Shown here in pieces: positions 1-64,000 of a DNA stretch of 64,000 nt. Every line of letters begins with the position of its first letter. Positions within the stretch are counted from its first letter, which is position 1. The notes under the pieces were generated by a model. The model worked only from the letters and a program-made list of their open reading frames with translations. It was not told the origin of the DNA and did not search any database. Made by a program: the position numbers and the translations under genes. The stretch covers positions 1,984,001-2,048,000 of the forward strand of contig NZ_CP046052.1 of the NCBI RefSeq assembly GCF_004802635.2. Reading direction: 5' to 3'. Source of the stretch: Methylocystis heyeri (GTDB lineage: Bacteria; Pseudomonadota; Alphaproteobacteria; Rhizobiales; Beijerinckiaceae).

Positions 1-39
1 ATATTCTTCGAGGATTTTCGGAGGCGCTTGAAGAGGTGA
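1..39 (+). CDS. C-terminal end of an upstream phage gene (partial)
   Basis: The first twelve codons read IFFEDFRRRLKR and then stop, 7 bases before the next start codon. The spacing fits the last codons of a tightly packed phage head-tail gene. Too little is visible to name it. Confidence 0.35.
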   Translation: MFFEDFRRRLKR

Positions 40-46
40 CGCAATC

Positions 47-508
47 ATGAACATCCCGCGTGAGGCAATCGTGTCGGCTCTCATGGCGAAACTGGGGACG
101 GTCGCCTTTGCCGCTCCCGTCAACGGCAAGACGGGGTTCGCGACCGTCTCGCGCCGGCTCAAATTATGGAGCGACACGCCGAAGTCGCAGCGGCCGGCTC
201 TCTTTGTAACCGAGCATCGCGAACAACAGAGTTGGCAGAGCGAAGCCTTGCCGCCGAAGACGACGCTCTGTTTCGATCTCTTCGTCTATATCGACGCGAG
301 CGACCTCAACACGACGCCAGCCGTTTCACTCAATACGATCATGGACGCCATCGAGGCGGCCTTGAAGCCTGGCCCCGGCGAAGGCGATCGCCAGACGCTC
401 GGCGGACTTGTCTCTCATTGCCGCATCGACGGCCAGATACTCAAAGATCCCGGCGATCTCGACGGCGACGGAATGCTGTGGGCGCCATTGAAGATCCTGG
501 CGCTTTAG
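47..508 (+). CDS. Phage tail terminator / completion-like protein
   Basis: This 153-residue protein sits directly upstream of the tail tube gene, the place of the tail terminator (lambda gpU or GTA gp8-like) in siphoviruses. The central stretch with RPALFVTEH and a following beta-rich segment (LCFDLFVYID) resembles small tail-completion proteins that cap the tail tube and join it to the head. A GAGG ribosome-binding sequence lies 7-10 bases before the ATG. The family assignment rests mainly on size and synteny, so the exact role is inferred. Confidence 0.6.
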   Translation: MNIPREAIVSALMAKLGTVAFAAPVNGKTGFATVSRRLKLWSDTPKSQRPALFVTEHREQQSWQSEALPPKTTLCFDLFVYIDASDLNTTPAVSLNTIMDAIEAALKPGPGEGDRQTLGGLVSHCRIDGQILKDPGDLDGDGMLWAPLKILAL

Positions 509-537
509 GCGCAATCATCCCAGCAGGAAAGAAATCT

Positions 538-723
538 ATGACTGAAGAAAAGGCGCCGCAGACGAGCGCGCTCTCGAATGCCATCGAACAGGAAATCGAA
601 CGCTGGTTCGTGGAGACGATCCACAATTCTCAGGTCTCGCGAGCCACCGAAATCTACAACCACATCCGCGAGGCCGTAGGCCAGCTCAAGCCGCGTCTCG
701 TCGCGCTCATCGGGGAACTCTGA
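538..723 (+). CDS. Small phage protein of unknown function
   Basis: A 61-residue protein starts at an ATG preceded by AGGAAAG and ends 3 bases before the tail tube start, so it fits the operon spacing. It is hydrophilic and probably helical, with a tryptophan at residue 22 and an acidic N-terminal third. It has no recognisable motif. In this position some tailed phages carry small tail or head-tail accessory proteins. Function unknown. Confidence 0.6.
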   Translation: MTEEKAPQTSALSNAIEQEIERWFVETIHNSQVSRATEIYNHIREAVGQLKPRLVALIGEL

Positions 724-726
724 ATC

Positions 727-1467
727 ATGTCCAACAGCTCGATCGCCTTCGGCAGCGGCGTTCTGATCGGCACCACGGCCTCGGGACCCATTCAGTTCGG
801 TTCGTTGCAGGATGTTTCCATCGATTTCAGCTTCTCGACGAAGCAGTTGATGGGACAATTTCAGTTTCCCGTCGCGGTGGCGCGAGGCGCGGGAAAAATT
901 TCCGGCAAGGCGAAATTCGCCAGTATCGACGGGCCGGTCCTAAATCAGATTTTCTTCGGCGCCAGCGCCGGCGCCGGGCAGAAATTGTGGTCTTACAATG
1001 AGGGGGCTAATGTCGCCGCCTCCTCCCCCTATGCCGTGAGCGTCGCCAACGCGGCCGCTTTCGATCAGAATCTCGGCGTGGTCTACGCCTCTTCCGGACT
1101 GCAGCTCACTCAGGTCGCCAGCTCGCCGGCCGTCGGGCAATACAGCGTCGCCTCGGGCGTCTACACATTCAACGCCGCCGACGCCGGCAAGGCGCTTCTC
1201 GTCAGCTACAGCTATACTCAAACCACCGGCGGCTCGAAGGCGGTGATCGCCAACCGGCAGATGGGAATCGCCCCTTCCTTCCAGATCGATTTCTATCAGT
1301 GCAACCCCAATGTGACGGGCGCGCAATGGTCCATGCGTCTCTACAATTGCATTTCCTCGAAGCTCAATATGGCGTCGAAGCTCGAGGCCTTCACCATACC
1401 GGAAATGGATTTCGAGGCCTTCGCCAACGCGACGAACAACATCGGCGAGCTGAACACCGCCGTCTAA
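727..1467 (+). CDS. Phage major tail (tube) protein
   Basis: This 246-residue, beta-rich protein has the low-complexity Ser/Ala/Gly/Thr composition usual for siphovirus tail tube subunits. It lies between the terminator-like gene and the tail assembly chaperone, the conserved place for the tube protein that polymerises around the tape measure. The N-terminus (SIDFSFSTKQLMGQ) and the middle segment with GVYTFNAADAG fit tube folds that carry an inserted domain. It starts 3 bases after the preceding stop. The tube role is inferred from position, size and composition. Confidence 0.65.
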   Translation: MSNSSIAFGSGVLIGTTASGPIQFGSLQDVSIDFSFSTKQLMGQFQFPVAVARGAGKISGKAKFASIDGPVLNQIFFGASAGAGQKLWSYNEGANVAASSPYAVSVANAAAFDQNLGVVYASSGLQLTQVASSPAVGQYSVASGVYTFNAADAGKALLVSYSYTQTTGGSKAVIANRQMGIAPSFQIDFYQCNPNVTGAQWSMRLYNCISSKLNMASKLEAFTIPEMDFEAFANATNNIGELNTAV

Positions 1468-1550
1468 ACCGACGATCGACGAAGCCGGCCATCCTCACCC
1501 CACGCAATCGCCCAAACGGGCGAAGCCGAGGTCGGCGTGGTCTGGCCAGC

Positions 1551-1985
1551 ATGAGGATCTTCCAGAAAATGACCCCCGATCCAAAAATCAATTGCGACGG
1601 CGCAGCGATCGTCGTCCTTGCCGGGCGGGAATGGTTTATTCCCGTTCTTGCGATGCGCCAATCGCGTATCGTCGTGCCTGGCCTGATGCGCCTGATGCCC
1701 TTGTTGGCCGAGTTGCAAAGCGGCCGGTCGAGCGCGATGGCGAAGCTCGGAGAAGAGGAATTCGATGTCATCCTCGATATAGTCCACGCGGCGCTGACGC
1801 GCGCCTATCCACATCTTACGCGCGACGCCTTCCTCGATTTCGCCATTTCGACTCCGGAATTAATCGGGGCGCTGGGAATAGTCACGCGGCAGACCGGATT
1901 CTTCAAGACGGCGGAACCCGGGGAGAAAAATGTGGGGGAAGCTCGTGGGGAGACGCCGGCTCCCCTGAATTCTTCGATCGGTTGA
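1551..1985 (+). CDS. Phage tail assembly chaperone, upstream part
   Basis: This 144-residue protein lies between the tail tube and the tape measure, where tail assembly chaperones coat the tape measure during tail polymerisation (lambda gpG/GT, GTA gp10). The start at 1551 gives a compact protein beginning MRIFQKMTPDP; longer reading of the frame runs back into the tube gene. The stop overlaps the next start as TGATG, and the next ORF is in the -1 frame, the geometry expected for lambda G/GT-type recoding. A run of five A residues lies at 1926-1930, but no canonical slippery heptamer is seen. Confidence 0.6.
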   Translation: MRIFQKMTPDPKINCDGAAIVVLAGREWFIPVLAMRQSRIVVPGLMRLMPLLAELQSGRSSAMAKLGEEEFDVILDIVHAALTRAYPHLTRDAFLDFAISTPELIGALGIVTRQTGFFKTAEPGEKNVGEARGETPAPLNSSIG

Positions 1986-2218
1986 TGACGCATTACTGCC
2001 AAAGCAGCGGCGAAGCGTGGACCGACCAACTGGAGGCGACGCTCACCTTCCCGCGCTATTTCGCACGGCAGGATTATTGGCGCGACTTTCCCCCGGTCCA
2101 TGTGCTGCTTCGCGCTATCGCGGTCGGCCTCGGCGCCTACCGGCCGCAGGATCGGGCAACCGAAAAGAAAGACGCTATGGCGACGCTGCGGGCGCTCTTC
2201 CCAGGCGGGAAGATTTAG
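1985..2218 (+). CDS. Phage tail assembly chaperone, downstream (T-like) part
   Basis: This 77-residue ORF starts at the ATG inside the TGATG overlap with the preceding chaperone and ends in a basic tail (FPGGKI). It contains aromatic-rich segments such as YFARQDYWRDFPPVH and is likely helical. In many siphoviruses and GTAs a small second chaperone product is made here by frameshifting or by a separate start. Both routes are possible, since the frame is -1 relative to the upstream gene and stays open well before 1985. Confidence 0.55.
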   Translation: MTHYCQSSGEAWTDQLEATLTFPRYFARQDYWRDFPPVHVLLRAIAVGLGAYRPQDRATEKKDAMATLRALFPGGKI

Positions 2219-2772
2219 CCCTGATCGGCATGTCTCCGAATGAAGGCGACGTAACGATCCATCCATTTTTGCAGGAATGCGCGGCTGCCTGGTCCGATCT
2301 CCCCGTTCTCCTCGAACAGCCCTTCTTTGTTCTGGATGAAAACCTCGGGCTGGCCCAAAGTCGGCGCATCGAGATAGGCGAGCATGACGCGCAGATGCTG
2401 CTGAGCTATCGCCGTCCCTATCGCGCCGATGGAAACGCCCATGATCGCAGACGGCTTGCCTGCGAAAGCGCTTCGACCATAGGGCCTGGAAGCGTGGTCT
2501 ATTGCGTTCTTCAGCACTCCGGAAACGGAGCGATTATATTCCGGCGTCACAAAAAGAAGCCCCTGGGCCGTCGAGATTTCCAGCTTCAGACGCTTGACGG
2601 CCTCAGCCTGCCTGTCGTCGTCGTCCTGATTGTAGAGAGGCAGATCGCCGATGGCGGCCTGGCGAAACAGGAACTCCGCCGGCGCCAGCCTTGCGACGCC
2701 GTCGGCGAGCTTGCGGTTGAAGGAATTGCGCCGAAGGCTCCCCACGAGCACGGCTATCTCATAACGGCTCAT
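2215..2772 (-). CDS. NADPH-dependent FMN reductase (chromate/quinone reductase-like)
   Basis: A 185-residue flavodoxin-like reductase of the ChrR/YieF/AzoR type, which reduces quinones, chromate or azo dyes with NAD(P)H and FMN in the cytoplasm. The phosphate-binding loop GSLRRNSFNRKL lies at residues 11-22 and the conserved TPEYNRSVSG flavin-contact motif near residues 76-85, followed by KNAIDHASRP. The start at 2772 gives the usual MSRYEIAVLVGS N-terminus. It is antisense to the tail genes and overlaps the chaperone stop by 4 bases, so it looks like a cargo ('moron') gene inserted between chaperone and tape measure. A bacterial origin is inferred. Confidence 0.88.
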   Translation of the reverse strand: MSRYEIAVLVGSLRRNSFNRKLADGVARLAPAEFLFRQAAIGDLPLYNQDDDDRQAEAVKRLKLEISTAQGLLFVTPEYNRSVSGVLKNAIDHASRPYGRSAFAGKPSAIMGVSIGAIGTAIAQQHLRVMLAYLDAPTLGQPEVFIQNKEGLFEENGEIGPGSRAFLQKWMDRYVAFIRRHADQG

Positions 2773-2872
2773 TGCGCAGCCTCCCTGTTCGAAAATCCCA
2801 ACCCCATATGTCGCGCCGGCTGGAGAAGGCGAGTTCAGCAAGGCGCCTTTCGCTTCAATTTGCGGAGTTCCC

Positions 2873-4129
2873 ATGATCGACGAAGTAACGGTCAAATTCG
2901 GCGCGGACGTCGCCGAACTCGAACAAGGAATCGCCAATGTGCAGGGCGCGTTGGGGGTGCTCGCCCCGCAGATCAAAAGCGTCGCGGACGGCCTCGCCGA
3001 GGCCGCGCAAAAGTCGGACCCGCTTTCAGGTCATTTCAAAAATGCCGCAGATAGCGTCTCGGGCGATCTCACAAACGCGCTGAAACTCGCAAAAACCGAA
3101 ATTGCGGGCAAAATCCAAGCCCAGCAGGATGCGCTGGCGCTCAAGAAGACGATCTACGACGGCGAAGTCAGTCTCAAGAACATCACCGAGGAAGAAAAGC
3201 TCGAGCTGGTGAAGAAGGCGACCCAGGAGGAATATGAGGCTCAACATGCGCTTTTGCAGAAGGAAGCCGAGCTTTCCGGGCAGAGCCTCGCCCAGAAGGA
3301 AGCGGCGCAAAACCGGGTGATCCATCTAGAGGCGACCCATCAAAGGCAACTGCAGCAATTCGCCAATGAATCCGCCCAGCAGCAGGCGCAAATCTGGCAG
3401 GATCTTTCCAGTCGCATCGGCCAGAGCATGTCGTCGTCCATCATGGGTCTGCTGCAGCACACCACTACCTTCCGCGAAGCTGCGCGCCAGATCGCCCTCC
3501 AGATCACGCAGTATTTCGTCAAGTCGGGCGCCGATTGGGTCTCCGAATACGCCATGACGATCGCGCGCAACATTGCGACCCATGTGATGGGCGAGCAGAC
3601 GATGACCGCGGCGACTCAGGCCGGCGTTGCGGAGCGTTCGGCCAGCGTCGCGGCGGGCTCGATCGCCGATCTCGCCAGCAAGGCTGCGGCCGTGCTCAAA
3701 AGCATCATCGCCTCATCCGCGGAAGCTTTCGCCGGCGTTTTCGGCTTCATGGCCCCGCTGCTGGGGCCTGCCGCGGCTGGTCCCGCAGCCGCGGCCCAGG
3801 CGACTGTCGCCGGAATGGCCAGCGTCGCGAGCTTCGACATCGGCGCCTGGAGCATCCCAGAAGACCAGCTGGCGATGGTGCACAAGAACGAACTCGTGAT
3901 GACGGCGAGCCAGGGCGAGGCTTTCCGCAATGTGCTCGACAACGCGGGCGGAAGCGGCAGGGGTTCCGACCTGCAGGTCCATGCCCCCGTGAATTTCCAT
4001 ATTCACGCCGTCGACTCTGAGAACGTCGCGAGATTTTTCCAAAGCAACGGCAAGGAGATCATGCGCGCCATGGCGAAACATGTGCAGGACGGCGCGCATC
4101 TCGGCTTGCGCGGGCTGAACCCGGCGTAA
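2873..4129 (+). CDS. Phage tail tape measure protein
   Basis: This 418-residue protein has the tape measure pattern. There is an N-terminal segment (VTVKFGADVAELEQGI), a long coiled-coil region around residues 60-180 with many K/E/Q, then an Ala/Gly-rich hydrophobic region (about 255-315) suited to membrane passage. The C-terminus carries FDIGAWSIPEDQLAMVHKNE, the GG-x-x-PGDxxLV-like end of GTA and lambda-like tape measures. At this length the tail would be short (tens of nm), since tape measure length sets tail length. A GCGGAG lies 7-12 bases before the ATG. Confidence 0.85.
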   Translation: MIDEVTVKFGADVAELEQGIANVQGALGVLAPQIKSVADGLAEAAQKSDPLSGHFKNAADSVSGDLTNALKLAKTEIAGKIQAQQDALALKKTIYDGEVSLKNITEEEKLELVKKATQEEYEAQHALLQKEAELSGQSLAQKEAAQNRVIHLEATHQRQLQQFANESAQQQAQIWQDLSSRIGQSMSSSIMGLLQHTTTFREAARQIALQITQYFVKSGADWVSEYAMTIARNIATHVMGEQTMTAATQAGVAERSASVAAGSIADLASKAAAVLKSIIASSAEAFAGVFGFMAPLLGPAAAGPAAAAQATVAGMASVASFDIGAWSIPEDQLAMVHKNELVMTASQGEAFRNVLDNAGGSGRGSDLQVHAPVNFHIHAVDSENVARFFQSNGKEIMRAMAKHVQDGAHLGLRGLNPA

Positions 4130-4216
4130 CGCGCTTATTCTCCACTGGTCGATCCGTTTCTTCCTCACCGCGAAGCGAGACTACCCTCCTCCTCCGAGGA
4201 GAAGGAATCCGCGCGC

Positions 4217-4240
4217 ATGATCGAATTGGTCCTCGCATGA
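4217..4240 (+). other. Seven-residue leader minicistron
   Basis: A strong ribosome-binding sequence (GAGGAGAAGG, about 4195-4204) precedes an ATG at 4217. That ATG opens a seven-codon ORF (MIELVLA) whose stop overlaps the start of the large tail gene as ATGA at 4237-4240. The long tail gene has no comparable ribosome-binding sequence of its own, so coupled re-initiation is the likely use. This is read directly from sequence; translation is inferred. Confidence 0.45.
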
Positions 4241-6705
4241 GCTTCCCCTACATCGGCGGAATCAACCTCATCCCCGCTTCCGGGGAGTTCGTCTACGACA
4301 CCGTAGCCTGGTCCGGGCGGCAGCCCGGCGGCGCAATGACGCCGATCAACAGCTACCATGCCCCCGGCGGATCGCGCACGGATGTTACGTTCGCGCTCGA
4401 TCAGTTGCAGGCTGCCCTGCCCAATTGCACGTCGGTGGCGCTGGTCGTGCAATGGATGGGCAATTCGCTCGACGCCTCGCAGTGCAATGTCTATCCGTCA
4501 TCCACTTTCATTGGCGGCGGGTTCCAACCCGCTGCGGGCGGGAGCGATTCCTGGCGCGTTTCCGACGTCACTCTGCAGACCAGCGGCCTGATACCCATCA
4601 GCCGCCCTGATGGCGTGCATGCGAGCTATGGCGGCACGCCGTCGGATCAATCGGTCGTGCGCTGCCTTCAGGAGATCAAACGACGCGGCCTCGCGGCCTC
4701 GCTCTATCTGATGATGAACATGGACGCGGCGGGCCAGCCCTGGCGCGGGCTCGTCACTTACGCGAGCGACATATCAAGCGCAGCCTCCGCAGCGGTGACG
4801 TCTTTCCTCGGCTCAGCCGCGATATCGCAGTTCAGCCGCGACACCGCCGATCTCACCGTCCATTATTCTGGAAGCGTCCTGGACTTCACCTATCGCCGCT
4901 TCGTGCTGCATTACGCTAATCTGGCGGCTATCGCAGGCGGCGTCTCCGTCTTTGCGATAGGCTCGGAACTGCGTGGGCTGGAGGCGATAAGAGGACCGGC
5001 CTGGACCCCTGGTGGCTCGATCGACGCGAGCGGCTGCGCAAAATGGGATTATCCTTTTGTCGCCGGCCTCATAACCCTTGCAAGCGATTGCCGCGCCGTT
5101 TTCGATGCGGCAGGATTGACCAAGAATCTGGCCGCGCGCCAGAACCTCGTCGCCTACAGCGCAGACTGGTCGCAATGGACCGGCGTTCAGCACGCAGGCG
5201 TCTCAGGAATTTTCCCGCATCTCGACGCTCTCTACGCATCGGCGGACATCGACTTCGTCTCCATAGACAACTACATGCCGCTTTCCGACTGGACCACGGG
5301 AGCGGGCGGGCTCGACGCCTTGAACTGGCGGGCTCCCGCGCCCACGACCTGGCCCGTCAGCGCTCCCGGCGCCATCGGCCTAGGCCTGAAGAGCGCGCCC
5401 GACATGCACGACAAAGACTATCTGAAGGCCAATATCGAGGGCGGCGAGAAATACCATTTCTGGTACGGCGATTATTCCGCAGCTCCCGGGCTCGACCCCA
5501 ACGGAACCCTGCAGCAGGTCACCTCTCCGCAAGGCGACAGGCGCGCGCAGGCGCGCAACCCCTATTACGCCGGACAGCAATTGCTCGCCTTCAAGCAATT
5601 GCGCTGGTGGTGGAACAACCCGCACCGGGCGGTGTATGACTCCGGGGACGGCGCGGGAGTCGCGCCGCACGGCCCCCAGACGCAATGGGTTCCGCAATCG
5701 AAGAGCATCGGCTTTCTCGAATACGGCTTTCCCACCAGCGACCGCAGCGCCAATCAACCCAATATATTCTTCAATCCGCGATCCGTTTCGGGGGGAACGC
5801 CGTTCTGGTCGGTTTGGAACGCCGCCAAAACCGCGCCTCTCGTCGACGACTCCCTGACCCTCATCGCCCTGCAGGCCATATGGGAATATTGGACCGTTGA
5901 CGGCAGGAACGAGACCTCCGCCACGAACCTGCCGATGATCGCAACCGATCTCATGTTCGCCTGGTGCTGGGATGCGCGGCCGCTGCCAGATTTTCCCTTG
6001 CGGCAAGACATATGGAGCGACGGCGCCAATTGGCCCAACGGCCATTGGCTCAACGGAAAGTTCCCCGCACTGCCCGCGCCTGCCGCGACGGCGCCGCCGA
6101 GCTACGGCCCTTTTCCGACCTTCCCTGAGCTTATCGGGCTCGGCTGGTCGATCGTGCTGAAGCCGAAATTCGCCACGCAAGGACATGACCGCGCATCCGG
6201 CAAATCCTCGCGCCGCGCAAAAATGCGATGGCCGATCTATGAGATCGAGCTCAGTTACGACTTTCTGCGCGGCGACGGCACCCAGGAGATGCAGCAAATC
6301 TCGGGGTTCTTTGCGGCGCAGCAGGGACAGGCCCAACCCTTCTGGCTCGCGCCGCCCGGGCTCTCCGAGATCGCGGGTCAAGCGATCGGCGTCGGCGACG
6401 GCGTCACTACCGCCTTCGCTCTCACCCGCACGACCGGCGGCTTCAGCGAGCCGCTCGCGGGCGTCTCCAGCGTGAGCGCGCTCTATATCGACGGCGTGGC
6501 GACGCCCTCTTCCACCTGGAGCCTCTCCAGCGGATATCAGCCGGTCGTGACGCTGGCGAGCGCGCCGTCCCCGGGCTCCGTCATCAGCATGGACGCTTCG
6601 GCCTTGTGGCTGTGCCGCTTCAAGGACGAAACGCTCAGCCTCGAGCAATTCGCATACAAGCTGTTCCGCTCCAAAAGCGTGAAACTCGTCACCGTCAAGC
6701 TGTGA
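4237..6705 (+). CDS. GTA TIM-barrel tail protein fused to a DUF2460 domain
   Basis: This 822-residue tail protein starts with MSFPYIGGINLIPASGEF. Residues about 30-600 match the GTA TIM-barrel-like domain, a glycoside-hydrolase fold in GTA gp15 ('megatron'): FVSIDNYMPLSDW, a GGEKYHFWYGD segment, RNPYYAGQQLLAFKQ and FLEYGFPTSDRSANQPN. Residues about 635-822 look like DUF2460, the distal-tail domain of GTA gp12 (QAIGVGDGVTTAF, then SVKLVTVKL at the end). In the Rhodobacter GTA these domains sit in different proteins, so this is a rearranged tail architecture. It probably forms the baseplate hub and touches peptidoglycan or capsule. Domain names are from recall. Confidence 0.82.
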   Translation: MSFPYIGGINLIPASGEFVYDTVAWSGRQPGGAMTPINSYHAPGGSRTDVTFALDQLQAALPNCTSVALVVQWMGNSLDASQCNVYPSSTFIGGGFQPAAGGSDSWRVSDVTLQTSGLIPISRPDGVHASYGGTPSDQSVVRCLQEIKRRGLAASLYLMMNMDAAGQPWRGLVTYASDISSAASAAVTSFLGSAAISQFSRDTADLTVHYSGSVLDFTYRRFVLHYANLAAIAGGVSVFAIGSELRGLEAIRGPAWTPGGSIDASGCAKWDYPFVAGLITLASDCRAVFDAAGLTKNLAARQNLVAYSADWSQWTGVQHAGVSGIFPHLDALYASADIDFVSIDNYMPLSDWTTGAGGLDALNWRAPAPTTWPVSAPGAIGLGLKSAPDMHDKDYLKANIEGGEKYHFWYGDYSAAPGLDPNGTLQQVTSPQGDRRAQARNPYYAGQQLLAFKQLRWWWNNPHRAVYDSGDGAGVAPHGPQTQWVPQSKSIGFLEYGFPTSDRSANQPNIFFNPRSVSGGTPFWSVWNAAKTAPLVDDSLTLIALQAIWEYWTVDGRNETSATNLPMIATDLMFAWCWDARPLPDFPLRQDIWSDGANWPNGHWLNGKFPALPAPAATAPPSYGPFPTFPELIGLGWSIVLKPKFATQGHDRASGKSSRRAKMRWPIYEIELSYDFLRGDGTQEMQQISGFFAAQQGQAQPFWLAPPGLSEIAGQAIGVGDGVTTAFALTRTTGGFSEPLAGVSSVSALYIDGVATPSSTWSLSSGYQPVVTLASAPSPGSVISMDASALWLCRFKDETLSLEQFAYKLFRSKSVKLVTVKL

Positions 6706-6744
6706 CGCCCGCCGCTATAGCGCAGCCCACGACAACGGAATCCA

Positions 6745-7356
6745 ATGCCTGTGACTCTTCCGATTTTTCCGACCCTCGCTGGACAGGGGTTCGCTGCGCG
6801 AAACCCGATCGCCGAGAGCCTGATCGCTCCGCATGATTGCGGCCGCGAGGTCCGCGCCGCGCTTTTTGGCGGGCTCTATGAATTCGAGGTCTCTCTCGAT
6901 GGTCTTGCCTCGGACAGCGGGACAAATCCAGGCCTCGGGGCGACCTCGCTGCAGGAGATCATGGGTCTTTATCTGCAATGCGCCGGCGGCCTTGGTAATT
7001 TTCTCTATGCCGACCCCAACGACAACGCCGCCGTCGATCAACTCATCGCCATCGGCGACGGCTCGACGATGCGATTTCCCTTCATGCGTCGCATTGGAGT
7101 AGCTCTCGAGCCGGTCGGATTCGTTACTGGCGTCGCCGAGGTTTCCCTCAACGCCGTCCCCCAACCATCCGGCTGGGCGCTGGATGCTCCAAACCTGCTG
7201 CAATTTGCCACCCCGCCGCCGGTCGGCGCCAGCATAGCGACGAGTTTTACCTTCGCCTTTGTTTGTCGCTTCGTCGACGACGAACTCGATTTTGAAAATT
7301 TCATGCAGAACCTGTGGGCGGCGAAATCCGTGAAATTCCGCAGCGTGCGCCAGTAG
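6745..7356 (+). CDS. DUF2460-family phage distal tail protein
   Basis: A 203-residue protein with the same layout as the C-terminus of the preceding gene: LQEIMGLYLQCAGGLGNFLYADP, then LIAIGDGSTMRFPF, then VCRFVDDELDFENFMQ and AAKSVKFRSVRQ at the end. It belongs to the DUF2460 group (GTA gp12-like distal tail protein), which joins the tail tube to the hub. It follows the TIM fusion by 39 bases and precedes DUF2163, the usual GTA order gp12-gp13-gp14-gp15. Two adjacent DUF2460 copies suggest a duplication. Confidence 0.8.
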   Translation: MPVTLPIFPTLAGQGFAARNPIAESLIAPHDCGREVRAALFGGLYEFEVSLDGLASDSGTNPGLGATSLQEIMGLYLQCAGGLGNFLYADPNDNAAVDQLIAIGDGSTMRFPFMRRIGVALEPVGFVTGVAEVSLNAVPQPSGWALDAPNLLQFATPPPVGASIATSFTFAFVCRFVDDELDFENFMQNLWAAKSVKFRSVRQ

Positions 7357-7432
7357 CGCATCCCTTTCGAACATCCATTCGTACGCTTTGCCGCACCTTT
7401 ATCCCGTCTCGCTTCGCATCGATCGGATCGTC

Positions 7433-8305
7433 ATGAAACAAGCTTCTCCAGCGTTGGTCGCTTTTCTCGCCGAGGCGCGCGGAACCCGGGACTGCGCCAT
7501 CGCCTTCGCCGAATGCTTCACATTCACGCAGGCGACGGGCGCCGTATTCAGCTACACCAACGCCGACGTTCCCGTGATCTACCGCGGCAAGGTCTTCCTC
7601 GCCAACGGGCCTCTCGTTTCCGGGCTAAAATACCGCGCCTCCACGGGCCTCAATGTCGACAGGCAGGAGATCGTCATCGCGGCAAGGCCGGAGGATCTCG
7701 CCGGCTGGACGCCTTTACTCGCAGCGCTCCGGGAAGGTTTCTTCGACGGCTGCGTCATCCAGAGGGATCGGGTCTTCTTTTCCGATTTCGTCGGCGGAAC
7801 CCTGGTCGACGGCGTGACGCTGTTTCACGGGCGATTGTCGACAGTGGACGAAGTAGGCCGCACCAGAGCGCGCATCACTGTGGCGAATGAACTCGTGCTG
7901 CTCGACGTGAACATGCCGCGCAATATTTTCGCGCCGACATGCATACACACGCTTTACGATCAAGGCTGCAAGATTCCGTCAGGGGCCTTCTCGACGAATG
8001 ATGTCGTCGGCTCCGGCTCGACCAGAGCGCTGATCAATTTCGCCGGCGCGCAGGCGGCTCACGCGCAGGGAACGCTCTTGTTCAGCTCGGGAGCGAATTC
8101 GGGCCGGCGCTGCGCCGTCAAATCGGTTGTTCCCGGCGTCTCCGTCTCCCTGATTTATCCGCTCCCGACCGCCCCAGCGGCAGGCGATGCGCTCGTCGCC
8201 TTCTGGGGCTGCGACCACACTATGGCGACCTGTCAGGCCCGCTTCTCAAATCTCCCGAATTTTCGTGGCTTTCCATTCGTTCCGCCGCCGCAGATGGCCA
8301 TGTGA
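7433..8305 (+). CDS. DUF2163/BR0599-family phage tail hub protein
   Basis: This 290-residue protein matches GTA gp13-type hub proteins (DUF2163 N-terminus plus Phage_BR0599 C-terminus). Marks are YRASTGLNVDRQEI, VIQRDRVFFSDFVGG, the cysteine-bearing FAPTCIHTLYDQGCKIP and the C-terminal GCDHTMATCQARFSNLPNFR. Conserved cysteines in this family can bind an Fe-S cluster in the tail hub. I chose the ATG at 7433 (MKQASPALVAF) over an upstream TTG because family members begin close to this segment. Confidence 0.85.
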   Translation: MKQASPALVAFLAEARGTRDCAIAFAECFTFTQATGAVFSYTNADVPVIYRGKVFLANGPLVSGLKYRASTGLNVDRQEIVIAARPEDLAGWTPLLAALREGFFDGCVIQRDRVFFSDFVGGTLVDGVTLFHGRLSTVDEVGRTRARITVANELVLLDVNMPRNIFAPTCIHTLYDQGCKIPSGAFSTNDVVGSGSTRALINFAGAQAAHAQGTLLFSSGANSGRRCAVKSVVPGVSVSLIYPLPTAPAAGDALVAFWGCDHTMATCQARFSNLPNFRGFPFVPPPQMAM

Positions 8306-8362
8306 GAGCCGGCCCAACGCGCCGGGCTACGTCCTATCGAGAAAGCGAAGCGGAGGCCCCCA

Positions 8363-8800
8363 ATGCGCAACCTCATCGTCGCGGAGGCGCGGTCGTGGAT
8401 CGGCACGCCCTATCACAATTGCGCCGACATAAAAGGCGTGGGCGTGGATTGCGGCATGCTGCTCGTGCGCGTCTTCGTCGATCTTCAACTGGTCGCGCCC
8501 TTCGATCCCCGTCCCTACACCCACGACTGGCACTTGCACCGCGGCGAAGAGCGTTATCTCCAATCTCTGCTCGCCCACGCAAGGCGCATCGACAGCCCGC
8601 TGCCCGGCGACGTCATGCTGTTCCGCGTCGGGCGCTGCTACTCGCATGGCGGAATCGTCGCGCAGAGCGATCCGCTGACCATCATCCACGCCTCCTTTCC
8701 AGCCAAAATCGTGCTGGAGGAAGCAGTCATGCGGAACGCGCAGATGCGCGAGCGCGCCGCCGAAGCGATCTTCGCCAGCATCATCGGGAAAAACGCATGA
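8363..8800 (+). CDS. NlpC/P60-family phage tail peptidase
   Basis: A 145-residue cysteine peptidase of the NlpC/P60 type (GTA gp14-like), expected to cut peptide cross-links of peptidoglycan during DNA entry. The catalytic cysteine is in GVDCGML (about residue 30) and the histidine in SHGGI (about residue 94), with a further IIHAS motif. The N-terminus VAEARSWIGTPYHNCADIKG is typical of the group. Its stop overlaps the next start as ATGA, so the two tail-tip genes are translationally coupled. An AGGCCCCCA stretch before the ATG is a poor ribosome-binding site. Confidence 0.88.
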   Translation: MRNLIVAEARSWIGTPYHNCADIKGVGVDCGMLLVRVFVDLQLVAPFDPRPYTHDWHLHRGEERYLQSLLAHARRIDSPLPGDVMLFRVGRCYSHGGIVAQSDPLTIIHASFPAKIVLEEAVMRNAQMRERAAEAIFASIIGKNA

Positions 8801-11055
8801 GCTTTCTTGCCGCAAAAAAAGCCTCGCCTCAAAGTGCGATGATCTGGCCTACCTATACCGGGCTGCAACTTCAGACTTCGGCCAACGCCATGCCTATTCC
8901 GCTGATGTGGGGCATGACGAAGCTGGCCGTGAACATCATCTTCTATGAAAATTTCCAGGCCCATCCGGTCTACACGCCACAGCAGCAGACCGGTAAAGGC
9001 GGCGGCAAGGGAGCCGGCGGCGTCGGCTGGCAGCTCAGCGGCTGGACCTATACCGCCGATCTCATGATGGTCTTGTGCGAAGGACCCATCTCCGGGATAG
9101 GCCAGGTCTGGCAGGGCCAGGCAATATATGGTTCGGCGTCCTCTGTTTCTGGAGGCGCCTATGGCGGCGCATTGGGATCGGGAGGCTTTACTGTCACGAG
9201 CGGGTCTTCTGGGCTCGCCGCGCTCGGCCTTACCCTGTTCGAAGGCGCCTCGCCGCAGGCGACCTGGGGATATCTTTCGGCCAATTATTCCGACAAGGCG
9301 CTGGCCTATCCTGGCGCGGCCTATGTCTGCGCCGCCAATTTCGGTCTCGGCTCCAGCGCCAGCATAGGCTCGCTGAATTTCGAGGTTCAGGGGCCGCTTT
9401 TCGGCACCGGAGCCAATGGGCTGGACGCCGATCCGGCGCAGGTGATCGCCGATTTTCTGCTCAACCCGCAATATGGCGTCGGCTTTCCCGGCTCCAGCGT
9501 CGATGCGACGAGCCTGTTCGGACCCGGCGGAGACTCCTCGGTGCAGAGCTATTGCCGAGCCATGGGCCTGTGCTTCAGCCCGCTGCTCAACCAGATCGAA
9601 AGCGCATCCAGCGTGCTGTCGCGCTGGCTCCAGCTCCTCAGCGTCGCGGCCGTATGGTCCGGCGACAGGCTCCGTTTCATTCCATATTGCGACGAGACCG
9701 TGGCCGCCAACGGCGTCGAATATGTTCCCAACCTCTCGCCCGTGTACGCTCTGACCGAAGACGATTTGGTCTATGTGTGTGGCGAAGATCCCATCAAGGC
9801 CTCCAGGCTCGATCCATTCACCCTGCCGAACTTCCAATGGCTCGAAGCCTTTAACCGCACCGGCCTCACGCCCTCGACCACGGGAATTTTGGAGCCTCAG
9901 GGCGAACCCGAATATCAGGCGACTCCGATCGCAGCGCGCGATCAGTCGATGATCGAGCAATTCGGGCTGCGCGTCGGCTCCGCCATCACCGCGCATGAGT
10001 TCTGCGATCTCAATGCGGCTGCGGTCGCGGCGCAAACCATCCTGCAGAGGACCTGCTATGTCCGCGCAAGCTATAAATTTGCGCTGTCGTGGGAGTTCTG
10101 TCTTCTCGATCCGATGGACATTGTGGCGCTGACCGACGCCAATCTCGGGCTCTCGGGAGAATTGGCGCGCATCGTCGATATCGAAGAAGACGACAGCGGA
10201 ATGCTGACCATCACGGCTGAGGAGCTCACGATCGGCGTATCCATGCCGGCCTCCAACCCCATCGGCCCCTCCGGTGGCGGCTCGATCAACCGCGGCGTCT
10301 CTGCGGCTCCCGTGAATGCGCCTTTGATATTCGAACCACCGCCCGCCCTCACAGGCAACAACGCAGAAATCTGGTTGGGCGCTTCGGGTTCCGGAGCCGA
10401 TCCTAACTGGGGCGGCTGTACGGTTTGGGCCTCACTGGACGACGTGTCGTATCAGAAGATCGCGAGCATTGCGAACCCGCTGCGCCAGGGTTCGCTGACC
10501 GCCGCGCTGTCGTCCGCTTCCGGCTATGATACGGGCGACACTCTCGCAATCGATCTTTCGGAGAGCGGCGGAACGCTCACCACCGCAACCCGAGCGACGG
10601 CCGAGGCGGGCCAGACCCTGTGCCTCGTCGACGACGAATTGATCGCCTTCGCCAATGCGACGCCCACGGCGGCGCACAGATACGACCTCTCGGGACTGCC
10701 CCGCGGCATGTATGGTTCAGCCCCCGCAACACATGCCATCGGTGCGCCCTTCGCTCGCCTCGACGGCGCATTAGCGAGATATTCGCTGCCCGCCGATTTC
10801 ATCGGCAAGACAGTGTACCTGAAGTTCCAGAGCTTCAATATCTTCGGCGCGGGAACGCAGGACATTTCCACCTGCTCAACCTACGTCTGCCAGCCGAACG
10901 GAAACGGCCGCATCAGCCAGATCGTGCTCAACATCCAGCAGGGCGTAGCACAGGACTGGGGCTTAGTCAGCGCCGCCGCAACACAAAGCGACGAATGGGG
11001 AACGATCGGCAGTCCCTGTTATGTGGCCGCCGACCTCGGCGGTCTCAGCGCATAA
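8797..11055 (+). CDS. Phage tail tip / host specificity protein (GTA gp15 C-terminal-like)
   Basis: This 752-residue protein starts at the ATG inside the ATGA overlap (MSFLAAKKASPQ); an upstream in-frame extension over the peptidase gene is a shadow. It resembles the Phage-tail_3 part of GTA gp15 and lambda J-like tip proteins. Evidence is the N-terminal MIWPTYTGLQLQTSANAMPI with PIPLMWG, a Gly-rich stretch (GKGGGKGAGGVG), a segment with NPQYGVGFPG, and a C-terminal beta-rich region with VYLKFQSFNIFG. It lacks the TIM barrel, which sits in the 4237-6705 gene instead. It likely forms the tail tip needed for host recognition. Confidence 0.82.
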   Translation: MSFLAAKKASPQSAMIWPTYTGLQLQTSANAMPIPLMWGMTKLAVNIIFYENFQAHPVYTPQQQTGKGGGKGAGGVGWQLSGWTYTADLMMVLCEGPISGIGQVWQGQAIYGSASSVSGGAYGGALGSGGFTVTSGSSGLAALGLTLFEGASPQATWGYLSANYSDKALAYPGAAYVCAANFGLGSSASIGSLNFEVQGPLFGTGANGLDADPAQVIADFLLNPQYGVGFPGSSVDATSLFGPGGDSSVQSYCRAMGLCFSPLLNQIESASSVLSRWLQLLSVAAVWSGDRLRFIPYCDETVAANGVEYVPNLSPVYALTEDDLVYVCGEDPIKASRLDPFTLPNFQWLEAFNRTGLTPSTTGILEPQGEPEYQATPIAARDQSMIEQFGLRVGSAITAHEFCDLNAAAVAAQTILQRTCYVRASYKFALSWEFCLLDPMDIVALTDANLGLSGELARIVDIEEDDSGMLTITAEELTIGVSMPASNPIGPSGGGSINRGVSAAPVNAPLIFEPPPALTGNNAEIWLGASGSGADPNWGGCTVWASLDDVSYQKIASIANPLRQGSLTAALSSASGYDTGDTLAIDLSESGGTLTTATRATAEAGQTLCLVDDELIAFANATPTAAHRYDLSGLPRGMYGSAPATHAIGAPFARLDGALARYSLPADFIGKTVYLKFQSFNIFGAGTQDISTCSTYVCQPNGNGRISQIVLNIQQGVAQDWGLVSAAATQSDEWGTIGSPCYVAADLGGLSA

Positions 11056-11100
11056 GCGACGCCCTGGAGTTTTAACAGGTTGCACGCGCTCCGGGCGTGA

Positions 11101-11211
11101 TCGACCGAGCATGTTCTTGTCCAAAAACCGCGTCGCACTTTTTGGGAACATCTGCATCGACCGAGCATGTTCTTGTCCAAAAACCGCGTCGCACTTTTTG
11201 GGAACATGCTC
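11101..11211 (+). repeat. Tandem pair of a palindromic intergenic repeat
   Basis: Two identical 51-base copies (11101-11151 and 11157-11207) are arranged head to tail with a 5-base spacer. Each holds GAGCATGTTC...GAACATGCTC-type arms and inner TCCAAAAA/TTTTTGGGA arms, so RNA or DNA can fold into a long hairpin. The outer arm is complete only in copy 2 (11163-11172 with 11202-11211). Similar GAGCATGTTC elements are widespread between genes in Rhizobiales. It separates the tail-tip gene from the fibre gene and could end or attenuate transcription. Confidence 0.85.
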
Positions 11212-11235
11212 TAACCCATCAGGAAGACTCCCACC

Positions 11236-12078
11236 ATGAGCGTGAAAGTCCAGTTGCGGCGCGACAGCGCCGCGAATGTAGCCGCTTTTGTCGGCGCGCA
11301 GGGTGAATGCGTCGTCGACACCACCAACAACCGCATCGTCGTTCAGGACGGCGCGACCGCTGGCGGCTTCGCCGCGGCCAAACTATCGGAAGCTCAGACA
11401 GTCTCCCGACGCGCGATCGCCGATGCGGATGCTCTATTGCTCGCGAGCGACGCTATCGTGGCGATGACCTCCATCAGCACGACGCGCAATTTCGTTCTAC
11501 CGTCAGCCGCGGGCTATCCAGCGGGACGCGAACTCACCATCCAGGATGAATCCGGCGCAGTTTCTTCCTCGACTCAAATCATCGTAGCAGCGGCGGGTGG
11601 CGACACGATAGCCGGGGTCGCATCGATTGCGCTCGCCATGCCCTACGCCGCGTTGCGCCTGCGCAGCAATGGCGTCAACGGGTGGTTCCTCGCGTGCGGA
11701 CTTCCAGGTCTTCTCGCCCAGGGGTCGCATGGCGGCGCCGTCGCGGCCAACTGCCTTGAACAGCTTGTCACGCTCTCCGGCGCGACCACCACGCCGTCTC
11801 TGCAAATTCCGGCGAACTGCATCCTGCTCGCCGTTTCCAATCATGTCGTGACCGCAATTTCCGGCGCGACTTCCTATAGCTGCGGCACGACCGGCAATCC
11901 CACTCAATTCGGCTCCTCGCTCAGCGTGGCGGCCGGCTCCGGGAATGCCGGAATCATCGGTCCCGATCCGTACTATTCGGCGACGCCGATCGTCTACACG
12001 GCGGCGGGCGGCAGCTTCACCGGCGGTCAGCTTCGGATGACCGTCCATTATCTCGCGCCGAGCCCTGCAATCGCTTGA
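11236..12078 (+). CDS. Phage tail fibre-like protein with Mtd-type N-terminus
   Basis: This 280-residue protein has an N-terminus (VQLRRDSAANVAAFVG, then GECVVDTTNNRIVVQDG) that resembles the short beta-hairpin module at the start of many phage receptor-binding proteins and of the major tropism determinant. The rest is Ser/Thr/Ala/Gly-rich beta structure, as in fibre shafts. It follows the tail tip gene and precedes two further virion genes. An AGGAAG site lies before the ATG. Receptor binding is inferred from position and composition. Confidence 0.65.
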   Translation: MSVKVQLRRDSAANVAAFVGAQGECVVDTTNNRIVVQDGATAGGFAAAKLSEAQTVSRRAIADADALLLASDAIVAMTSISTTRNFVLPSAAGYPAGRELTIQDESGAVSSSTQIIVAAAGGDTIAGVASIALAMPYAALRLRSNGVNGWFLACGLPGLLAQGSHGGAVAANCLEQLVTLSGATTTPSLQIPANCILLAVSNHVVTAISGATSYSCGTTGNPTQFGSSLSVAAGSGNAGIIGPDPYYSATPIVYTAAGGSFTGGQLRMTVHYLAPSPAIA

Positions 12079-12108
12079 TGCGAGCCATCCCACCAACGGA
12101 GAAATCGA

Positions 12109-12477
12109 ATGACTGATCAGCTCAACATCAACGGCGTTGCGACTCCTGTCCTAGATCCCGGCGGATATGCGCCCGCCTACGCCGCATATTCTCCCACTCC
12201 TGCGTCTCTCTTCGTCGGACAGATCAAGATCGCGACGACCGGGGCCGCCGTTGCGCTGCCCTCGCAGGCTCTTCTCAACGGCGTCGTCGTCAAGGCGAAG
12301 ATCAGCAACGCCGGCAACGGCTTCGTCGGCGCCGCAGGCGTCACGACGACGGACGACGGCACCGGCGCCGGCTATCGCCTCCTGCCCGGCGAAGCCTGGT
12401 CCGGCGCGGTGCTCAACGCCTCTTCCATCTATGTCAACGGCACGGCCGGCGACGTCTACTACTACACGGGGAACTGA
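12109..12477 (+). CDS. Small phage structural protein, possibly fibre accessory
   Basis: A 122-residue protein lies between the fibre and the spike with a good GGAG ribosome-binding site. It is Ala/Gly/Thr-rich and beta-prone (LPSQALLNGVVVKAKISNAG, VYYYTGN at the end). It looks like a small virion surface or fibre-head domain. No family recognised. Confidence 0.5.
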   Translation: MTDQLNINGVATPVLDPGGYAPAYAAYSPTPASLFVGQIKIATTGAAVALPSQALLNGVVVKAKISNAGNGFVGAAGVTTTDDGTGAGYRLLPGEAWSGAVLNASSIYVNGTAGDVYYYTGN

Positions 12478-12482
12478 CGATA

Positions 12483-14393
12483 ATGACTGCACCCGCAATC
12501 CCTCCCGCCGCTCCCGCGACAGTGACCACAACGCTGGCGCCGAGCCTCAACCTCTCCGACGCTGCGACGAACCTCGCGCGCGCCCAGGCTGCGGTCAACG
12601 CCGGCGGCGATATCTATCTGCTCGGCTCCGGCGTCGCCTACCATTCTGCGCCGCTCGTCCTCGGCTCCAACACAAGGCTGCATATCGACCCGCGCCTGAC
12701 GATCCGGCAGGCGCCGGGGACCAACAAAAACGTCATCCAATCGGCCTGCTACACCAGAGCATGGAGCACGATCACCGGGATTACCTGGTCGTCGTCGACG
12801 CCGATGCTCGCCACCATCAATATCGGCGGCGGCTTCACCGCGGCGCACGGTGATTTCATTGTCGTATTCGGCCAGAAAGGCACGACGGACGGCGCTTTCA
12901 CCGGCAATTTCCGCGTCGTCGACGCGACCGATCCCGCAAACCCGGTGGTGATCCTGCGCCGCATGCCCGCGGCGGCCCCGACCGGGACCATCAAGGCCAA
13001 GCTCGGCGATCACGACCTCGGCATTTACGGCGGCACGATCGATTATGATCTCGCCAACAATAGTGGGCCATATGCGGCTTCGGCGGATCTGCACGCCATT
13101 GTTCTGTTCGGCGTCGCCAACTCCAACATGGATCACGTCCGCACCCGCAACTCGGGCAAATTCGGAACCTGCATCGCGGCGTCGAACTACTTCGTCGGCC
13201 GCGAGTTCGATCATAACGGCGCATCAGATGCGGTGAAGGTCTACGGCCCGACGTTCGACGCCTGGATCGAGGGCGTGCATTCAGACAACGGCGACGACGT
13301 GGTGTCGCTGCACACCGAAGAGTCGGCGACTTACGCGTCTTACGACATCTCCGGCGGCGACGTGCTCGGCTGCACGGTCAAAAACGTCAAATCCTATCGC
13401 GGCTACAGCGTCGCGCTCTATTCGACCGATCCGGCATGGTACACCGACGACAATATTTTCGACGGCGTGTCCTATCACCCGGCCAACGCGGCCGATTCGC
13501 CAAAAACGATGATCCGTCTGCTCGGGCCGAACAGCGGCGCCGCTTATAACGGATCGCTGCTTATACGCGACGTGCAAACTCATGATCGTTTCGCGGCTCA
13601 GGCTTTCCTCATCGACGATGCCGGCGGGACCAATAATTTCGACCTCATCACCGTCGAGGACTTATCGACCGACCGGAACGCTACGATCGGTCTGGATCAG
13701 GCCCCGGTCGTGATCCAGGGCCATACTGGATCGACCGTAAAGCTGCTGAATTTCCGCCGTTGCAGGTTCTACATGCCAGCGACGGCCGACTACGGCATTT
13801 ACGTCGGCGCCGGGCAGGTGTTCGGCGAGATCAGCTTCGACGACTGCTACATCACCTGCCCGTCTTCGAGCTACGGCACGCTGTTCTACAACACCACCAG
13901 CAGCATCGACAAAATCAACTTCAACAACAACAAAATGGATCAGGGCCGCGCCCTGGCCCGGTTCGTATCGACAATGGGGAATGTCCCGCAGATCGTGGTG
14001 AACAACAATTATGTCAACGCGAAAAGCGTGATCGAGTTCTATACCTCGGCGAAGGTTCATATGGCCGGAAATGATGTCGTCGGCATGAGCGGCGCCGGCC
14101 TCTATATCCTGGCCGGGAATGTTCACGTCACGGTTTCGAGCGGCGGTGGCAATATTTTCCCTGCCGGAAATCAGGTCTATTCCACGCAGGGAACCAGCGA
14201 CTTCACCTTCGTCGGGAACTGTGCGGATTTCTCGGTCGATCTGTCGGCGGCCTATGTGCTGCGCTCCGACAGCGTGTTCATCAAAAACACCAACGCCGCG
14301 CTCGGAACTCTCGGTTCCGCGGGGCTGGTTACGGGTCACGGAACGGCTTCCGGTTCGTGGATCGCGACCTGGAACACGTCGCTGAATTATTGA
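12483..14393 (+). CDS. Phage tail spike, parallel beta-helix protein
   Basis: This 636-residue protein begins with an alanine/proline-rich tether and then a pectate-lyase-like start (NLARAQAAVNAGGDIYLLGSG). About 450 residues follow with repeated short hydrophobic strands and N/D/G turns (FNNNKMDQGRAL, VVNNNYVNAKSVIEF), the signature of right-handed parallel beta-helix spikes that bind or cut capsule or LPS. It starts 5 bases after the previous stop and its own stop overlaps the next start (TGATG). Enzymatic activity cannot be judged from sequence alone. Confidence 0.75.
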   Translation: MTAPAIPPAAPATVTTTLAPSLNLSDAATNLARAQAAVNAGGDIYLLGSGVAYHSAPLVLGSNTRLHIDPRLTIRQAPGTNKNVIQSACYTRAWSTITGITWSSSTPMLATINIGGGFTAAHGDFIVVFGQKGTTDGAFTGNFRVVDATDPANPVVILRRMPAAAPTGTIKAKLGDHDLGIYGGTIDYDLANNSGPYAASADLHAIVLFGVANSNMDHVRTRNSGKFGTCIAASNYFVGREFDHNGASDAVKVYGPTFDAWIEGVHSDNGDDVVSLHTEESATYASYDISGGDVLGCTVKNVKSYRGYSVALYSTDPAWYTDDNIFDGVSYHPANAADSPKTMIRLLGPNSGAAYNGSLLIRDVQTHDRFAAQAFLIDDAGGTNNFDLITVEDLSTDRNATIGLDQAPVVIQGHTGSTVKLLNFRRCRFYMPATADYGIYVGAGQVFGEISFDDCYITCPSSSYGTLFYNTTSSIDKINFNNNKMDQGRALARFVSTMGNVPQIVVNNNYVNAKSVIEFYTSAKVHMAGNDVVGMSGAGLYILAGNVHVTVSSGGGNIFPAGNQVYSTQGTSDFTFVGNCADFSVDLSAAYVLRSDSVFIKNTNAALGTLGSAGLVTGHGTASGSWIATWNTSLNY

Positions 14394-14473
14394 TGTTTCG
14401 CGCCGCCATGGTTTTCGCCGTGGCGGCGATCCTGCCGCGCATCATCATCGAAGGGCCGGCGAGGCGATTATGA
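14393..14473 (+). CDS. 26-residue membrane peptide
   Basis: A 26-codon ORF starts in the TGATG overlap with the spike stop and ends in an ATGA overlap with the next small gene. It reads as one transmembrane helix (AAMVFAVAAILPRIIIEG) with a short basic end. The double overlap supports translation by coupling. The lysis cassette position suggests a holin-like or antiholin role, but this is inference. Confidence 0.45.
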   Translation: MFRAAMVFAVAAILPRIIIEGPARRL

Positions 14474-14604
14474 CCGAGCGCTTGTCTATAGCCGTGTCCT
14501 GTCTCGGCGCTGCGGCTTTCCTCGCGTCCATCCTCATCCTCGCATGGGCGATCGAGGACGAGCGCGAGCTACCGCCGATGCGACTCGAAGACAGATCGAC
14601 CTAG
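14470..14604 (+). CDS. Small single-TM phage protein, copy 1 (holin-like, probably truncated)
   Basis: A 44-residue protein starts in an ATGA overlap and has one transmembrane helix (SCLGAAAFLASILILAWA) followed by an acidic/proline stretch that ends RLEDRST. A diverged second copy of the same coding sequence lies at 16629, where the reading continues beyond this point. The present stop may therefore be the result of a recombination junction close to 14600. It sits where lysis genes are expected, so a holin subunit is a reasonable guess. Confidence 0.5.
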   Translation: MTERLSIAVSCLGAAAFLASILILAWAIEDERELPPMRLEDRST

Positions 14605-14689
14605 CGCAGACCGGGCGCCCAAATAATGCACTTTGCAAACCAAGGCAAAAAAGATGTCGGATCCCGACAAAAAGACCTGCAAAGCCACC

Positions 14690-15607
14690 TCAATGGTTGT
14701 ACGCGCCGACTATTTTTTCTATTGCTCGCTCGACCCTTCTGATGAGTCGATGGAGGGTAGGCAGAATGGGCTGAAACTGGAAAGGTTGGGACTCGCCGAA
14801 GCAGAGAATAAAAGTCGGTTGGAACTCTGTCTCCTTTGCGAAAGGGACAATCGCGCGTCTGGCAGCTCGGTTGCCGCCGAGTTGGATTATAAATATTTCC
14901 GGCTGAATAGGAACTATAAATGTTTCCTTGGTTCCGAAAATTCGGATACTAGAATCTATCTTATTGATGTCGCTGGCTGCAAGATGCGGAACCATTCCCA
15001 CCGGGATGATGATCTTATGCTTGTCGTTAACGTCAAGCCATTGAAGCTCCCAAAGTTCTTCGCATCCCCCAGGATAAGGCTCAAGCGCCTCTATCTCAGC
15101 GACAACATTTTCTCCGGCCAACTTTATCTGTCTACTTTCAAGCGTTCCTTTAAGTCGGTCATAGCTCTTGGCAATAGGGAAGTAGAGCCCATCTGGGTTG
15201 GTAACCAAATGTCCAATCATACTGAAAATCAAAAGATCCAAGGCCGATCTCATGTTATGGATCGCATCGCCTAGGATAAGGGAAATCTGTTCGGGGATGG
15301 GGCAATAGGTTTTGATGCTGATGGTGCGTGTTGCGGACTTTGGATCTTGTCTCGCAATCAATCGAAAGGGCTTTTGGGCCATGAAAGCCTCCATTTCCCT
15401 GTTAAGATCGTTGACGTGCTGCTTGGCGCGTTCAATCTTTAGTTTTGCGCCATAAGCGACGTCATCTGTCTTCGAGAGCAAGCTAGCACCATGAAAGATA
15501 TAGAAGTGTTCACCAATGAGGAGATCGAGCAGCGAATGATGGCTGGTATTCGTCGAGCCTTGCACATGCCTCCTACCCCGACAAAAATTATTATCGGGGC
15601 GTCGCAT
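14690..15607 (-). CDS. Orphan cargo protein with GDAIHN-RSALD motif
   Basis: This 305-codon ORF, transcribed against the phage genes, is visibly richer in A+T than its surroundings, a sign of transfer. It has a helical segment (AKLKIERAKQHVNDLNREME), then the motif ILGDAIHNMRSALDLLIF seen in many uncharacterised bacterial proteins, then mixed alpha/beta sequence. The true start is unclear. The first ~50 residues look unlike coding sequence of the family, and no good ribosome-binding site is seen at 15607, so a start nearer 15470 is possible. No function assigned. Confidence 0.6.
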   Translation of the reverse strand: MRRPDNNFCRGRRHVQGSTNTSHHSLLDLLIGEHFYIFHGASLLSKTDDVAYGAKLKIERAKQHVNDLNREMEAFMAQKPFRLIARQDPKSATRTISIKTYCPIPEQISLILGDAIHNMRSALDLLIFSMIGHLVTNPDGLYFPIAKSYDRLKGTLESRQIKLAGENVVAEIEALEPYPGGCEELWELQWLDVNDKHKIIIPVGMVPHLAASDINKIDSSIRIFGTKETFIVPIQPEIFIIQLGGNRAARRAIVPFAKETEFQPTFILCFGESQPFQFQPILPTLHRLIRRVERAIEKIVGAYNH

Positions 15608-15644
15608 CGCGCCAAGGCCCCCGCGAGGGGCTAAAGAGATTCGA

Positions 15645-16577
15645 TCACCTCAAGCCTAGCCGAAAAGCGAAGCTCCTTATAGCCTGCGCTTGTTTCGCTT
15701 GAGTTGAATTAGAACTTTGATAGGCAAGCCTCTCACCTGAAACTCCTTTAATGGCACGCTCAGCGCGTTCTGTGTCATCAACTCCGTGGCCAACGCGGTT
15801 CGAAAAGTGGGAAGGTTGATACGCCCCGCGCATACCGCGCTTGAAGATGCTGAAGAAGCCCTCAACGGTGTTCGTTGTAATCTTGCCACGAACATATTCG
15901 CCGTCACCAGGGTTCCCGTTCATGCGCAGAGAAGGCCTTACCCGGCTTCTTTTGGAACTGCACCTCACCCGTGTGCAGCGTCGAATCCAGAACGATATGC
16001 GCCCCTAGGGTTTTCTTGATCGTTGGGATCGTGAGATTGTCGACTTTGATAGAAATGGCGTGGCTTTGATAGAAACGGCGTGTCCGCCGCGCTCAACCAT
16101 CCTCAAGGCCTTTTGCCCGGTCGCAGCGCCGCGCTTCCCAACCCAGCCCTTGCCATTGGCGAAGACAGTTTCGGTTTGCCGATATAGGTTTCGTCGACTT
16201 CAACAGTCTTGTCCTTGCCGTCAAGCGGCTCCGGGTCGCGATCGACCATGGCCTCGCGATTTGTACGCCATGAACCATGTCGTGCGGTAGGAGCCGGGGC
16301 CGAGGTTGCGCATGAACTGATGCGCCGAAATGCCTTTCTTGCCGGACGCCATAAGGTGAAAACCTGCCGCTCACTTATGCTGCAGGACATGGCTCGACTC
16401 CATGACTCTTCTAACCGTCACCGTGAAATGCTCGCAGCAAGCGCGGCACACGCAGAGATCAGAGCGATGGCCTTTGCCTTCAGGACCCTTAGCCAGATCG
16501 ACGGTGCCGCAATGGCGCGCAAAATGCGCGCGGGCGGCGGTTTCGTCGGTGAAAATCCTGTCTGTCAGGTTCGTCAT
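15645..16577 (-). pseudogene. Decayed IS1595-family transposase
   Basis: Pieces of an IS1595/ISXO2-type DDE transposase are spread over three reading frames on the minus strand. The N-terminus is MTNLTDRIFTDETAARAHF at 16577, then a CVCRAC-type zinc motif and FTVTV, then TVEVDETYIG in the middle, and NTVEGFFSIFKRGMRG plus VDDTERAERAIKGVSGERL at the end. Frameshifts separate the parts and the GGKP-to-catalytic linker is scrambled, so no active enzyme can be made. I could not define the terminal inverted repeats with certainty. The right end appears to abut the second holin-like copy near 16620. Confidence 0.85.
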
Positions 16578-16628
16578 TGCCTTAACTATAACGATGAGAA
16601 CACTAGCGGAACATTGGTGTAATGTAAA

Positions 16629-16848
16629 GTGCGCAATGCCGCCGTGTCGTGCCTCGGCGCTGCGGCCTTCCTCGCGTCCGTCCTCATCCTCGCCTGGGCG
16701 ACCGAGCATGAGCCCGAGCCCCCGTCGGTGCGGCTCGATGATCTCCGCACCTGGCCGCCGGCCGCAGGCGCTCGAATCCTACGCCTCGCATCTCGCCGGA
16801 TTTCTCCTCTGCGCCGCACTGATCCTCGGCGCGATTTCTCTTACCTGA
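16629..16848 (+). pseudogene. Second, frameshifted copy of the holin-like gene
   Basis: From 16629 (GTG) the frame encodes AVSCLGAAAFLASVLILAWA, a close relative of the 14470 protein, and stays open into the endolysin frame without a stop. Near 16740-16780 the sensible frame seems to shift. In the +1 frame the sequence gives a second transmembrane helix (LAGFLLCAALILGAISLT) ending at 16848, just before the endolysin ribosome-binding site. An intact ancestor would be a ~73-residue two-helix protein, a holin-like design. A separate 36-residue ORF at 16738-16848 is also possible. The 5' end was lost at the IS1595 junction. Confidence 0.45.
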
Positions 16849-16868
16849 TCCAACCCAAGGAAATCGAA

Positions 16869-17828
16869 ATGATCCCATTCGCCGGCGCCGCAAGGCGCAT
16901 CACGGCCGAAGACGTCGCGCGCGCGGCAGCAAAGCTCAGCTGCGAAACCGCCGCGCTGCGCGCCGTCATGGCGGTCGAAAGCCGCAACTCGGGCTATGAC
17001 GCCAGGCGCCGTCCGATCATATTGTTCGAGCCCCATGTGTTCTATCGCGTGCTGCCGCAGGGCAAGCGCTTGCTCGCGACCCGCGCCGGCCTCGCCTATC
17101 CGCGCTGGGGCCAAAAGCCTTACCCTAAGACCAGCGACGCCAATTACGCCCGGCTCGAAGCCGCCAGCAAAATCGACGAAGAATGCGCGTTCCGCGCGGT
17201 CTCGATCGGGCTCGGGCAGATCCTCGGCGAGAACTTCAAAGCCGCCGGCCATGAATCCGCCGTCGCCATGTTCCAGGCCGCCTGCGAAAGCGAGGGCGCG
17301 CAGCTCGAGCAGATGGCGAGCTTTATCGAAGCGAGCGACCTCGCCGAGCATTTGCGCAAAAAGGACTGGCGCGCCTTCGCGCTCGGCTACAACGGCCCGG
17401 GCGAAAAGCGCAACCATTATGATGCGCTGCTGGCCAAGGCCTATGCGCGGTGGCAACCTCTCGACAAGCCGCGTGAAAAACTCGCCGCCAAGGATCTTCG
17501 CCGCGTCGGCTCGCGCACGGTGAAAGGCGCGGATCAGGTCAAGACCGGCCTGACCGGAGCGCTCGCCGCGGTCTCGGCCGCCGGCGCCGTGGTCGCCCAG
17601 GCGCAGGATGTCGTCTCTCAGGCCAATGACGCCGTGAACACAGCCGCCAGCGCGGCCCAGAGCAGCGCCCATGCGCTGGATTGGGCGCAGGCGCATTGGC
17701 AGGCCCTCGCGCTTCTCATCGCCGCCGCGGCGCTTCTCGCCTTCTTCTGGCGCATCTGGAGCGGGGCGCACGCCGTCACCGCCGCGCGGGTGGACGACGC
17801 GCGAACCGGAATCAACGGGAGCATTTGA
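16869..17828 (+). CDS. Phage endolysin, N-acetylmuramidase family with C-terminal TM
   Basis: A 319-residue protein starts at an ATG preceded by AAGGAAA. Residues about 10-190 match the N-acetylmuramidase (DUF3380/PF11860) fold: ALRAVMAVESRNSGYD with the likely catalytic glutamate, PIILFEPHVFYR, SIGLGQILGENFKAAG and FALGYNGPGEKRNHYD. It would cut the glycan strands of peptidoglycan. An Ala-rich linker (about 230-280) leads to a C-terminal transmembrane helix (ALALLIAAAALLAFFW), unusual for a soluble endolysin and suggesting membrane tethering. The upstream frame is open for another 80 codons with a TM helix (see findings). Confidence 0.85.
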   Translation: MIPFAGAARRITAEDVARAAAKLSCETAALRAVMAVESRNSGYDARRRPIILFEPHVFYRVLPQGKRLLATRAGLAYPRWGQKPYPKTSDANYARLEAASKIDEECAFRAVSIGLGQILGENFKAAGHESAVAMFQAACESEGAQLEQMASFIEASDLAEHLRKKDWRAFALGYNGPGEKRNHYDALLAKAYARWQPLDKPREKLAAKDLRRVGSRTVKGADQVKTGLTGALAAVSAAGAVVAQAQDVVSQANDAVNTAASAAQSSAHALDWAQAHWQALALLIAAAALLAFFWRIWSGAHAVTAARVDDARTGINGSI

Positions 17829-17831
17829 ACC

Positions 17832-18305
17832 ATGCCCATCCCCCTCTTCGCCATCCTTCAAGCCATCGCCAAACTCGCCTGGGGCGCCGCCAATTCCACG
17901 CTCGGCCGCGCTCTTCTCCTCGCCGGCCTCGCCTATACGTGGGGCTGCCATTCCGCCAGCAGCGCCTATGAGGCCCGCATCGCCGCCGAGCGCGCCGCGC
18001 TGGCGGCCGCACAAGCCAGGGAACTCGCCCGCGAACAGGACGCCACCCGCACGATCGCGCGCGACGCCACCGATCGCGCCGCGGCCGATGCGCTGGAGCA
18101 GCGCGCCCTGCAAGCCAAAATCGACGACCTCAGAGCAAAGGACAATCTCGATGTTCCGCCCGCCTCCTATCTCCCGACCGCCCGCGACTCTGGCGCCATT
18201 CATGCGCCTCGCCCTTGTCTTGTCGACGACGGCTTTGCTCGCTTCCTGCGCGAGTTCGACTCCGCAGCTCGTTCAAAAGCCGCATCTCCCAGCCGCTCCA
18301 AATGA
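17832..18305 (+). CDS. Inner-membrane spanin (Rz-like)
   Basis: This 157-residue protein begins with a transmembrane helix (ALLLAGLAYTWGC, about residues 26-38). A long Ala/Glu/Arg coiled coil follows (AAERAALAAAQARELAREQ) to about residue 105, then a Pro-rich segment. This is the i-spanin plan: TM anchor plus periplasmic coiled coil that pairs with an outer-membrane lipoprotein to fuse the membranes at lysis. It starts 3 bases after the endolysin stop, and the next gene starts inside it in another frame, as for Rz/Rz1. Confidence 0.72.
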   Translation: MPIPLFAILQAIAKLAWGAANSTLGRALLLAGLAYTWGCHSASSAYEARIAAERAALAAAQARELAREQDATRTIARDATDRAAADALEQRALQAKIDDLRAKDNLDVPPASYLPTARDSGAIHAPRPCLVDDGFARFLREFDSAARSKAASPSRSK

Positions 18306-18459
18306 TTTTGGCCGCCCGGCCCCGCTGCCGAAGGCGAAAGCCGGCGACGATCTGAAAGTCTTCGCGCTCGAAAACCGCAAGGCTGCCGCCATGGCCAATC
18401 GGCGTCTCTCCAATGACGCCGCATTCTACGCCGAGGTGCTGCGCGAATTCGGAGAATGA
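18202..18459 (+). CDS. Outer-membrane spanin lipoprotein (Rz1-like), overlapping Rz
   Basis: The 85-residue product begins MRLALVLSTTALLASCASS, a lipoprotein signal with lipobox LASC, so cleavage is expected before the cysteine at residue 16. The mature part is proline-rich at first (LVQKPHLPAAPN, APLPKAK). The gene starts 104 bases before the end of the i-spanin gene, in the +1 frame, giving overlapped spanin genes. A longer start at 18151 would place the lipobox too far in. The C-terminal half is longer than classic Rz1. Confidence 0.68.
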   Translation: MRLALVLSTTALLASCASSTPQLVQKPHLPAAPNDFGRPAPLPKAKAGDDLKVFALENRKAAAMANRRLSNDAAFYAEVLREFGE

Positions 18460-18463
18460 CGCC

Positions 18464-18760
18464 ATGCCGACTCCGGAATGCTATCGCGATATCGGCGCCA
18501 TCGGCGCGCGCCTCGACGAAATCGAAAAAGCGCGAATCGAGAGAGAAGCAACGATCGAAAGGGCGCGCATAGAGCGCGATGAGCAGATCGACGCCGCTCT
18601 GGCTGTGATCAATGAAAAAATGGACTCGATCAACGACGAGCGTCAAAGGCTCATCGGGGTGATCTGGGCTGTCCGCGTCCTGTTCGGCAGCCTCGTCGCG
18701 ATTGCGATCTACGCCGCGACCAATGGCGTCCCGCAATGGCTCAGGCGTTCCCTTCAATAG
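18464..18760 (+). CDS. Coiled-coil plus C-terminal TM phage protein
   Basis: A 98-residue protein has a long charged helix (residues about 10-60: IEKARIEREATIERARIERDE), then one transmembrane helix (GVIWAVRVLFGSLVAIAIYAA) and a short basic tail (LRRSLQ). Small tail-anchored coiled-coil proteins are common at the end of phage lysis cassettes as holin or superinfection proteins. It starts 4 bases after the spanin stop and is the last gene before the terminator. Exact role unknown. Confidence 0.55.
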   Translation: MPTPECYRDIGAIGARLDEIEKARIEREATIERARIERDEQIDAALAVINEKMDSINDERQRLIGVIWAVRVLFGSLVAIAIYAATNGVPQWLRRSLQ

Positions 18761-18768
18761 CCTCCCCG

Positions 18769-18801
18769 CCCCGCCGGCCCCGCGCCCGGCGGGGCTTTTT
18801 T
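18769..18801 (+). terminator. Rho-independent terminator ending the prophage lysis operon
   Basis: A perfect 9-base-pair stem (CCCCGCCGG at 18769-18777 with CCGGCGGGG at 18786-18794), an 8-base loop and then a six-T run give a strong intrinsic terminator 9 bases after the last lysis gene. Confidence 0.92.
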
Positions 18802-18858
18802 ATTGGATGTTCGGAGCAAAATGGTAATAGTCGGGGGAACTTCCGGAGAGCTGCGGCA

Positions 18859-19500
18859 ATGAGGGCAATCGCCGAATTTTTCAAAAACGCCATCCTGGGC
18901 GGACTGCTCGTGATCGTCCCGCTGCTGCTGGTTTGGGGGGTGTTCGCCCAGTCGATCGCGACCGTCGGCAGGCTCGCCGCGCCGATCCTGCGCTTGGCTC
19001 CCAAAGCGCTGATCTCCGACACCCCCGAGCACAGAAGCATTCTTGCGGTTCTTCTTCTTATCCTTTTGTCTTTCCTGCTCGGCGCGCTGCTTCGCGCCGC
19101 ATTGTTCAAACGGCTCTTCGCCTGGATCGAACATCGTTCGCTCGAGCTTCTGCCGGGATACTCCGTGCTGAAAAATCTCCTTTCCGAGGCGGCGCGGCCG
19201 GAGTCGTTCGGCGGGTTTCGCCCGGCGATGATCGTCTTTGCGGAGGGAATTCAGCGCCCCGCCTATGTCATCGAGGACTGCCACGACGGCAATTTCACCG
19301 TGTTCCTCCCGTCCTCTCCTGCGCCATTCTCCGGAATAGTGCATGTCGTTTCGGCGGATCGCGTCGTGTTTCTCGACGTCACCCTCCCCGAACTCGCCCG
19401 CTGCATTGCGCAATATGGAGCCGGCCAGAGCGCCTTGCTGCGACGCAAGTCAGTCGCGCCTGCGCTCCCCTCCTCGCCTCAGAATCGAAGCGGAGACTGA
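18859..19500 (+). CDS. DUF502-family membrane protein
   Basis: A 213-residue protein of the DUF502 group: two N-terminal transmembrane helices (ILGGLLVIVPLLLVWGVF; SILAVLLLILLSFLLGALL) are followed by a soluble part with LPGYSVLKNLLSE, FRPAMIVFAEG and AYVIEDCHDGNFTVFLPSSP, all typical of the family. The function of DUF502 proteins is unknown. The ATG at 18859 places the first helix right after a short basic N-terminus. It is the first clearly chromosomal gene after the prophage terminator. Confidence 0.82.
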   Translation: MRAIAEFFKNAILGGLLVIVPLLLVWGVFAQSIATVGRLAAPILRLAPKALISDTPEHRSILAVLLLILLSFLLGALLRAALFKRLFAWIEHRSLELLPGYSVLKNLLSEAARPESFGGFRPAMIVFAEGIQRPAYVIEDCHDGNFTVFLPSSPAPFSGIVHVVSADRVVFLDVTLPELARCIAQYGAGQSALLRRKSVAPALPSSPQNRSGD

Positions 19501-19602
19501 TTTCCATCGCGGCCTTTGTGTTTTATCCGAGCGTCGCAAGCTTTCGTCAGGGTCGCGCGCCGTAACCTGAACGCGCTGTCCCCAAACCCGGAGACGGTTT
19601 CC

Positions 19603-19764
19603 ATGATCCTTCCGCATTTTCTGCCGGATGAGGATTCCGGAGCGGCCGCGATTGAATATGGTCTGTTCGCTGCGCTGATGTCGATTGTCGCGATATCCAT
19701 AATGAGCGCAATCGGCAGCGGACTGGCGCTTGCCTTCAACGAGGTCGCCGGCAACCTGATGTAA
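19603..19764 (+). CDS. Flp/Fap-type pilin subunit
   Basis: A 53-residue pilin begins MILPHFLPDEDSGAAAIEYG and has the G-x-x-x-x-EY core with a following hydrophobic helix (LFAALMSIVAISIMSAIG), the hallmark of Flp (tight adherence, type IVb) pilins. The prepilin peptidase would cut after the glycine in DSG. It is alone here, with no tad/cpa genes nearby, so assembly proteins must be encoded elsewhere. Confidence 0.88.
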   Translation: MILPHFLPDEDSGAAAIEYGLFAALMSIVAISIMSAIGSGLALAFNEVAGNLM

Positions 19765-19801
19765 ATTGCGAACCGCGCCGCGCGTCCCCCGCGGCGCACA
19801 T

Positions 19802-19827
19802 AAAAAGGCCCGGCTGGCGGGCCGGGC
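19802..19827 (-). terminator. Rho-independent terminator for the minus-strand secreted protein
   Basis: On the minus strand a 7-bp perfect stem GCCCGGC/GCCGGGC with a 6-base loop is followed by C and five T. It lies 65 bases past the stop of the 19892-20266 gene, and the weak convergent plus-strand use is possible. Confidence 0.8.
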
Positions 19828-19891
19828 GAGATATCCCTGGAAATTGGACGCCTGCGCCCTTATCTGGCGTGCGCGAGACGCCCGGCAAGCG

Positions 19892-20266
19892 TCAGTAGCC
19901 GGCGCGAAAAAAGAATTTTTCGTCTGCGCATTGCACCTCGCCGATCACCTTATGGGATTTGTTGTCATTGAGATACACCTTGCCGGTCGCGACGCAGTTC
20001 TTCTTTCCGTCGCTCCTGTCGTTGAATGTGGCGTGGAAAGCATCGTCCTTCACCGAACCCTCTACGGTGTAGGACAGCGGCGCCCCGGTATCGAACTGCA
20101 TATTGGTCCGGGCGGTGATGTTGGCGGAAGCGTCGACAGTAACCATCCATTGGCCCTGCGCGCCGTCCGGCCCCACCTCGGTGACATTCCACATCTGGAC
20201 GTCGGCGTGAGCCGGGCCGGCGCACAGCAAAAAGGCGGACAAAGCCGCTGCAGCATTTCTTTTCAC
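19892..20266 (-). CDS. Secreted protein of unknown function
   Basis: A GTG start at 20266 has a very good ribosome-binding site (GGGAGGAAG, 4-12 bases upstream), and gives a clean signal peptide (KRNAAAALSAFLLCAGPAHA) cut before DVQMWN. The mature part is about 103 residues of beta-rich sequence with two cysteines (KKNCVATGK, EVQCADEK) likely to form a disulfide. I do not recognise a family. A terminator follows at 19802-19827. Confidence 0.7.
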   Translation of the reverse strand: MKRNAAAALSAFLLCAGPAHADVQMWNVTEVGPDGAQGQWMVTVDASANITARTNMQFDTGAPLSYTVEGSVKDDAFHATFNDRSDGKKNCVATGKVYLNDNKSHKVIGEVQCADEKFFFRAGY

Positions 20267-20543
20267 TTTTCTTCCTCCCTCGATCTCGCGCGCATTCCGC
20301 AAAAGGCGCCAGGCCTTCGCCACGAGAATGCGCTGCATCATTATGTTTTTTCGCGTCTTTCCCGCTCAAACGAACCCGTCCGAGGGATAGTCGCGGCGGC
20401 GAGATTGCACTGCATTTAACCAGTGCGACAGCGCCTTTGCAAAGGGTCGCCCAGCTTTTCGCCGATCGCGGGCCGAACCTGGATTCGCCCGGCGCGGGGC
20501 GAGAGCCGGAACCTGCCGGGCAATCGCGCGTTGGAGTGGCACG

Positions 20544-20699
20544 ATGAAAGGCAGCCGCCGGGGTCACGCGCTCGAGTTGGAGGTCGCAGCCGCACTTATG
20601 GCGAAGGCTTGCGCGCTCGCGGCGATCTATCTGGCTTTCTTTTCCGGCTCCCCGGCCATCCCCTCCGCGGCGAGCTGGCTCTTTGGAGGCGTACGATGA
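20544..20699 (+). CDS. Small cytochrome bd-associated protein (CydP-like)
   Basis: A 51-codon ORF ends in an ATGA overlap with the cydA start, so the two are coupled. It has a basic N-terminus (MKGSRRGH) and one transmembrane helix (AKACALAAIYLAFFSG). Small single-helix proteins directly upstream of cydA are known in proteobacteria as CydP ('cytochrome oxidase putative small subunit'). The match here is by size, topology and position rather than by clear identity. Confidence 0.55.
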   Translation: MKGSRRGHALELEVAAALMAKACALAAIYLAFFSGSPAIPSAASWLFGGVR

Positions 20700-22330
20700 G
20701 CGTCGTCGATCTCTCTCGCCTGCAATTCGCCCTCACCGCGCTTTATCATTTTCTCTTTGTGCCGCTGACGCTGGGTCTTTCGGTGCTCCTCGGCATAATG
20801 GAAAGCGTCTATGTCATGACCGGCCGGCGCATCTGGCGCGACATGACGGTTTTCTGGGGCATTCTCTTCGGCATCAATTTCGCCATGGGCGTCGCTACGG
20901 GCATCACCATGGAGTTCCAGTTCGGCATGAACTGGTCCTATTATTCCCAATATGTCGGCGATGTCTTCGGCGCGCCCCTGGCCATAGAAGGCTTGATGGC
21001 CTTTTTTCTCGAAGCCACTTTCATCGGACTGTTCTTTTTCGGCTGGGACCGCCTCAGCAAGCCCGGACATCTCGCCGTCACCTGGTGCGTCGCCCTTGGC
21101 TCCAACTTTTCGGCGCTGTGGATACTGGTGGCCAACGCATGGATGCAGAATCCCGTCGGCAGCCGCTTCAATCCCGACACGGTGCGGATGGAGGTCACGG
21201 ATTTTCTCGCCGTCATCTTCAATCCGGTGGCCCAGTCGAAATTCGTTCACACCGTCGCCGCGGGCTATGTCACCGGAGCGATGTTCGTGCTCTCGATCGG
21301 CGCCTATTATCTACTGCGCGGCCGCCATGTCGAACTCGCCAGAAGATCCATCACGGTAGCCGCTTCGTTCGGCCTCGCGTCGGCCCTTTCGGTCGTCGTT
21401 CTGGGCGACGAAAGCGGCTATGTGACGACTCAGAACCAGAAAGCGAAGCTCGCCGCTATCGAGGCCATGTGGCGCACGGAGCCGGCGCCAGCGGCTTTCA
21501 CCATCTTCGGAATTCCCGATCAGGACAAGCATGAGACGCGCTATGCGCTGGAGGCGCCCTGGGCGCTCGGCCTCATCGCGACACGCTCCCTGACACAGGC
21601 CATTCCCGGCATCTTCGACCTCGTCGACGACGCCAAGCTCCGGATCGGCCGCGGCGTCGAGGCCTACCGGGCGATGCTGTCTCTGCAGAGCGATCCCGCG
21701 AACCAGGCCGCGCGCAGAACGATCGCCATGCGCCAGCGCGATCTCGGATACGCCATGCTGCTGCGCCGCTACGTCGACGATCCGACCCGCGCGAACGCCG
21801 ACGACATAAACCGCGCGGCGTGGGACACCATTCCCAATGTGCCGGCGCTGTTCTGGTCCTTCCGCATCATGGTCGCCATCGGCTTTTATTTCATCGCGCT
21901 TTTCGCTTACGCCTTCGTTGTGGCCGCGCGGCGGCGGCTCGATCGGCGCAAGGGACTGCTGCGCCTCGCGCTCTGGTCCCTGCCCCTCCCCTGGATCGCT
22001 GCGGAACTCGGCTGGATCGTCGCCGAATATGGCCGTCAGCCATGGATCATCGAAGGCGTGCTGCCGACGTTTCTCGCGGCGTCGCCGATAGCGGCCTCCA
22101 ACATATGGCTGAGCCTCGCCGGCTTCGTCGTTTTCTACACCGCGCTGCTCGTCGTCGATCTCTATCTGCTCGCAAAATACGTCCGCCTGGGGCCGAGCGA
22201 GAGCTGGCTCGTTCCCGATCTTGCAACGCGGCTGGCGCCGCCCGGCGGAGTCGAGATGGAGCCGAGGACGCTACATCACCCGAGTCTCGAGAGAATGGAG
22301 CCGAAAGGTGCAGGTCCCTCTGGAATATGA
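20696..22330 (+). CDS. cydA: Cytochrome bd ubiquinol oxidase subunit I
   Basis: This 544-residue subunit of the bd-type quinol oxidase binds hemes b558, b595 and d in the inner membrane and reduces O2 to water with high affinity. Visible signatures are the N-terminal [18 protein letters not shown] with the heme-ligand histidine, [32 protein letters not shown], the quinol-loop region with [10 protein letters not shown], and [10 protein letters not shown] near the C-terminus. The start at 20696 lies within the ATGA overlap with the small upstream gene. The quinol loop is of the shorter kind. It is first in cydAB-cydX. Confidence 0.95.
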
Positions 22331-23453
22331 CACGCTGCGCGTCATCTGGTGGGCGCTGCTGGGCGTCCTGCTGATCGGCTTTGCGGTTTTCGACGGTTTC
22401 GACCTCGGAACGGCGATGCTGCTCCCCGTCCTCGGCCGCAACGACGAAGAGCGGCGCATTCTCATCAATTCGGTCGGCCCTGTATGGGAAGGAAACCAGG
22501 TCTGGTTCATCCTCGGCGGAGGGGCGTCCTTCGCCGCCTGGCCGCCGGTCTACGCCGCGTCCTTCTCCGGCTTTTACGTCGCCATGTTCCTCACGCTGGT
22601 CGCGCTGATCCTGCGGCCGGTGGCGTTCAAGTTCCGGGGCAAGATCGACCGCCCGCTGTGGCGCTCGTTCTGGGATTATGCGCTGTTCGTCGGCGGATTC
22701 GTCCCGACATTGATTTTCGGCGTCGCCTTCGGAAATCTGCTGCAGGGCGTTCCCTTCATCATCGAACCCGACATGCGCGCGGTCTACAAGGGCGGCTTCT
22801 TTGAATTGCTCAATCCCTTCGCCCTGCTTTGCGGCCTCCTCAGCCTGGCCATGATCGCGATGCACGGCGCAGCATTCCTCTATATGAAGGCGGGCGAGAA
22901 AGTCGCCCACCGCGCCGGAGTCGCCGGCTATTACGCCGCGCTGGCGACATTCGCGCTTTTCGCCGTCGGCGGCGTCTGCGCCTGGTTCTTCCTGAGCGGC
23001 TACGCCATAACGAGCGAAATCGCTCCCAATGCACCGTCCAACCCTTTGCATAAGACGGTGACGACCGGCGTCGGCTTGTGGATGGAGAACTACCGCGCCC
23101 GGCCGTGGATGCTGGCCGCGCCGATCCTCGGCCTCATCGGGCCTCTGGCGGCGGCGAGGCTGCTGCGACTGCAGCGCGAGCGTGTCGCCTTTCTGGCCAG
23201 CGCGCTGTCGGTCTCCGGCGTCGTCGCAACAGCGGGCTTCGCCATGTTTCCCTTCATCATGCCGTCTTCTCTGGAGCCGGCCCATAGCCTCACCGTCTGG
23301 GACGCCTCCTCCAGCCGGACGACTTTGCTCATCATGCTCATCGCCGTGCTGGTCCTGCTGCCGATCGTGCTCGCCTACACGGCCTGGGTCTATCGCGTGC
23401 TCAGGGGCCGGATCGACGCGCGCTTTCTCGAAAAAGGCGGGCACGCCTACTGA
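22308..23453 (+). CDS. cydB: Cytochrome bd ubiquinol oxidase subunit II
   Basis: A 381-residue multi-pass membrane protein, partner of CydA. Family marks are [17 protein letters not shown] at the start, [28 protein letters not shown] and [12 protein letters not shown] chose the GTG at 22308 (GAAAG just before it), which overlaps cydA by 23 bases and starts close to the family N-terminus. Upstream in-frame extension would add 29 unlikely residues. Confidence 0.94.
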
Positions 23454-23489
23454 GGCGCTGTGCCGCGACAGACCAAGGAGGACGACCAC

Positions 23490-23648
23490 ATGTGGTATTT
23501 CGCCTGGATATTGGGCCTCGGCCTCGCCTGTTCCTTTGCGATTTTGAACGCCATGTGGCTCGAACTGGACCCCGAATATCAGGCGAGCCTGAGTGCGATT
23601 GCAGGCGACGCCGAAGCCCCGGAGACCCCGGAGCCGCCCTCGATCTGA
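23490..23648 (+). CDS. cydX: Cytochrome bd small subunit CydX
   Basis: A 52-residue protein starts MWYFAWILGLGLAC, the exact CydX/YbgT signature, with one transmembrane helix and AMWLELD after it. It stabilises the heme site of CydAB. An AAGGAGG site lies before the ATG and it follows cydB by 36 bases. The acidic/proline C-terminal tail (AEAPETPEPPSI) is longer than in E. coli. Confidence 0.93.
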   Translation: MWYFAWILGLGLACSFAILNAMWLELDPEYQASLSAIAGDAEAPETPEPPSI

Positions 23649-23748
23649 CGCGCCACAGCCTTGACCGCCGCACTTTCAACCAAATGCTAACCATTATGCC
23701 CTTGCATGGCCGGATCCCCGTCGGCCTGCTTTCACGCGAAAGGGAGAC

Positions 23749-24279
23749 ATGCCGCGCCGCCCGGAGCCAAGCAGCGCAATTGCGGCCTGCGTCGCATGGA
23801 TCCTGTTCTTCCTCGTCGCCGCCGGCTTTTTTTGGCCGCGCGCGCCGGGCCTCGCCTGCATGGGTCTTTCTTTCGCGGGGCTGCTTCATCTTGCGGTGCT
23901 GTCATATGAAGAGGTCACGCAGGCGAAATTCGACGAAGATATGAGTCCGATAGAGTTCGAGCATTATTGCGCGCAAGTGCTGCGCGAAATGAAATGGGAT
24001 GCGCGCGTCACCCAGGCGAGCGGCGACCAGGGCGTCGACATCATCGCGGACAAGCGGGGGCGGCGCATTGTGGTGCAATGCAAGAAATACTCGAAGCCCG
24101 TCGGCAACAGGGCGGTGCAGGAGATCGTCGCCGCCATAGCGCATGTAGACGCCGAGCGCGGCGTGGTCGTCGCCACCTGCGACTATACGCCGGCTGCGCA
24201 GCGGCTCGCGGCTTCCAACGACGTTCTGCTCCTGCGCCATACCGAGCTGCGCAAAATCGACCGGCTGCTGACGCGGTGA
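23749..24279 (+). CDS. Membrane-anchored Mrr-type restriction endonuclease-like protein
   Basis: This 176-residue protein has two N-terminal transmembrane helices (AACVAWILFFLVAAGFFW; MGLSFAGLLHLAVL) and then a type IV Mrr catalytic domain (about residues 60-165). Motifs are SPIEFEHYCAQVLREMKWD, the PD-(D/E)xK-type core GDQGVDIIADKRGRRIVVQCKKY with D and QCK residues, and VGNRAVQEIVAAI. Such membrane Mrr proteins are widespread and of uncertain role, thought to act on foreign or modified DNA. It follows the cyd operon by 100 bases. Confidence 0.82.
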   Translation: MPRRPEPSSAIAACVAWILFFLVAAGFFWPRAPGLACMGLSFAGLLHLAVLSYEEVTQAKFDEDMSPIEFEHYCAQVLREMKWDARVTQASGDQGVDIIADKRGRRIVVQCKKYSKPVGNRAVQEIVAAIAHVDAERGVVVATCDYTPAAQRLAASNDVLLLRHTELRKIDRLLTR

Positions 24280-24282
24280 GAT

Positions 24283-24310
24283 GCGCCTCCCGCCCGAGGG
24301 CGGAAGGCGC
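24283..24310. terminator. Bidirectional hairpin between convergent genes
   Basis: GCGCCTCCCGCCC and GGGCGGAAGGCGC form a stem with 12 of 13 pairs, placed between the stops of the Mrr-like gene and the convergent SH3 gene. No T run follows, so it is a hairpin with possible termination in both directions. Confidence 0.5.
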
Positions 24311-24320
24311 TCGGATGATA

Positions 24321-24698
24321 TCAATAGGAGTGAGCCGGCGGCGCGATCACATTGGCTGCGGCGCCGACCGCCGCGCCTACCACGGTTACCGGCACAGTGA
24401 CGGGCGCCGTGATCACCTCGAACGGGGTCGGGCCAGGCGTCGAAGGCTCGCCGTTCATGAGAACGGGCGTATAGACATAGCCCATGCGCCCGTCATAGGA
24501 GGCCTCGCACCAGCCGCGCGCGCAGCGCTGCATGTCGATGATCGAATTGGCCGGAACCACTTCGATGACGCCGGCATGTGGCGAGGCGTGCGTGCGCAGA
24601 GGCGTGGCCCGCGTCACCTGGGCGTCGAATGCGAAAGCCGAAGTTGCGCTTGCGACGAAAGCGATCCCGGCGAGGATGGAAAGCATTTTCGACGACAT
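24321..24698 (-). CDS. Secreted SH3-domain protein, paralogue 1
   Basis: A 125-residue protein has a signal peptide (MLSILAGIAFVASATSAFAF) and one bacterial SH3 (SH3b) domain: TPLRTHASPHAGVIEVVPANSII, CARGWCEASYDGRMGYVY. These domains bind cell-wall or protein ligands in the periplasm. The C-terminus is low-complexity with V/T/A repeats (VTVPVTVVGAAVGAAANV). AGGAGATT lies 6 bases before the start. A paralogue sits 320 bases upstream. Confidence 0.78.
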   Translation of the reverse strand: MSSKMLSILAGIAFVASATSAFAFDAQVTRATPLRTHASPHAGVIEVVPANSIIDMQRCARGWCEASYDGRMGYVYTPVLMNGEPSTPGPTPFEVITAPVTVPVTVVGAAVGAAANVIAPPAHSY

Positions 24699-25018
24699 TT
24701 TAATCTCCTGCCAAACATGAACTTCGCATTATGCTCCGCGGTAAGCGCGCCGGAAACAAACACGCATTCCCTTCAACGGATAGCGCGTCGGCCGTGGTGG
24801 AGCCCGTTGCAAATAGCCAACGTCCGGCTGGCGATTTGGTTGCAATGACAAGACGCAGATTCGCCTGCGGCATCTGGGCGCGGGAGGACCCGGTTCCATT
24901 CGCGCTCGAGCCGATGATGAGCTTGCGACTCGCCGCCGCCGGCGACAAAGCTGAAGCGCCCCCGGCGGCGCTCGCCGAGGGCGCAATTAAAAATCGATTC
25001 CCGACTACGCCGATCGCG
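24699..25018. other. Intergenic region between the SH3 paralogues
   Basis: It holds the promoter region of the 24321-24698 gene and a GCGCCC...GGGCGC hairpin (24956-24984) after the stop of the upstream SH3 gene. A stretch AACGTCCGGCTGGCGATTTG near 24820 resembles AACGCCCGTGCGGCTGATTG near 25490 upstream of the second paralogue, so the duplication seems to include upstream DNA. No gene is visible. Confidence 0.5.
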
Positions 25019-25402
25019 TCAGTAGGTCGCGACCACCGGCGGTCCCTCTGGCGGAGGAGCGGCTTCGGCCGCAGAGCCGAACGCCGATCCGACCGCAGTG
25101 AACGGCGCCGTCAGCAGGTCGAACGGACCGAAGCCCGTCGCGGCGCCCGGGCCGCCGCTGACGATAACTGGCGTATAAACAAAGCCTACGCGCCCGGCGT
25201 AGGCAGCCTCGCACCAGCCCCGAACGCAACGCTCCATGTCGAAGGTCGCGTTGGGTGGAATGACCCCAACGACCGCCGCGCGCGGCGAGGGGTGGGTGCG
25301 CATCGCTCTGGCTTGTGGCGTCATCGCCTCGAAAGCGAAAGCGGAAGTCGCGCTCGCGGCGAGGACGGCGCCGGCGAGGACCGAAATGATTCTTGGCGGC
25401 AT
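25019..25402 (-). CDS. Secreted SH3-domain protein, paralogue 2
   Basis: A 127-residue paralogue of the 24321-24698 product: signal peptide (SVLAGAVLAASATSAFAF), SH3b segment with MRTHPSPRAAVVGVIPPNATFD and CVRGWCEAAYAGRVGFVYTPV, and an Ala/Pro/Gly tail. I chose the ATG at 25402, because GGGAG lies at the same distance as AGGAG in the paralogue; an ATG two codons upstream overlaps that site. Same inferred envelope role. Confidence 0.76.
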   Translation of the reverse strand: MPPRIISVLAGAVLAASATSAFAFEAMTPQARAMRTHPSPRAAVVGVIPPNATFDMERCVRGWCEAAYAGRVGFVYTPVIVSGGPGAATGFGPFDLLTAPFTAVGSAFGSAAEAAPPPEGPPVVATY

Positions 25403-25657
25403 TCTCATCTCCCTTTTCAAGCCCCCGGGCGCGGACGCGCAAACAGGCGAACATTGCGGGTCTTGGCGAAGCCTCTTGCCCAAACCCAACGCCCGTGCGG
25501 CTGATTGGTTGCAGCCGGCTCCGGCGTAAAAACTGTGGCGCTCAACAAAAAAGGAGGGCTTTTCTCTTGTCAGGACCAAGGCCGGCGCCGCATTCTGGAG
25601 CGGCATTCAAGCTATGAAACCGAAGCGGCCGGAGCCGCTCAACTGCGAGCGGGCGGC

Positions 25658-27277
25658 ATGTCGGTCCAGGAACTCTCGAGCAACCACCCCCTGAACTCCG
25701 ACGCTCTTTCGCGGCCGCCCGAAGCCCACGCCTTGCCGAGGCGCATACTTTGCGTTTTCCCACGCTATGAACCTTCGCTCGGCTCTCTCGAATACGCCTA
25801 TGACATCACCGGCGCCTTGCGCGCCTTCATGCCTCCACAGGGTTTGCTGGTCATCGCCGCCGCCCTGCCTGCAGGCTGGGAGGTGCGCTTCGTCGACGAA
25901 AACATCAGGCCCGCGCGGCGCAGCGATTTCAAATGGGCCGACGCCGTCTTCGTCTCCGGCATGCATGTCCAGCGGCGCCGGATCGACGACATCCGTCGCC
26001 GCGCGCATAAACACGGCAAGCCCGCAGTTCTGGGCGGACCTTCGGTTTCCGCCTGCCCCGAACATTATCCGCTCTTCGACTATCTTCATATCGGGGAGCT
26101 CGGCGATGCGACGCAGCAGCTTTTCGAGCGCCTTGCGCGCGATTGCTCACGGCCGAAACAACAGATCGCCTTCGTCACCGGAGAACGCACTCCGCTCGAT
26201 GAATTTCCGATTCCCGCTTACGAGCTCGTGAGCTTCGACAATTATTTCATCGGCTCGATCCAGTTCTCCAGCGGCTGCCCCTATCGCTGCGAGTTCTGCG
26301 ACATTCCCGGCCTCTACGGCCGAGTGCCGCGATTGAAATCGCCGCAGCGCATCCTGACCGAACTCGACAAGCTGCGCGCCTGCGGCCTCACGACTTCGGT
26401 TTATTTCGTCGACGACAATCTCATCGCCAATCGCCGCGCTTTGCGCGAGCTGTTGCCGCCGTTGATCGAATGGCAGGAGAAAAACTCCTTTCCGCTCTCC
26501 TTCGCCTTCGAGGCGACGCTGAATATCGCCAAATATGAAGACCTCCTGCAGCAGCTCCGCCTCGCCTGCTTCACCACCATCTTCGTCGGCGTCGAGACGC
26601 CGGAGGAAGATGCGCTCGCCGCTATCGACAAAGAACAGAACCTGGCGATGCCGATCGTGGAAGCGGTGCAGCGGCTCAACGCCCATGGACTGGAGGTCGT
26701 CGCCGGCATCATCGTCGGCCTCGACACCGACGGTCCCGACACCGCGCAGCGCATCATCGACTTCATCGACCGCTCGCATATTCCGATGCTCACCATAAAT
26801 CTGTTGCAGGCCCTCCCCAAAACGCCGCTATGGGACCGCCTCGCCGGCGAGAACCGCCTTTGCGACGACGAGACCAGAGAATCGAACGTGGTCTTCAAGC
26901 GGTCTTATGAGCAAACTGTCGAGTGCTGGCGCGAATGCCTGCGCTACGCCTATGACCCAGCGCGTCTGTTCGCGCGCTACGAGCTTCTGACCCAGCATGT
27001 ATTTCCCAACCGGCGCCCACGCCCCCGCCCACCGGGTCAGGTGACGCCGAAGAACATCCGCAATGGCTTCATGATGTTGTTCAAGATCTGCTGGAAGCTG
27101 GGGGTCATCGCCGATTATCGGCGCATATTCTGGGCCTACGCCAAGCCGCGCATCAAGCGGGGCCAGATCGCCGACGTCATCAGCGTCGGCATACTCGCCA
27201 AACATCTGATCACCTACGCGCGCAAAGCCTGCGCCGGAAAACTCAACGCCTCGAACTATTCGGCGAGGCTGAAGTGA
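25658..27277 (+). CDS. hpnP: B12-binding radical SAM hopanoid C-2 methylase (HpnP-like)
   Basis: This 539-residue protein has an N-terminal cobalamin-binding domain (about residues 25-170; PRRILCVFPRYEP, MPPQGLLVIAAALP, VRFVDENIRPA, AVFVSGMHVQRR, GGPSVSACPEHYP). A radical SAM domain follows with the CxxxCxxC cluster motif in CPYRCEFCDIPGLYGR, and then a DUF4070-type C-terminus. The pattern agrees with HpnP, which methylates the C-2 position of hopanoids using SAM and methylcobalamin. I recognise it by overall similarity from memory. It is not inside a hopanoid cluster here. The start at 25658 avoids an upstream extension with no coding character. Confidence 0.8.
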   Translation: MSVQELSSNHPLNSDALSRPPEAHALPRRILCVFPRYEPSLGSLEYAYDITGALRAFMPPQGLLVIAAALPAGWEVRFVDENIRPARRSDFKWADAVFVSGMHVQRRRIDDIRRRAHKHGKPAVLGGPSVSACPEHYPLFDYLHIGELGDATQQLFERLARDCSRPKQQIAFVTGERTPLDEFPIPAYELVSFDNYFIGSIQFSSGCPYRCEFCDIPGLYGRVPRLKSPQRILTELDKLRACGLTTSVYFVDDNLIANRRALRELLPPLIEWQEKNSFPLSFAFEATLNIAKYEDLLQQLRLACFTTIFVGVETPEEDALAAIDKEQNLAMPIVEAVQRLNAHGLEVVAGIIVGLDTDGPDTAQRIIDFIDRSHIPMLTINLLQALPKTPLWDRLAGENRLCDDETRESNVVFKRSYEQTVECWRECLRYAYDPARLFARYELLTQHVFPNRRPRPRPPGQVTPKNIRNGFMMLFKICWKLGVIADYRRIFWAYAKPRIKRGQIADVISVGILAKHLITYARKACAGKLNASNYSARLK

Positions 27278-27404
27278 CGCGACGGCGACGCGTCGCATAG
27301 GGCTCGCCGCCTCGGGCTGAAAATGAAACGCCCAGAAAATCAGGAACGCGCCGCGTCGCCCCGCGTTCTCCAAACCATATCCTCGCGCCGGAGGAAATGG
27401 TTTA

Positions 27405-27842
27405 ATGAAAACCGCCCTGACGACGCCCCGCGCGGTCGTGGCGGCGACTATGCTGATTGCTGGGATGGGAAGCGGCGCTTTGGCCCAGACCTCCGTCAGG
27501 CCGCTCGACGGGTCCGGGAGCCGCGAGAGCTTCGACTACGGGCCGCCATCGATTCCGAACCCTCCGAGGGCGCAAGCGCAACGCGGCTATGGTTTCAATG
27601 CGCCGGCGCTGCGCAACCCGAGTTATTCGATTCCGATCCCGACGGCGCCGCATGTCACGCAGCGTTACCGTCTGCCCATGCCGGTCCTGCAGCGGCCGGC
27701 TCATGATTATCGCTTTCCGATGCCGACCCTGCAGCAGCCGGCGCTAAATTTCAACCAACTTCCACCCGGCCAAAGGCAAGAGGCGCCGACGCCCGATCAT
27801 CATTTGCAGGGCCCGACGCTATGGCGGCGTTTTCAATTTTAG
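27405..27842 (+). CDS. Secreted proline-rich repeat protein
   Basis: A 145-residue exported protein has a signal peptide (VVAATMLIAGMGSGALAQ) and a mature part with an imperfect repeat: YRLPMPVLQRPAHD and YRFPMPTLQQPALN, preceded by YSIPIPTAPHVTQ. It is rich in Pro, Arg, Gln and Tyr and looks disordered. No family recognised. The ATG has GGAGGAAAT upstream. Confidence 0.6.
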   Translation: MKTALTTPRAVVAATMLIAGMGSGALAQTSVRPLDGSGSRESFDYGPPSIPNPPRAQAQRGYGFNAPALRNPSYSIPIPTAPHVTQRYRLPMPVLQRPAHDYRFPMPTLQQPALNFNQLPPGQRQEAPTPDHHLQGPTLWRRFQF

Positions 27843-27989
27843 CGCTGCAAGCGCTTCAGCCCAGGCAAACAGATCCTCGGATTGATGTCTCCCAATAGAG
27901 CGCTAATTTCCGGTCGACGGCCTCATGAATCGCCCGAGGACCAGCCGTTGCGCGCAGGTGAATCGCCCGCCGCGATAGAGGACAGTCGA

Positions 27990-28523
27990 ATGAGATTTCT
28001 GGGCGGATTTTTAGCCGCGCTTTTCATCGTCGCCGCAGCCGCGGCCCTTGTCGGCGCCGCCTACAACGTGGCCGCATCGTCGCCGGACACGCCTCTGGAA
28101 TACAACATCCTCCACGCGATCATGCGCAACTCGGTCGAGATGCGCGCAGGCGACGATATCCAACGAACATGGACCGAAGAGGAAATCGGCAAGGGATTCG
28201 GCGAATATAACGAGATGTGCGTGATCTGCCACGCCGCGCCGGGAAAGGAACGCAGCTCCATAAGCAAGGGCATGCTTCCCCAGCCGCCGCTCCTCGCCGA
28301 AGCCGCCAGGACCTGGACCAATTCGCAACTCTTCTGGATCGTCAGAAATGGCGTGCGGATGACGGGCATGCCCTCCTTCGGCGTCACTCACAGCGACGAG
28401 CGGATCTGGAACATCGTCGGCTTCATCCGTCGGCTGCCGCAGATGTCTCCTGAGGAATTCCGCGCGATGGAAAGCAAATACAAAGGAATGGAACGGGACG
28501 AAGCAGGCCGCGAACATCATTAG
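27990..28523 (+). CDS. Membrane-anchored mono-heme cytochrome c
   Basis: A 177-residue protein begins with an uncleaved or cleaved signal helix (GGFLAALFIVAAAAALVGAA). It has one heme motif CVICH (about residue 79) and a likely distal methionine in GMPSFG, with LFWIVRNGVRM and ERIWNIVGFIRRLP, as in class I cytochrome c domains. The start at 27990 gives a proper signal sequence. It may carry electrons in the periplasm, partner unknown. Confidence 0.82.
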   Translation: MRFLGGFLAALFIVAAAAALVGAAYNVAASSPDTPLEYNILHAIMRNSVEMRAGDDIQRTWTEEEIGKGFGEYNEMCVICHAAPGKERSSISKGMLPQPPLLAEAARTWTNSQLFWIVRNGVRMTGMPSFGVTHSDERIWNIVGFIRRLPQMSPEEFRAMESKYKGMERDEAGREHH

Positions 28524-28574
28524 CGCGCCCGGCGGATCATCGGGCGACGTCAAGCGCGCCGCGAGGAGGGAGCG

Positions 28575-29540
28575 ATGAATTCGGCGACCGAGGCTGAAAT
28601 CTGGCCCGATCTTCCTTACGCGCAATGGCGTGACGCTTGCGCGACGCTTCAGCTCTGGACCCAGATCGTCGGCAAGATCCGGCTTTCCCTCACTCCCTGG
28701 CTCAACCACTCATGGCATGTGACGCTTTATGTGACCTCCCGCGGCCTCGGCACCTCCCCCATTCCGTTCGATTGCCGCAGCTTCGAGATCTCATTCGATT
28801 TCATCGATCACAAGCTGCGCATGGAAACGAGCGACGGGCAGCAATCGGAGCATCCGCTGCGGCCTCAATCGGTGTCGGAGTTCTATTTTGCTGTGCTCGA
28901 GGGACTGGCGGAGCTCGGGATAGACGTAAGAATCAACCAGTGGCCCAATGAAGTTCCGCAGCGAATTCGCTTCAGCGCGGACAAGACGCATATCGCCTAT
29001 GATCCCGAATATGCGCATCGCTTCTGGAGGATCCTGCTGCAGGCTGATCGCGTGTTGAAACTGTTCCGCACCGGCTTCACCGGCAAATGCAGCCCGGTCC
29101 ATTTCTTCTGGGGCAGCTTCGATCTGGCGGTGACGCGGTTTTCGGGCCGTCGTGCGCCGCTCCATCCCGGCGGCGTTCCAAATCTCCCCGACGAGGTCGC
29201 GCGCGAAGCCTATTCTCATGAAGTGAGCAGCGCCGGCTTTTGGCCGGGCGGCGCGCCGCTGGAGTTCCCGGCGTTTTATTCCTACGCCTATCCCGAGCCC
29301 GCGGGGTTCCGCGAGACCGTCATCCGCCCCGACGCAGCCTTCTACAGCGAAGAGCTGCGCGAGTTCGTTCTGCCCTATGATGCCGTTCGCGCCGCGACGT
29401 CGCCAGAAGAGACGCTGCTCGCTTTTTTGCAAAGCAGCTATGACGCCGCCGCAGCTTGCGGGAACTGGGATCGAAAGGCGCTGGAATGCCTGCCGGGCAG
29501 AATAGGCGTTCCAACCCGGCCCGGCTTTCCACCAAATTAG
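28575..29540 (+). CDS. DUF5996-family protein
   Basis: A 321-residue soluble protein with the DUF5996 features WPDLPYAQWRDACATLQLWTQ, a WHVTLYVTSRGL strand, HFFWGSFDLAVTRFSGR, and YSHEVSSAGFWPGG. The family has no established function. A strong AGGAGGGAG site precedes the ATG. It is convergent with the MocR gene, 27 bases apart. Confidence 0.82.
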   Translation: MNSATEAEIWPDLPYAQWRDACATLQLWTQIVGKIRLSLTPWLNHSWHVTLYVTSRGLGTSPIPFDCRSFEISFDFIDHKLRMETSDGQQSEHPLRPQSVSEFYFAVLEGLAELGIDVRINQWPNEVPQRIRFSADKTHIAYDPEYAHRFWRILLQADRVLKLFRTGFTGKCSPVHFFWGSFDLAVTRFSGRRAPLHPGGVPNLPDEVAREAYSHEVSSAGFWPGGAPLEFPAFYSYAYPEPAGFRETVIRPDAAFYSEELREFVLPYDAVRAATSPEETLLAFLQSSYDAAAACGNWDRKALECLPGRIGVPTRPGFPPN

Positions 29541-29567
29541 CTGGCGGCTATTTTTCGCCACGCCGGA

Positions 29568-31037
29568 TCAGCGATCCGCCAGAGCCCGCAGTTTGCGAAT
29601 TGCCTCTTCAGCCTCGCCCTGTCCAAAGCTCCCAAACCCCAAGCGTAATCCCCTGTCGCAGTGAGGCGGCGTTGCAAAGCACCGGGAGGGGAGGAATTTG
29701 ACGCCACAGGAAGCGCCTTTTTCTTCGATCTCGTCGAGAACGGCCTGATCTCTAAATTTTACCCAAAACGCCAAGCCGCCGTCGGGCGCCTCGAATTCGA
29801 TGGCGTCGCCAAATGCATTTTGCAGCGATGATGCGAACGCCTCTCGACGCGTACGATATATTTGTAGAGCCTTGCGGGCGTGGCGTCGTAATTCGCCCGA
29901 TTTGATCAGATCCGCCACGGCGAGCTCGGTTACGGTGTTGCCCTGCCTGTCGACGACAGCCGCCTCGTTGGCGATCGAGCGAACGAAGTCTCTCGGACCC
30001 GCCAGATATCCAACGCGAAGCCCGGGCAGCAGCAGTTTCGAAGTCGAGCCGATGTAAATCGTTCGGTGCGGCGCATAACTCGCCATGGGAAGCAGCGGCT
30101 GGCTCTGGTAATGGAATTCGTGATCGTAGTCGTCCTCCAGAACCGCAAAACCGAACCGGCCGGCAAGATCGAGCAGTCGCGAGCGACGATCTCCCTTGAG
30201 CGAAACCGTGGTCGGGAACTGGTGATGAGGCGTTACGTAAACCACGCGCACCCGGCGTCGCAGACATAGCTGCTCCACCTCCTCCACATCGAGACCGTCC
30301 TTATCTATTCTTACCCCGATCACATCGGCGCCGGCCGCCTTGAACGCTTCGCGCGCTGGAGCATAGCTCAGACCCTCGACCAGCACGACGTCTCCGGGAG
30401 ACAATAAAACCCTGCTGGCCAGAAAAATCCCCATTTGGCTCCCGCGTGTGATGCAAATGTTTTCCGGCGTCGTGACCATTCCACGATGCGTCGAAAGCAT
30501 CTCCGCGATCAGCTGCCGCAATTCGTTCGACCCCATAGGATCGCCGTAGGTCATGCCCCCGATGCGCGTCGCGCTTTGAAGCGCCGTGCGATAGGCGCTG
30601 GCCAAGGAGCTTGTCACCAGCAAGCGATGATCTGGAACGCCGTCGTCAAATGTGACGCAGGAGCTTTCTCGATATACGATTTGGGGCGGTGGAACGGCCC
30701 GAAACGAAAAATCCGGCGAACGGGACGGTCCGGCGTCGGCCTCGCCGCGCGCCTTCAAGGATACTGGCTCCGGGAGACGATCGGAAACGAACGTTCCCCG
30801 CGTACCGCTCGTTTCGAGCCAACCTTGCGCGATCAGATCGTCATAGGCGAGCACGATCGTCTTGCGATTTACGCCGAGCGCCTCGGCCATCGCGCGCGTG
30901 CTCGGCAGGATAGTGCCCGGAAGCAGACGGCCGCGCCTGATGTCCTGGATGAGAGCATGGACGACCTGCAGGTAGATGGGCGTTTCGCTCCGCGGGTCGA
31001 TTTCTCGGCTGAGACTGAAGTCCCAGGGCCTCAGCAT
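29568..31037 (-). CDS. MocR/PdxR-type regulator (GntR HTH plus aminotransferase fold)
   Basis: This 489-residue protein has an N-terminal GntR winged helix (TPIYLQVVHALIQDIRRGRLLPGT, STRAMAEALGVNRKTIVLAYDDLIAQGWL) and a class I aminotransferase-like domain that binds PLP (VLEDDYDHEFHY, STSKLLLPGLRVGYLAGP with the PLP lysine in TSK). MocR regulators control adjacent divergent genes, often vitamin B6, GABA or amine metabolism. The start at 31037 is supported by a GGATGG site and by overlap with a 13-codon leader. The divergent partner is the 35-residue membrane peptide gene at 31141. Confidence 0.85.
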   Translation of the reverse strand: MLRPWDFSLSREIDPRSETPIYLQVVHALIQDIRRGRLLPGTILPSTRAMAEALGVNRKTIVLAYDDLIAQGWLETSGTRGTFVSDRLPEPVSLKARGEADAGPSRSPDFSFRAVPPPQIVYRESSCVTFDDGVPDHRLLVTSSLASAYRTALQSATRIGGMTYGDPMGSNELRQLIAEMLSTHRGMVTTPENICITRGSQMGIFLASRVLLSPGDVVLVEGLSYAPAREAFKAAGADVIGVRIDKDGLDVEEVEQLCLRRRVRVVYVTPHHQFPTTVSLKGDRRSRLLDLAGRFGFAVLEDDYDHEFHYQSQPLLPMASYAPHRTIYIGSTSKLLLPGLRVGYLAGPRDFVRSIANEAAVVDRQGNTVTELAVADLIKSGELRRHARKALQIYRTRREAFASSLQNAFGDAIEFEAPDGGLAFWVKFRDQAVLDEIEEKGASCGVKFLPSRCFATPPHCDRGLRLGFGSFGQGEAEEAIRKLRALADR

Positions 31038-31072
31038 TGGACCCATCCATTTTTCGAAGTTGGCTGTTTCAT
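31031..31072 (-). other. 13-residue leader minicistron coupled to the MocR gene
   Basis: On the minus strand GGAGGAGAC directly precedes an ATG at 31072, which opens MKQPTSKNGWVQC and stops at 31031-31033, overlapping the MocR start at 31037 within ATGCTGA. The MocR start itself has only a weak site, so coupled re-initiation is plausible. GTCTCCTCC here mirrors GGAGGAGAC of the divergent gene. Confidence 0.45.
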
Positions 31073-31140
31073 GTCTCCTCCGCGACAATACCATTGGCGC
31101 GCTGAGAAATGTCAACATCACAACCGGGAGGAGACGAAAC

Positions 31141-31248
31141 ATGATTCAGCACGACAGTCGCGCGGTGTACAAGACGCTCTTCGGCGTTTTGGGAGGGCTC
31201 GCGTTCTTTCTGGTGATCATGCATCAGGCTTCGCAGTATTTCCGATAG
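31141..31248 (+). CDS. 35-residue membrane peptide divergent from MocR
   Basis: A 35-residue ORF starts after an excellent ribosome-binding site (GGGAGGAGAC). It has a soluble charged N-terminus (MIQHDSRAVYKT) and one transmembrane helix (LFGVLGGLAFFLVIM). An intrinsic terminator follows 95 bases after the stop, so it is its own transcription unit and is separate from haoAB. By MocR custom it may be the regulated target. No family recognised. Confidence 0.6.
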   Translation: MIQHDSRAVYKTLFGVLGGLAFFLVIMHQASQYFR

Positions 31249-31342
31249 TCTTTCGTCCAGGACGCGCAGCTAGAATATCCCGTCATGATGCCGACGCATC
31301 TCGTCGATGACAACGACGCCCCTGATGTTGTCATGGCGAACA

Positions 31343-31385
31343 CGGCGGCGGCGCCCGCATGATCTGCGACGCCGCCGCCGTTTTT
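31343..31385 (+). terminator. Rho-independent terminator upstream of haoA
   Basis: An 11-bp stem (CGGCGGCGGCG, 31343-31353, with CGCCGCCGCCG, 31370-31380), a 16-base loop and five T form a strong terminator. It ends the transcript from 31141, leaving 142 bases for a separate hao promoter. Confidence 0.85.
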
Positions 31386-31527
31386 GCCTCTGGCGATCTC
31401 CACTGGACCCTGCGGTTTTCGCAAGTTGGAGGATCTCTCCTTGTCGAAGCCGGATTACGGTCAAGCGCCCGCCCGGATCGGCGGCTCCCGAAAAGAAAAC
31501 CCGAAATTGGAAAGCACGGCATTGCGC

Positions 31528-33219
31528 ATGTTCGCTCGAATGGCATTCGCTGTCCTGATCGCCTTGGCGCTGAGCTTCGCGGCAAATCGCGTAGCCGCAC
31601 AGACGCCTGACGAAACCTACAAGGCGCTCGGGCTCGACAAGAGCGCTCCGCCAGACAAGCTCTATGACGCGCTGGTAAAGCGCTACAATGATCCAAGCCA
31701 GGGCGCAGGCAAGGGATCGTTGTCGAAGTTTTGGGAGCCGATCCCGATTTCCAAATATCTCGATCCGCGTGACTTCTACCAGCCGCCACAATCGGTGGAA
31801 GCGGACGCTACGCGCGCTCAGTGCGTCGAGTGTCATGCCCAATCGACGCCCGGCTGGACTCATAGCTGGCAAAAAAGCGTGCACGGCAATCTCGACGAGA
31901 TTCGTAAATTGTCGGACTCGGACCCACGCTCATATAAAAAGGGGCTGCTGACCGAGATCGAATCCAATCTGCGCTCGATGGGAGTTCTGAAAGCCGACGA
32001 ACCGCTCAAGGAAGTCGGCTGCATAGATTGCCATATGAGCGTCAACAAGGAGCATGGCCAGCACAAAACCGAGCTCAAAATGCCGGATGCCGCAGCCTGT
32101 GGCCAGTGTCACCTCAAGGAATTTTCGGAGCGTGAATCCGAGCGGGACACCGCCGTCTGGCCGCAAGGGCAATGGGACAAGGGGCATCCCTCACATGCGC
32201 TCTCGTTCAAGGCTAATGTGGAGAACGCCGTATGGGCGGCGATGAGCGAGCGGGAGGTAGCGGAAGGCTGCAGTTTCTGCCACACGCCGCAGAACACCTG
32301 CAACAGCTGCCATACGCGGCATGAATTCTCGGCGGTCGAGGCGCGCAAGCCGCAGGCCTGCGCCACATGCCACAACGGCGTCGATCACAACGAATTCGAA
32401 AACTACCTGCTCTCCAAGCACGGGACGGTGTTCCAGACCCGCGGCGATAAGTGGGACTGGAACGCAAGGCTTTCCGACGCGATGGAAAAGGGCGGCATGA
32501 ACGCCCCGACCTGCCAGTTTTGCCACATGGAGTATCAGGGCCAATTCAGCCACAACATGGTGCGCAAGGTGCGCTGGGCATTCGAGCCGACGCCCAAGAT
32601 CGCCGACAATCTGCACCATCCCTGGTTCGAAGACCGCAAGGAAGCCTGGGTCGGCACCTGCTCCAATTGTCATTCGAACAGCTTCTCGCGCGCCTATCTC
32701 GAGAACATGGATAAGGGGGTCATGTCGGGCATCGCAATCACGGAAAGATCTCGTTCGGTGCTGTTGAAGCTATATGAGGATGGGCTGCTGCCCCGCCAGA
32801 ACAGCAACCGTCCCGCGCCGCCGGCTCCGGAAAAGGACGGCCCCGGCGCCTTCTTCCAATTGTTCTGGCAGAAGGGCAACAATCCCTCGGCGGTCGAATA
32901 TGAATTCGCGGAAATGTGGGAGCACCACAAAATCAAGCACTATAAGGCGCTCGCCCATGCGAATCCCGGCGGCTACACCTATTCCGACGGCTGGTCGCAA
33001 CTCGTCAAAAGCGCTGCGCGCATAAATGACGAGGACGCCCGGCTGAGAGAGGCGGCGGAAATCCGGGCTGAGCTGAAGCGCATCTCATCGACCAGGCTAG
33101 GCGGCCTGCTGGAGCTGAATACGCCGGAGAAACGGGCCATTGCGGGGGCCTTCGGCTTTATCGCTCTGCTCGCCGGCCTCGGTCTGCTGGCGGCTCGGAA
33201 TCGGCGTAAGATCACGTGA
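31528..33219 (+). CDS. haoA: Octaheme hydroxylamine oxidoreductase
   Basis: This 563-residue periplasmic enzyme oxidises hydroxylamine (to NO or nitrite) and passes electrons to cytochromes. Eight heme-binding motifs are present at C99, C165, C191, C248, C258, C278, C329 and C378 (CVECH, CIDCH, CGQCH, CSFCH, CNSCH, CATCH, CQFCH, CSNCH), the HAO number and spacing. A signal peptide ends near AAQ (residue 25). A C-terminal region with GGYTYSDGW holds tyrosines 483/485, the candidates for the cross-link to the P460 heme of the neighbouring subunit. A C-terminal TM helix (about 537-556) would anchor it. Start at 31528 chosen for the signal sequence. Confidence 0.9.
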   Translation: MFARMAFAVLIALALSFAANRVAAQTPDETYKALGLDKSAPPDKLYDALVKRYNDPSQGAGKGSLSKFWEPIPISKYLDPRDFYQPPQSVEADATRAQCVECHAQSTPGWTHSWQKSVHGNLDEIRKLSDSDPRSYKKGLLTEIESNLRSMGVLKADEPLKEVGCIDCHMSVNKEHGQHKTELKMPDAAACGQCHLKEFSERESERDTAVWPQGQWDKGHPSHALSFKANVENAVWAAMSEREVAEGCSFCHTPQNTCNSCHTRHEFSAVEARKPQACATCHNGVDHNEFENYLLSKHGTVFQTRGDKWDWNARLSDAMEKGGMNAPTCQFCHMEYQGQFSHNMVRKVRWAFEPTPKIADNLHHPWFEDRKEAWVGTCSNCHSNSFSRAYLENMDKGVMSGIAITERSRSVLLKLYEDGLLPRQNSNRPAPPAPEKDGPGAFFQLFWQKGNNPSAVEYEFAEMWEHHKIKHYKALAHANPGGYTYSDGWSQLVKSAARINDEDARLREAAEIRAELKRISSTRLGGLLELNTPEKRAIAGAFGFIALLAGLGLLAARNRRKIT

Positions 33220-34259
33220 GGAAACCTGCGATCATTTATCCCGCGCCGGGTAGCTCGTCTCGGCGAACGTGGCGGACCGGGATGTTTGCGCCCGCCAGTC
33301 TGATCATAATCGGCTTCGCGCTCCTCGGTTGGGCGGGTTGGTCGGACCTGCGGCCGCAACCCTTGCCTTACGAGCAGACGACCACACCGGCGCTTTCTGC
33401 TTCCCTCGGCGAGTTCGTCGAAGCGGGCCTCGATTCCACGACGATGACGATGGAGAATATCGAAATCCGCGCGCCGGAGGCGAAGAGCCCGATCGCGACC
33501 GGCGCCGTAACGCGCGGCGCCGATCAGCGTCCGACGCCGCTCGGCTGGCGCAATGCAGTGACGGAGCCGGTCTTCTTCACCGATATGGATTCGGCGGACA
33601 CGGCCAAAGTCTTGGAGGCGATCCGCCAACATGCGCCTGCCGAGGCCGTGGTTTTGGCCTGGTGGGACATGTCCCGCCGCATTCGTTCCCTTGCGGGACG
33701 GCGAGCCCCGCTCGACGATCCGCTCGCGCGCGGATTGCTGAGCCCGCGCCCCTGGGCGATCAGCGCCGCCGCCGTCGACGAGGATCAGCGCGCCTATTGG
33801 GGTAAGGGCGTCTCCATCGGAGAAGGCGCGGCCTTCGACAAATTCATCGACGCGCTGTTGATGGACGAAGCAAGAGGCGTAGAGGCTTTGGCCGCAATCG
33901 CCGGCGGCAGAGAGGCGTTCATTGCGGTGCACTTCTCGGATATATGGAAGGCGGCGGCTTCTCGGCCTGATCTCCTGCCGATCGCCTACCGGGACTTCCC
34001 CGGCGGCGACGGCATGCATGGGGTGATGAAAGAGGCGCGCGAATGGATGCGCGAGAACGCAATCGAGGGGGGCTATGCGGTCGAGCCGAGAGGCGGCGCC
34101 GTGCGCCTGCATTATTTGCCGCGCAAGGCGGACTCGACGCGATTGCTCGCGCGCCTGCTGCCCTTCTCCACCTCCAACCCACTCAAGCTCGAAGGTCTCG
34201 AGCTGGTCTATCAACACAAGGGCTATTGGATTTACAAACTGGCCCCAACCAAGGGCTGA
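33216..34259 (+). CDS. haoB: HaoB-like hydroxylamine oxidation accessory protein
   Basis: A 347-residue protein starts with GTG in a GTGA overlap with the haoA stop, so translation is coupled. It has one N-terminal transmembrane helix (PASLIIIGFALLGWAGW) and a periplasmic part with WRNAVTEPVFFTDMDSAD, VVLAWWDMSRRI, GVSIGEGAAFDKFIDALL and a C-terminal KGYWIYKLAP. It matches HaoB, always found next to haoA in methanotrophs and ammonia oxidisers, of uncertain function. Confidence 0.87.
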   Translation: MRKPAIIYPAPGSSSRRTWRTGMFAPASLIIIGFALLGWAGWSDLRPQPLPYEQTTTPALSASLGEFVEAGLDSTTMTMENIEIRAPEAKSPIATGAVTRGADQRPTPLGWRNAVTEPVFFTDMDSADTAKVLEAIRQHAPAEAVVLAWWDMSRRIRSLAGRRAPLDDPLARGLLSPRPWAISAAAVDEDQRAYWGKGVSIGEGAAFDKFIDALLMDEARGVEALAAIAGGREAFIAVHFSDIWKAAASRPDLLPIAYRDFPGGDGMHGVMKEAREWMRENAIEGGYAVEPRGGAVRLHYLPRKADSTRLLARLLPFSTSNPLKLEGLELVYQHKGYWIYKLAPTKG

Positions 34260-34320
34260 GCAGCGTTGGGCTTCGAGTCTTGCGCGCTTGCATTGGAAAA
34301 TGGGCGGCGCGCGCGGCGGC

Positions 34321-35130
34321 CTATTTCCTCGCCACGCTATAGACCACATTGACGGCGATGGCCTCGCTTTGGCCCAGGCCCGCGAGGTTGCGCTCGCGAA
34401 CGCGATCCAGCGTCGGCGGATCGAGTTGCGCCAGCGTGCCGCGATAGCCGCTGCCCATGGCGATCAGCCACCAATCGGCGGGACTGCTCAAAGGATGTTC
34501 TCCATCTTCCGCGACGATCTGCGGATTCCCGACGCCGGCTTGATTCAGCATGTCGCGAAGGCCTTCCGGCGTTGAAATGCGTTCCCAGGGGTTGAAGGTT
34601 TTCAGGAGGTCGGGACGCTCCGCACGGACGGCTTCCCAAAAGGCGCCGTTGGCGGGCTCGAACAGCTCCGGTCCCCATGTGGTGATGGCGAGCCGCCCGC
34701 CGGGGCGCACCATGCGCCAAAGCTCCCGCGTGGCCGCGACCATGTCGGGCACGAAGAAAATCCCGAACACGCAGACCACGAGGTCGAAACTGGCGTCGGG
34801 ATAACCGAGGGCCAGCATGTCGCCGGTCTTGAATTCGATATTGGAGAGGCGCCTTTCCCGGGCCTTGGCCTCGCCGAGAGCGACCAGCCGCTCGGCGAGA
34901 TCGACGGCGATCACTTTTCCTTCGGGTCCAACGGCCTCGCCGGCAGGCAAAGCCGAGCCGCCGCTCCCGCAGCACACATCGAGCACGGTCTCGCCCCGGC
35001 GCAGTTCGAGGCGCTCGACCGTGCGTCGCCCGAAGCGATGCCAAAAGGAGCTGACGGGATGATCGAAATAATCCGCCGCGGCGTTATAGGCGGCGGTGGC
35101 CCTCGCTTTGGCGGCCTCGAGTTCGTTCAT
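34321..35130 (-). CDS. UbiE-like SAM methyltransferase in the ars operon
   Basis: A 269-residue class I SAM-dependent methyltransferase: motif I VLDVCCGSGGSA, VIAVDLAERLV, DMLALGYPDASFDLVVCVFGIFFVPD and MVRPGGRLAITTWGP. It starts 20 bases after the stop of the 37-residue peptide, and is last in the arsenic operon. It is not clearly ArsM (which has conserved cysteines and a different motif I), so substrate is open. A role in arsenic or a neighbouring pathway is inferred from location only. Confidence 0.8.
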   Translation of the reverse strand: MNELEAAKARATAAYNAAADYFDHPVSSFWHRFGRRTVERLELRRGETVLDVCCGSGGSALPAGEAVGPEGKVIAVDLAERLVALGEAKARERRLSNIEFKTGDMLALGYPDASFDLVVCVFGIFFVPDMVAATRELWRMVRPGGRLAITTWGPELFEPANGAFWEAVRAERPDLLKTFNPWERISTPEGLRDMLNQAGVGNPQIVAEDGEHPLSSPADWWLIAMGSGYRGTLAQLDPPTLDRVRERNLAGLGQSEAIAVNVVYSVARK

Positions 35131-35150
35131 GGAAAAATTCTCGATTGCGG

Positions 35151-35264
35151 TCACGGGATGTCCGGGGCGAGGCCGAGGACGACATAGAGGATGGCCCCGA
35201 GCAGCAGGACGGCGATCCCCGTCAGCGCGACGTTCTGGTCGGAATAGGGCGTCTTTCCCATCAT
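35151..35264 (-). CDS. 37-residue membrane peptide in the ars operon
   Basis: A 37-codon ORF starts in a TGATG overlap with the acr3 stop and ends 20 bases before the methyltransferase start. It reads MMGKTPYSDQNVAL followed by a transmembrane helix (GIAVLLLGAILYVVLGLAP). The overlaps and operon place strongly suggest that it is translated. No family recognised; a partner of Acr3 is a plausible guess. Confidence 0.6.
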   Translation of the reverse strand: MMGKTPYSDQNVALTGIAVLLLGAILYVVLGLAPDIP

Positions 35265-36343
35265 GCGCTTCCGGCGCGTTCATACCATGCGCGCGAGCGG
35301 CGGACGATATGGACCACGGAGAGCATGACCGGCACTTCGACCAGCACGCCGACGACCGTCGCGAGCGCCGCGCCGGATTGAAAGCCGAACAGCGCGATGG
35401 CGGTTGCAACCGCGAGCTCGAAGAAGTTGCTGGCGCCGATCAGCGCGGAAGGTCCAGCGACGCACCATGATACTCCCAGGGCGCGGTTGGCGAGATAGGC
35501 GAGGCCCGCATTCAGATAGACCTGGATCAGGATCGGAACCGCGAGCAGCCCGATGACCAGCGGCTGGCGCACGATCTGTTCGCCCTGCAGGCCAAAGAGA
35601 ATGACGAGCGTCAGCAGCAGGGCCGCAAGCGACAGCGGGCCGAGCGCGCCCAGCGTCTTCTTCAGCGCGTCCTGCCCGCCCCGCCCCAGCAACGCCTTGC
35701 GCCAGAGCTGCGCGGCGACGACAGGCGCGACGATATAGAGCGCGACCGAAAGCAGCAGCGTGTTCCATGGCACGGTGATGGAGGAGAGGCCGAGCAGCAG
35801 CGCAACGATCGGGGCGAAAGCGACGATCATGATGCTGTCGTTGAGCGCCACCTGCGACAGCGTGAAATGCGGCTCGCCTTCGACGAGATTGGACCAGACG
35901 AACACCATCGCCGTGCAGGGCGCGGCGGCGAGCAGGATCAGCCCGGCGATATAGCTGTCGATCTGATCCGCCGGAAGAAACGGCCGGAAGAAATGCGCGA
36001 CGAAAAGCCAGCCGAGCAGCGCCATGGAGAAAGGCTTCACCAGCCAGTTGACGCCCACCGTCACCGCAATGCCGCGCCAATGCTCCTTGACCTGCCCCAG
36101 CGCGCCGAGATCGATCTTGAGCAGCATCGGGATGATCATGAGCCACACCAGAACCGCGACCGGCAGGTTCACCTCCGCGACCGTGGCCGAGCCGATGGCG
36201 CGAAACAGGCCGGGGGCCGTCTGGCCGAGGAGGATGCCGGCAATGATGCAGAGCGCCACCCAGAGGGTGAGATAGCGCTCGAACAGGCCCATGGCGGGAG
36301 CGCTCGTCCTCACGGCAGCAGGGGTCGTCGCCGCGTCGCTCAT
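35261..36343 (-). CDS. acr3: ACR3-family arsenite efflux transporter
   Basis: A 360-residue membrane transporter with about ten helices. Family marks are SYIAGLILLAAAPCTAMVFVWSN with the conserved cysteine needed for As(III) transport, ALNDSIMIVAFAPI, VNWLVKPFSMALLGW and SALIGASNFFELAVATAIALFG. It exports arsenite (and possibly antimonite) using proton motive force. It overlaps arsC by 4 bases and the small peptide by 3. Confidence 0.92.
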   Translation of the reverse strand: MSDAATTPAAVRTSAPAMGLFERYLTLWVALCIIAGILLGQTAPGLFRAIGSATVAEVNLPVAVLVWLMIIPMLLKIDLGALGQVKEHWRGIAVTVGVNWLVKPFSMALLGWLFVAHFFRPFLPADQIDSYIAGLILLAAAPCTAMVFVWSNLVEGEPHFTLSQVALNDSIMIVAFAPIVALLLGLSSITVPWNTLLLSVALYIVAPVVAAQLWRKALLGRGGQDALKKTLGALGPLSLAALLLTLVILFGLQGEQIVRQPLVIGLLAVPILIQVYLNAGLAYLANRALGVSWCVAGPSALIGASNFFELAVATAIALFGFQSGAALATVVGVLVEVPVMLSVVHIVRRSRAWYERAGSA

Positions 36344-36873
36344 CTCGGTTCGCCTGCTGCCGCGAGCGTCGCGCCTTCCGCCCCGCCGATCTCCCGCAAA
36401 TGCTTCTGAAGCGCCATTTTATCTAGCCGCGCGAACGGGACCGCGAGCAGCAAAGAGATGCGGTTTTTCAGATAGCGGAAGGCGAGATTGAAGGCGCGCT
36501 GTTTCTCGATATCGCTACCTTCGACCGCGGCGGGGTCTTCGATGCCCCAATGGGCGGTTACCGGCTGTCCCGGCCAAAAGGGGCAGGCTTCGCCGGCGGC
36601 GTTGTCGCAGACCGTGAACACGAAATCCATTTTCGGCGCGTCGGGGGTCGCAAACTCGTCCCAGCTCTTCGAGCGGAGTCCCTCGGTCGGATAGCCAAAT
36701 GCGGCGAGAGTCTGGAGCGCATAGGGATTCACGACGCCCTTGGGCTGACTACCGGCCGAAAAGACGTTGAAGCGGCCGGCTCCGTCCTTGCGCAGAATGC
36801 CTTCGGCCAGGATCGAACGAGCGGTGTTGCCGGTGCAGAGAAACAGGACGTTATAGACGGGCTCGGACATCAT
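36340..36873 (-). CDS. arsC: Thioredoxin-type arsenate reductase (LMW-PTPase fold)
   Basis: This 177-residue reductase has the CX5R P-loop CTGNTAR (C13-R19) and the second and third redox cysteines C89 and C97 (VCDNAAGEAC), the triad of thioredoxin-coupled ArsC. It reduces arsenate to arsenite for export by Acr3. A further WPGQPVTAHWGIEDPA segment and a helical C-terminus are typical. It overlaps acr3 and arsI by 4 bases each. Confidence 0.92.
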   Translation of the reverse strand: MMSEPVYNVLFLCTGNTARSILAEGILRKDGAGRFNVFSAGSQPKGVVNPYALQTLAAFGYPTEGLRSKSWDEFATPDAPKMDFVFTVCDNAAGEACPFWPGQPVTAHWGIEDPAAVEGSDIEKQRAFNLAFRYLKNRISLLLAVPFARLDKMALQKHLREIGGAEGATLAAAGEPR

Positions 36874-37379
36874 GCAGGCTCCTTCGGGCCGCAGCAGGAA
36901 GCATTTGCGGCGCGTTCAGGCTTGGGCGTGCAGCAGCCGCCTTGCGGCGTCGCCGGCGCGCAGCAGGCGCTTTGGTTGCTCCTTGCGGCGTCGAGAACAG
37001 AGTCGTCGCCATAGACGACGCTTTCGCCGGTGGTGAGGAAAGCCTCCCACAACAGCCCCTGCGGATCGCTGGTCCAGGATTTTTGCGACTTGGCGTAGCA
37101 ACAGGCGGTTTCGCCCTCCTCCAGGACGGGCCGGCCGGCGCGCTGCAACCTCGAATAAACCTCGGTCAGTTCGTCGGCGGTCTCGACCTGAATGCCGAGA
37201 TGGTCGAGTCCTCCCTCCCGGCCGCGCGCGGAAATGGCGAAATTCACCCGCGGGTCGTCGAGCATCCATTTGGCGTAATCGGGCTTGGCGACCGCAGGTT
37301 CGGCGTCGAACAGCGTGCTGTAGAAGCGGATGGATTCGGCTAGGTCGTCAACGGACACATGAACATGCAGGCGTTTCAT
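36870..37379 (-). CDS. arsI: ArsI/CadI-family VOC metalloenzyme (C-As lyase-like)
   Basis: A 169-residue vicinal-oxygen-chelate protein. Metal ligands may be H5 or H7, H60 and E112 (KRLHVHVSV, LDHLGI, LLWEAF), and the vicinal pair C93-C94 (ETACCYAKS) would bind trivalent organoarsenicals, as in ArsI, which removes the methyl group of MMA(III). CadI relatives are alternatives. The last 35 residues carry three CC pairs (139-140, 149-150, 162-163) that may hold metal. It overlaps arsR by 32 bases. Confidence 0.82.
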   Translation of the reverse strand: MKRLHVHVSVDDLAESIRFYSTLFDAEPAVAKPDYAKWMLDDPRVNFAISARGREGGLDHLGIQVETADELTEVYSRLQRAGRPVLEEGETACCYAKSQKSWTSDPQGLLWEAFLTTGESVVYGDDSVLDAARSNQSACCAPATPQGGCCTPKPERAANASCCGPKEPA

Positions 37380-37713
37380 GGCTCTTCTCGGGCTGGCAGT
37401 TTGAGGGCTCAGCGCCGCAGGCGGCGGCGTCGCCCCGGCAACAGTTTTCGGTCAGAAAAGCAAGCAGCGCGTTCATGACGGGATAGGCCGCGCAATAGAT
37501 CAGCGAGCGGCCTTCGCGCCGGAAGGTCACGAGATCGGCGTGCTTGAGCTGGTTGAGGTGGAACGACAGCGTAGCCGCCGGCAGCTCGAGCCGTTCGCCG
37601 ATCTGGCCGGCGGGCAGCCCTTCCGGCCCCGCCTGCATCAGCAGGCGAAAAATATCGAGCCGGGCCTCATGCGCGAGCGCGCTCAGAGCTGCAATGGCGG
37701 GTATCTTTTCCAT
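37348..37713 (-). CDS. arsR: ArsR-family arsenite-responsive repressor
   Basis: A 121-residue winged-helix regulator: ALSALAHEARLDIFRLLMQAG, LPAGQIGERLELPAATLSFHLNQLKHADLV and REGRSLIYCAAY. A cysteine-rich C-terminus (NCCRGDAAAC, then NC) likely senses As(III), which releases it from DNA. It heads the arsR-arsI-arsC-acr3 operon and sits over its own operator (37712-37735). Confidence 0.92.
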   Translation of the reverse strand: MEKIPAIAALSALAHEARLDIFRLLMQAGPEGLPAGQIGERLELPAATLSFHLNQLKHADLVTFRREGRSLIYCAAYPVMNALLAFLTENCCRGDAAACGAEPSNCQPEKSHETPACSCVR

Positions 37714-37735
37714 ATTTCCAATATAATGGAAATAT
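37712..37735. promoter_or_regulatory. Putative ArsR operator
   Basis: A perfect inverted repeat ATATTTCCA-N6-TGGAAATAT overlaps the arsR start codon. ArsR-family repressors bind AT-rich inverted repeats just like this, so autoregulation of the whole operon is expected. Confidence 0.78.
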
Positions 37736-37910
37736 TAAAGCGGGTAAAGCCCCCCGCAGCGGTTCAGTTTGAATTTCCGCTTGTGACCCGAAGCGGTCGT
37801 TCGCTGTCCGATGCCGTGCCCATTTCAGAAAATGTGCGCGCATCGGTTGTCGGAACGCGCGAAACTCTTGGATCGATCATCTCGAAGCGGCAACCACCGT
37901 CGGCGTGCCA

Positions 37911-38717
37911 TCACGCATTCCCCTCGCCCAACCTCTTCCTCTGCTCGCGGAGTTCGGAAAGGTGTTCTGCAAGCGACCTCTGCTGGAAGCTCGGCTCTTC
38001 AATGTTTATGCTAATGATTGTAGGAATTGACATTGTCGTCACAAGTGATGCGCTCGTCTTAGACTTAACGCGGGAAAGATGATCGAGGGTCAGATTGATG
38101 ATTTCCTCAGAAAAATCGTTCCTTATACGAAGAAGTTTTGGCCGCACAACATCTAAGACGGACTGTCCATACTTCTCAGCCTCCTCTTTCAAGGGTATTT
38201 TACCTTTGTGAATTACCTCGTTACGAAATTCCGTGGAACCGCGGTCAAGCAACTGCGGTTTCTCGCCGTAGTGGGAAGCCCATTGAAAAATAAAAGACCC
38301 AAGTTGGCGTTCAGATTGGGAGGAGACAAGCTTCCAGCACTCAGTAAATACCTCCTCTGATTTCGTATCTCTTAATATAAATACATGTGTAGCAAATTCG
38401 AAAAATCGCTCCATGCTTGACGTAAATGACGACACTGCGTCTCGATAATAACCATCTATTATCGCGTTTGCACCTATATCAAAAAGAACCTCAAACTTTT
38501 GTTCTTGTAGTAAAATAGTGGATTTATGCCCCTGAACACAGGTTACCTCATAGCAACTATCATCTCGGACCTCAACGCGTTGAAAGTTGAGAGGAGCAAC
38601 CCATCCTGCCAAGCGCTTCGCGCATTCTACACAGACGATCGCAAGGCGCACGCAGCGGTTTTCCTTCCATAACTCATACGCATTCTGAGAAGCGGACCGC
38701 AATGGCCCCTTGAGCAT
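37911..38717 (-). CDS. HEPN-like protein of unknown function
   Basis: A 268-residue protein in an AT-rich stretch, divergent from the 1134-residue gene. An N-terminal half has paired cysteines (IVCVEC, residues 28-32; C55, C60) that could bind zinc. At residues 165-170 it has RNEVIH, the Rx4-6H signature of HEPN ribonuclease-like domains, in a helical region with YRDAVSSFTSSMERFFEF before it. The C-terminus is helical and charged. The low GC compared with both sides supports recent transfer. Function unknown; HEPN membership needs a profile search. Confidence 0.62.
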   Translation of the reverse strand: MLKGPLRSASQNAYELWKENRCVRLAIVCVECAKRLAGWVAPLNFQRVEVRDDSCYEVTCVQGHKSTILLQEQKFEVLFDIGANAIIDGYYRDAVSSFTSSMERFFEFATHVFILRDTKSEEVFTECWKLVSSQSERQLGSFIFQWASHYGEKPQLLDRGSTEFRNEVIHKGKIPLKEEAEKYGQSVLDVVRPKLLRIRNDFSEEIINLTLDHLSRVKSKTSASLVTTMSIPTIISINIEEPSFQQRSLAEHLSELREQRKRLGEGNA

Positions 38718-39003
38718 TAGAAAGCGATTTTGATGAATTTCAAACCCTAAAGTAGGACAGATCTAATTTTTCAGTTGTCGCCGTTATGTCCGCTTCTGGC
38801 GCGAAGCGGCCGTGTGGCAAGGGCTGCTCCTGACCCAAAAGCGCCCTTCATCGCCCATGCCATTCCCGTCTTCACGTCGCAACCTAGGATTTGGCAGCTT
38901 TCTGCGAATGTTACGGCCCATAGGAGCTGGCGATGTCAGTCTGAGTTGAGCATAAGATGGGCTCCAATCTCGCATTCCCGAGCGACGCGTCGATGAGGTT
39001 TCC

Positions 39004-42000
39004 ATGGACAAATCCCTCAACGCTTTTGATCTTTCGCCCGAGCAAGGACAGACAGCGTCTCTGCTGCAACGCTTGTTCGGCAGCGCGATCGCAAACCGCT
39101 ACGTCGATTTTTGCCGCTTGGCCGCAGGTGCCTTTGCCCTCAATGTTTCGAGGCCGATGGCCGCTCACGCACTGCGTGAACTCGAATCCATGCTTCGCCG
39201 CGCCCTCGAAGTGCCGATGGAAGCGAGGGCGCTGGAGACTGTCGAGGACGTCAAGAAAATTGCTGAAGCGCGCAAGCAATTGCGGGCGCTCGGATTTGAG
39301 GCTCCGATAATCGACCGTGCCGCGAGAGAACTAAAGCCTCGTCTGAACCACAGGCAGCAAATCCAGCAGATCGTATCTCGCCTGGGTCGCGCGCCGGATG
39401 GCGACATTGCGAATCTTTGGACTTCTCTGACCGAGAACTTCGGTGTAGCCCACCAACGATCTTTCCACCGTTCGCTACAAGTCGATGACGATTTCCGTGA
39501 AAAATATCAACGGCCGTTCGATACTGTTATTCGTGGCATCGCTTTCGCCCTCCAAGGCCGCTATGTCGTCCTCATGCGCCGCGTGGAAGAGTTGGCCACG
39601 ATGTCAGACCGCGAGCAAGCGGCCAAGTTGTTTGCGAGCGAAATTCCCGGAGCATTGTCGCTCCAACGGCACTTCTTCGATAAGCTGCAGACCGGCGACT
39701 GGCTGCCGCATCTCGCGAAGCAGGGCTTGTTTGGTGAGCCGCTAGCCGGACCCGACGAAGGCGCAAGTGGCGGAATGCGCTTTCGCCAATGGCCTGCCGG
39801 AAATTACCTCCTGCGCATGGCGAAATCCTCGGACGCCGTAACACGGCGGGCGGTCGCGGAAGCCCTGCGCAAGGTCGGTTCTTCCAAACACCCTGACGTC
39901 CAATACGACGGCCTTGAAATCCTGGCGACATTACCGCCCGAGGATTCGGCGCCATTGGCTGACCTCGCGGTGTCGTGGCTTAGCCCTGGCACGAGGAACT
40001 GGCCGATGCAGAAGCCGGAAGCGCTAATCAATCAATTGGCCCAAGGCGGACATCGCGAAGCGGCTCTGAAGGTCGCTAGCGCCCTGCTGCAGATTTGGGA
40101 ACAGAATGGACATTTGGTGACGCACTATGCCCACCACATGTACGAATATCATCTTCCGTCTCTTGTCAGCCCGCTCACGGCATGCGGCGGCGAAGATGCG
40201 CTCCGCCTTTTCGCTGATCTCCTGCACAAAGCCGCCCGAATCACCGGAAGGATCGACTCCAGCCATTACTCGATGCGGCCGATTGGCGACGACGAGATGG
40301 CGCGGCACGACGTTTACGAGGCGCTTATCACTGCGGTGAGGCGATCCGCGGAAATGCTCATCCAAGAAGATGCAGTGCGCACGCGACGCGCTGTCGAACT
40401 CTTGGCCGGTTACGAGCCGAAGATTTTCGTCCGCCTTTATCTGCATGTTCTGGCATCAAATCCGGCGGGGGCGCCAGATCTGGCTACAGCATACTTGACC
40501 AATAATTCGTTGATCCAAGCCGGTTGGTGCCGCGATGAATACTCGGGGCTCGCCTTGGCTTGGTTTCCATCCCTTGCTGCCGAGGACCAAGCGAAAGTGC
40601 TTGGCGTCATCGACGCGCTGCCGGATAAGTATTTGGAGGCTTGGAAAGCGCGATTTGAAGAGGATACGAAGAAAGTGCCGGTTGCTGACGATGAAAGGAA
40701 GTTTCGTGCTGCTACGTTTCAGGATCTAGTCTGGAAATGGCGAGCCGCCTTGCCAGTCGAACGCCAACAGGCGCTCGACCGGATCGTACAAGAACTCGGC
40801 GATCCAGACGCGCGGAAGGAGCAGCTCTTTGCACAGCTGGAGAGCCCGCTTCACGGAACCGATTTTTTGTCGCGGCCGATTCCTGAGATCGCAAAATTTC
40901 TGCAGACCTGGACTCCGCAAGTCGAGGGTTCAAGCCAAACCGTCACTGCGCTCGCGCAGGAATTACTGATTGCTACCTTTAACAATCCGGAAGCCTATGC
41001 CGCCGAGGCCGTGCAATTCGTGGGGCTCAAGCCGGTCTATGTTCGCCACATGCTAGAAGGCCTCGCGATGGCGGCAAACAACCGCCGAAGGTTTGGCTGG
41101 GGTGGCGTGCTAAGATTGATTGCGGCTGCCATTGAGCGGCACGACGAGCCGATCGATCCAACAACGCTTTTCGATGGTGACGACCGAGATTGGGGTTGGG
41201 CAAGCGTAAAGACAGCCGAATTACTGGCCGCCGGCTTGCGTCAGGGGGCCGAGGGCATCGCGTTCGAGCATGCCACTCAGGTTCGTTCGATCGTTGAAAA
41301 GCTCATTCGGATTGCTCCCAATGAGCCCGAGATCGAGGACTTTGAGGAACGATATCGGCGCGACCCGTTCTTCGCGGCCCAAGCGACGCTGCGTGGTTTG
41401 GCTGTCGAGCTGTGCATCCTCATGATGTTCTGGCTCAGCAAAGACCGGTCGTCACCGTTGGGGGCAGAGCCGGGAAATGCGTTGAGCAATTCGCCCAACG
41501 TCCGCGATTTCTTCGTGGGTCAGCTGGCGGATCGCAAGGCGTCCGGCCGTATCCCGCGCGCGGTCATGGGCCGCTACCTGTTCTATCTGTTTTATTTCGG
41601 CGAGGACTGGCTCAGGGCCCACCTGGGCTCACTGTTTCCGCAAGAAAATGAAGCTTTGCGCGGCGCGGCTTGGCACGGACATCTAGCGCACGATCAGCAG
41701 CCAATCCTCGATCTAGTGCCGGAACTCCGTCTTTGCCTCACCGAAGAGATCGCGCGCCTTGCCGATACCGGCGATCAGCTTGACCGAGAATTCCGCCGGG
41801 AACGGTTCGCCGATTACATGATGGTCCTGTATCTTTGGGGCGGTCTTCCTGACGATTTGCTGGAAAGCTTCTGGGAGCAGGCCTCATCCGCGGTCCGTCA
41901 ACACTGCATGTGGTATTTGGGTACGCAGTTGGACGCTCCTAGTATGCCTGACGCGATGCGTACGCGTGGTTTTGCTTATTGGGAGCGCCGTCTTGATGCC

Positions 42001-42408
42001 GCTCGGCGCTCCGATAATCCCGATCCTTTTCGCGCCGAGTTAGGCGCCATCGGCCAATGGACGTTCCGCAATCGCATCGATGATCATTGGCTCGCCAATC
42101 AGCTATTCGAGATGTTGCACGCCGGCTTTGTGCCCACCGATGCCTTCAGCGTCGTGGACTGGCTCGCGGAGATCGTGCCGCGAGATGTCGACCGCGCGGT
42201 TAAGATTTTGTCCGCTTTGCTCAGGAATCCGCGCATCGATCAGTGGGCCTACATGACCCAACAAGTACCCATCCGCACCATCCTCGCCGAGGGCCTTGCG
42301 CACGGCACGCAGGAGACCATCAGCAGAGTGCACGAGTTGATCGGCTTCCTATCGTCCGTAAACGAGACCAGCTATATGGATCTTATCCAACCACCCACCG
42401 ATGAATGA
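39004..42408 (+). CDS. Very large all-helical protein of unknown function
   Basis: A 1134-residue soluble protein, with GAGG 7-10 bases before the ATG. The sequence is helical nearly throughout with HEAT-like stretches: SSDAVTRRAVAEALRKVGSS, QYDGLEILATLPPEDS, YLTNNSLIQAGWC, EWASVKTAELLAAGLR-type repeats. There are no visible ATPase, nuclease or transmembrane motifs and no signal peptide. Its base composition is a little less GC-rich than that of the neighbours. No family recognised. Large helical-repeat proteins next to HEPN genes occur in defence loci, which is only a contextual hint. Confidence 0.7.
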   Translation: MDKSLNAFDLSPEQGQTASLLQRLFGSAIANRYVDFCRLAAGAFALNVSRPMAAHALRELESMLRRALEVPMEARALETVEDVKKIAEARKQLRALGFEAPIIDRAARELKPRLNHRQQIQQIVSRLGRAPDGDIANLWTSLTENFGVAHQRSFHRSLQVDDDFREKYQRPFDTVIRGIAFALQGRYVVLMRRVEELATMSDREQAAKLFASEIPGALSLQRHFFDKLQTGDWLPHLAKQGLFGEPLAGPDEGASGGMRFRQWPAGNYLLRMAKSSDAVTRRAVAEALRKVGSSKHPDVQYDGLEILATLPPEDSAPLADLAVSWLSPGTRNWPMQKPEALINQLAQGGHREAALKVASALLQIWEQNGHLVTHYAHHMYEYHLPSLVSPLTACGGEDALRLFADLLHKAARITGRIDSSHYSMRPIGDDEMARHDVYEALITAVRRSAEMLIQEDAVRTRRAVELLAGYEPKIFVRLYLHVLASNPAGAPDLATAYLTNNSLIQAGWCRDEYSGLALAWFPSLAAEDQAKVLGVIDALPDKYLEAWKARFEEDTKKVPVADDERKFRAATFQDLVWKWRAALPVERQQALDRIVQELGDPDARKEQLFAQLESPLHGTDFLSRPIPEIAKFLQTWTPQVEGSSQTVTALAQELLIATFNNPEAYAAEAVQFVGLKPVYVRHMLEGLAMAANNRRRFGWGGVLRLIAAAIERHDEPIDPTTLFDGDDRDWGWASVKTAELLAAGLRQGAEGIAFEHATQVRSIVEKLIRIAPNEPEIEDFEERYRRDPFFAAQATLRGLAVELCILMMFWLSKDRSSPLGAEPGNALSNSPNVRDFFVGQLADRKASGRIPRAVMGRYLFYLFYFGEDWLRAHLGSLFPQENEALRGAAWHGHLAHDQQPILDLVPELRLCLTEEIARLADTGDQLDREFRRERFADYMMVLYLWGGLPDDLLESFWEQASSAVRQHCMWYLGTQLDAPSMPDAMRTRGFAYWERRLDAARRSDNPDPFRAELGAIGQWTFRNRIDDHWLANQLFEMLHAGFVPTDAFSVVDWLAEIVPRDVDRAVKILSALLRNPRIDQWAYMTQQVPIRTILAEGLAHGTQETISRVHELIGFLSSVNETSYMDLIQPPTDE

Positions 42409-42560
42409 GGCCGCGGCCTGCCTCTTTGGCTCAGAGGCAAGGCAGCGTCGCGGAAGGTCCGCCTTTGGCGCATTGGCGAAATTCGAACTGACCCACTACC
42501 GGGCCTCCTAACACCGATTCAATCCGAACCGGTAATTCTCCAAGAGGCGTTGTGGCCCAC

Positions 42561-42645
42561 CCTTCGAGACGCCCGCTGCGCGGGTCTCAGGGTGAGGGAC
42601 CTGGTTTTTTCGACACGGCCGCGCGGGCAATTTTCCGCGCGGCCG
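42561..42645. repeat. Intergenic palindromic elements downstream of the antiporter gene
   Basis: CCCTTCGAGACGCCCGCT starts an element seen again near 58938, typical of dispersed Rhizobiales repeats. Next to it CGGCCGCGCGG and CCGCGCGGCCG (about 42616-42645) form an 11-bp stem with an 8-base loop. No T run follows on either strand. Confidence 0.6.
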
Positions 42646-42656
42646 CCGTCGAAAAC

Positions 42657-43883
42657 TTAAGAACGCACTTCGGTGTCTTCCAGCGCTTCCACCACCTCGG
42701 CCTCATGCACGGGCGTATGCAATTCGGTCTCGTCCTTGGGCAGCAGATGCCGCGGGAGATAGAATCTGTTGGCGATCAGGGTCGGAATCACCGCCGTGCC
42801 GATGATGGCCGCGACCAACGCGGAATATTGGCCTTCGTCGATGATCTTGTTGGACAGGCCGAACAGCGCCGAAATGGTGCCGAAGGTGAGGCCCGAGGCC
42901 ATCAGCAGGGTCGTGTACATGGCGTCCTTGTGAGGAGCCTTGAAAGCGCGCGCGACCGGATAGACGCTGACCACCTTGGTCGCCATTTCCACCGCGACCA
43001 AAGCGATGACCCCGAAAGGCGCCATGATCACCGTCGGGATCGAGACGAAATATCCCGCGCGGATAAAATAGAAAGGCGTCAGCAGGCCCATGGTGATCGC
43101 GCGCAGGCGCTTGACCAGCGCAGCGTCGCGCCCGACGCTCCCCGCCAGCGCCATGCCGACCAGATAGGCGGGCAGAACCGCTTCGCTTCCGGCCCAGACC
43201 GCCAGCGAGCCCAGCGCCATGAGGCAGAAGAACAGGAACTTGGCCTCGAACTCGGAAGGCTTGCCGCCGAACATCGCATAGGCGCGAGGCGTGATCCTCG
43301 GCAGGCCGACGAAGGCGCCCGCCAGCACGGCGGCGAAGAGAAGTGTCTTCCAGGTGAAGGGCGCAAAGACGAGGCCGAGCGTCACCACCGTGCCGAGGTC
43401 GGTGATGAAACAGGCGGCGAGAATGGTTTTTCCATATTCGACGCGGTTGAAGCCGAACTCCATCATCACCGTATAGACGACGGCGACCGAAGTGGCCGCA
43501 AGGGCGATGCCCGCCAACAGCGCGGGCGAGTTCTCCCAGCCGAGAAGATAATGCGCCGTGGCCCAGCAGCCGACCGACGGAAGCACGAAAGCTGCGACGC
43601 CGATAGCGGCGGATTCCTTCCATTTCAGCCGGAAGACGTCGGGGTCGAGCTCGGCGCCGGCGAGGAAGGTGAGCATGATCGCGCCTATGCCCGCCAGGGT
43701 CTTCACCCAGTAATCCTGAACGGAGAAGGCGGAATAGGCTCCGAAGGCGGCGAGGATCGACCCCACGACCATGCCGACGAGAATTTCGACGAGCGCCGAA
43801 GAAAGACGATATCTATGAGCGATGATGCTGGCCACGAGGGCCAGCCCGAACACCAGCGCAACCTGCGCCCAAATCCCGGCCAT
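42657..43883 (-). CDS. CPA2-family cation:proton antiporter (Kef/NapA-like)
   Basis: This 408-residue membrane protein has about 12 helices with CPA2 motifs: SALVEILVGMVVGSI, MLTFLAGAELDPDVFR, ATSVAVVYTVMMEFG, ACFITDLGTVVTLGLVF (helix with conserved Asp for ion exchange) and TPFYFIRAGYFVSIP. It likely exchanges Na+ or K+ for protons. It lacks TrkA-N/TrkA-C domains. The acidic tail (HTPVHEAEVVEALEDTEVRS) is hydrophilic. No regulatory partner lies nearby. Confidence 0.88.
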   Translation of the reverse strand: MAGIWAQVALVFGLALVASIIAHRYRLSSALVEILVGMVVGSILAAFGAYSAFSVQDYWVKTLAGIGAIMLTFLAGAELDPDVFRLKWKESAAIGVAAFVLPSVGCWATAHYLLGWENSPALLAGIALAATSVAVVYTVMMEFGFNRVEYGKTILAACFITDLGTVVTLGLVFAPFTWKTLLFAAVLAGAFVGLPRITPRAYAMFGGKPSEFEAKFLFFCLMALGSLAVWAGSEAVLPAYLVGMALAGSVGRDAALVKRLRAITMGLLTPFYFIRAGYFVSIPTVIMAPFGVIALVAVEMATKVVSVYPVARAFKAPHKDAMYTTLLMASGLTFGTISALFGLSNKIIDEGQYSALVAAIIGTAVIPTLIANRFYLPRHLLPKDETELHTPVHEAEVVEALEDTEVRS

Positions 43884-44210
43884 GTTGGTTTTCTCCCTAT
43901 TTGTTCAGCGGACGTCGCTATTTATTGAAAAGGATGAGCGCCGATCGCCCTCGGCGAAGAGACGCGCGCAAGGGCCGGCGCGATCGGAAGCGAAGCCTCC
44001 GCGCCGACGGCGCTCTCGCGCCTTCTTTGAAGGCGCGTCGAAGACGATTGAGTTTTTGGGGCGCTGGTTTCGAGGCACAAAAACGGACTCCTGGCGCGAG
44101 AATCAACCAGGAGTCATCAGCCCCGAGGGCGGTTAAAGGCGAACTCCATCGCCTTGCACCCATCTAAGCTCAAGTCGCGTCTTTTTGTCAATTTTTTGAT
44201 GGAGCGATGA
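43884..44210. other. Intergenic region with hairpins
   Basis: This GC-rich gap contains a perfect 9-bp hairpin with a 3-base loop (CGCGCCTTC, 44017-44025, with 44029-44037) and the terminator at 44080-44114. The part nearest 43884 must hold the antiporter promoter. No gene is visible. Confidence 0.55.
44080..44114 (-). terminator. Rho-independent terminator of the secreted glycosidase-like gene
   Basis: On the minus strand ACTCCTGG and CCAGGAGT pair perfectly over a 12-base loop and are followed by CCG and five T. It lies about 100 bases after the stop at 44211. Confidence 0.72.
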
Positions 44211-46574
44211 CTATTCGGTCGGCGATGAGGAGACCTGCACGGCCGCCCCGGCGCTCGTCGTGACCAGTTGAAGCTCCGCCTCCGTCCACACCGCTGTCCC
44301 CGTGAATGTCGGCGCCCCAGTGCTGTCCAGCGGCGCCGGCGCGAAGGCAGGGTTGGCATAATTCGCCCTGGGCCGGGTGTAACGCACCTGCCATTGCTGA
44401 TTTGCCCCGGCCTTTTGCAGGCCGGCAAGCGTCATTTTGGGCCCTGCCTGATCCGCTTTCGTAGCAATGTCGATGTAAGTGCGGCTTACGAGGACATTGC
44501 GGGAGCTCGCCAAGGGGGCGCCGTCGTTGCTGGCCAGAATGACCGTGGCGAATTTATTCGTATTGGTCGTCGGGAAGCGCAAGACCTTGAGTCCGGCCGG
44601 CGCATTCCTGTCGAAATTGCCGCTGAAGGCTTCGGCTTGGGGCGACGAAACGGTCAGTTGCTGGCGCGCGACATCCTTGATGATCTGCCCGGTGTCCGAG
44701 ACCAGAGGATTGGTCGGCAAAGTCGTCATATACTTTGCGCTCGCCTGGGTCCCGGGCACGGTTCCATAGGCTTTGCGGATGGCGGAGATATCCGCCCAGC
44801 CCGGCTTGGGCAGATATTTCGCCTTGGGCGGCCATTGCCCGGCGTCGTTGGTCCCGTCGGGCGAGTAAGGCGCGTCGACATAGATCGTGATCGGCGATGT
44901 GGACGGGGCGATCATGCCGTTGCGGAAGATCAGGCCGGCGGTCCGCATATGATCGAGCTTTTGCCCGTCCTGCCACAACCAGCCGAGATAATTGTTGTAA
45001 TTGTCCGAGGCGGAATCGGGGTCCCGGGTGAGCGGAAACTCCTCGGCTTCCTTCACGCCCCAGCCATCCGCGCCCATGCCCAGGACGACATTGCTGTCGT
45101 CGATATAGAGGTTTCCGCCCTGGGTCGCCGAATACCAGGCGAAAGACGACCAATTGTGCAGGCTGCCATATGCGGCGGTGGCCACCATCATCATGCTGCG
45201 ATGCATGGTGTCATTGGCCGTGTTGGCAGGGTCGTACCAGTCGAGCATATTGACTTCGCCGATCATCTGCGGCCGATCGACGAAAGCCTTTTGCGACGAA
45301 ACCTCATATACGAAGTCGTTCAACACCCCTTCCGAAACGCCTTCGGAAGCATATCTGTGGCGTTGGCTGTCGGACCGCGTGAATCCTTCGACCACGAACG
45401 GGTCCATATAGGTGTGGTTGTCGCTATGCGACGACAGGTCGTGATCGAGCCTGGCGTCATCCTCGCTGCGCCACAGATTGGAAAAGCTCAGATTGATCGC
45501 ATAACCGAGCGAAGCGATCTTCTGTTTCATTCGTTGGATGAATTTCTGATCGAGGCCGGTCAGAAAGGCGATAGCCTGCTGCTGTCGCGTGCTGGATCCG
45601 TTGACTGCCTGATACAAGTTGGTTCTGCTCTGCCCGCTGAACGCGTACCATGCCGACTGGATTTCGTTGTTGAAATAGATGATGGCGCCGAGGCTGGGCG
45701 GGAACGGGACGACCCCGCCGTCCGAATTGACGAGCCCGTCGAAATGATGTGCGTTTGCAAAAAGATAATAGGATGAAGACTCGTTGACGACCTCCATCGT
45801 CGCGACTTGCGTATTCTGGCCGTAGGCCAATGCGGAATAGGGGTTGACGTGCGTCAGCAGCGTTCCGACGAACTCCTCGTAGAGACGCGCGCTGCGCTCG
45901 TCGATGGCCGGCAGGAATTTCCATTTGTCGAACGTATTTTGCCAATAGCCGTTGCCATAGGTGGAGCCTGTGCCGGCATAGCCGCCGGTATCAATGTTGA
46001 ACAGGTAATTGCCCCAATTGTTCATCGCAGAAATGGCGTTGCGCCAATTGGCGTCATCGGAGGAGTTGACGCTGTAGATCGCCTGATCGGCGGGCGTGAA
46101 GGTTCTGCCGAACTCAATGCTCATCATCAGGTAAATGCCGTTGCGCTGCAGTTCGGCGTTTAGAAAATCGAACCGATCCCATGCTCTCGCGTCGGCGCCG
46201 GATGGATAGGCGCGGCTCGTGCCCTGGGGAAATCCATTGCTGTCGTAACCATACGTCGCGAGAGATTCGATCGGCGTCTTACCGCCCTGAGTATTCAAAT
46301 AATTGTTGTTGTCTTCAGACATCAGCATCTTGTGCCAGCGCACCAGATTGACGCCGCGCGCCGCAAGATTCTTAGCGAAGGCGGCGGCAGTGGCGTGATC
46401 GGGGTAGAATTCGACCAGATCCACACCCCAGAAACGCACCTGCTTCCCGCTTGGATCGATAAAGTTCTGGTTCTGGATCGTCAGCTTTGGCAAAGACGCC
46501 GGCGTCTGCGCGACCGAGACCCCAGATATAAAACTGAAAGCAAATGAAAAAACAATTCGCGACATGTTTTGCAT
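44211..46574 (-). CDS. Secreted GH clan A-like TIM-barrel protein (cellulase-like)
   Basis: This 787-residue protein has a signal peptide (RIVFSFAFSFISGVSVAQ). After a short N-terminal part (LTIQNQNFIDPSGKQVRFWGVDLVEF) comes a TIM barrel typical of clan A glycosidases: LAARGVNLVRWHKM, the putative acid in TMEVVNESSSYY (Asn-Glu) and a possible nucleophile in QMIGEVNMLDW. A beta-rich C-terminal part (about 580-787) follows. Substrate unknown. Start 46574 has GGAGAAG at a good distance; the 20-codon upstream extension has none. It stands alone, next to an AT-rich upstream region. Confidence 0.8.
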   Translation of the reverse strand: MQNMSRIVFSFAFSFISGVSVAQTPASLPKLTIQNQNFIDPSGKQVRFWGVDLVEFYPDHATAAAFAKNLAARGVNLVRWHKMLMSEDNNNYLNTQGGKTPIESLATYGYDSNGFPQGTSRAYPSGADARAWDRFDFLNAELQRNGIYLMMSIEFGRTFTPADQAIYSVNSSDDANWRNAISAMNNWGNYLFNIDTGGYAGTGSTYGNGYWQNTFDKWKFLPAIDERSARLYEEFVGTLLTHVNPYSALAYGQNTQVATMEVVNESSSYYLFANAHHFDGLVNSDGGVVPFPPSLGAIIYFNNEIQSAWYAFSGQSRTNLYQAVNGSSTRQQQAIAFLTGLDQKFIQRMKQKIASLGYAINLSFSNLWRSEDDARLDHDLSSHSDNHTYMDPFVVEGFTRSDSQRHRYASEGVSEGVLNDFVYEVSSQKAFVDRPQMIGEVNMLDWYDPANTANDTMHRSMMMVATAAYGSLHNWSSFAWYSATQGGNLYIDDSNVVLGMGADGWGVKEAEEFPLTRDPDSASDNYNNYLGWLWQDGQKLDHMRTAGLIFRNGMIAPSTSPITIYVDAPYSPDGTNDAGQWPPKAKYLPKPGWADISAIRKAYGTVPGTQASAKYMTTLPTNPLVSDTGQIIKDVARQQLTVSSPQAEAFSGNFDRNAPAGLKVLRFPTTNTNKFATVILASNDGAPLASSRNVLVSRTYIDIATKADQAGPKMTLAGLQKAGANQQWQVRYTRPRANYANPAFAPAPLDSTGAPTFTGTAVWTEAELQLVTTSAGAAVQVSSSPTE

Positions 46575-46907
46575 GATTACTTCTCCGCGTGCGTATGATG
46601 CTGCGCGTAATGTAAATGCTACAACATTACTCAAGACGTTAGACTATCAATTCGGGTTGTCAATTGGTCATTTTGGCTCATGTTTTCTACAATTGTATAA
46701 TTATTATATTTATTCAAATAGATTTCGATATTACAGAGCTATATCATGCTAATTTTAAACAAGCTGCAATTGCGGCAGACGCCTTTAAAGCTAAAACCGA
46801 CCCGTCCTCGCTCGTGCAACCGCCTCTGCGCCGGACGCGAGACCTTACGCGACGGCCAAACCGGGCTTTGTTTCAGGGCGGGGACATCGGTTCGCAGCGC
46901 GGCGCAT
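46575..46907. other. AT-rich promoter region of the secreted glycosidase-like gene
   Basis: Bases about 46600-46760 are unusually AT-rich for this genome and hold a TTGACA on the minus strand (46663-46658), likely promoter and upstream element of the gene ending at 44211. The rest (46780-46907) is GC-rich with no visible gene. Confidence 0.45.
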
Positions 46908-47828
46908 TCACCGCCGGGACGACGCCTTGGCGGCAGGCCGGTTTTGCGGAGGCCGGGGAGGCGCGGATGACGCCTGAGCCGCGGGCGCGGCGGCGTCTGC
47001 GGGCGTTGCGAGCGGGGACGCAAATTCGACGGGGCCGATCTGATCGAGAGCGAGGCGCAACGGCGCATCGGAAATCCGTATCAGCCCTTCGCCCTCCGAT
47101 TCGAGATCCAGCGTGATCTCTATCGCGGTCGCCATCGCGAAAGCGAGAACGACAATGGTTGCGGATGCAACCCGGTTTCGCGGGCCGGAAAATCCGTAGC
47201 TCAGGAATACGACCGAAAGCCAGAACACCATCGTCGCCACGAAAAGCCACTGCACGCCGCCGGCGTCGCCCGAATATCTCAGCCACCGGAACGAGGCGAG
47301 CTCGTTGGAAAGGGCAAGCGCGGAAGAACGCAACCAGGTTTCGCGGTCGGTTGCGGGATGCAGATCGAGAAGAGAGACCTGAAGCCGGTTTATGCCCATG
47401 CCTTTGCGGGCGTCGTTGGGCTTGAATCCCTCCGCAGCGGCGTGATCGATCCTTTCAATGCCTCTGGCGACGAGGTAGCGCAGCAGTTCCCGGCTCTCTT
47501 TCGCCGGCGGACCGTATTTGGCCAGCATGGCGTCGAGCGCCATTATTTTTCCCGCGCTGTTCTCGAGTTCGTTGGCTCTTTTCTCGAAGCTCGAATTGGC
47601 CGAGGCGATGATGAGGCCCAGCGTCAAGGTGGAGAGAGCGACCAGCATCTCCCTCGCCTCCTCGATCAGCTCGCGGTTTCGGCCGGCGATCGCGCTTTGA
47701 GGCAGAAGGCGCGCGATTATGAAGCCGGCGAGCGCGGCTCCGATGAAACACAGTAAGGCGACAAGGCCGGTTGCGACGGGATTCACGGGAAGCGCCTTCG
47801 AGGTGTAACGGATATCGGCGGGCTGCAT
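46908..47828 (-). CDS. DUF4239-like membrane protein
   Basis: A 306-residue protein has two N-terminal helices (GLVALLCFIGAALAGFIIARLLP; MLVALSTLTLGLIIASA), a soluble middle section, two more helices (WLFVATMVFWLSVVFLSYG; ASATIVVLAFAMATAIEITLDLE) and a Pro/Ala-rich tail. This is the bestrophin-like DUF4239 plan of unknown function. The tail (SSAPPRPPQNRPAAKASSRR) looks disordered. Confidence 0.72.
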   Translation of the reverse strand: MQPADIRYTSKALPVNPVATGLVALLCFIGAALAGFIIARLLPQSAIAGRNRELIEEAREMLVALSTLTLGLIIASANSSFEKRANELENSAGKIMALDAMLAKYGPPAKESRELLRYLVARGIERIDHAAAEGFKPNDARKGMGINRLQVSLLDLHPATDRETWLRSSALALSNELASFRWLRYSGDAGGVQWLFVATMVFWLSVVFLSYGFSGPRNRVASATIVVLAFAMATAIEITLDLESEGEGLIRISDAPLRLALDQIGPVEFASPLATPADAAAPAAQASSAPPRPPQNRPAAKASSRR

Positions 47829-47920
47829 CGGATTTGCCGGCCGCCTCGATCACGAGTCCGGGCGAAACCTTAAAGCCGCGTAAACCCGTTTCGGAAAGCC
47901 GCGCCGCAGCCCCTCGAGAC

Positions 47921-48361
47921 TCATCCTCGCGGCGGATGGGAGAAGACGATCCCCTTGATTTCCTCGATGCGCGCGGGCGATACGCCCTCGACCCTGCGGC
48001 TCTCGCCCGATTTTAGGACGATCCGCAGAACGTGGCCGGACTCGCTGTCGTAATCGGGAGCCAAACCGTCGATTTCAGCGAAAGGAAGCGTTTCCCGGCG
48101 TTCGAAGCGGCCGAAGAGCGCATCGAAAACGAAGCGTCGGCGGAAAACGAATTCGCGCGCGCCGGCGTCGATTTCGACGAAGCGCGCAGGCATCAGCAAA
48201 AAGAAAAGCAATACGAGACCGAAAAGCCAGACATGTTTGTCGCCGGCCCTGTCATAGAAGGCGAAGGCGATCCCGAGCGCAATGGCCAACGCCAGAAAGG
48301 TCATCCAGAAATTCGGCCGCGACACCGTCATTGCGTCGGACTGCTTTCCTGAATCGGTCAT
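47921..48361 (-). CDS. Small membrane protein with PH-like domain
   Basis: A 146-residue protein with two adjacent transmembrane helices (FLALAIALGIAFAFYD; VWLFGLVLLFFLLMPA) and a short beta-rich cytoplasmic part (FVEIDAGAREFVFRRRF, FAEIDGLAPDYDSESGHVLRIVLKSGE), reminiscent of bacterial PH-like domains. No name assigned. Start 48361 gives a short hydrophilic N-terminus; M11 is an alternative. Confidence 0.55.
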   Translation of the reverse strand: MTDSGKQSDAMTVSRPNFWMTFLALAIALGIAFAFYDRAGDKHVWLFGLVLLFFLLMPARFVEIDAGAREFVFRRRFVFDALFGRFERRETLPFAEIDGLAPDYDSESGHVLRIVLKSGESRRVEGVSPARIEEIKGIVFSHPPRG

Positions 48362-48507
48362 CTCGCGCCCCTGCGACGAAGAAATCGAAGGGGGTCAGCA
48401 TAACGCGCCGGGTCCCGAATGGAAGCGGCGAAGGGAGATTGAACCCTGCCGGGGTCGGCGAGGCAAACGCCGGGCGCCGCCCCCGCGTCTGCAGTCCGGG
48501 CGTGCCG

Positions 48508-48735
48508 CTACTGGCAATTCTCCCGGTACCAGCGGCAATTGCCCTCGCCTTCTTCGCCGAGCTCATGCTTGTGCATGCAGGCTTTTCTCAGCTCCTCGCA
48601 ACGCGCCGATCCATATGCGCCTTCTTCTGGATCAGTTCTGTCGCGGCGCGGCGGCTCCACGACCACCTGCGCAAAGGCCAGGGCCGGCGCCGCCACGCAG
48701 GCCGCGAGGGCGAACGCCAGGACATGTTTACGCAT
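48508..48735 (-). CDS. Small secreted cysteine-containing protein
   Basis: A 75-residue protein with a signal peptide (FALAACVAAPALAFAQ). The mature part carries four cysteines (ARCEELRKAC, GNCRWYRENC) that can form two disulfides, with charged helical spacing. AGGAGA lies before the start at 48735. No family recognised. Confidence 0.65.
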   Translation of the reverse strand: MRKHVLAFALAACVAAPALAFAQVVVEPPRRDRTDPEEGAYGSARCEELRKACMHKHELGEEGEGNCRWYRENCQ

Positions 48736-48870
48736 CGGCTTTCTCCTGCAATCCCAGCCGCAGGAGATAACCAGCCTTGCTCGGTAATGTTCCATGCCGT
48801 TTTTATGTTCCGGCAGACCGGCTTCGAACCGGCGAGGAAAGGATCCGCCGGTCCGCCTGGAACCCCGCCG

Positions 48871-51360
48871 TCACTCGCTGGTCTTCTTGTCTTTCGCCGC
48901 ATCCATCAGCCGCTTCTCGTCCTCGGGCGTCAGCTTGGGGCGATCGATCGTCAGCGCGATCTTGTTGATTTTGCCGTTGAAAGCGAAGGGCGGCTGGTAA
49001 TCGACGTCGTTGACGCCGGTCAGCGTATCCGAGCCGATGTCGAGGCTTTCGTCGAATTGCAGGATGAAGGGGATCGAGCGCTCCATCTTCTGGCTCGCGA
49101 CTTCCTTGCCGTCGATCTTCAGCACGCCGGTCCCTCCGCGCCCGATGCCGCTGACACTGCCGAACTGGAGCGTGCCTATGCCCAAACCGTCGTATTTGAA
49201 ATCGAATTCGATCTCGTGATGTCCAGGCGAAAGCTGCGGGCCCTCCCAGCGCTCGCGCTTCAGATCCACGAGATTCCAAAGGAAAACCGGCTTGCCTTTG
49301 AGGATGTAGAAGCCATAACCGCCGAAGCGCCCGCCCTGGGTGATGAGCATGCCGTCGCCGCCGCCCTTGGGAACTTCTATGTCGGCCTTGAAGTTGTAGG
49401 ATGCGTTCAGGATCGACGGGGCGTCGCCGTTGGGAATGCCCGTCATCGGCTCGGTCCAGGCGAACTCGTTTCGGCCGGCGGTGATGCTGGGCTTGGGCGT
49501 GATGGCGCGGGCGACGAGCGAATTATCCAGCGGGAAGACCTGATATTTCTTGGCCTCCTGCGTGAACAGCTTTTGAAGCTCCTTCAGCTTCTTGGGGTTC
49601 TTCGCGGCGAGGTCCTCGGTCTGGGTCCAGTCGTTGCGGAGGTCGTACAGCTCCCAGGGCAGCGCCATGAGATCCACTGGCGGGGCCAGATTTTCCCATG
49701 GGTAGCGGGAGACTTTGGTGCTGGCGATCCAGCCGTCGCTGTAGATGGCGCGGTCGCCCATCATTTCGAAATATTGGGTCTTGTGCCGGCTGGACGCGTC
49801 GGCGTTGTTGGCGTCGAAGGTGTACATCAGGCTGACGCCTTCGATCGGAGCCTGCTTGACGCCGTCCACGGTCTCCGGCGCCCTTATATGTGTCGCCTCC
49901 AGAATGGTCGGCGCAATGTCGATCATGTGATGAAACTGGTTACGGACGCCGCCCTTGTCCTTGATGACCGCCGGCCATGAGATCGCCATGCCCTGACGCA
50001 CGCCGCCGAAATGCGAGGCGATCTGCTTGGTCCAGGAGAAGGGCGTATCCAGCGCCCAGGCCCACGGCACCGCCATGTGGTTATAGGTCTGATCGGTGCC
50101 CCAGACATCGTAGAAATTTTTCAGCTGTGCTTCGACCGGCGGATTGACGCCGTTGAACATGGCGATTTCATTGGGCGTGCCGATCATCGTGCCTTCGGCG
50201 CTGGTGCCGTTGTCGCCTTCGATATAGATGATCAGCGTATTTTCGAGCTTGCCGATATCTTCGACGGCCTGGATCACCCGGCCGATCTCATGGTCGGTAT
50301 AGGCGGCGTAGGCGGCGAAGACTTCGACCTGCTTGAGGAAGAGTTTCTTCTCGTCCTCGTTCAGGGCTTCCCAGCGCTTCAGCAGTCTGTCCGGCCAATC
50401 GGTGAGCTTGGCGTTCTGGGGGATGACCCCAAGCTTCTTCTGGTTCTCGAAGATCTCCTCGCGCAGGGCGTTCCAGCCCTTGTCGAAGAGATGCATATCG
50501 CTGATCTTCTTTACCCATTCCGGCGTCGGATGGTGCGGGGCGTGCGTGCCGCCCGGCACGTAATAGACGAAGAAGGGCTGATCGGGCGTCAGCGCGTTCA
50601 TGCGCTTGATGTAGTCGATGGCGTCGTCCGCCATGGCCGTGGTCAGGTTCCAACCCGGCTTGCCCATGAAGGGATAGATCTGGGTTGTGTTGCGGAAGAG
50701 ATTGGGCTGCCACTGATTGGTGTCGCCGCCAACGAAGCCGTAGAAATATTCGAAGCCCATGCCGGTGGGCCATTGGTCGAAGGGGCCGGCTTGGCTCGCC
50801 TGAAACTCAGGCGTGTTGTGATCCTTACCGAACCAGGAGGTATGGTAGCCGTTGTCCTTCAGGATTCGCCCGATCGTCGCCTTGTCGCGGGTGATGATGG
50901 AGTCATAGCCGGGGTAGCCCGTGGCCTGCTCGGCGACGACGCCGAAGCCGGCGGAATGATGGTTGCGCCCGGTGATGAGCGCGGCGCGCGTCGGCGAGCA
51001 CAGCGCAGTGGAATTGAAATTGGTGTAGCGCAGGCCGCTGTTGGCGATGCGATCCAGCGAAGGCGTCGGGATCACGCCGCCGAATGTGCCCGCGACGCCA
51101 TAGCCGGCGTCGTCGGTCATGATCAGCAGGACATTGGGCGCGCCCTGGGGCGGCACGACGCGCGGCGGCCAATAGGGCTTTGAGTCTTTGAGCGTCTCGC
51201 CGATCTTGCCGCCGAATTTGAAGGGCGGCGGGGGCAGCTGTTTTCCGTCGAGGGTGACGGTGGCGTCGGGCGCCCCGGGCGTCCCATGAATCTGCTGAGC
51301 CGAGGCGGCCGTCGATCCGAGATTAAAGGCTATCAATATAACCAGGCCAAATACGCGCAT
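48871..51360 (-). CDS. Exported arylsulfatase
   Basis: This 829-residue sulfatase has a signal peptide (VILIAFNLGSTAASAQ). The alkaline-phosphatase-type N-domain starts PNVLLIMTDDAGYG (metal ligands DD). The Cys-type formylglycine motif is in ALCSPTRAALITGRNHH, and EGDNGTSAEGT (metal ligands) and a HAPHHPTPEW segment follow. The C-terminal 300 residues are beta-rich and typical of long arylsulfatases. It hydrolyses sulfate esters in the periplasm and needs a formylglycine-generating enzyme, which is not seen here. GGAGGCGAGG precedes the ATG. It is divergent from the octaheme-TPR gene. Confidence 0.92.
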   Translation of the reverse strand: MRVFGLVILIAFNLGSTAASAQQIHGTPGAPDATVTLDGKQLPPPPFKFGGKIGETLKDSKPYWPPRVVPPQGAPNVLLIMTDDAGYGVAGTFGGVIPTPSLDRIANSGLRYTNFNSTALCSPTRAALITGRNHHSAGFGVVAEQATGYPGYDSIITRDKATIGRILKDNGYHTSWFGKDHNTPEFQASQAGPFDQWPTGMGFEYFYGFVGGDTNQWQPNLFRNTTQIYPFMGKPGWNLTTAMADDAIDYIKRMNALTPDQPFFVYYVPGGTHAPHHPTPEWVKKISDMHLFDKGWNALREEIFENQKKLGVIPQNAKLTDWPDRLLKRWEALNEDEKKLFLKQVEVFAAYAAYTDHEIGRVIQAVEDIGKLENTLIIYIEGDNGTSAEGTMIGTPNEIAMFNGVNPPVEAQLKNFYDVWGTDQTYNHMAVPWAWALDTPFSWTKQIASHFGGVRQGMAISWPAVIKDKGGVRNQFHHMIDIAPTILEATHIRAPETVDGVKQAPIEGVSLMYTFDANNADASSRHKTQYFEMMGDRAIYSDGWIASTKVSRYPWENLAPPVDLMALPWELYDLRNDWTQTEDLAAKNPKKLKELQKLFTQEAKKYQVFPLDNSLVARAITPKPSITAGRNEFAWTEPMTGIPNGDAPSILNASYNFKADIEVPKGGGDGMLITQGGRFGGYGFYILKGKPVFLWNLVDLKRERWEGPQLSPGHHEIEFDFKYDGLGIGTLQFGSVSGIGRGGTGVLKIDGKEVASQKMERSIPFILQFDESLDIGSDTLTGVNDVDYQPPFAFNGKINKIALTIDRPKLTPEDEKRLMDAAKDKKTSE

Positions 51361-51532
51361 CCTCGCCTCCGAATCTGGTAATGGCGCTATTCTCCGCCGA
51401 CCCCGCGATATCTGTCAATTAAACGCTTGGTCGTGGGAGGCCCGTCAGGCAGGCGGGCGGCGAGGCGCAGGCTTGTGCGGCCGGGCGGAAGAAGCCACAG
51501 TAACGGGACTCCGGAGCCGCGAAGGACTCTTC

Positions 51533-53815
51533 ATGTCGATTGTTTTCCGATTGGCGATCGCCTCTGTTTTCATGTTGATCGCCGTCGTCGCGAAATCGCA
51601 GGAGAAAGACTTCGTCGGCTCCGCCGCCTGCGCCCAATGTCACAAGGCCGAGCACGACTTTTGGCTGCAGTCGCAGCACAAAGCCGCCATGCAGGAGCCG
51701 ACCGACGCGACCACGCTCGGCCGCTTCGACGGCGCGACATTCAAAAAGGACGGCGGCGAAACGCTGTTTTCCAAGAAGGACGGCAAGTTCGTCATCCGCA
51801 CGGAAGGTCCCGACGGAAAGCCGGCCGATTTCTGGGTCAAATATGTCTTCGGCGTTCATCCGCTCCAGCAATATCTGATCGAGCTTCCCGGCGGGCGGCT
51901 GCAGGCCTTCGGAATCGCCTGGGATTCGCGTCCGCCCGAGCAAGGCGGCCAGCGCTGGTTCGATCTCTATCCCGACCGAAAGCTCGCCGCCGGCGATCCC
52001 CTGCATTGGACCGGGATCGACCAGAACTGGAATTATCAATGCGCCTGGTGCCACTCCACCAATCTGCGTAAGAATTACGATCCCGGCTCCGGCGCCTTCG
52101 CGACGACCTTTTCGGAAATCAGCGTCGGCTGCGAGGCCTGTCACGGGCCCGCAGCCAAGCACATCGCCTGGGCCGCCTCCCCTTCGACGTCTGCGCCAAA
52201 TCACGGCTTCGCCATCAGCCTCGCGCGCGGGGGCGCGAGCTGGCGCGCCGAGGAAGGCCACGAGACTGCGACGCGGAACGGGCCGCCGGCGAGCGACAAG
52301 GAGGCGCTGGCATGCGCCGGCTGTCATGCCCGACGCCAGCAGTTTTCCGACGATCCTTTGGCCGTTACGCGCTTTTTCGACGCCTTCCGCCCGTCGACGC
52401 TGGACTCGGGGCTCTATCACACCGACGGCCAGCAAAGGGACGAGGTCTATAATTTCGGCTCCTTCATGCAGAGCCGCATGCATGAGGCCGGCGTCACATG
52501 CTCGGATTGTCACAACCCGCATTCGGGTAAATTGCGTCTTTCCGGCAATGCGGTCTGCGGACAGTGCCACGCGGAAAAGACTTTCGATGCGCCCGCGCAT
52601 CACCATCACACCCAGGGCTCCGCCGGGGCTCAATGCGCAAGCTGCCACATGCCCACGACCAACTATATGATCGTGGATGCGCGGCATGATCACTCCATGC
52701 GCATTCCGCGCCCCGATCGCACCGCTTCCCTCGGAACGCCCAACGCCTGCAACCAATGCCATGCCGACAAAAGCCCAGGCTGGGCGGTCGAGGCGCTGAA
52801 ATCCTGGGGCGCGGGATCAAAGCCGGGCGCGCAGCGCTTCGCGGAAGGCTTTCGCCTCGCCGACGCCAATGGGCCCGGCGCGCAAGGCGCCCTTGCGGGG
52901 ATTGTCGCCGACCCCGGCCAATCGGGAATCGCGCGGGCCAGCGCCTTGCAGCGCCTCGGCCAGGCGCCGACCGCAGCGGCGCTGGAAACCGCGCGTGGCG
53001 CGCTGTCCGACAAGGAGCCGATGGTGCGCGCGGCCGCCGTCGCCGTTCTCGCAGAGGCCGAGCCGGCGACGAGGCGCGAGGCGCTCGCGCCGCTCCTCAC
53101 CGATCAAACGCGACTCGTGCGCATGGACGCCGCCCGCGCCCTCGCCGGCGCGCCCGAGGCGGGGCTTTCAGACTCCGAACACGCCGCTTTCGACAAGGCG
53201 CTCGCCGAATATGAAGCCGGGCAGCGCTTCAACGCCGAGCGGCCGGAAACGCAGGCCAATCTCGGCGCGCTCGCCCTTGCGCGGGGAAACACTGATGCGG
53301 CGCGCGCCGCCTATGAAAAAGCGCTGGCGCTCGATCCGACATTCGCGCCCGCCGCAATATCTTTGGCCGAGATCATGCGCGGCGCCGGCGACGAGGCCGG
53401 CGCAGAGGTCGCGTTGCGCAAAAGCATCGCGCAAAATCCCGGATCGGGCGCGCTGGCTCATGCCTTGGGCTTGAGCCTGATACGGCAGAAGCGGCTCGGG
53501 GAAGCAATGACGAGCCTGGAGCTGGCGGCGCGCCTCGCCCCGGAAGACCCCCGCATGGTCTATGTCTATGGCGTAGCGCTTCATGAAACCGGCGCGGCGG
53601 ATCAGGCCATCGAGATGCTTTCGCGGGCTCTCGCCGGCCATCCGTTCGACCGCGATATTCTCGCGGCGCTCGCCTCCTATGAAATGGAGGCCGGAAATTA
53701 CGCCGGCGCCCTGCCCCATGCCGAACGCCTCGCCGAACTGGAGCCGGAGGATCGGTCAATCAAGGACATGGTCGCCGAGTTGAAGGCGATGATCGGAAAA
53801 GGGGGGCGGCAGTAG
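51533..53815 (+). CDS. Octaheme cytochrome c with TPR domain
   Basis: A 760-residue exported protein with a signal peptide (MSIVFRLAIASVFMLIAVVA). The first 420 residues carry eight CxxCH motifs (CAQCH, CAWCH, CEACH, CAGCH, CSDCH, CGQCH, CASCH, CNQCH). A helical HEAT-like segment follows (about 440-560), then TPR repeats (ERPETQANLGALALARGNTDAARAAYEKALALDP and others) to the end. It resembles multiheme cytochrome/TPR proteins of unknown partners; nitrite or hydroxylamine-related electron transfer is a possibility. It is divergent from the arylsulfatase. Confidence 0.85.
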   Translation: MSIVFRLAIASVFMLIAVVAKSQEKDFVGSAACAQCHKAEHDFWLQSQHKAAMQEPTDATTLGRFDGATFKKDGGETLFSKKDGKFVIRTEGPDGKPADFWVKYVFGVHPLQQYLIELPGGRLQAFGIAWDSRPPEQGGQRWFDLYPDRKLAAGDPLHWTGIDQNWNYQCAWCHSTNLRKNYDPGSGAFATTFSEISVGCEACHGPAAKHIAWAASPSTSAPNHGFAISLARGGASWRAEEGHETATRNGPPASDKEALACAGCHARRQQFSDDPLAVTRFFDAFRPSTLDSGLYHTDGQQRDEVYNFGSFMQSRMHEAGVTCSDCHNPHSGKLRLSGNAVCGQCHAEKTFDAPAHHHHTQGSAGAQCASCHMPTTNYMIVDARHDHSMRIPRPDRTASLGTPNACNQCHADKSPGWAVEALKSWGAGSKPGAQRFAEGFRLADANGPGAQGALAGIVADPGQSGIARASALQRLGQAPTAAALETARGALSDKEPMVRAAAVAVLAEAEPATRREALAPLLTDQTRLVRMDAARALAGAPEAGLSDSEHAAFDKALAEYEAGQRFNAERPETQANLGALALARGNTDAARAAYEKALALDPTFAPAAISLAEIMRGAGDEAGAEVALRKSIAQNPGSGALAHALGLSLIRQKRLGEAMTSLELAARLAPEDPRMVYVYGVALHETGAADQAIEMLSRALAGHPFDRDILAALASYEMEAGNYAGALPHAERLAELEPEDRSIKDMVAELKAMIGKGGRQ

Positions 53816-53868
53816 AGGAAATCAGGAATTAAAACGGGCTAAGAAAATCTTCGGCTGTGGCCGGAGCC

Positions 53869-54060
53869 CTACCTGATGAATTTGATGGCGGCGAGGATAA
53901 GACCTGCCAGCGCGAGCTGCGCCACCGCGAGCCCGCGGAGGATGTCGAGTTTGAGATCGGCCACGGCCTCTTTCAGATCGCTTTTCGTCACAAGCTCTTG
54001 CCCGGTCGCCTCAGCGAAGGCTTCGGCGACCGCCTTTGCCTGGGCATGCACAGTCGTCAC
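53869..54060 (-). CDS. Small coiled-coil tail-anchored protein
   Basis: A 63-residue protein with a charged helix (TKSDLKEAVADLKLD) and a C-terminal transmembrane helix (LAVAQLALAGLILAAIKF). This is the plan of DUF1640-like small coiled-coil proteins, common near mobile or TA genes. Function unknown. Confidence 0.6.
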   Translation of the reverse strand: MTTVHAQAKAVAEAFAEATGQELVTKSDLKEAVADLKLDILRGLAVAQLALAGLILAAIKFIR

Positions 54061-54135
54061 GGTCTTCTCCAGAACGCTCGCAAGTATGCCGCGGATAGTT
54101 TCGCGGCGGGAGAGGCCGCCTGAATATGAGACCTC

Positions 54136-54180
54136 AGCAGGAATTGAAGCGGTGACGCCTCCCGTGTGAAGGGAAAGCTC
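54136..54180 (-). other. Partial copy of tRNA-Val (anticodon and T arm)
   Basis: This stretch shares CCTCCCGTGTGAAGGGA and the GATTGAA/GTGAC surroundings with tRNA-Val at 54956-55030, but lacks the acceptor stem and D arm. It is a degenerate tRNA fragment about 0.8 kb from the intact gene, such as integration at a tRNA gene leaves behind. Confidence 0.65.
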
Positions 54181-54195
54181 CTAAAACCGCTTTGC

Positions 54196-54214
54196 TGTAT
54201 CACCCCGTGATGCA
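54196..54214. promoter_or_regulatory. Putative HigA operator 1
   Basis: Near-perfect inverted repeat TGTATCAC-CCC-GTGATGCA, with 7 of 8 positions matching, 58 bases before the higB start. Confidence 0.5.
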
Positions 54215-54228
54215 GGGTCATTGCGGAG

Positions 54229-54249
54229 ATGTATCGCCATGTGATACAT
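54229..54249. promoter_or_regulatory. Putative HigA operator 2
   Basis: Perfect inverted repeat ATGTATC-N7-GATACAT, 22 bases before the higB start. Shares the GTATC core with the site at 54196-54214, as expected for an autoregulated TA operon. Confidence 0.6.
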
Positions 54250-54271
54250 AGCCCTGCGGAGCGCGCGGGGA

Positions 54272-54553
54272 ATGATCCGGTCATTCAGGGACGATGCGAC
54301 AGAGGCTCTCTTCAACGGGCGGCTTCCAAAAGGCTTCCCCGCGGATGTGCTGAAGGTCGCCCGTCGCAAGCTGGCGATGGTCCACGCGGCGGCCCGCCTG
54401 GATGACTTGCGCATTCCGCCCGGCAACCGCCTTGAAGCCTTGTCCGGCGATCGGGCCGGGCAATATTCGATCCGCGTGAACGACCGCTGGCGCATCTGCT
54501 TTGTCTGGTCGGACGCGGGCGCCGAAAATGTAGAGTTCGTCGATTACCACTGA
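54272..54553 (+). CDS. higB: HigB-type RelE-family toxin
   Basis: A 93-residue mRNA-interferase-like toxin: MIRSFRDDATEALFNGRLP, VLKVARRKLAMVHAAARLDDLRIPPGNRLEALSGDRAGQYSIRVNDRWRICF-type end (in pieces: RLEALSGDRAGQYSIRVN, DRWRICFVW), the HigB C-terminus. Ribosome-dependent cleavage of mRNA is known of the family. It lies upstream of the antitoxin gene, the toxin-first order typical of higBA. Confidence 0.9.
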   Translation: MIRSFRDDATEALFNGRLPKGFPADVLKVARRKLAMVHAAARLDDLRIPPGNRLEALSGDRAGQYSIRVNDRWRICFVWSDAGAENVEFVDYH

Positions 54554-54576
54554 GCCGTTCCAGGGAGGGGGCTCCA

Positions 54577-54900
54577 ATGGGTAAAAAGATGGAAGTCGTG
54601 GAGACGCTCCCGCCCATGCATCCCGGCGAGGTGCTGCGGGAAGAATTCCTGGAGCCGCTCGGCCTCGCCGCCGGCCGCGTGGCCAAGGCCTGCGGCGTTC
54701 CGCGCACGCGCATCGAGCGCATCGCCAACGAAGAAACCGGGATAACCGGCGACAGCGCCGCGAGGCTCGCCCGTTTCTTTGGAACCAGCGCCGAGTTCTG
54801 GATGAATTTGCAGACGCGCTACGATTTGCAAACGGTCGAGCGCGACGCCGCCGAGGAGCTGGAGAGGATTGCGCCTTTCGAGCCAGGGGCGGCGTGCTGA
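54577..54900 (+). CDS. higA: HigA-type antitoxin
   Basis: A 107-residue XRE-type antitoxin with PPMHPGEVLREEFLEPLG, an HTH region (GRVAKACGVPRTRIERIANEETGITGDSAARLARFFGTSAEFWMNLQ in parts: AKACGVPRTRIERIAN, SAARLARFFGTSAEFW). It binds and neutralises HigB and represses its promoter. It follows higB by 23 bases with an AGGGAGGGGG ribosome-binding stretch. Confidence 0.92.
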   Translation: MGKKMEVVETLPPMHPGEVLREEFLEPLGLAAGRVAKACGVPRTRIERIANEETGITGDSAARLARFFGTSAEFWMNLQTRYDLQTVERDAAEELERIAPFEPGAAC

Positions 54901-54955
54901 CGCAGCGCGCCAACTGCGCGATCTGCAGCGCGTTAAACGGAATCTTTAATTTAAA

Positions 54956-55030
54956 TGGTGGGCGGCACAGGGATTGAACCTGTGACCCCTCCCGTGTGAA
55001 GGGAGTGCTCTCCCGCTGAGCTAGCCGCCC
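54956..55030 (-). tRNA. tRNA-Val (anticodon CAC)
   Basis: On the minus strand the 75-base gene has the acceptor stem GGGCGGC/GCCGCCC, D arm GCTCAGCGGGAGAGC, anticodon stem CTCCC/GGGAG with loop TTCACAC, T arm CACAGGTTCAATCCCTGTG and an encoded CCA end. The anticodon CAC reads GTG codons. Confidence 0.95.
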
Positions 55031-55194
55031 ATCGCCATGCGGCGAAGTCCGTTTCGTTTACGTGGCCGGGGGCGGTTTCGTCAAGAGGCTGTGCGCCTTC
55101 GAGCCGAAAGTCGGTCAAAATCCTGCCATACGGGAGCTCGACTGTAGGCTGCGGTCCGGCGTCTCCCCCGCTGCAAACAGAACGGCGAATAAAC

Positions 55195-55956
55195 ATGCGA
55201 TCCCTTTTCCTTGCGACTTTTTTGATTCTCGCCGGCCTCGTCGCCCCCATGACGCCGCTCCAGGCCCAGGAGGCGCAAAACCCCCGCTTCAAAGCCGTCG
55301 CTTTCGATTATTTCGTCCTGTTCGACGCCAACTCCATCCTGCCCGAGGTCGAGAAGGCTTTTCCCGGCAAGGGGGCGGATTTCGTCAAGCTGTGGCGCTC
55401 CAAGCAATTCGAATATTGCTTCCTGCGCTCGCTAACTGGTCGGCACGAAGATTTCTTCAAGGTGACGGAGGACGCTCTGGTCTATGCGGCCAAAGCCATG
55501 AAGCTCGACCTGCAGCCGGAGACGCGAACGCGCCTCATGAACGCTTATCTCGCCCTAAAACCCTGGCCCGATGCGCTCGACGCCTTGCAAAAGCTGAAAG
55601 CCGCGGGCGTGCGGATCATCACCATCGCGAATTTCAGCCCGAAAATGCTGCAGGCTAATGCGAAAGCCGCGGGGCTCTCCGATCTCTTCGACGAGCTGCT
55701 CAGCACCGAGACCAACGCCAGCTTCAAGCCCGAGCCGCGCGCCTATGAACTCGGCGTGAAGAGGCTCGATCTCCGGAAAGACGAAATCCTGTTCGCGGCC
55801 TTCGGCGGCTGGGACGCCTATGGAGCCAAGAGCTTCGGATATCCGACCTATTGGGTGAACCGGTTCAACCTGCCGGCCGAGGAACTGGGGCTTCAACCGG
55901 ACAAGACCTCGCAGGATCTCGCCGGGCTGCTCGCCTTCGTCCTCGGGCGGCCGTAA
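55195..55956 (+). CDS. Exported HAD-superfamily hydrolase (haloacid dehalogenase type II-like)
   Basis: A 253-residue protein with a signal peptide (LFLATFLILAGLVAPMTPLQAQ), unusual for this cytoplasmic family. The haloacid dehalogenase type II plan is visible: motif I FDYFVLFDAN with the nucleophile Asp (the usual GTL is replaced), IITIANFSPKML (motif II Asn/Ser), ASFKPEPRAYE with the lysine, and FAAFGGWDAYGAKSFGY. Substrate unknown; activity is uncertain because of the altered motif I. Divergent from tRNA-Val. Confidence 0.78.
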   Translation: MRSLFLATFLILAGLVAPMTPLQAQEAQNPRFKAVAFDYFVLFDANSILPEVEKAFPGKGADFVKLWRSKQFEYCFLRSLTGRHEDFFKVTEDALVYAAKAMKLDLQPETRTRLMNAYLALKPWPDALDALQKLKAAGVRIITIANFSPKMLQANAKAAGLSDLFDELLSTETNASFKPEPRAYELGVKRLDLRKDEILFAAFGGWDAYGAKSFGYPTYWVNRFNLPAEELGLQPDKTSQDLAGLLAFVLGRP

Positions 55957-56024
55957 CCGCAGCCAAACCGCCCCCCATTTTGACGCACGCGCCCCGAAGA
56001 CGTTATGCTGCGCCGCACGCGCGC

Positions 56025-56732
56025 ATGCGCCCGCACAGCAGGAGGCCCGCCATTCCTCTCGCATTCGGCGTCGCCCATCTTTGGACGGTCGATCTCAGCC
56101 GCGGAGACTGGCGCGAGCAGAGCCTCGCCGTTCTCAGCGTCGAGGAGCGCGAGCGCGCCCTGCGCTTTCGGCAAGAGAGCGACATGCGCCGCTACGCCGT
56201 CGGCCGCGCCGCGCTGCGGACGATTCTCGGAGGCTATCTCTCCACTCCGGCCCATGAGGTCGCCTTGGCCTATGGCCCGCACGGCAAGCCTTCGGTCGCC
56301 GGCTCGGGGCCGCGGTTCAGCTTTTCCCACTCGGACGATCTCGCCGTGGCCGCCTTCGCCAGCGACGCCGAACTCGGCGTGGACGTCGAACGGCTGGACC
56401 GCGAAGCGGAGGTCGACACTGTCGTCTCCGGTTTTGCATCGAAGCTCGAGCGCGAGGCCTTCGCCGCTCTGCCGGCGGAGGCGCGGCGGCCCGCTTTTTT
56501 TCGCTGGTGGACGCGCAAGGAGGCTCTCGCCAAGGCGGCGGGGCTCGGGCTGTCGCTGCCTTTCGAATCTTTCGATGTTTCGATTGCGGCCGGCGATGCG
56601 CGACTGCTCTCAACCCGCCTCGCCGAGCTCGGCGGCGCCTGGATGCTGAATGAGTTCGAGCCCGCGCCGGGCTTTATCGGCGCTCTCGCCTCCTATGGCC
56701 AGCTGACGAAAATCGAAAGCTTCGCCTTTTAA
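56025..56732 (+). CDS. 4'-phosphopantetheinyl transferase (Sfp type)
   Basis: A 235-residue Sfp-type PPTase, which transfers phosphopantetheine from CoA to carrier proteins. Motifs: HGKPSVAGSGPRFSFSHSDD, GVDVERLDRE (Mg2+ site) and WWTRKEALAKAAGLGL (WxxKEAxxKA). The ATG at 56025 leaves the N-terminal HLWTVDLSRG segment intact; upstream starts overlap the HAD gene. No NRPS or PKS genes are seen nearby, so the target may be elsewhere. Confidence 0.88.
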   Translation: MRPHSRRPAIPLAFGVAHLWTVDLSRGDWREQSLAVLSVEERERALRFRQESDMRRYAVGRAALRTILGGYLSTPAHEVALAYGPHGKPSVAGSGPRFSFSHSDDLAVAAFASDAELGVDVERLDREAEVDTVVSGFASKLEREAFAALPAEARRPAFFRWWTRKEALAKAAGLGLSLPFESFDVSIAAGDARLLSTRLAELGGAWMLNEFEPAPGFIGALASYGQLTKIESFAF

Positions 56733-56737
56733 AAGGC

Positions 56738-58126
56738 TCACGTCTCGCAGCGCTCGGTCCGCGCAGGCGCCGCATCGATTGCAGGCTCCGACACCGGTCG
56801 CCGAACGCCCACGGCGAGGCTGCGCAGCGAATCATAGATCGGCGCCTCGCCGGCGAGAGTCGGCGCGATCATGGCGCAGAAGCAGGAAGCCAGCATCGGC
56901 AGAAGCAGAGTAGCGTCCGAGGTCATCTCGGTGACGAGCGCGATCCCGGTGAGCGGCGCCCGCACGACCGCGGTGAAGAAAGCCGCCATGCCGACGACGG
57001 CGAACGCGACCGGCTGGATAAAGAGGCCGGAAAACGCAAATTTGCTCGCCTCGCCGAAGATCATTCCGAGCTGCGCACCAAGAACCATCATCGGCGCAAA
57101 TATGCCCCCCGGAGTCCCGGTGGCGTAGGACGCCGGGCCGAGAGCGAAACGCAGGCAGAAAACCAGACCGAGAGCGGGAAGAGACTGCGCCCCCCACAGG
57201 AGTTTCTGGGTGATCGCGTCGCCGCCGCCGACGAGCTGGGGCGCGAACCAGCCTATCGCCCCGATGGCGGCGCCGACCAGCGCCGCAGTCAGCCCCGGCG
57301 CAAAGCGGTCGATCTTCCGGGCGAAGGACAAGGCCCCGAGAATCGCCCTGCAATAGATCACCGCGGCGACGCCCGCGAAGGCCCCGAAAAGGAAGTAGAG
57401 CGGGCTCGTCAGCGGATCGGCGAAGGCCAGCTCCTCGACGTGAAACTCCGCCGCCGGGCCGAGAATCGCTTGCGATACCCAGATGGCGGTGGCGGAAGCC
57501 CCGAGCGCGGCGATGGCGATATGAAGCTCGAACTCGCGCACCAGCTCTTCGAGCACGAAGATCGCGCCCGCCACGGGCGCATTGAAGGCCGCGGCGAGTC
57601 CGGCGCCGGCGCCGGAAGCGATCAGGACGCGGCGCAGTTTCCACCGCAGACCGAAATATTCGCCGGAAATATTGGCTATGGAAGCGCCCATCTGCACGCT
57701 GGGCCCTTCCCGCCCGAGCGCGAGGCCCGAGCCGATCGCCAGCAGACCGCCGAAGAATTTCACCAATATCAGCCCCGGCGGAGACGGCGGCGCATTGCCA
57801 TGCAGCACGTTTTCGACATGGGGAATGCCGCTGCCCGAGGCATAAGGCGAAAAGCGCCGCACCAGAAAGGCCGCCGAAGCGGCGGCGGCGGCGCAGATGA
57901 CGACCGCCAGTGCGAAGCCGACGACGGCGTGCGCATGCGCCCAGAGGAAGAAGGCGTCGCGGAAACGGTCGGCATTGATCAGCAGGAATTTGAACGAGGC
58001 GCTGACGAGACCCACGGCCGCGCCGACGAAGAGCGAGGCGGCGGCGATGGCCAGAAGCTCGGCGTCGAACCGGATCCGATACAAGGAGCCGCCGGCCCGC
58101 GGCTCGTCTGCTCTGTGGTCGTTCAT
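56738..58126 (-). CDS. clcA: ClC-family chloride/proton antiporter
   Basis: A 462-residue ClC transporter. The selectivity motifs are GSGIPHVE, GREGPSVQMG with the gating glutamate, and GTPGGIFAP, and EELVREFELHI holds the proton glutamate, which points to Cl-/H+ exchange rather than a channel. About 18 helices are spread across the sequence. No CBS domains are present. It is convergent with the PPTase gene, stops 5 bases apart. Confidence 0.9.
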   Translation of the reverse strand: MNDHRADEPRAGGSLYRIRFDAELLAIAAASLFVGAAVGLVSASFKFLLINADRFRDAFFLWAHAHAVVGFALAVVICAAAAASAAFLVRRFSPYASGSGIPHVENVLHGNAPPSPPGLILVKFFGGLLAIGSGLALGREGPSVQMGASIANISGEYFGLRWKLRRVLIASGAGAGLAAAFNAPVAGAIFVLEELVREFELHIAIAALGASATAIWVSQAILGPAAEFHVEELAFADPLTSPLYFLFGAFAGVAAVIYCRAILGALSFARKIDRFAPGLTAALVGAAIGAIGWFAPQLVGGGDAITQKLLWGAQSLPALGLVFCLRFALGPASYATGTPGGIFAPMMVLGAQLGMIFGEASKFAFSGLFIQPVAFAVVGMAAFFTAVVRAPLTGIALVTEMTSDATLLLPMLASCFCAMIAPTLAGEAPIYDSLRSLAVGVRRPVSEPAIDAAPARTERCET

Positions 58127-58205
58127 CGCAGCTCCACGCGCGCGCAGGCGGTAATCCTGGCGTCCCCCCGCCCGTCAATATCCGGCGCTGCTTGGGCCGG
58201 GCGCA

Positions 58206-58880
58206 TCAGCCCAGCAGCGCCCTCGCTGCGTCCCAAAGCTCGTCGTAATGAGAGATCACGCGATCGGGGCCCAGCTCGCGCACCGAGGGCAGGCTGTAGC
58301 CGAAATCCACCGCCACCACCGGCGCGCCGGCGTTGCGGGCAGTGTCGATGTCGGTCTTGGAATCGCCCACCATCACGGCCCGGGCGGGATCGCCGCCGGC
58401 CAGCGCTATGGTTGAGAGCAGGGTGCGACCATCGGGCTTGGAAGTCGCAAAGGTCTCGCGGCCGCAGATGGCCTGAAACAGCGGCGCGACGTCGAGGCGG
58501 TCCAGCAGAAGTTTCGCCAGCCGCTCGGTCTTGTTGGTGCAGACGGCGAGGTTGAAGCCCGCCTCCTTGAACCGGCCCAGCGCCGCGCGCGCGCCGGGAA
58601 AGAGCCGGGTCTCGTCGTCGATGTGTTCTTCGTAATGGGCGAGGAAATCGTCGACCAGCGGCTGAACGCGCTCTTTCGGCAGCGGCGCCCCGCCGGCGGC
58701 GAAGCCGCTCTCGATGAGCGCCCTCGCCCCTGCCCCGACCATCACCCGCGCGACCTCGTTTGCGTGCGGCGGCAGCCCTTCGCGCGCCAGCAGAACATTC
58801 AGCGTCGAGATGAGGTCCGGCGCCGTGTCGGCGAGCGTGCCGTCGAGATCGAAGATGATAATGGGGGAAAGGTTGGACAT
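58206..58880 (-). CDS. gph: Phosphoglycolate phosphatase
   Basis: A 224-residue HAD phosphatase: IIIFDLDGTLADTAPDLI (motif I), FNLAVCTNKTERLAKLLLDRL (motif II), and AVMVGDSKTDIDTARNAGAPVVAVDFGY (motif IV). It matches Gph, which removes 2-phosphoglycolate. The ATG at 58880 gives MSNLSPIIIF, the natural N-terminus; an upstream Met adds an unlikely 12 residues. Confidence 0.88.
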   Translation of the reverse strand: MSNLSPIIIFDLDGTLADTAPDLISTLNVLLAREGLPPHANEVARVMVGAGARALIESGFAAGGAPLPKERVQPLVDDFLAHYEEHIDDETRLFPGARAALGRFKEAGFNLAVCTNKTERLAKLLLDRLDVAPLFQAICGRETFATSKPDGRTLLSTIALAGGDPARAVMVGDSKTDIDTARNAGAPVVAVDFGYSLPSVRELGPDRVISHYDELWDAARALLG

Positions 58881-59264
58881 GGCCTGCGGCTTAAACGCCT
58901 TGTCGCGACCAAGCAAGCGGAGAACTTCGCGCCTCGCCCTTCGAGACGCCCGCTATCGGGTGAAGATTAAGAGCGTCTGGCGTAGGCACACATTTCTCCC
59001 GGAAGCCGTCATGACCGGGCTTCAGGGGAATCGGATGAAGGGCCATCCCTCCCCCTTGCGGGGAGGGCGGAGCGCGCAGCGCGACGGGTGGCGGTAAATA
59101 GCGAAAATTACAGCAGAAAGTCACCCTGCGCCGCCGCCTGAAGCGTTGGGCGCATTCTTATCGCAAAAGTCTGTCAACTTCTGCGGAATGCGCCCCGGCG
59201 GCGGCCCTCCCCCTCAAGGGGAGGGTAAGCGCCCTTCGCCCAATCGCCCCGCCTGCTGCGGGCC
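58881..59264. other. Intergenic region rich in dispersed repeats
   Basis: No gene is visible. It holds CCCTTCGAGACGCCCGCT (about 58938), shared with the 42.56 kb element, GC-rich inverted segments (GCCCTCCCCCTC...GGGGAGGG near 59205), and a GCGCATTCT...GGAATGCGC element (59150-59193) shared with 63.53 kb. Confidence 0.6.
59150..59193. repeat. GCGCATTCT-type dispersed palindrome, copy 1
   Basis: Outer arms GCGCATTC and GAATGCGC surround an AAAAGTCTGTCAACTT core. The same element with few changes is at about 63529-63573. Confidence 0.7.
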
Positions 59265-61049
59265 TTACTGCGCCGTCTTCTCCGGCAGGTTCACCCTTAT
59301 ATGCAGTTCGCGCAGCTGCTTGTTGGTGGCCGGAGAAGGCGCGCCCATCAGCGGGTCCTCGGCGCGCTGGTTGAGCGGGAACAAAGTCACCTCGCGCAGG
59401 TTTTCCTCGCCGGCCAGCAGCATGACGATGCGGTCGACGCCCGGCGCGATGCCGCCATGCGGCGGGGCGCCATATTGGAAGGCGCGATACATGCCGCCGA
59501 ATTTTTCGATGAGCACGTCCTCGTCATAGCCCGCGATCTCGAAAGCGCGGCGCATGATGTCGGGACGGTGGTTTCTGATCGCGCCCGAAGACAGCTCGAT
59601 ACCATTGCAGACGATGTCGTACTGCCAGGCATAGATGTTGAGCGGATCTTCCATGTCGAGCGCGTCGAGCCCACCCTGCGGCATGGAGAACGGGTTGTGC
59701 GAGAAGTCGATTTTCTTCTCTTCCTCGTTCCACTCGTACATTGGGAAGTCGACGATCCAGCAGAACTCGAACACGTCGGTCTTGGAGAGGCCGAGTTCCG
59801 AGCCGATCCGCTGCCGCGCCGCGCCGGCGAGCTTGACCGCGGCGCCCTCCTCGCCCGCCGAGAAGAACACGGCGTCGCCGGCCTTCACGCCGGCCTTGGC
59901 GGCGATGGCGGCCTGAGCCTCGGCAGGGATGAATTTGGCGATCGGCCCCTTGCCGGAAAGCGCGCCGTTCTCTTCCTCGAAGATGACATAGCCGAGGCCC
60001 GGCGCGCCTTCGCCGCGCGCCCAGTCGTTGAGCTTGTCGAAGAAGCTGCGCGGCTGGCCGGCGGCCCCCGGCGCCGGAATGGCGCGCACGGTCTTGCCCT
60101 TGAAGGCCTTGAAGGAGACGTCCTCGCGGGCGAATTCTTCCGAAACGTCGACGATGACCAGCGGATTGCGCAGATCCGGCTTGTCGGAGCCGTATTTGAG
60201 CATCGCCTCTTTGTACGGAATGCGCGGGAAGCTCTGCGTCACCGGCTTGCCGCCCGAGAATTCTTCAAACAGCCCGCGCAGCACCGGCTCGATGGCGGAG
60301 AAGACGTCCTCCTGGGTGACGAAGCTCATCTCGACGTCGAGCTGATAGAATTCGCCGGGCGAGCGGTCGGCGCGGGCGTCCTCGTCGCGGAAACAGGGCG
60401 CGATCTGGAAATAGCGGTCGAACCCAGCGACCATCAGCAGCTGCTTGAACTGCTGCGGCGCCTGCGGCAGCGCATAGAACTTGCCGGGGTGCAGGCGCGA
60501 AGGAACCAGAAAGTCCCGCGCGCCCTCGGGCGAGGAGGCGGTCAGGATCGGGGTCTGGAACTCGAAGAAGCCGCCCGCTTTCATGCGGCTGCGCAGGCTG
60601 TCGATGATCGCCGAGCGCAGCATGATGTTGCTGTGCAGCTTGTCGCGGCGCAGGTCCAGGAAGCGGTATTTGAGTCGGGTTTCCTCCGGATAGAGCTGAT
60701 CGCCGAACACCGGCAGCGGCAGCTCGGCGGCCGGGCCGAGAACCTCGATGTCCTTCACATAAACCTCGATCAGGCCCGTGGGCATGTCGCGGTTTTCGGT
60801 GCCGGCCGGGCGCAGGCGAGCCTCGCCGTCGAGCCGGACAACCCATTCCGAACGGAGCTTTTCCGCCTGGGCGAAGGCCGGCGAATCGGGATCGACCACG
60901 CATTGGGTCACGCCATAGTGGTCGCGCAGGTCGATGAACAGAACGCCGCCGTGGTCGCGGATGCGGTGGCACCAGCCGGAAAGACGGGTCGTATGGCCGG
61001 CGTGGGCTTCGCGGAGGTCTCCACATGTGTGCGAGCGGTAACGATGCAT
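59265..61049 (-). CDS. aspS: Aspartyl-tRNA synthetase
   Basis: A 594-residue class IIb synthetase that loads aspartate onto tRNA(Asp). Visible are the anticodon-binding N-domain ([27 protein letters not shown]), motif 2 [35 protein letters not shown] (parts), the GAD insert of bacterial enzymes, and [23 protein letters not shown] (motif 3). The ATG at 61049 gives [13 protein letters not shown]; an upstream in-frame Met is a shadow. Whether it also charges tRNA(Asn) cannot be told. Confidence 0.96.
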
Positions 61050-61500
61050 TTTTTCAGGTCTTCTCGGCTTGAACGGGGGCGCGCGCGTTTTCGCGCTTTG
61101 GCGCGGAACAGCGCATAGAGCGGGCGGCTCTGTCAAGGCGGGGGATGAGGAAAGGGTGGCCTTTACCCTCCCCTCGAGGGCTATCGTATGCACACGTCTC
61201 GAAAGTCGCCAGCCCCGTCATGGCCGGGCTTGTGCCGGCCATCCACGCCACGCGACTGATAAAAATTTGAAATATATTGATATTCTCGCGCTTCTGCGAA
61301 GCGCTTTCAAGCGGCTGGAGGACGACCGTCGCCATTGCGAAGCGACGCGCAACTTCGCAAGAAACCCCAGCGTCCCGGCGTGGATGGCCGGCACAAGCCC
61401 GGCCAAGACGGCTCCCGGGAAAGATCTGTGCATTCGCTAGCCACGCAGGGGGGACGCGCCGCCCACTCTGAGCGATACCGTTTCCCCTTCGCCCCCGCCC
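61050..61500. other. Intergenic region with a long inverted repeat
   Basis: A 197-base element (61215-61411, listed separately) fills much of the gap. The rest must hold the aspS promoter, and no gene is seen. Confidence 0.6.
61215..61411. repeat. MITE-like inverted-repeat element
   Basis: Two 35-base arms (61215-61249 and 61377-61411) are inverted copies with one mismatch (GTGGATGGCCGG...AAGCCCGGCC). They enclose 127 bases with smaller palindromes. Similar CGTGGATGGCCGG elements are common in Rhizobiales. It has no coding capacity of note. Confidence 0.88.
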
Positions 61501-61692
61501 TCACCTTTTGAAAAAAGCCTCCGCCGCGGCGCTGGCGGCCTGTTTGGCCTCACGGGCGGCCTCCAGCCGGGCGATTTCCGCCCGCAGGGCTTCGATGCGC
61601 TCGTCGATCTCGCGCAAGGAAAGCGTTTCCAGCGGCTGGCCCAGCGCATGGGTCGGCGCGGGGCGGGGTTTGTCGTCGGGGTCTTCGGCCAT
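61501..61692 (-). CDS. DUF1192-family protein
   Basis: A 63-residue protein: PLETLSLREIDERIEALRAEIARLEAAREAK followed by a short Ala-rich end. This is the DUF1192 plan, a small coiled-coil protein widespread in alphaproteobacteria, of unknown function. It is the last gene in the minus-strand pair with the esterase. Confidence 0.85.
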   Translation of the reverse strand: MAEDPDDKPRPAPTHALGQPLETLSLREIDERIEALRAEIARLEAAREAKQAASAAAEAFFKR

Positions 61693-61731
61693 AAAGTCCT
61701 CCCTTGGAATATTGCTACGCGCCGATCAAAG

Positions 61732-62628
61732 TCAGAGCCTCTCTCGCAAAAAGGCCCCGATGCGCGTGATCGCCGCGCGCCCTTCGGGCACGATGCGGGC
61801 GAAGGCCGGCCAGACATGGAACATGCGCGGCCAGACTTCGAGTTCGACATCGACGCCGCCTTCCCGCAGGCGCTCGGCCATCCGCACAGCATCGTCGCGC
61901 AAGGCCTCGTCGTCGCCTACAAAAATGAGCGTGGGCGGCAGGCCCCTCGGATCGCCATATAATGGCGAGGCATAGGGCGTGCGGGGGTCCGCCCCGGCGA
62001 GATAAAGCCGGGCCGCCTCGGGCATCGTGTCAACCGGGACCATTGGATCGGATGAGCGGTAATCGGCGAGCGATCGGCCGGTGAGCGCGAGATCGGTCCA
62101 GGGCGAAAGCGCGACGGCCGCGGCCGGCAAGTGTGAGCCTTCGTCGCGCAAGCGCATCATGGTCGCGAGCGCGAGCCCGCCGCCGGCCGAATCCCCGACA
62201 AGCGCCACGCGGCGAGGCTCTGCGCGTTCCGAGGCGAGCCATCTATAGGCCGCCGTCGCATCCTCGATCGCCGCCGGAAACGGATGCTCGGGCGCGAGCC
62301 GGTAATCGATGCATATCAATCGGGCGCCCGCCGCGTCGGCGATGCGCCAGGTCAAGTCGCGAAACAATGCGGGAAAGCCGACGAGATAAGAGCCGCCGTG
62401 CAGATACAGGATATAGCGATCCGGCCGCGAGCGGGGCGTCGCCACCAATTCGGCCTCGACGCCGCCGGCGTCGATCTGCGTCAGCTCGGTTCCGCGCGGC
62501 GGGGACGGCGCGAGGCGCCCATAGAGGGCCACGAGCCGGCGCACATCCTCGATCCGAACGCCCGGCTGCAATCTCTGCCGCATGAACCAGGGCAGGCAGA
62601 AGCGGACGATCTCGGCGCGCAAGCTCAT
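61732..62628 (-). CDS. HSL-family alpha/beta hydrolase (esterase)
   Basis: A 298-residue esterase of the hormone-sensitive lipase (family IV) type. The oxyanion-hole HGG lies in LYLHGGSYLVG, the nucleophile serine in VGDSAGGGLAL, the acid Asp probably in FVGDDEALRDD, and the His in RMFHVWPAF. Likely acts on short acyl esters in the cytoplasm. It is followed by DUF1192, 39 bases downstream. Confidence 0.88.
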   Translation of the reverse strand: MSLRAEIVRFCLPWFMRQRLQPGVRIEDVRRLVALYGRLAPSPPRGTELTQIDAGGVEAELVATPRSRPDRYILYLHGGSYLVGFPALFRDLTWRIADAAGARLICIDYRLAPEHPFPAAIEDATAAYRWLASERAEPRRVALVGDSAGGGLALATMMRLRDEGSHLPAAAVALSPWTDLALTGRSLADYRSSDPMVPVDTMPEAARLYLAGADPRTPYASPLYGDPRGLPPTLIFVGDDEALRDDAVRMAERLREGGVDVELEVWPRMFHVWPAFARIVPEGRAAITRIGAFLRERL

Positions 62629-62881
62629 TTGCTGGGGTCTTCGGTCACGGCGACGCCTCCACGAAACGCAACTTAAGCAATTGGCGTCTATATAACACGA
62701 GAGGCGCCCGGCGCCGGGCGCCCGAAACCCTCCGCACGCACGCGCGGCAATTAGCTACAGTCCCGGAGCCGAGGGAACAAAGACGCGCCCGGCGGATTGT
62801 GGTAGAAAGGACTCCCTTCAGCCTTTGCGGCGGCGCGCCGGGCGCGCTTGCATTGAACCAGCCTTTTCGACGGAGCACATC

Positions 62882-63463
62882 ATGGCCTTTGAAGGCGATC
62901 CCAATTTAACCGTTCGGCGCGACATCGGCCGGATCATGGAGCACATGCGCGAGCGCTGGGCCTGGTTCGTAGGCTTCGGCGTCATCGCCGCTCTTCTCGG
63001 CCTCGGCCTGCTCAGCGCCGCGGGTCTTGCGACGCTCATCTCGGTTTCGCTCATCGCCGCCTTCATGATCCTGATCGGCGGCATAGAGATCACGGTCGGT
63101 TTTCAGGCGCCGACTTTCGGCAGCGGCGTCTGGTTCGTGCTGGTCGGCCTCGCCTATATCGTGACCGCGGCCTTCGTGCTGGCGCGGCCGGAACAGGGCG
63201 CGGTCGGTCTCACCCTCATGCTCGGCGCGGCGCTGCTCGCCACCGGCCTGCTGCGGATCTATTTCGCCACCCGCCTCCCCGAGGGCCCTCGGCTCTACGT
63301 CGCCATCGCGGGCGTGGTGACGACCCTGCTCGGGGTGTTCATCCTGATCGGCTGGCCCGAAAACTCGGCCTATGTGCTCGGGATTTTCCTCGGCGTCGAC
63401 ATGCTGGTCTATGGGGCGAGCTGGCTCAATTTCGGCCTGTTCCTGCGACCGCGCCATCACTAG
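62882..63463 (+). CDS. HdeD-family acid-resistance membrane protein
   Basis: A 193-residue protein with six transmembrane helices in the HdeD plan (DUF308): WFVGFGVIAALLGLGLLSAA, LISVSLIAAFMILIGGIE, VWFVLVGLAYIVTAAFVLA, GAALLATGLLRIYFATRLPEG and VLGIFLGVDMLVYGASWLNF. HdeD is linked to acid stress in E. coli; the role here is inferred. The start at 62882 leaves a short soluble N-terminus. Confidence 0.84.
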   Translation: MAFEGDPNLTVRRDIGRIMEHMRERWAWFVGFGVIAALLGLGLLSAAGLATLISVSLIAAFMILIGGIEITVGFQAPTFGSGVWFVLVGLAYIVTAAFVLARPEQGAVGLTLMLGAALLATGLLRIYFATRLPEGPRLYVAIAGVVTTLLGVFILIGWPENSAYVLGIFLGVDMLVYGASWLNFGLFLRPRHH

Positions 63464-63865
63464 CGCGTTTTCCGCTCGGACGGACTCGTCCGAGCGATGA
63501 GAAATCGCGCCAGCTTCGAATAGCTGGAGCGTATTCTCGTCGTAAAAGTCTGTAAACTTTTACGGAATGCGCTCTAAAGCCCAGCAGGGCCGGCCCCCGC
63601 TCGCTCCTTGCTTTCCCGACCTTCCGCCGAGCGGACGTTCCGTCCGCCCGGAAAGCGGCTTTTTCGATCTGGCGCGATTTCTTTTCGAGCGGACGTTCCG
63701 TCCGCCCGGAAAGCGCGCTAGACCGCATTCGGTAAAATTCGAAAGGGTTTTGCGTCAGAATGCGTTCCGCATGGCCGGGCGATTCCGGTCGGGCGGCAAA
63801 AGCGCGCCGATGCCTCGGCGACGAAAGGCGTAGCGTTGCAGCCAGCGCTCCGGACCCCGAAGAAT
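63464..63865. repeat. Palindrome cluster upstream of ppdK
   Basis: The gap contains GCTCGGACG-GACT-CGTCCGAGC (63474-63495, perfect 9-bp stem), GCGTATTCT...GGAATGCGC (about 63529-63573), and two identical 29-base copies at 63629-63657 and 63687-63715 with the palindrome GCGGACG-TTC-CGTCCGC. The ppdK promoter must lie in the last part. No gene is seen. Confidence 0.85.
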
Positions 63866-64000
63866 ATGACCAAATGGGCCTATAGTTTTTCCGAAGGTGA
63901 GGCCGAAGGTTCGGCCGCAATGGCCGAACTGCTCGGCGGCAAGGGCGCCGGCCTCGCCGAAATGGCCCGCCTCGGCCTGCCGGTCCCGCCCGGCTTCACG
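63866..64000 (+). CDS. ppdK: Pyruvate phosphate dikinase, N-terminal start (partial)
   Basis: The first 45 codons read [16 protein letters not shown] and then [24 protein letters not shown] in parts, the strict start of PPDK nucleotide-binding domains. It interconverts pyruvate, ATP and Pi with PEP, AMP and PPi, and is used in serine-cycle methylotrophs. The gene runs off the window. Confidence 0.85.

Follow-up and report, generated by a model that had tools for sequence, protein, structure and literature searches.

Two adjacent genes of Methylocystis heyeri, a predicted zinc-finger HEPN ribonuclease and a DSR1-like solenoid protein, are probably independently acquired single-gene candidates for phage defence

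Two divergent genes in a 64,000-nucleotide stretch of Methylocystis heyeri DNA (hereafter, the window) are probably 2 independently acquired, single-gene candidates for phage defence rather than the parts of one system. The product of the smaller gene is supported by sequence and model evidence as a HEPN RNase (predicted) carrying an N-terminal zinc finger, whereas the larger gene belongs to a family with the DSR1 architecture in which the effector has probably been replaced. The initial annotation had read the 2 genes together as a possible defence or stress island; the defence reading is plausible for each gene alone but not for the 2 as a unit.

The longest open reading frames (ORFs) of the small gene (37911-38717, minus strand, 268 aa) and the large gene (39004-42408, plus strand, 1134 aa) were located, as initially described, in divergent orientation between ars genes and an antiporter gene, with a gap of 286 bp between them. 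One flank encodes ArsR (PF12840, E = 1.7e-14) and a glyoxalase, with further ars genes identified beside ArsR from ORF translations only, and the other flank encodes a Na/H exchanger (PF00999, E = 2.5e-33). When bounded by the probable GTG start of the small gene, the divergent intergenic region spans positions 38652-39003, in which a sigma-70-like scan revealed no promoter-like consensus match; the 2 weak matches in the scanned region both fall outside this interval, and shuffled sequences gave as many. Against a background of 29 other ORFs in the window, the small gene has a GC content of 0.463 (z = −4.3) and a GC3 of 0.483 (z = −3.3), and the large gene has a GC content of 0.583 (z = −1.1) and a GC3 of 0.652. 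The 2 genes are indeed unlike each other in base composition, as had been noted, but only the small one is a compositional outlier. Its low GC content could mean that it arrived recently and has no function. No clean empty site was found in relatives from the genus, where the antiporter and ars genes occupy different positions. Near the 2 genes, the part of the window to which the defence-library scan was confined, no other defence genes were identified.

Some further features of the window are recorded here in their own right. A second strongly AT-rich ORF (14690-15607, minus strand, 305 aa; GC content of 0.479, z = −3.9) is possibly a recent acquisition. Just 3′ of the large gene (approximately 42555-42605) lies a short palindrome (CGAGACGCCCGCTGCGCGGGTCTCAGGGTGAGG), which has many matches in relatives from the genus and resembles a dispersed REP-type repeat. 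Behind the antiporter gene, a stretch of approximately 70 bp (44083-44170) recurs with 83-96% identity near an antiporter homologue in 2 relatives, flanking the homologue on both sides. Positions 44211-46634 (minus strand) encode a predicted secreted protein (807 aa) that falls into no Pfam family and whose N-terminus reads glycoside-hydrolase-like.

The proposal that the 2 genes form a conserved system did not survive a survey of gene neighbourhoods. The large gene is absent from all 23 loci that carry the small gene, and a convincing small gene was found neither in the 14 loci carrying the large family, its fragments or the sensor module (L003-L008 and L093-L100) nor in 5 loci of the SIR2-bearing Dsr1 type (L066-L070). 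Close to a large gene, the small protein has a single weak match, in L095, which covers 59 aa at 27% identity (E = 0.008) and is not convincing. Because the genes are not found together elsewhere, which the initial annotation had itself named as the sign of a chance pairing, we consider their adjacency fortuitous. A single unit, in which the solenoid would sense infection and release or activate the HEPN RNase, is thus highly improbable: the genes are adjacent, divergent and closely spaced, and each family is defence-like alone, but neither family is convincingly represented at any locus of the other, the base compositions differ strongly, and the small family also occurs in Bacillus and Paenibacillus, for which no homologue of the large protein was present in the collections searched.

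Over almost its entire length, the small protein matches, and belongs to, phrog_19381 (E = 5.4e-69), and PHROG 19381 is annotated as having unknown function. We aligned the window copy with 16 phage-borne relatives, which are 30-49% identical to it, yielding 17 sequences; residues are numbered here according to the 268-aa ORF. Codon 23 corresponds to Met in the 16 relatives and to GTG in the window copy, with AAGGAAA just upstream of this GTG. Because of the Met in the relatives and this upstream motif, the true start is probably the GTG at 38651, and the probable coding sequence (37911-38651, minus strand) would specify 246 aa comprising the zinc finger and the HEPN domain. The paired cysteines pointed out previously are present and belong to a putative zinc site, of which the first half, C29-x2-C32 (38622-38633, minus strand), and the second half, C60-x3-H64 (38526-38540, minus strand), are invariant at both Cys and at the Cys and His, respectively, in all 17 sequences. 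A Pfam match of the small protein to a RING zinc finger (E = 0.13) was below the cut-off and was set aside. The acidic motif expected in the first HEPN helix, E103-R104-x2-E107-x3-[K/R] (38385-38411, minus strand), has E103, R104 and E107 conserved throughout the alignment, with residue 111 being K or R in 14 of the 17 sequences and H in the window copy. The HEPN catalytic-type motif, R165-N166-x3-H170 (38208-38225, minus strand), corresponds to the RNEVIH at residues 165-170 on which the initial reading rested, and its R, N and H are kept in 17/17 sequences. Since this invariance was computed across relatives sharing only 30-49% identity with the window copy, the motif is not a chance occurrence.

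HEPN proteins are marked by a polar residue following the Arg and, in many but not all families, by an upstream Ex3[KR] (PMC3710099). Both marks are found in the small family, as N166 after R165 and as the invariant E107 with K/R at +4 in most members. The AlphaFold2 model of the small protein, built from the 17-sequence alignment (pLDDT 85, pTM 0.82), has as its top Foldseek match in the PDB the structure 2q00 (probability 0.99, target-normalised TM 0.62), with an E value of 0.098 that is not significant alone; 2q00 is an HEPN-T (Parep1/8) structure (PMC3710099). Against viral structures in BFVD, the same model gave no convincing Foldseek match. At the profile level, the PADLOC Csx1/Csm6 (CARF+HEPN) model matches 7 of the 17 family members (best E = 1.4e-4), other members match the PADLOC CARF-HEPN and Cas13a models, and one matches Pfam HEPN_MAE_28990 (E = 0.005); no curated Pfam HEPN model scores above the cut-off for the small protein itself. 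The R-N-x3-H motif, the upstream Glu, the best PDB match and the weak HEPN profile matches jointly support the HEPN-like nature suggested at the outset, none of them being decisive alone. The R-N-x3-H motif and the Ex3[KR]-type motif are common to the small protein and the HEPN RNases considered (Rx4-6H families, 2q00, Csx1/Csm6 and MAE_28990-type proteins), and the helical bundle may be shared as well. By contrast with these, the small protein carries a C-C-C-H zinc finger at its N-terminus and has neither a CARF domain nor a nucleotidyltransferase partner. Within the known superfamily, the small proteins would constitute a separate HEPN family and are not assigned to any existing named HEPN system; the assignment of a zinc finger and a HEPN domain is new for PHROG 19381. 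The protein is predicted to act as a metal-independent RNase in dimeric form.

A combination of tblastn and pattern scans revealed the small family in the Bacillus phages SPbetaL4 and SPbetaL6 and on plasmids of Paenibacillus, Sphingobium, Rhizobium and Methylobacter. IMG/VR contributed 17 loci, from phages or prophages, and within the order the family occurs in 3 of 397 genomes, Methylocystis heyeri counted. A literature search yielded no publication dealing with the small family or SPbetaL4. In 21 loci, the small gene stands alone as cargo amid varying phage, plasmid or chromosomal genes, and no neighbour family recurs among these loci save in sister phages (L015 and L022) and as single chance pairs. 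Given that HEPN domains are common in toxin-antitoxin systems (PMC3710099) and that phages and prophages harbour the gene, the protein could instead be the toxin of such a system or serve a phage in regulating host RNA. We regard this as rather unlikely. The failure of any neighbour family to recur makes a cognate protein antitoxin improbable, and a regulatory function in the phage life cycle is conceivable. The reading that we prefer is that prophages and plasmids carry the small gene as solitary cargo (a "moron") and that it most likely blocks superinfecting phages through RNA cleavage; the HEPN domain would probably target the RNA of infected cells, with the zinc finger serving for binding or stability. 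At the end of one phage contig (L020), a gene for a SIR2_2-domain protein (7428-8327) adjoins a relative of the small gene, which suggests a defence hotspot.

The large protein gave no match above the cut-off in Pfam or NCBIfam, and the statement that it has no known domain holds for these libraries but not for PADLOC: its residues 609-896 (40828-41691, plus strand) align with positions 729-998 of the Dsr1 model PDLC04166 (E = 3.3e-16). It had also been described as all-helical. The AlphaFold2 model, computed from 2 sequences, is helical throughout but of low confidence (pLDDT 51); the Foldseek matches of this model to generic HEAT solenoids (importins, CAND1) were rejected as evidence of family membership. 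The full-length homologues of the large protein include copies with 40-58% identity, and the one that is 58% identical, encoded in a Hyphomicrobiales MAG (L003), matches PDLC04166 with E = 1.8e-18. The same model also matches the C-terminal part of 2 haloarchaeal plasmid proteins with AAA/STAND N-termini, L007 and L008 (E values of 1.7e-18 and 8.8e-37). Consistently, an hmmsearch with the large-family profile finds these 2 proteins with E values of 2e-38 (profile positions 254-1084) and 2e-28 (profile positions 292-1004), and hhalign of the large family against L008 gives a probability of 98.7%. PDLC04166 also recognises the C-terminus of L066, a canonical Dsr1 with a SIR2 domain that scores 2217 bits against PDLC02183, and the region matched there overlaps that of the large protein. 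Because Dsr1 and STAND relatives match there, the long C-terminal part of the large protein appears to be a sensor-type solenoid common to several defence proteins.

Like DSR1 (PDLC04166, PDLC04167 and PDLC02183), the large protein is a single polypeptide in the range of approximately 1100-1300 aa with a homologous C-terminal helical region; unlike DSR1, it has no SIR2 domain, the place of which is taken by a different N-terminal domain of approximately 200 aa. The match to the Dsr1 model begins only at model position 729 in the large protein and 512 in the homologue. Pfam and PADLOC scans found no SIR2 in the window protein, L003 or L004, and the SIR2-bearing proteins L066 and L068-L070 were readily detected; since SIR2 was looked for and is absent, we do not file the large protein as DSR1. 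With STAND NTPases (Avs-like proteins and PADLOC candidate PDC-M54A, represented by L007 and L008), it has a C-terminal solenoid of approximately 800 aa in common. The N-terminal half of L007 and L008 is an AAA/STAND-type ATPase, whereas no P-loop STAND NTPase domain was found in the large protein by Pfam and PADLOC scans, and we therefore do not file it as STAND either. Next to the haloarchaeal STAND protein of L007, which shares the C-terminus of the large protein, lies an ApeA-type gene (3327-4640) encoding ApeA_NTD1 and HEPN_Apea domains.

The N-terminal domain (residues approximately 1-200; 39004-39603, plus strand) contains no SIR2 and no match to a known domain in Pfam or NCBIfam. We compared 7 full-length members of the family (the window protein, L003, L004 and L093-L096), which are 25-58% identical to the window protein. 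In this alignment, residues 1-200 contain 27 invariant columns, 16 of them polar, and residues 201-1134 contain 63 invariant columns, of which 10 are polar, corresponding to an 8-fold higher density of polar invariant positions in the N-terminal domain (Fisher p = 5e-7). The polar invariant residues include D35, H55, R58, E59, R65, H116, H150, R152, D161 and R186. This pattern fits an active site and makes the domain a candidate new effector, although the model of the large protein is too poor to define the fold of this part. The only match to the N-terminal domain outside the family (G718, E = 8e-4) reads TPR-CHAT-like and was judged to be a chance similarity. We also considered whether the domain might be a diverged HEPN RNase, in which case the large protein alone would constitute a DSR1-like system whose effector is an RNase. 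The domain is modelled as helical and has a first-helix motif resembling Ex3R (E/D at residue 61 and the invariant R65), H116, H150 and R152 are invariant, and relatives join SIR2 or STAND N-termini to the same type of sensor. However, H150 is not preceded by an Rx4-6H motif, hhalign against the small HEPN family gives a probability of 0.1%, no match was obtained among Pfam HEPN families, the PDB gave no convincing match, and the model is of low confidence; a HEPN nature of the domain is unlikely.

The large family is sparsely distributed. No further copy was detected among the remaining 396 genomes sampled in the order or the 288 others sampled in the class. Within one Bradyrhizobium-type genus, so labelled because of Bradyrhizobium plasmid fragments, the family is present in 14 of 186 genomes, with 4 copies intact and the others containing stops or reduced to fragments. 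The broken copies, all from this genus (L097, L099, L100 and L082-L092), show frameshifts, stops and fragmentation, a sign of fast turnover. No member of the family was found in viral contigs or phage records. Pfam analysis of neighbouring genes, which were picked by eye and without a random-locus control, identified GmrSD and an Eco57I-type methylase in L093, Mrr-nSTAND3 and SIR2 in L094, a KAP NTPase in L098, and AbiEi/AbiEii together with a DUF4011-helicase-REase protein in L100. The L003 homologue lies between a phage integrase gene and a phage capsid gene, and a Streptomyces copy of the large gene adjoins TnsA/TniB-type transposition genes. The L003 contig as a whole is a mixed mobile element, in which a TrwC relaxase-helicase gene (729-3356), the phage integrase gene, the large homologue and phage capsid and protease genes occur together. 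Patchy spread, decay and neighbours of these kinds are typical of defence genes. An alternative is that the large protein works as a helical scaffold inside the cell, in housekeeping or under stress: generic HEAT solenoids, importins and CAND1 among them, are similar to its poor-confidence model, and ars genes adjoin the locus. Such a role is improbable in view of the very patchy spread (1 of 397 genomes in the order and, in the one genus, 14 of 186 with decayed copies), the prophage and defence-gene neighbourhoods, and the homology to DSR1.

The solenoid of the large protein probably senses a phage component. The NADase of DSR2 is activated by a phage tail tube protein (for example, PMC10981675). 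By analogy, we infer that the HEAT-like solenoid of the large protein would bind a phage protein as its trigger and switch on the N-terminal domain; here, the SIR2 NADase would be swapped for a domain of approximately 200 residues, the invariant His, Arg, Glu and Asp of which look like an active site. We tentatively suggest, as a possibility that falls somewhat short of an even chance, that members of the large family make up a new class of immune sensors acting as single proteins, combining a DSR1/STAND-type solenoid with an unrecognised enzymatic effector that is not SIR2, TIR, STAND or a known nuclease, and that the sensor has been shuffled among at least 3 unrelated front ends across bacteria and archaea.

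Collectively, these results remove the two-gene system as a false lead and provide the widespread, phage-borne PHROG 19381 with a testable assignment, that of a predicted zinc-finger HEPN RNase with a named catalytic pair. If the suggested role of the large protein is true, its N-terminal domain would represent an immune effector not yet described, with a short list of candidate residues for mutagenesis, and the DSR1 sensor solenoid would be a reusable module combined with at least 3 front ends, namely SIR2, STAND and the N-terminal domain of the large protein.
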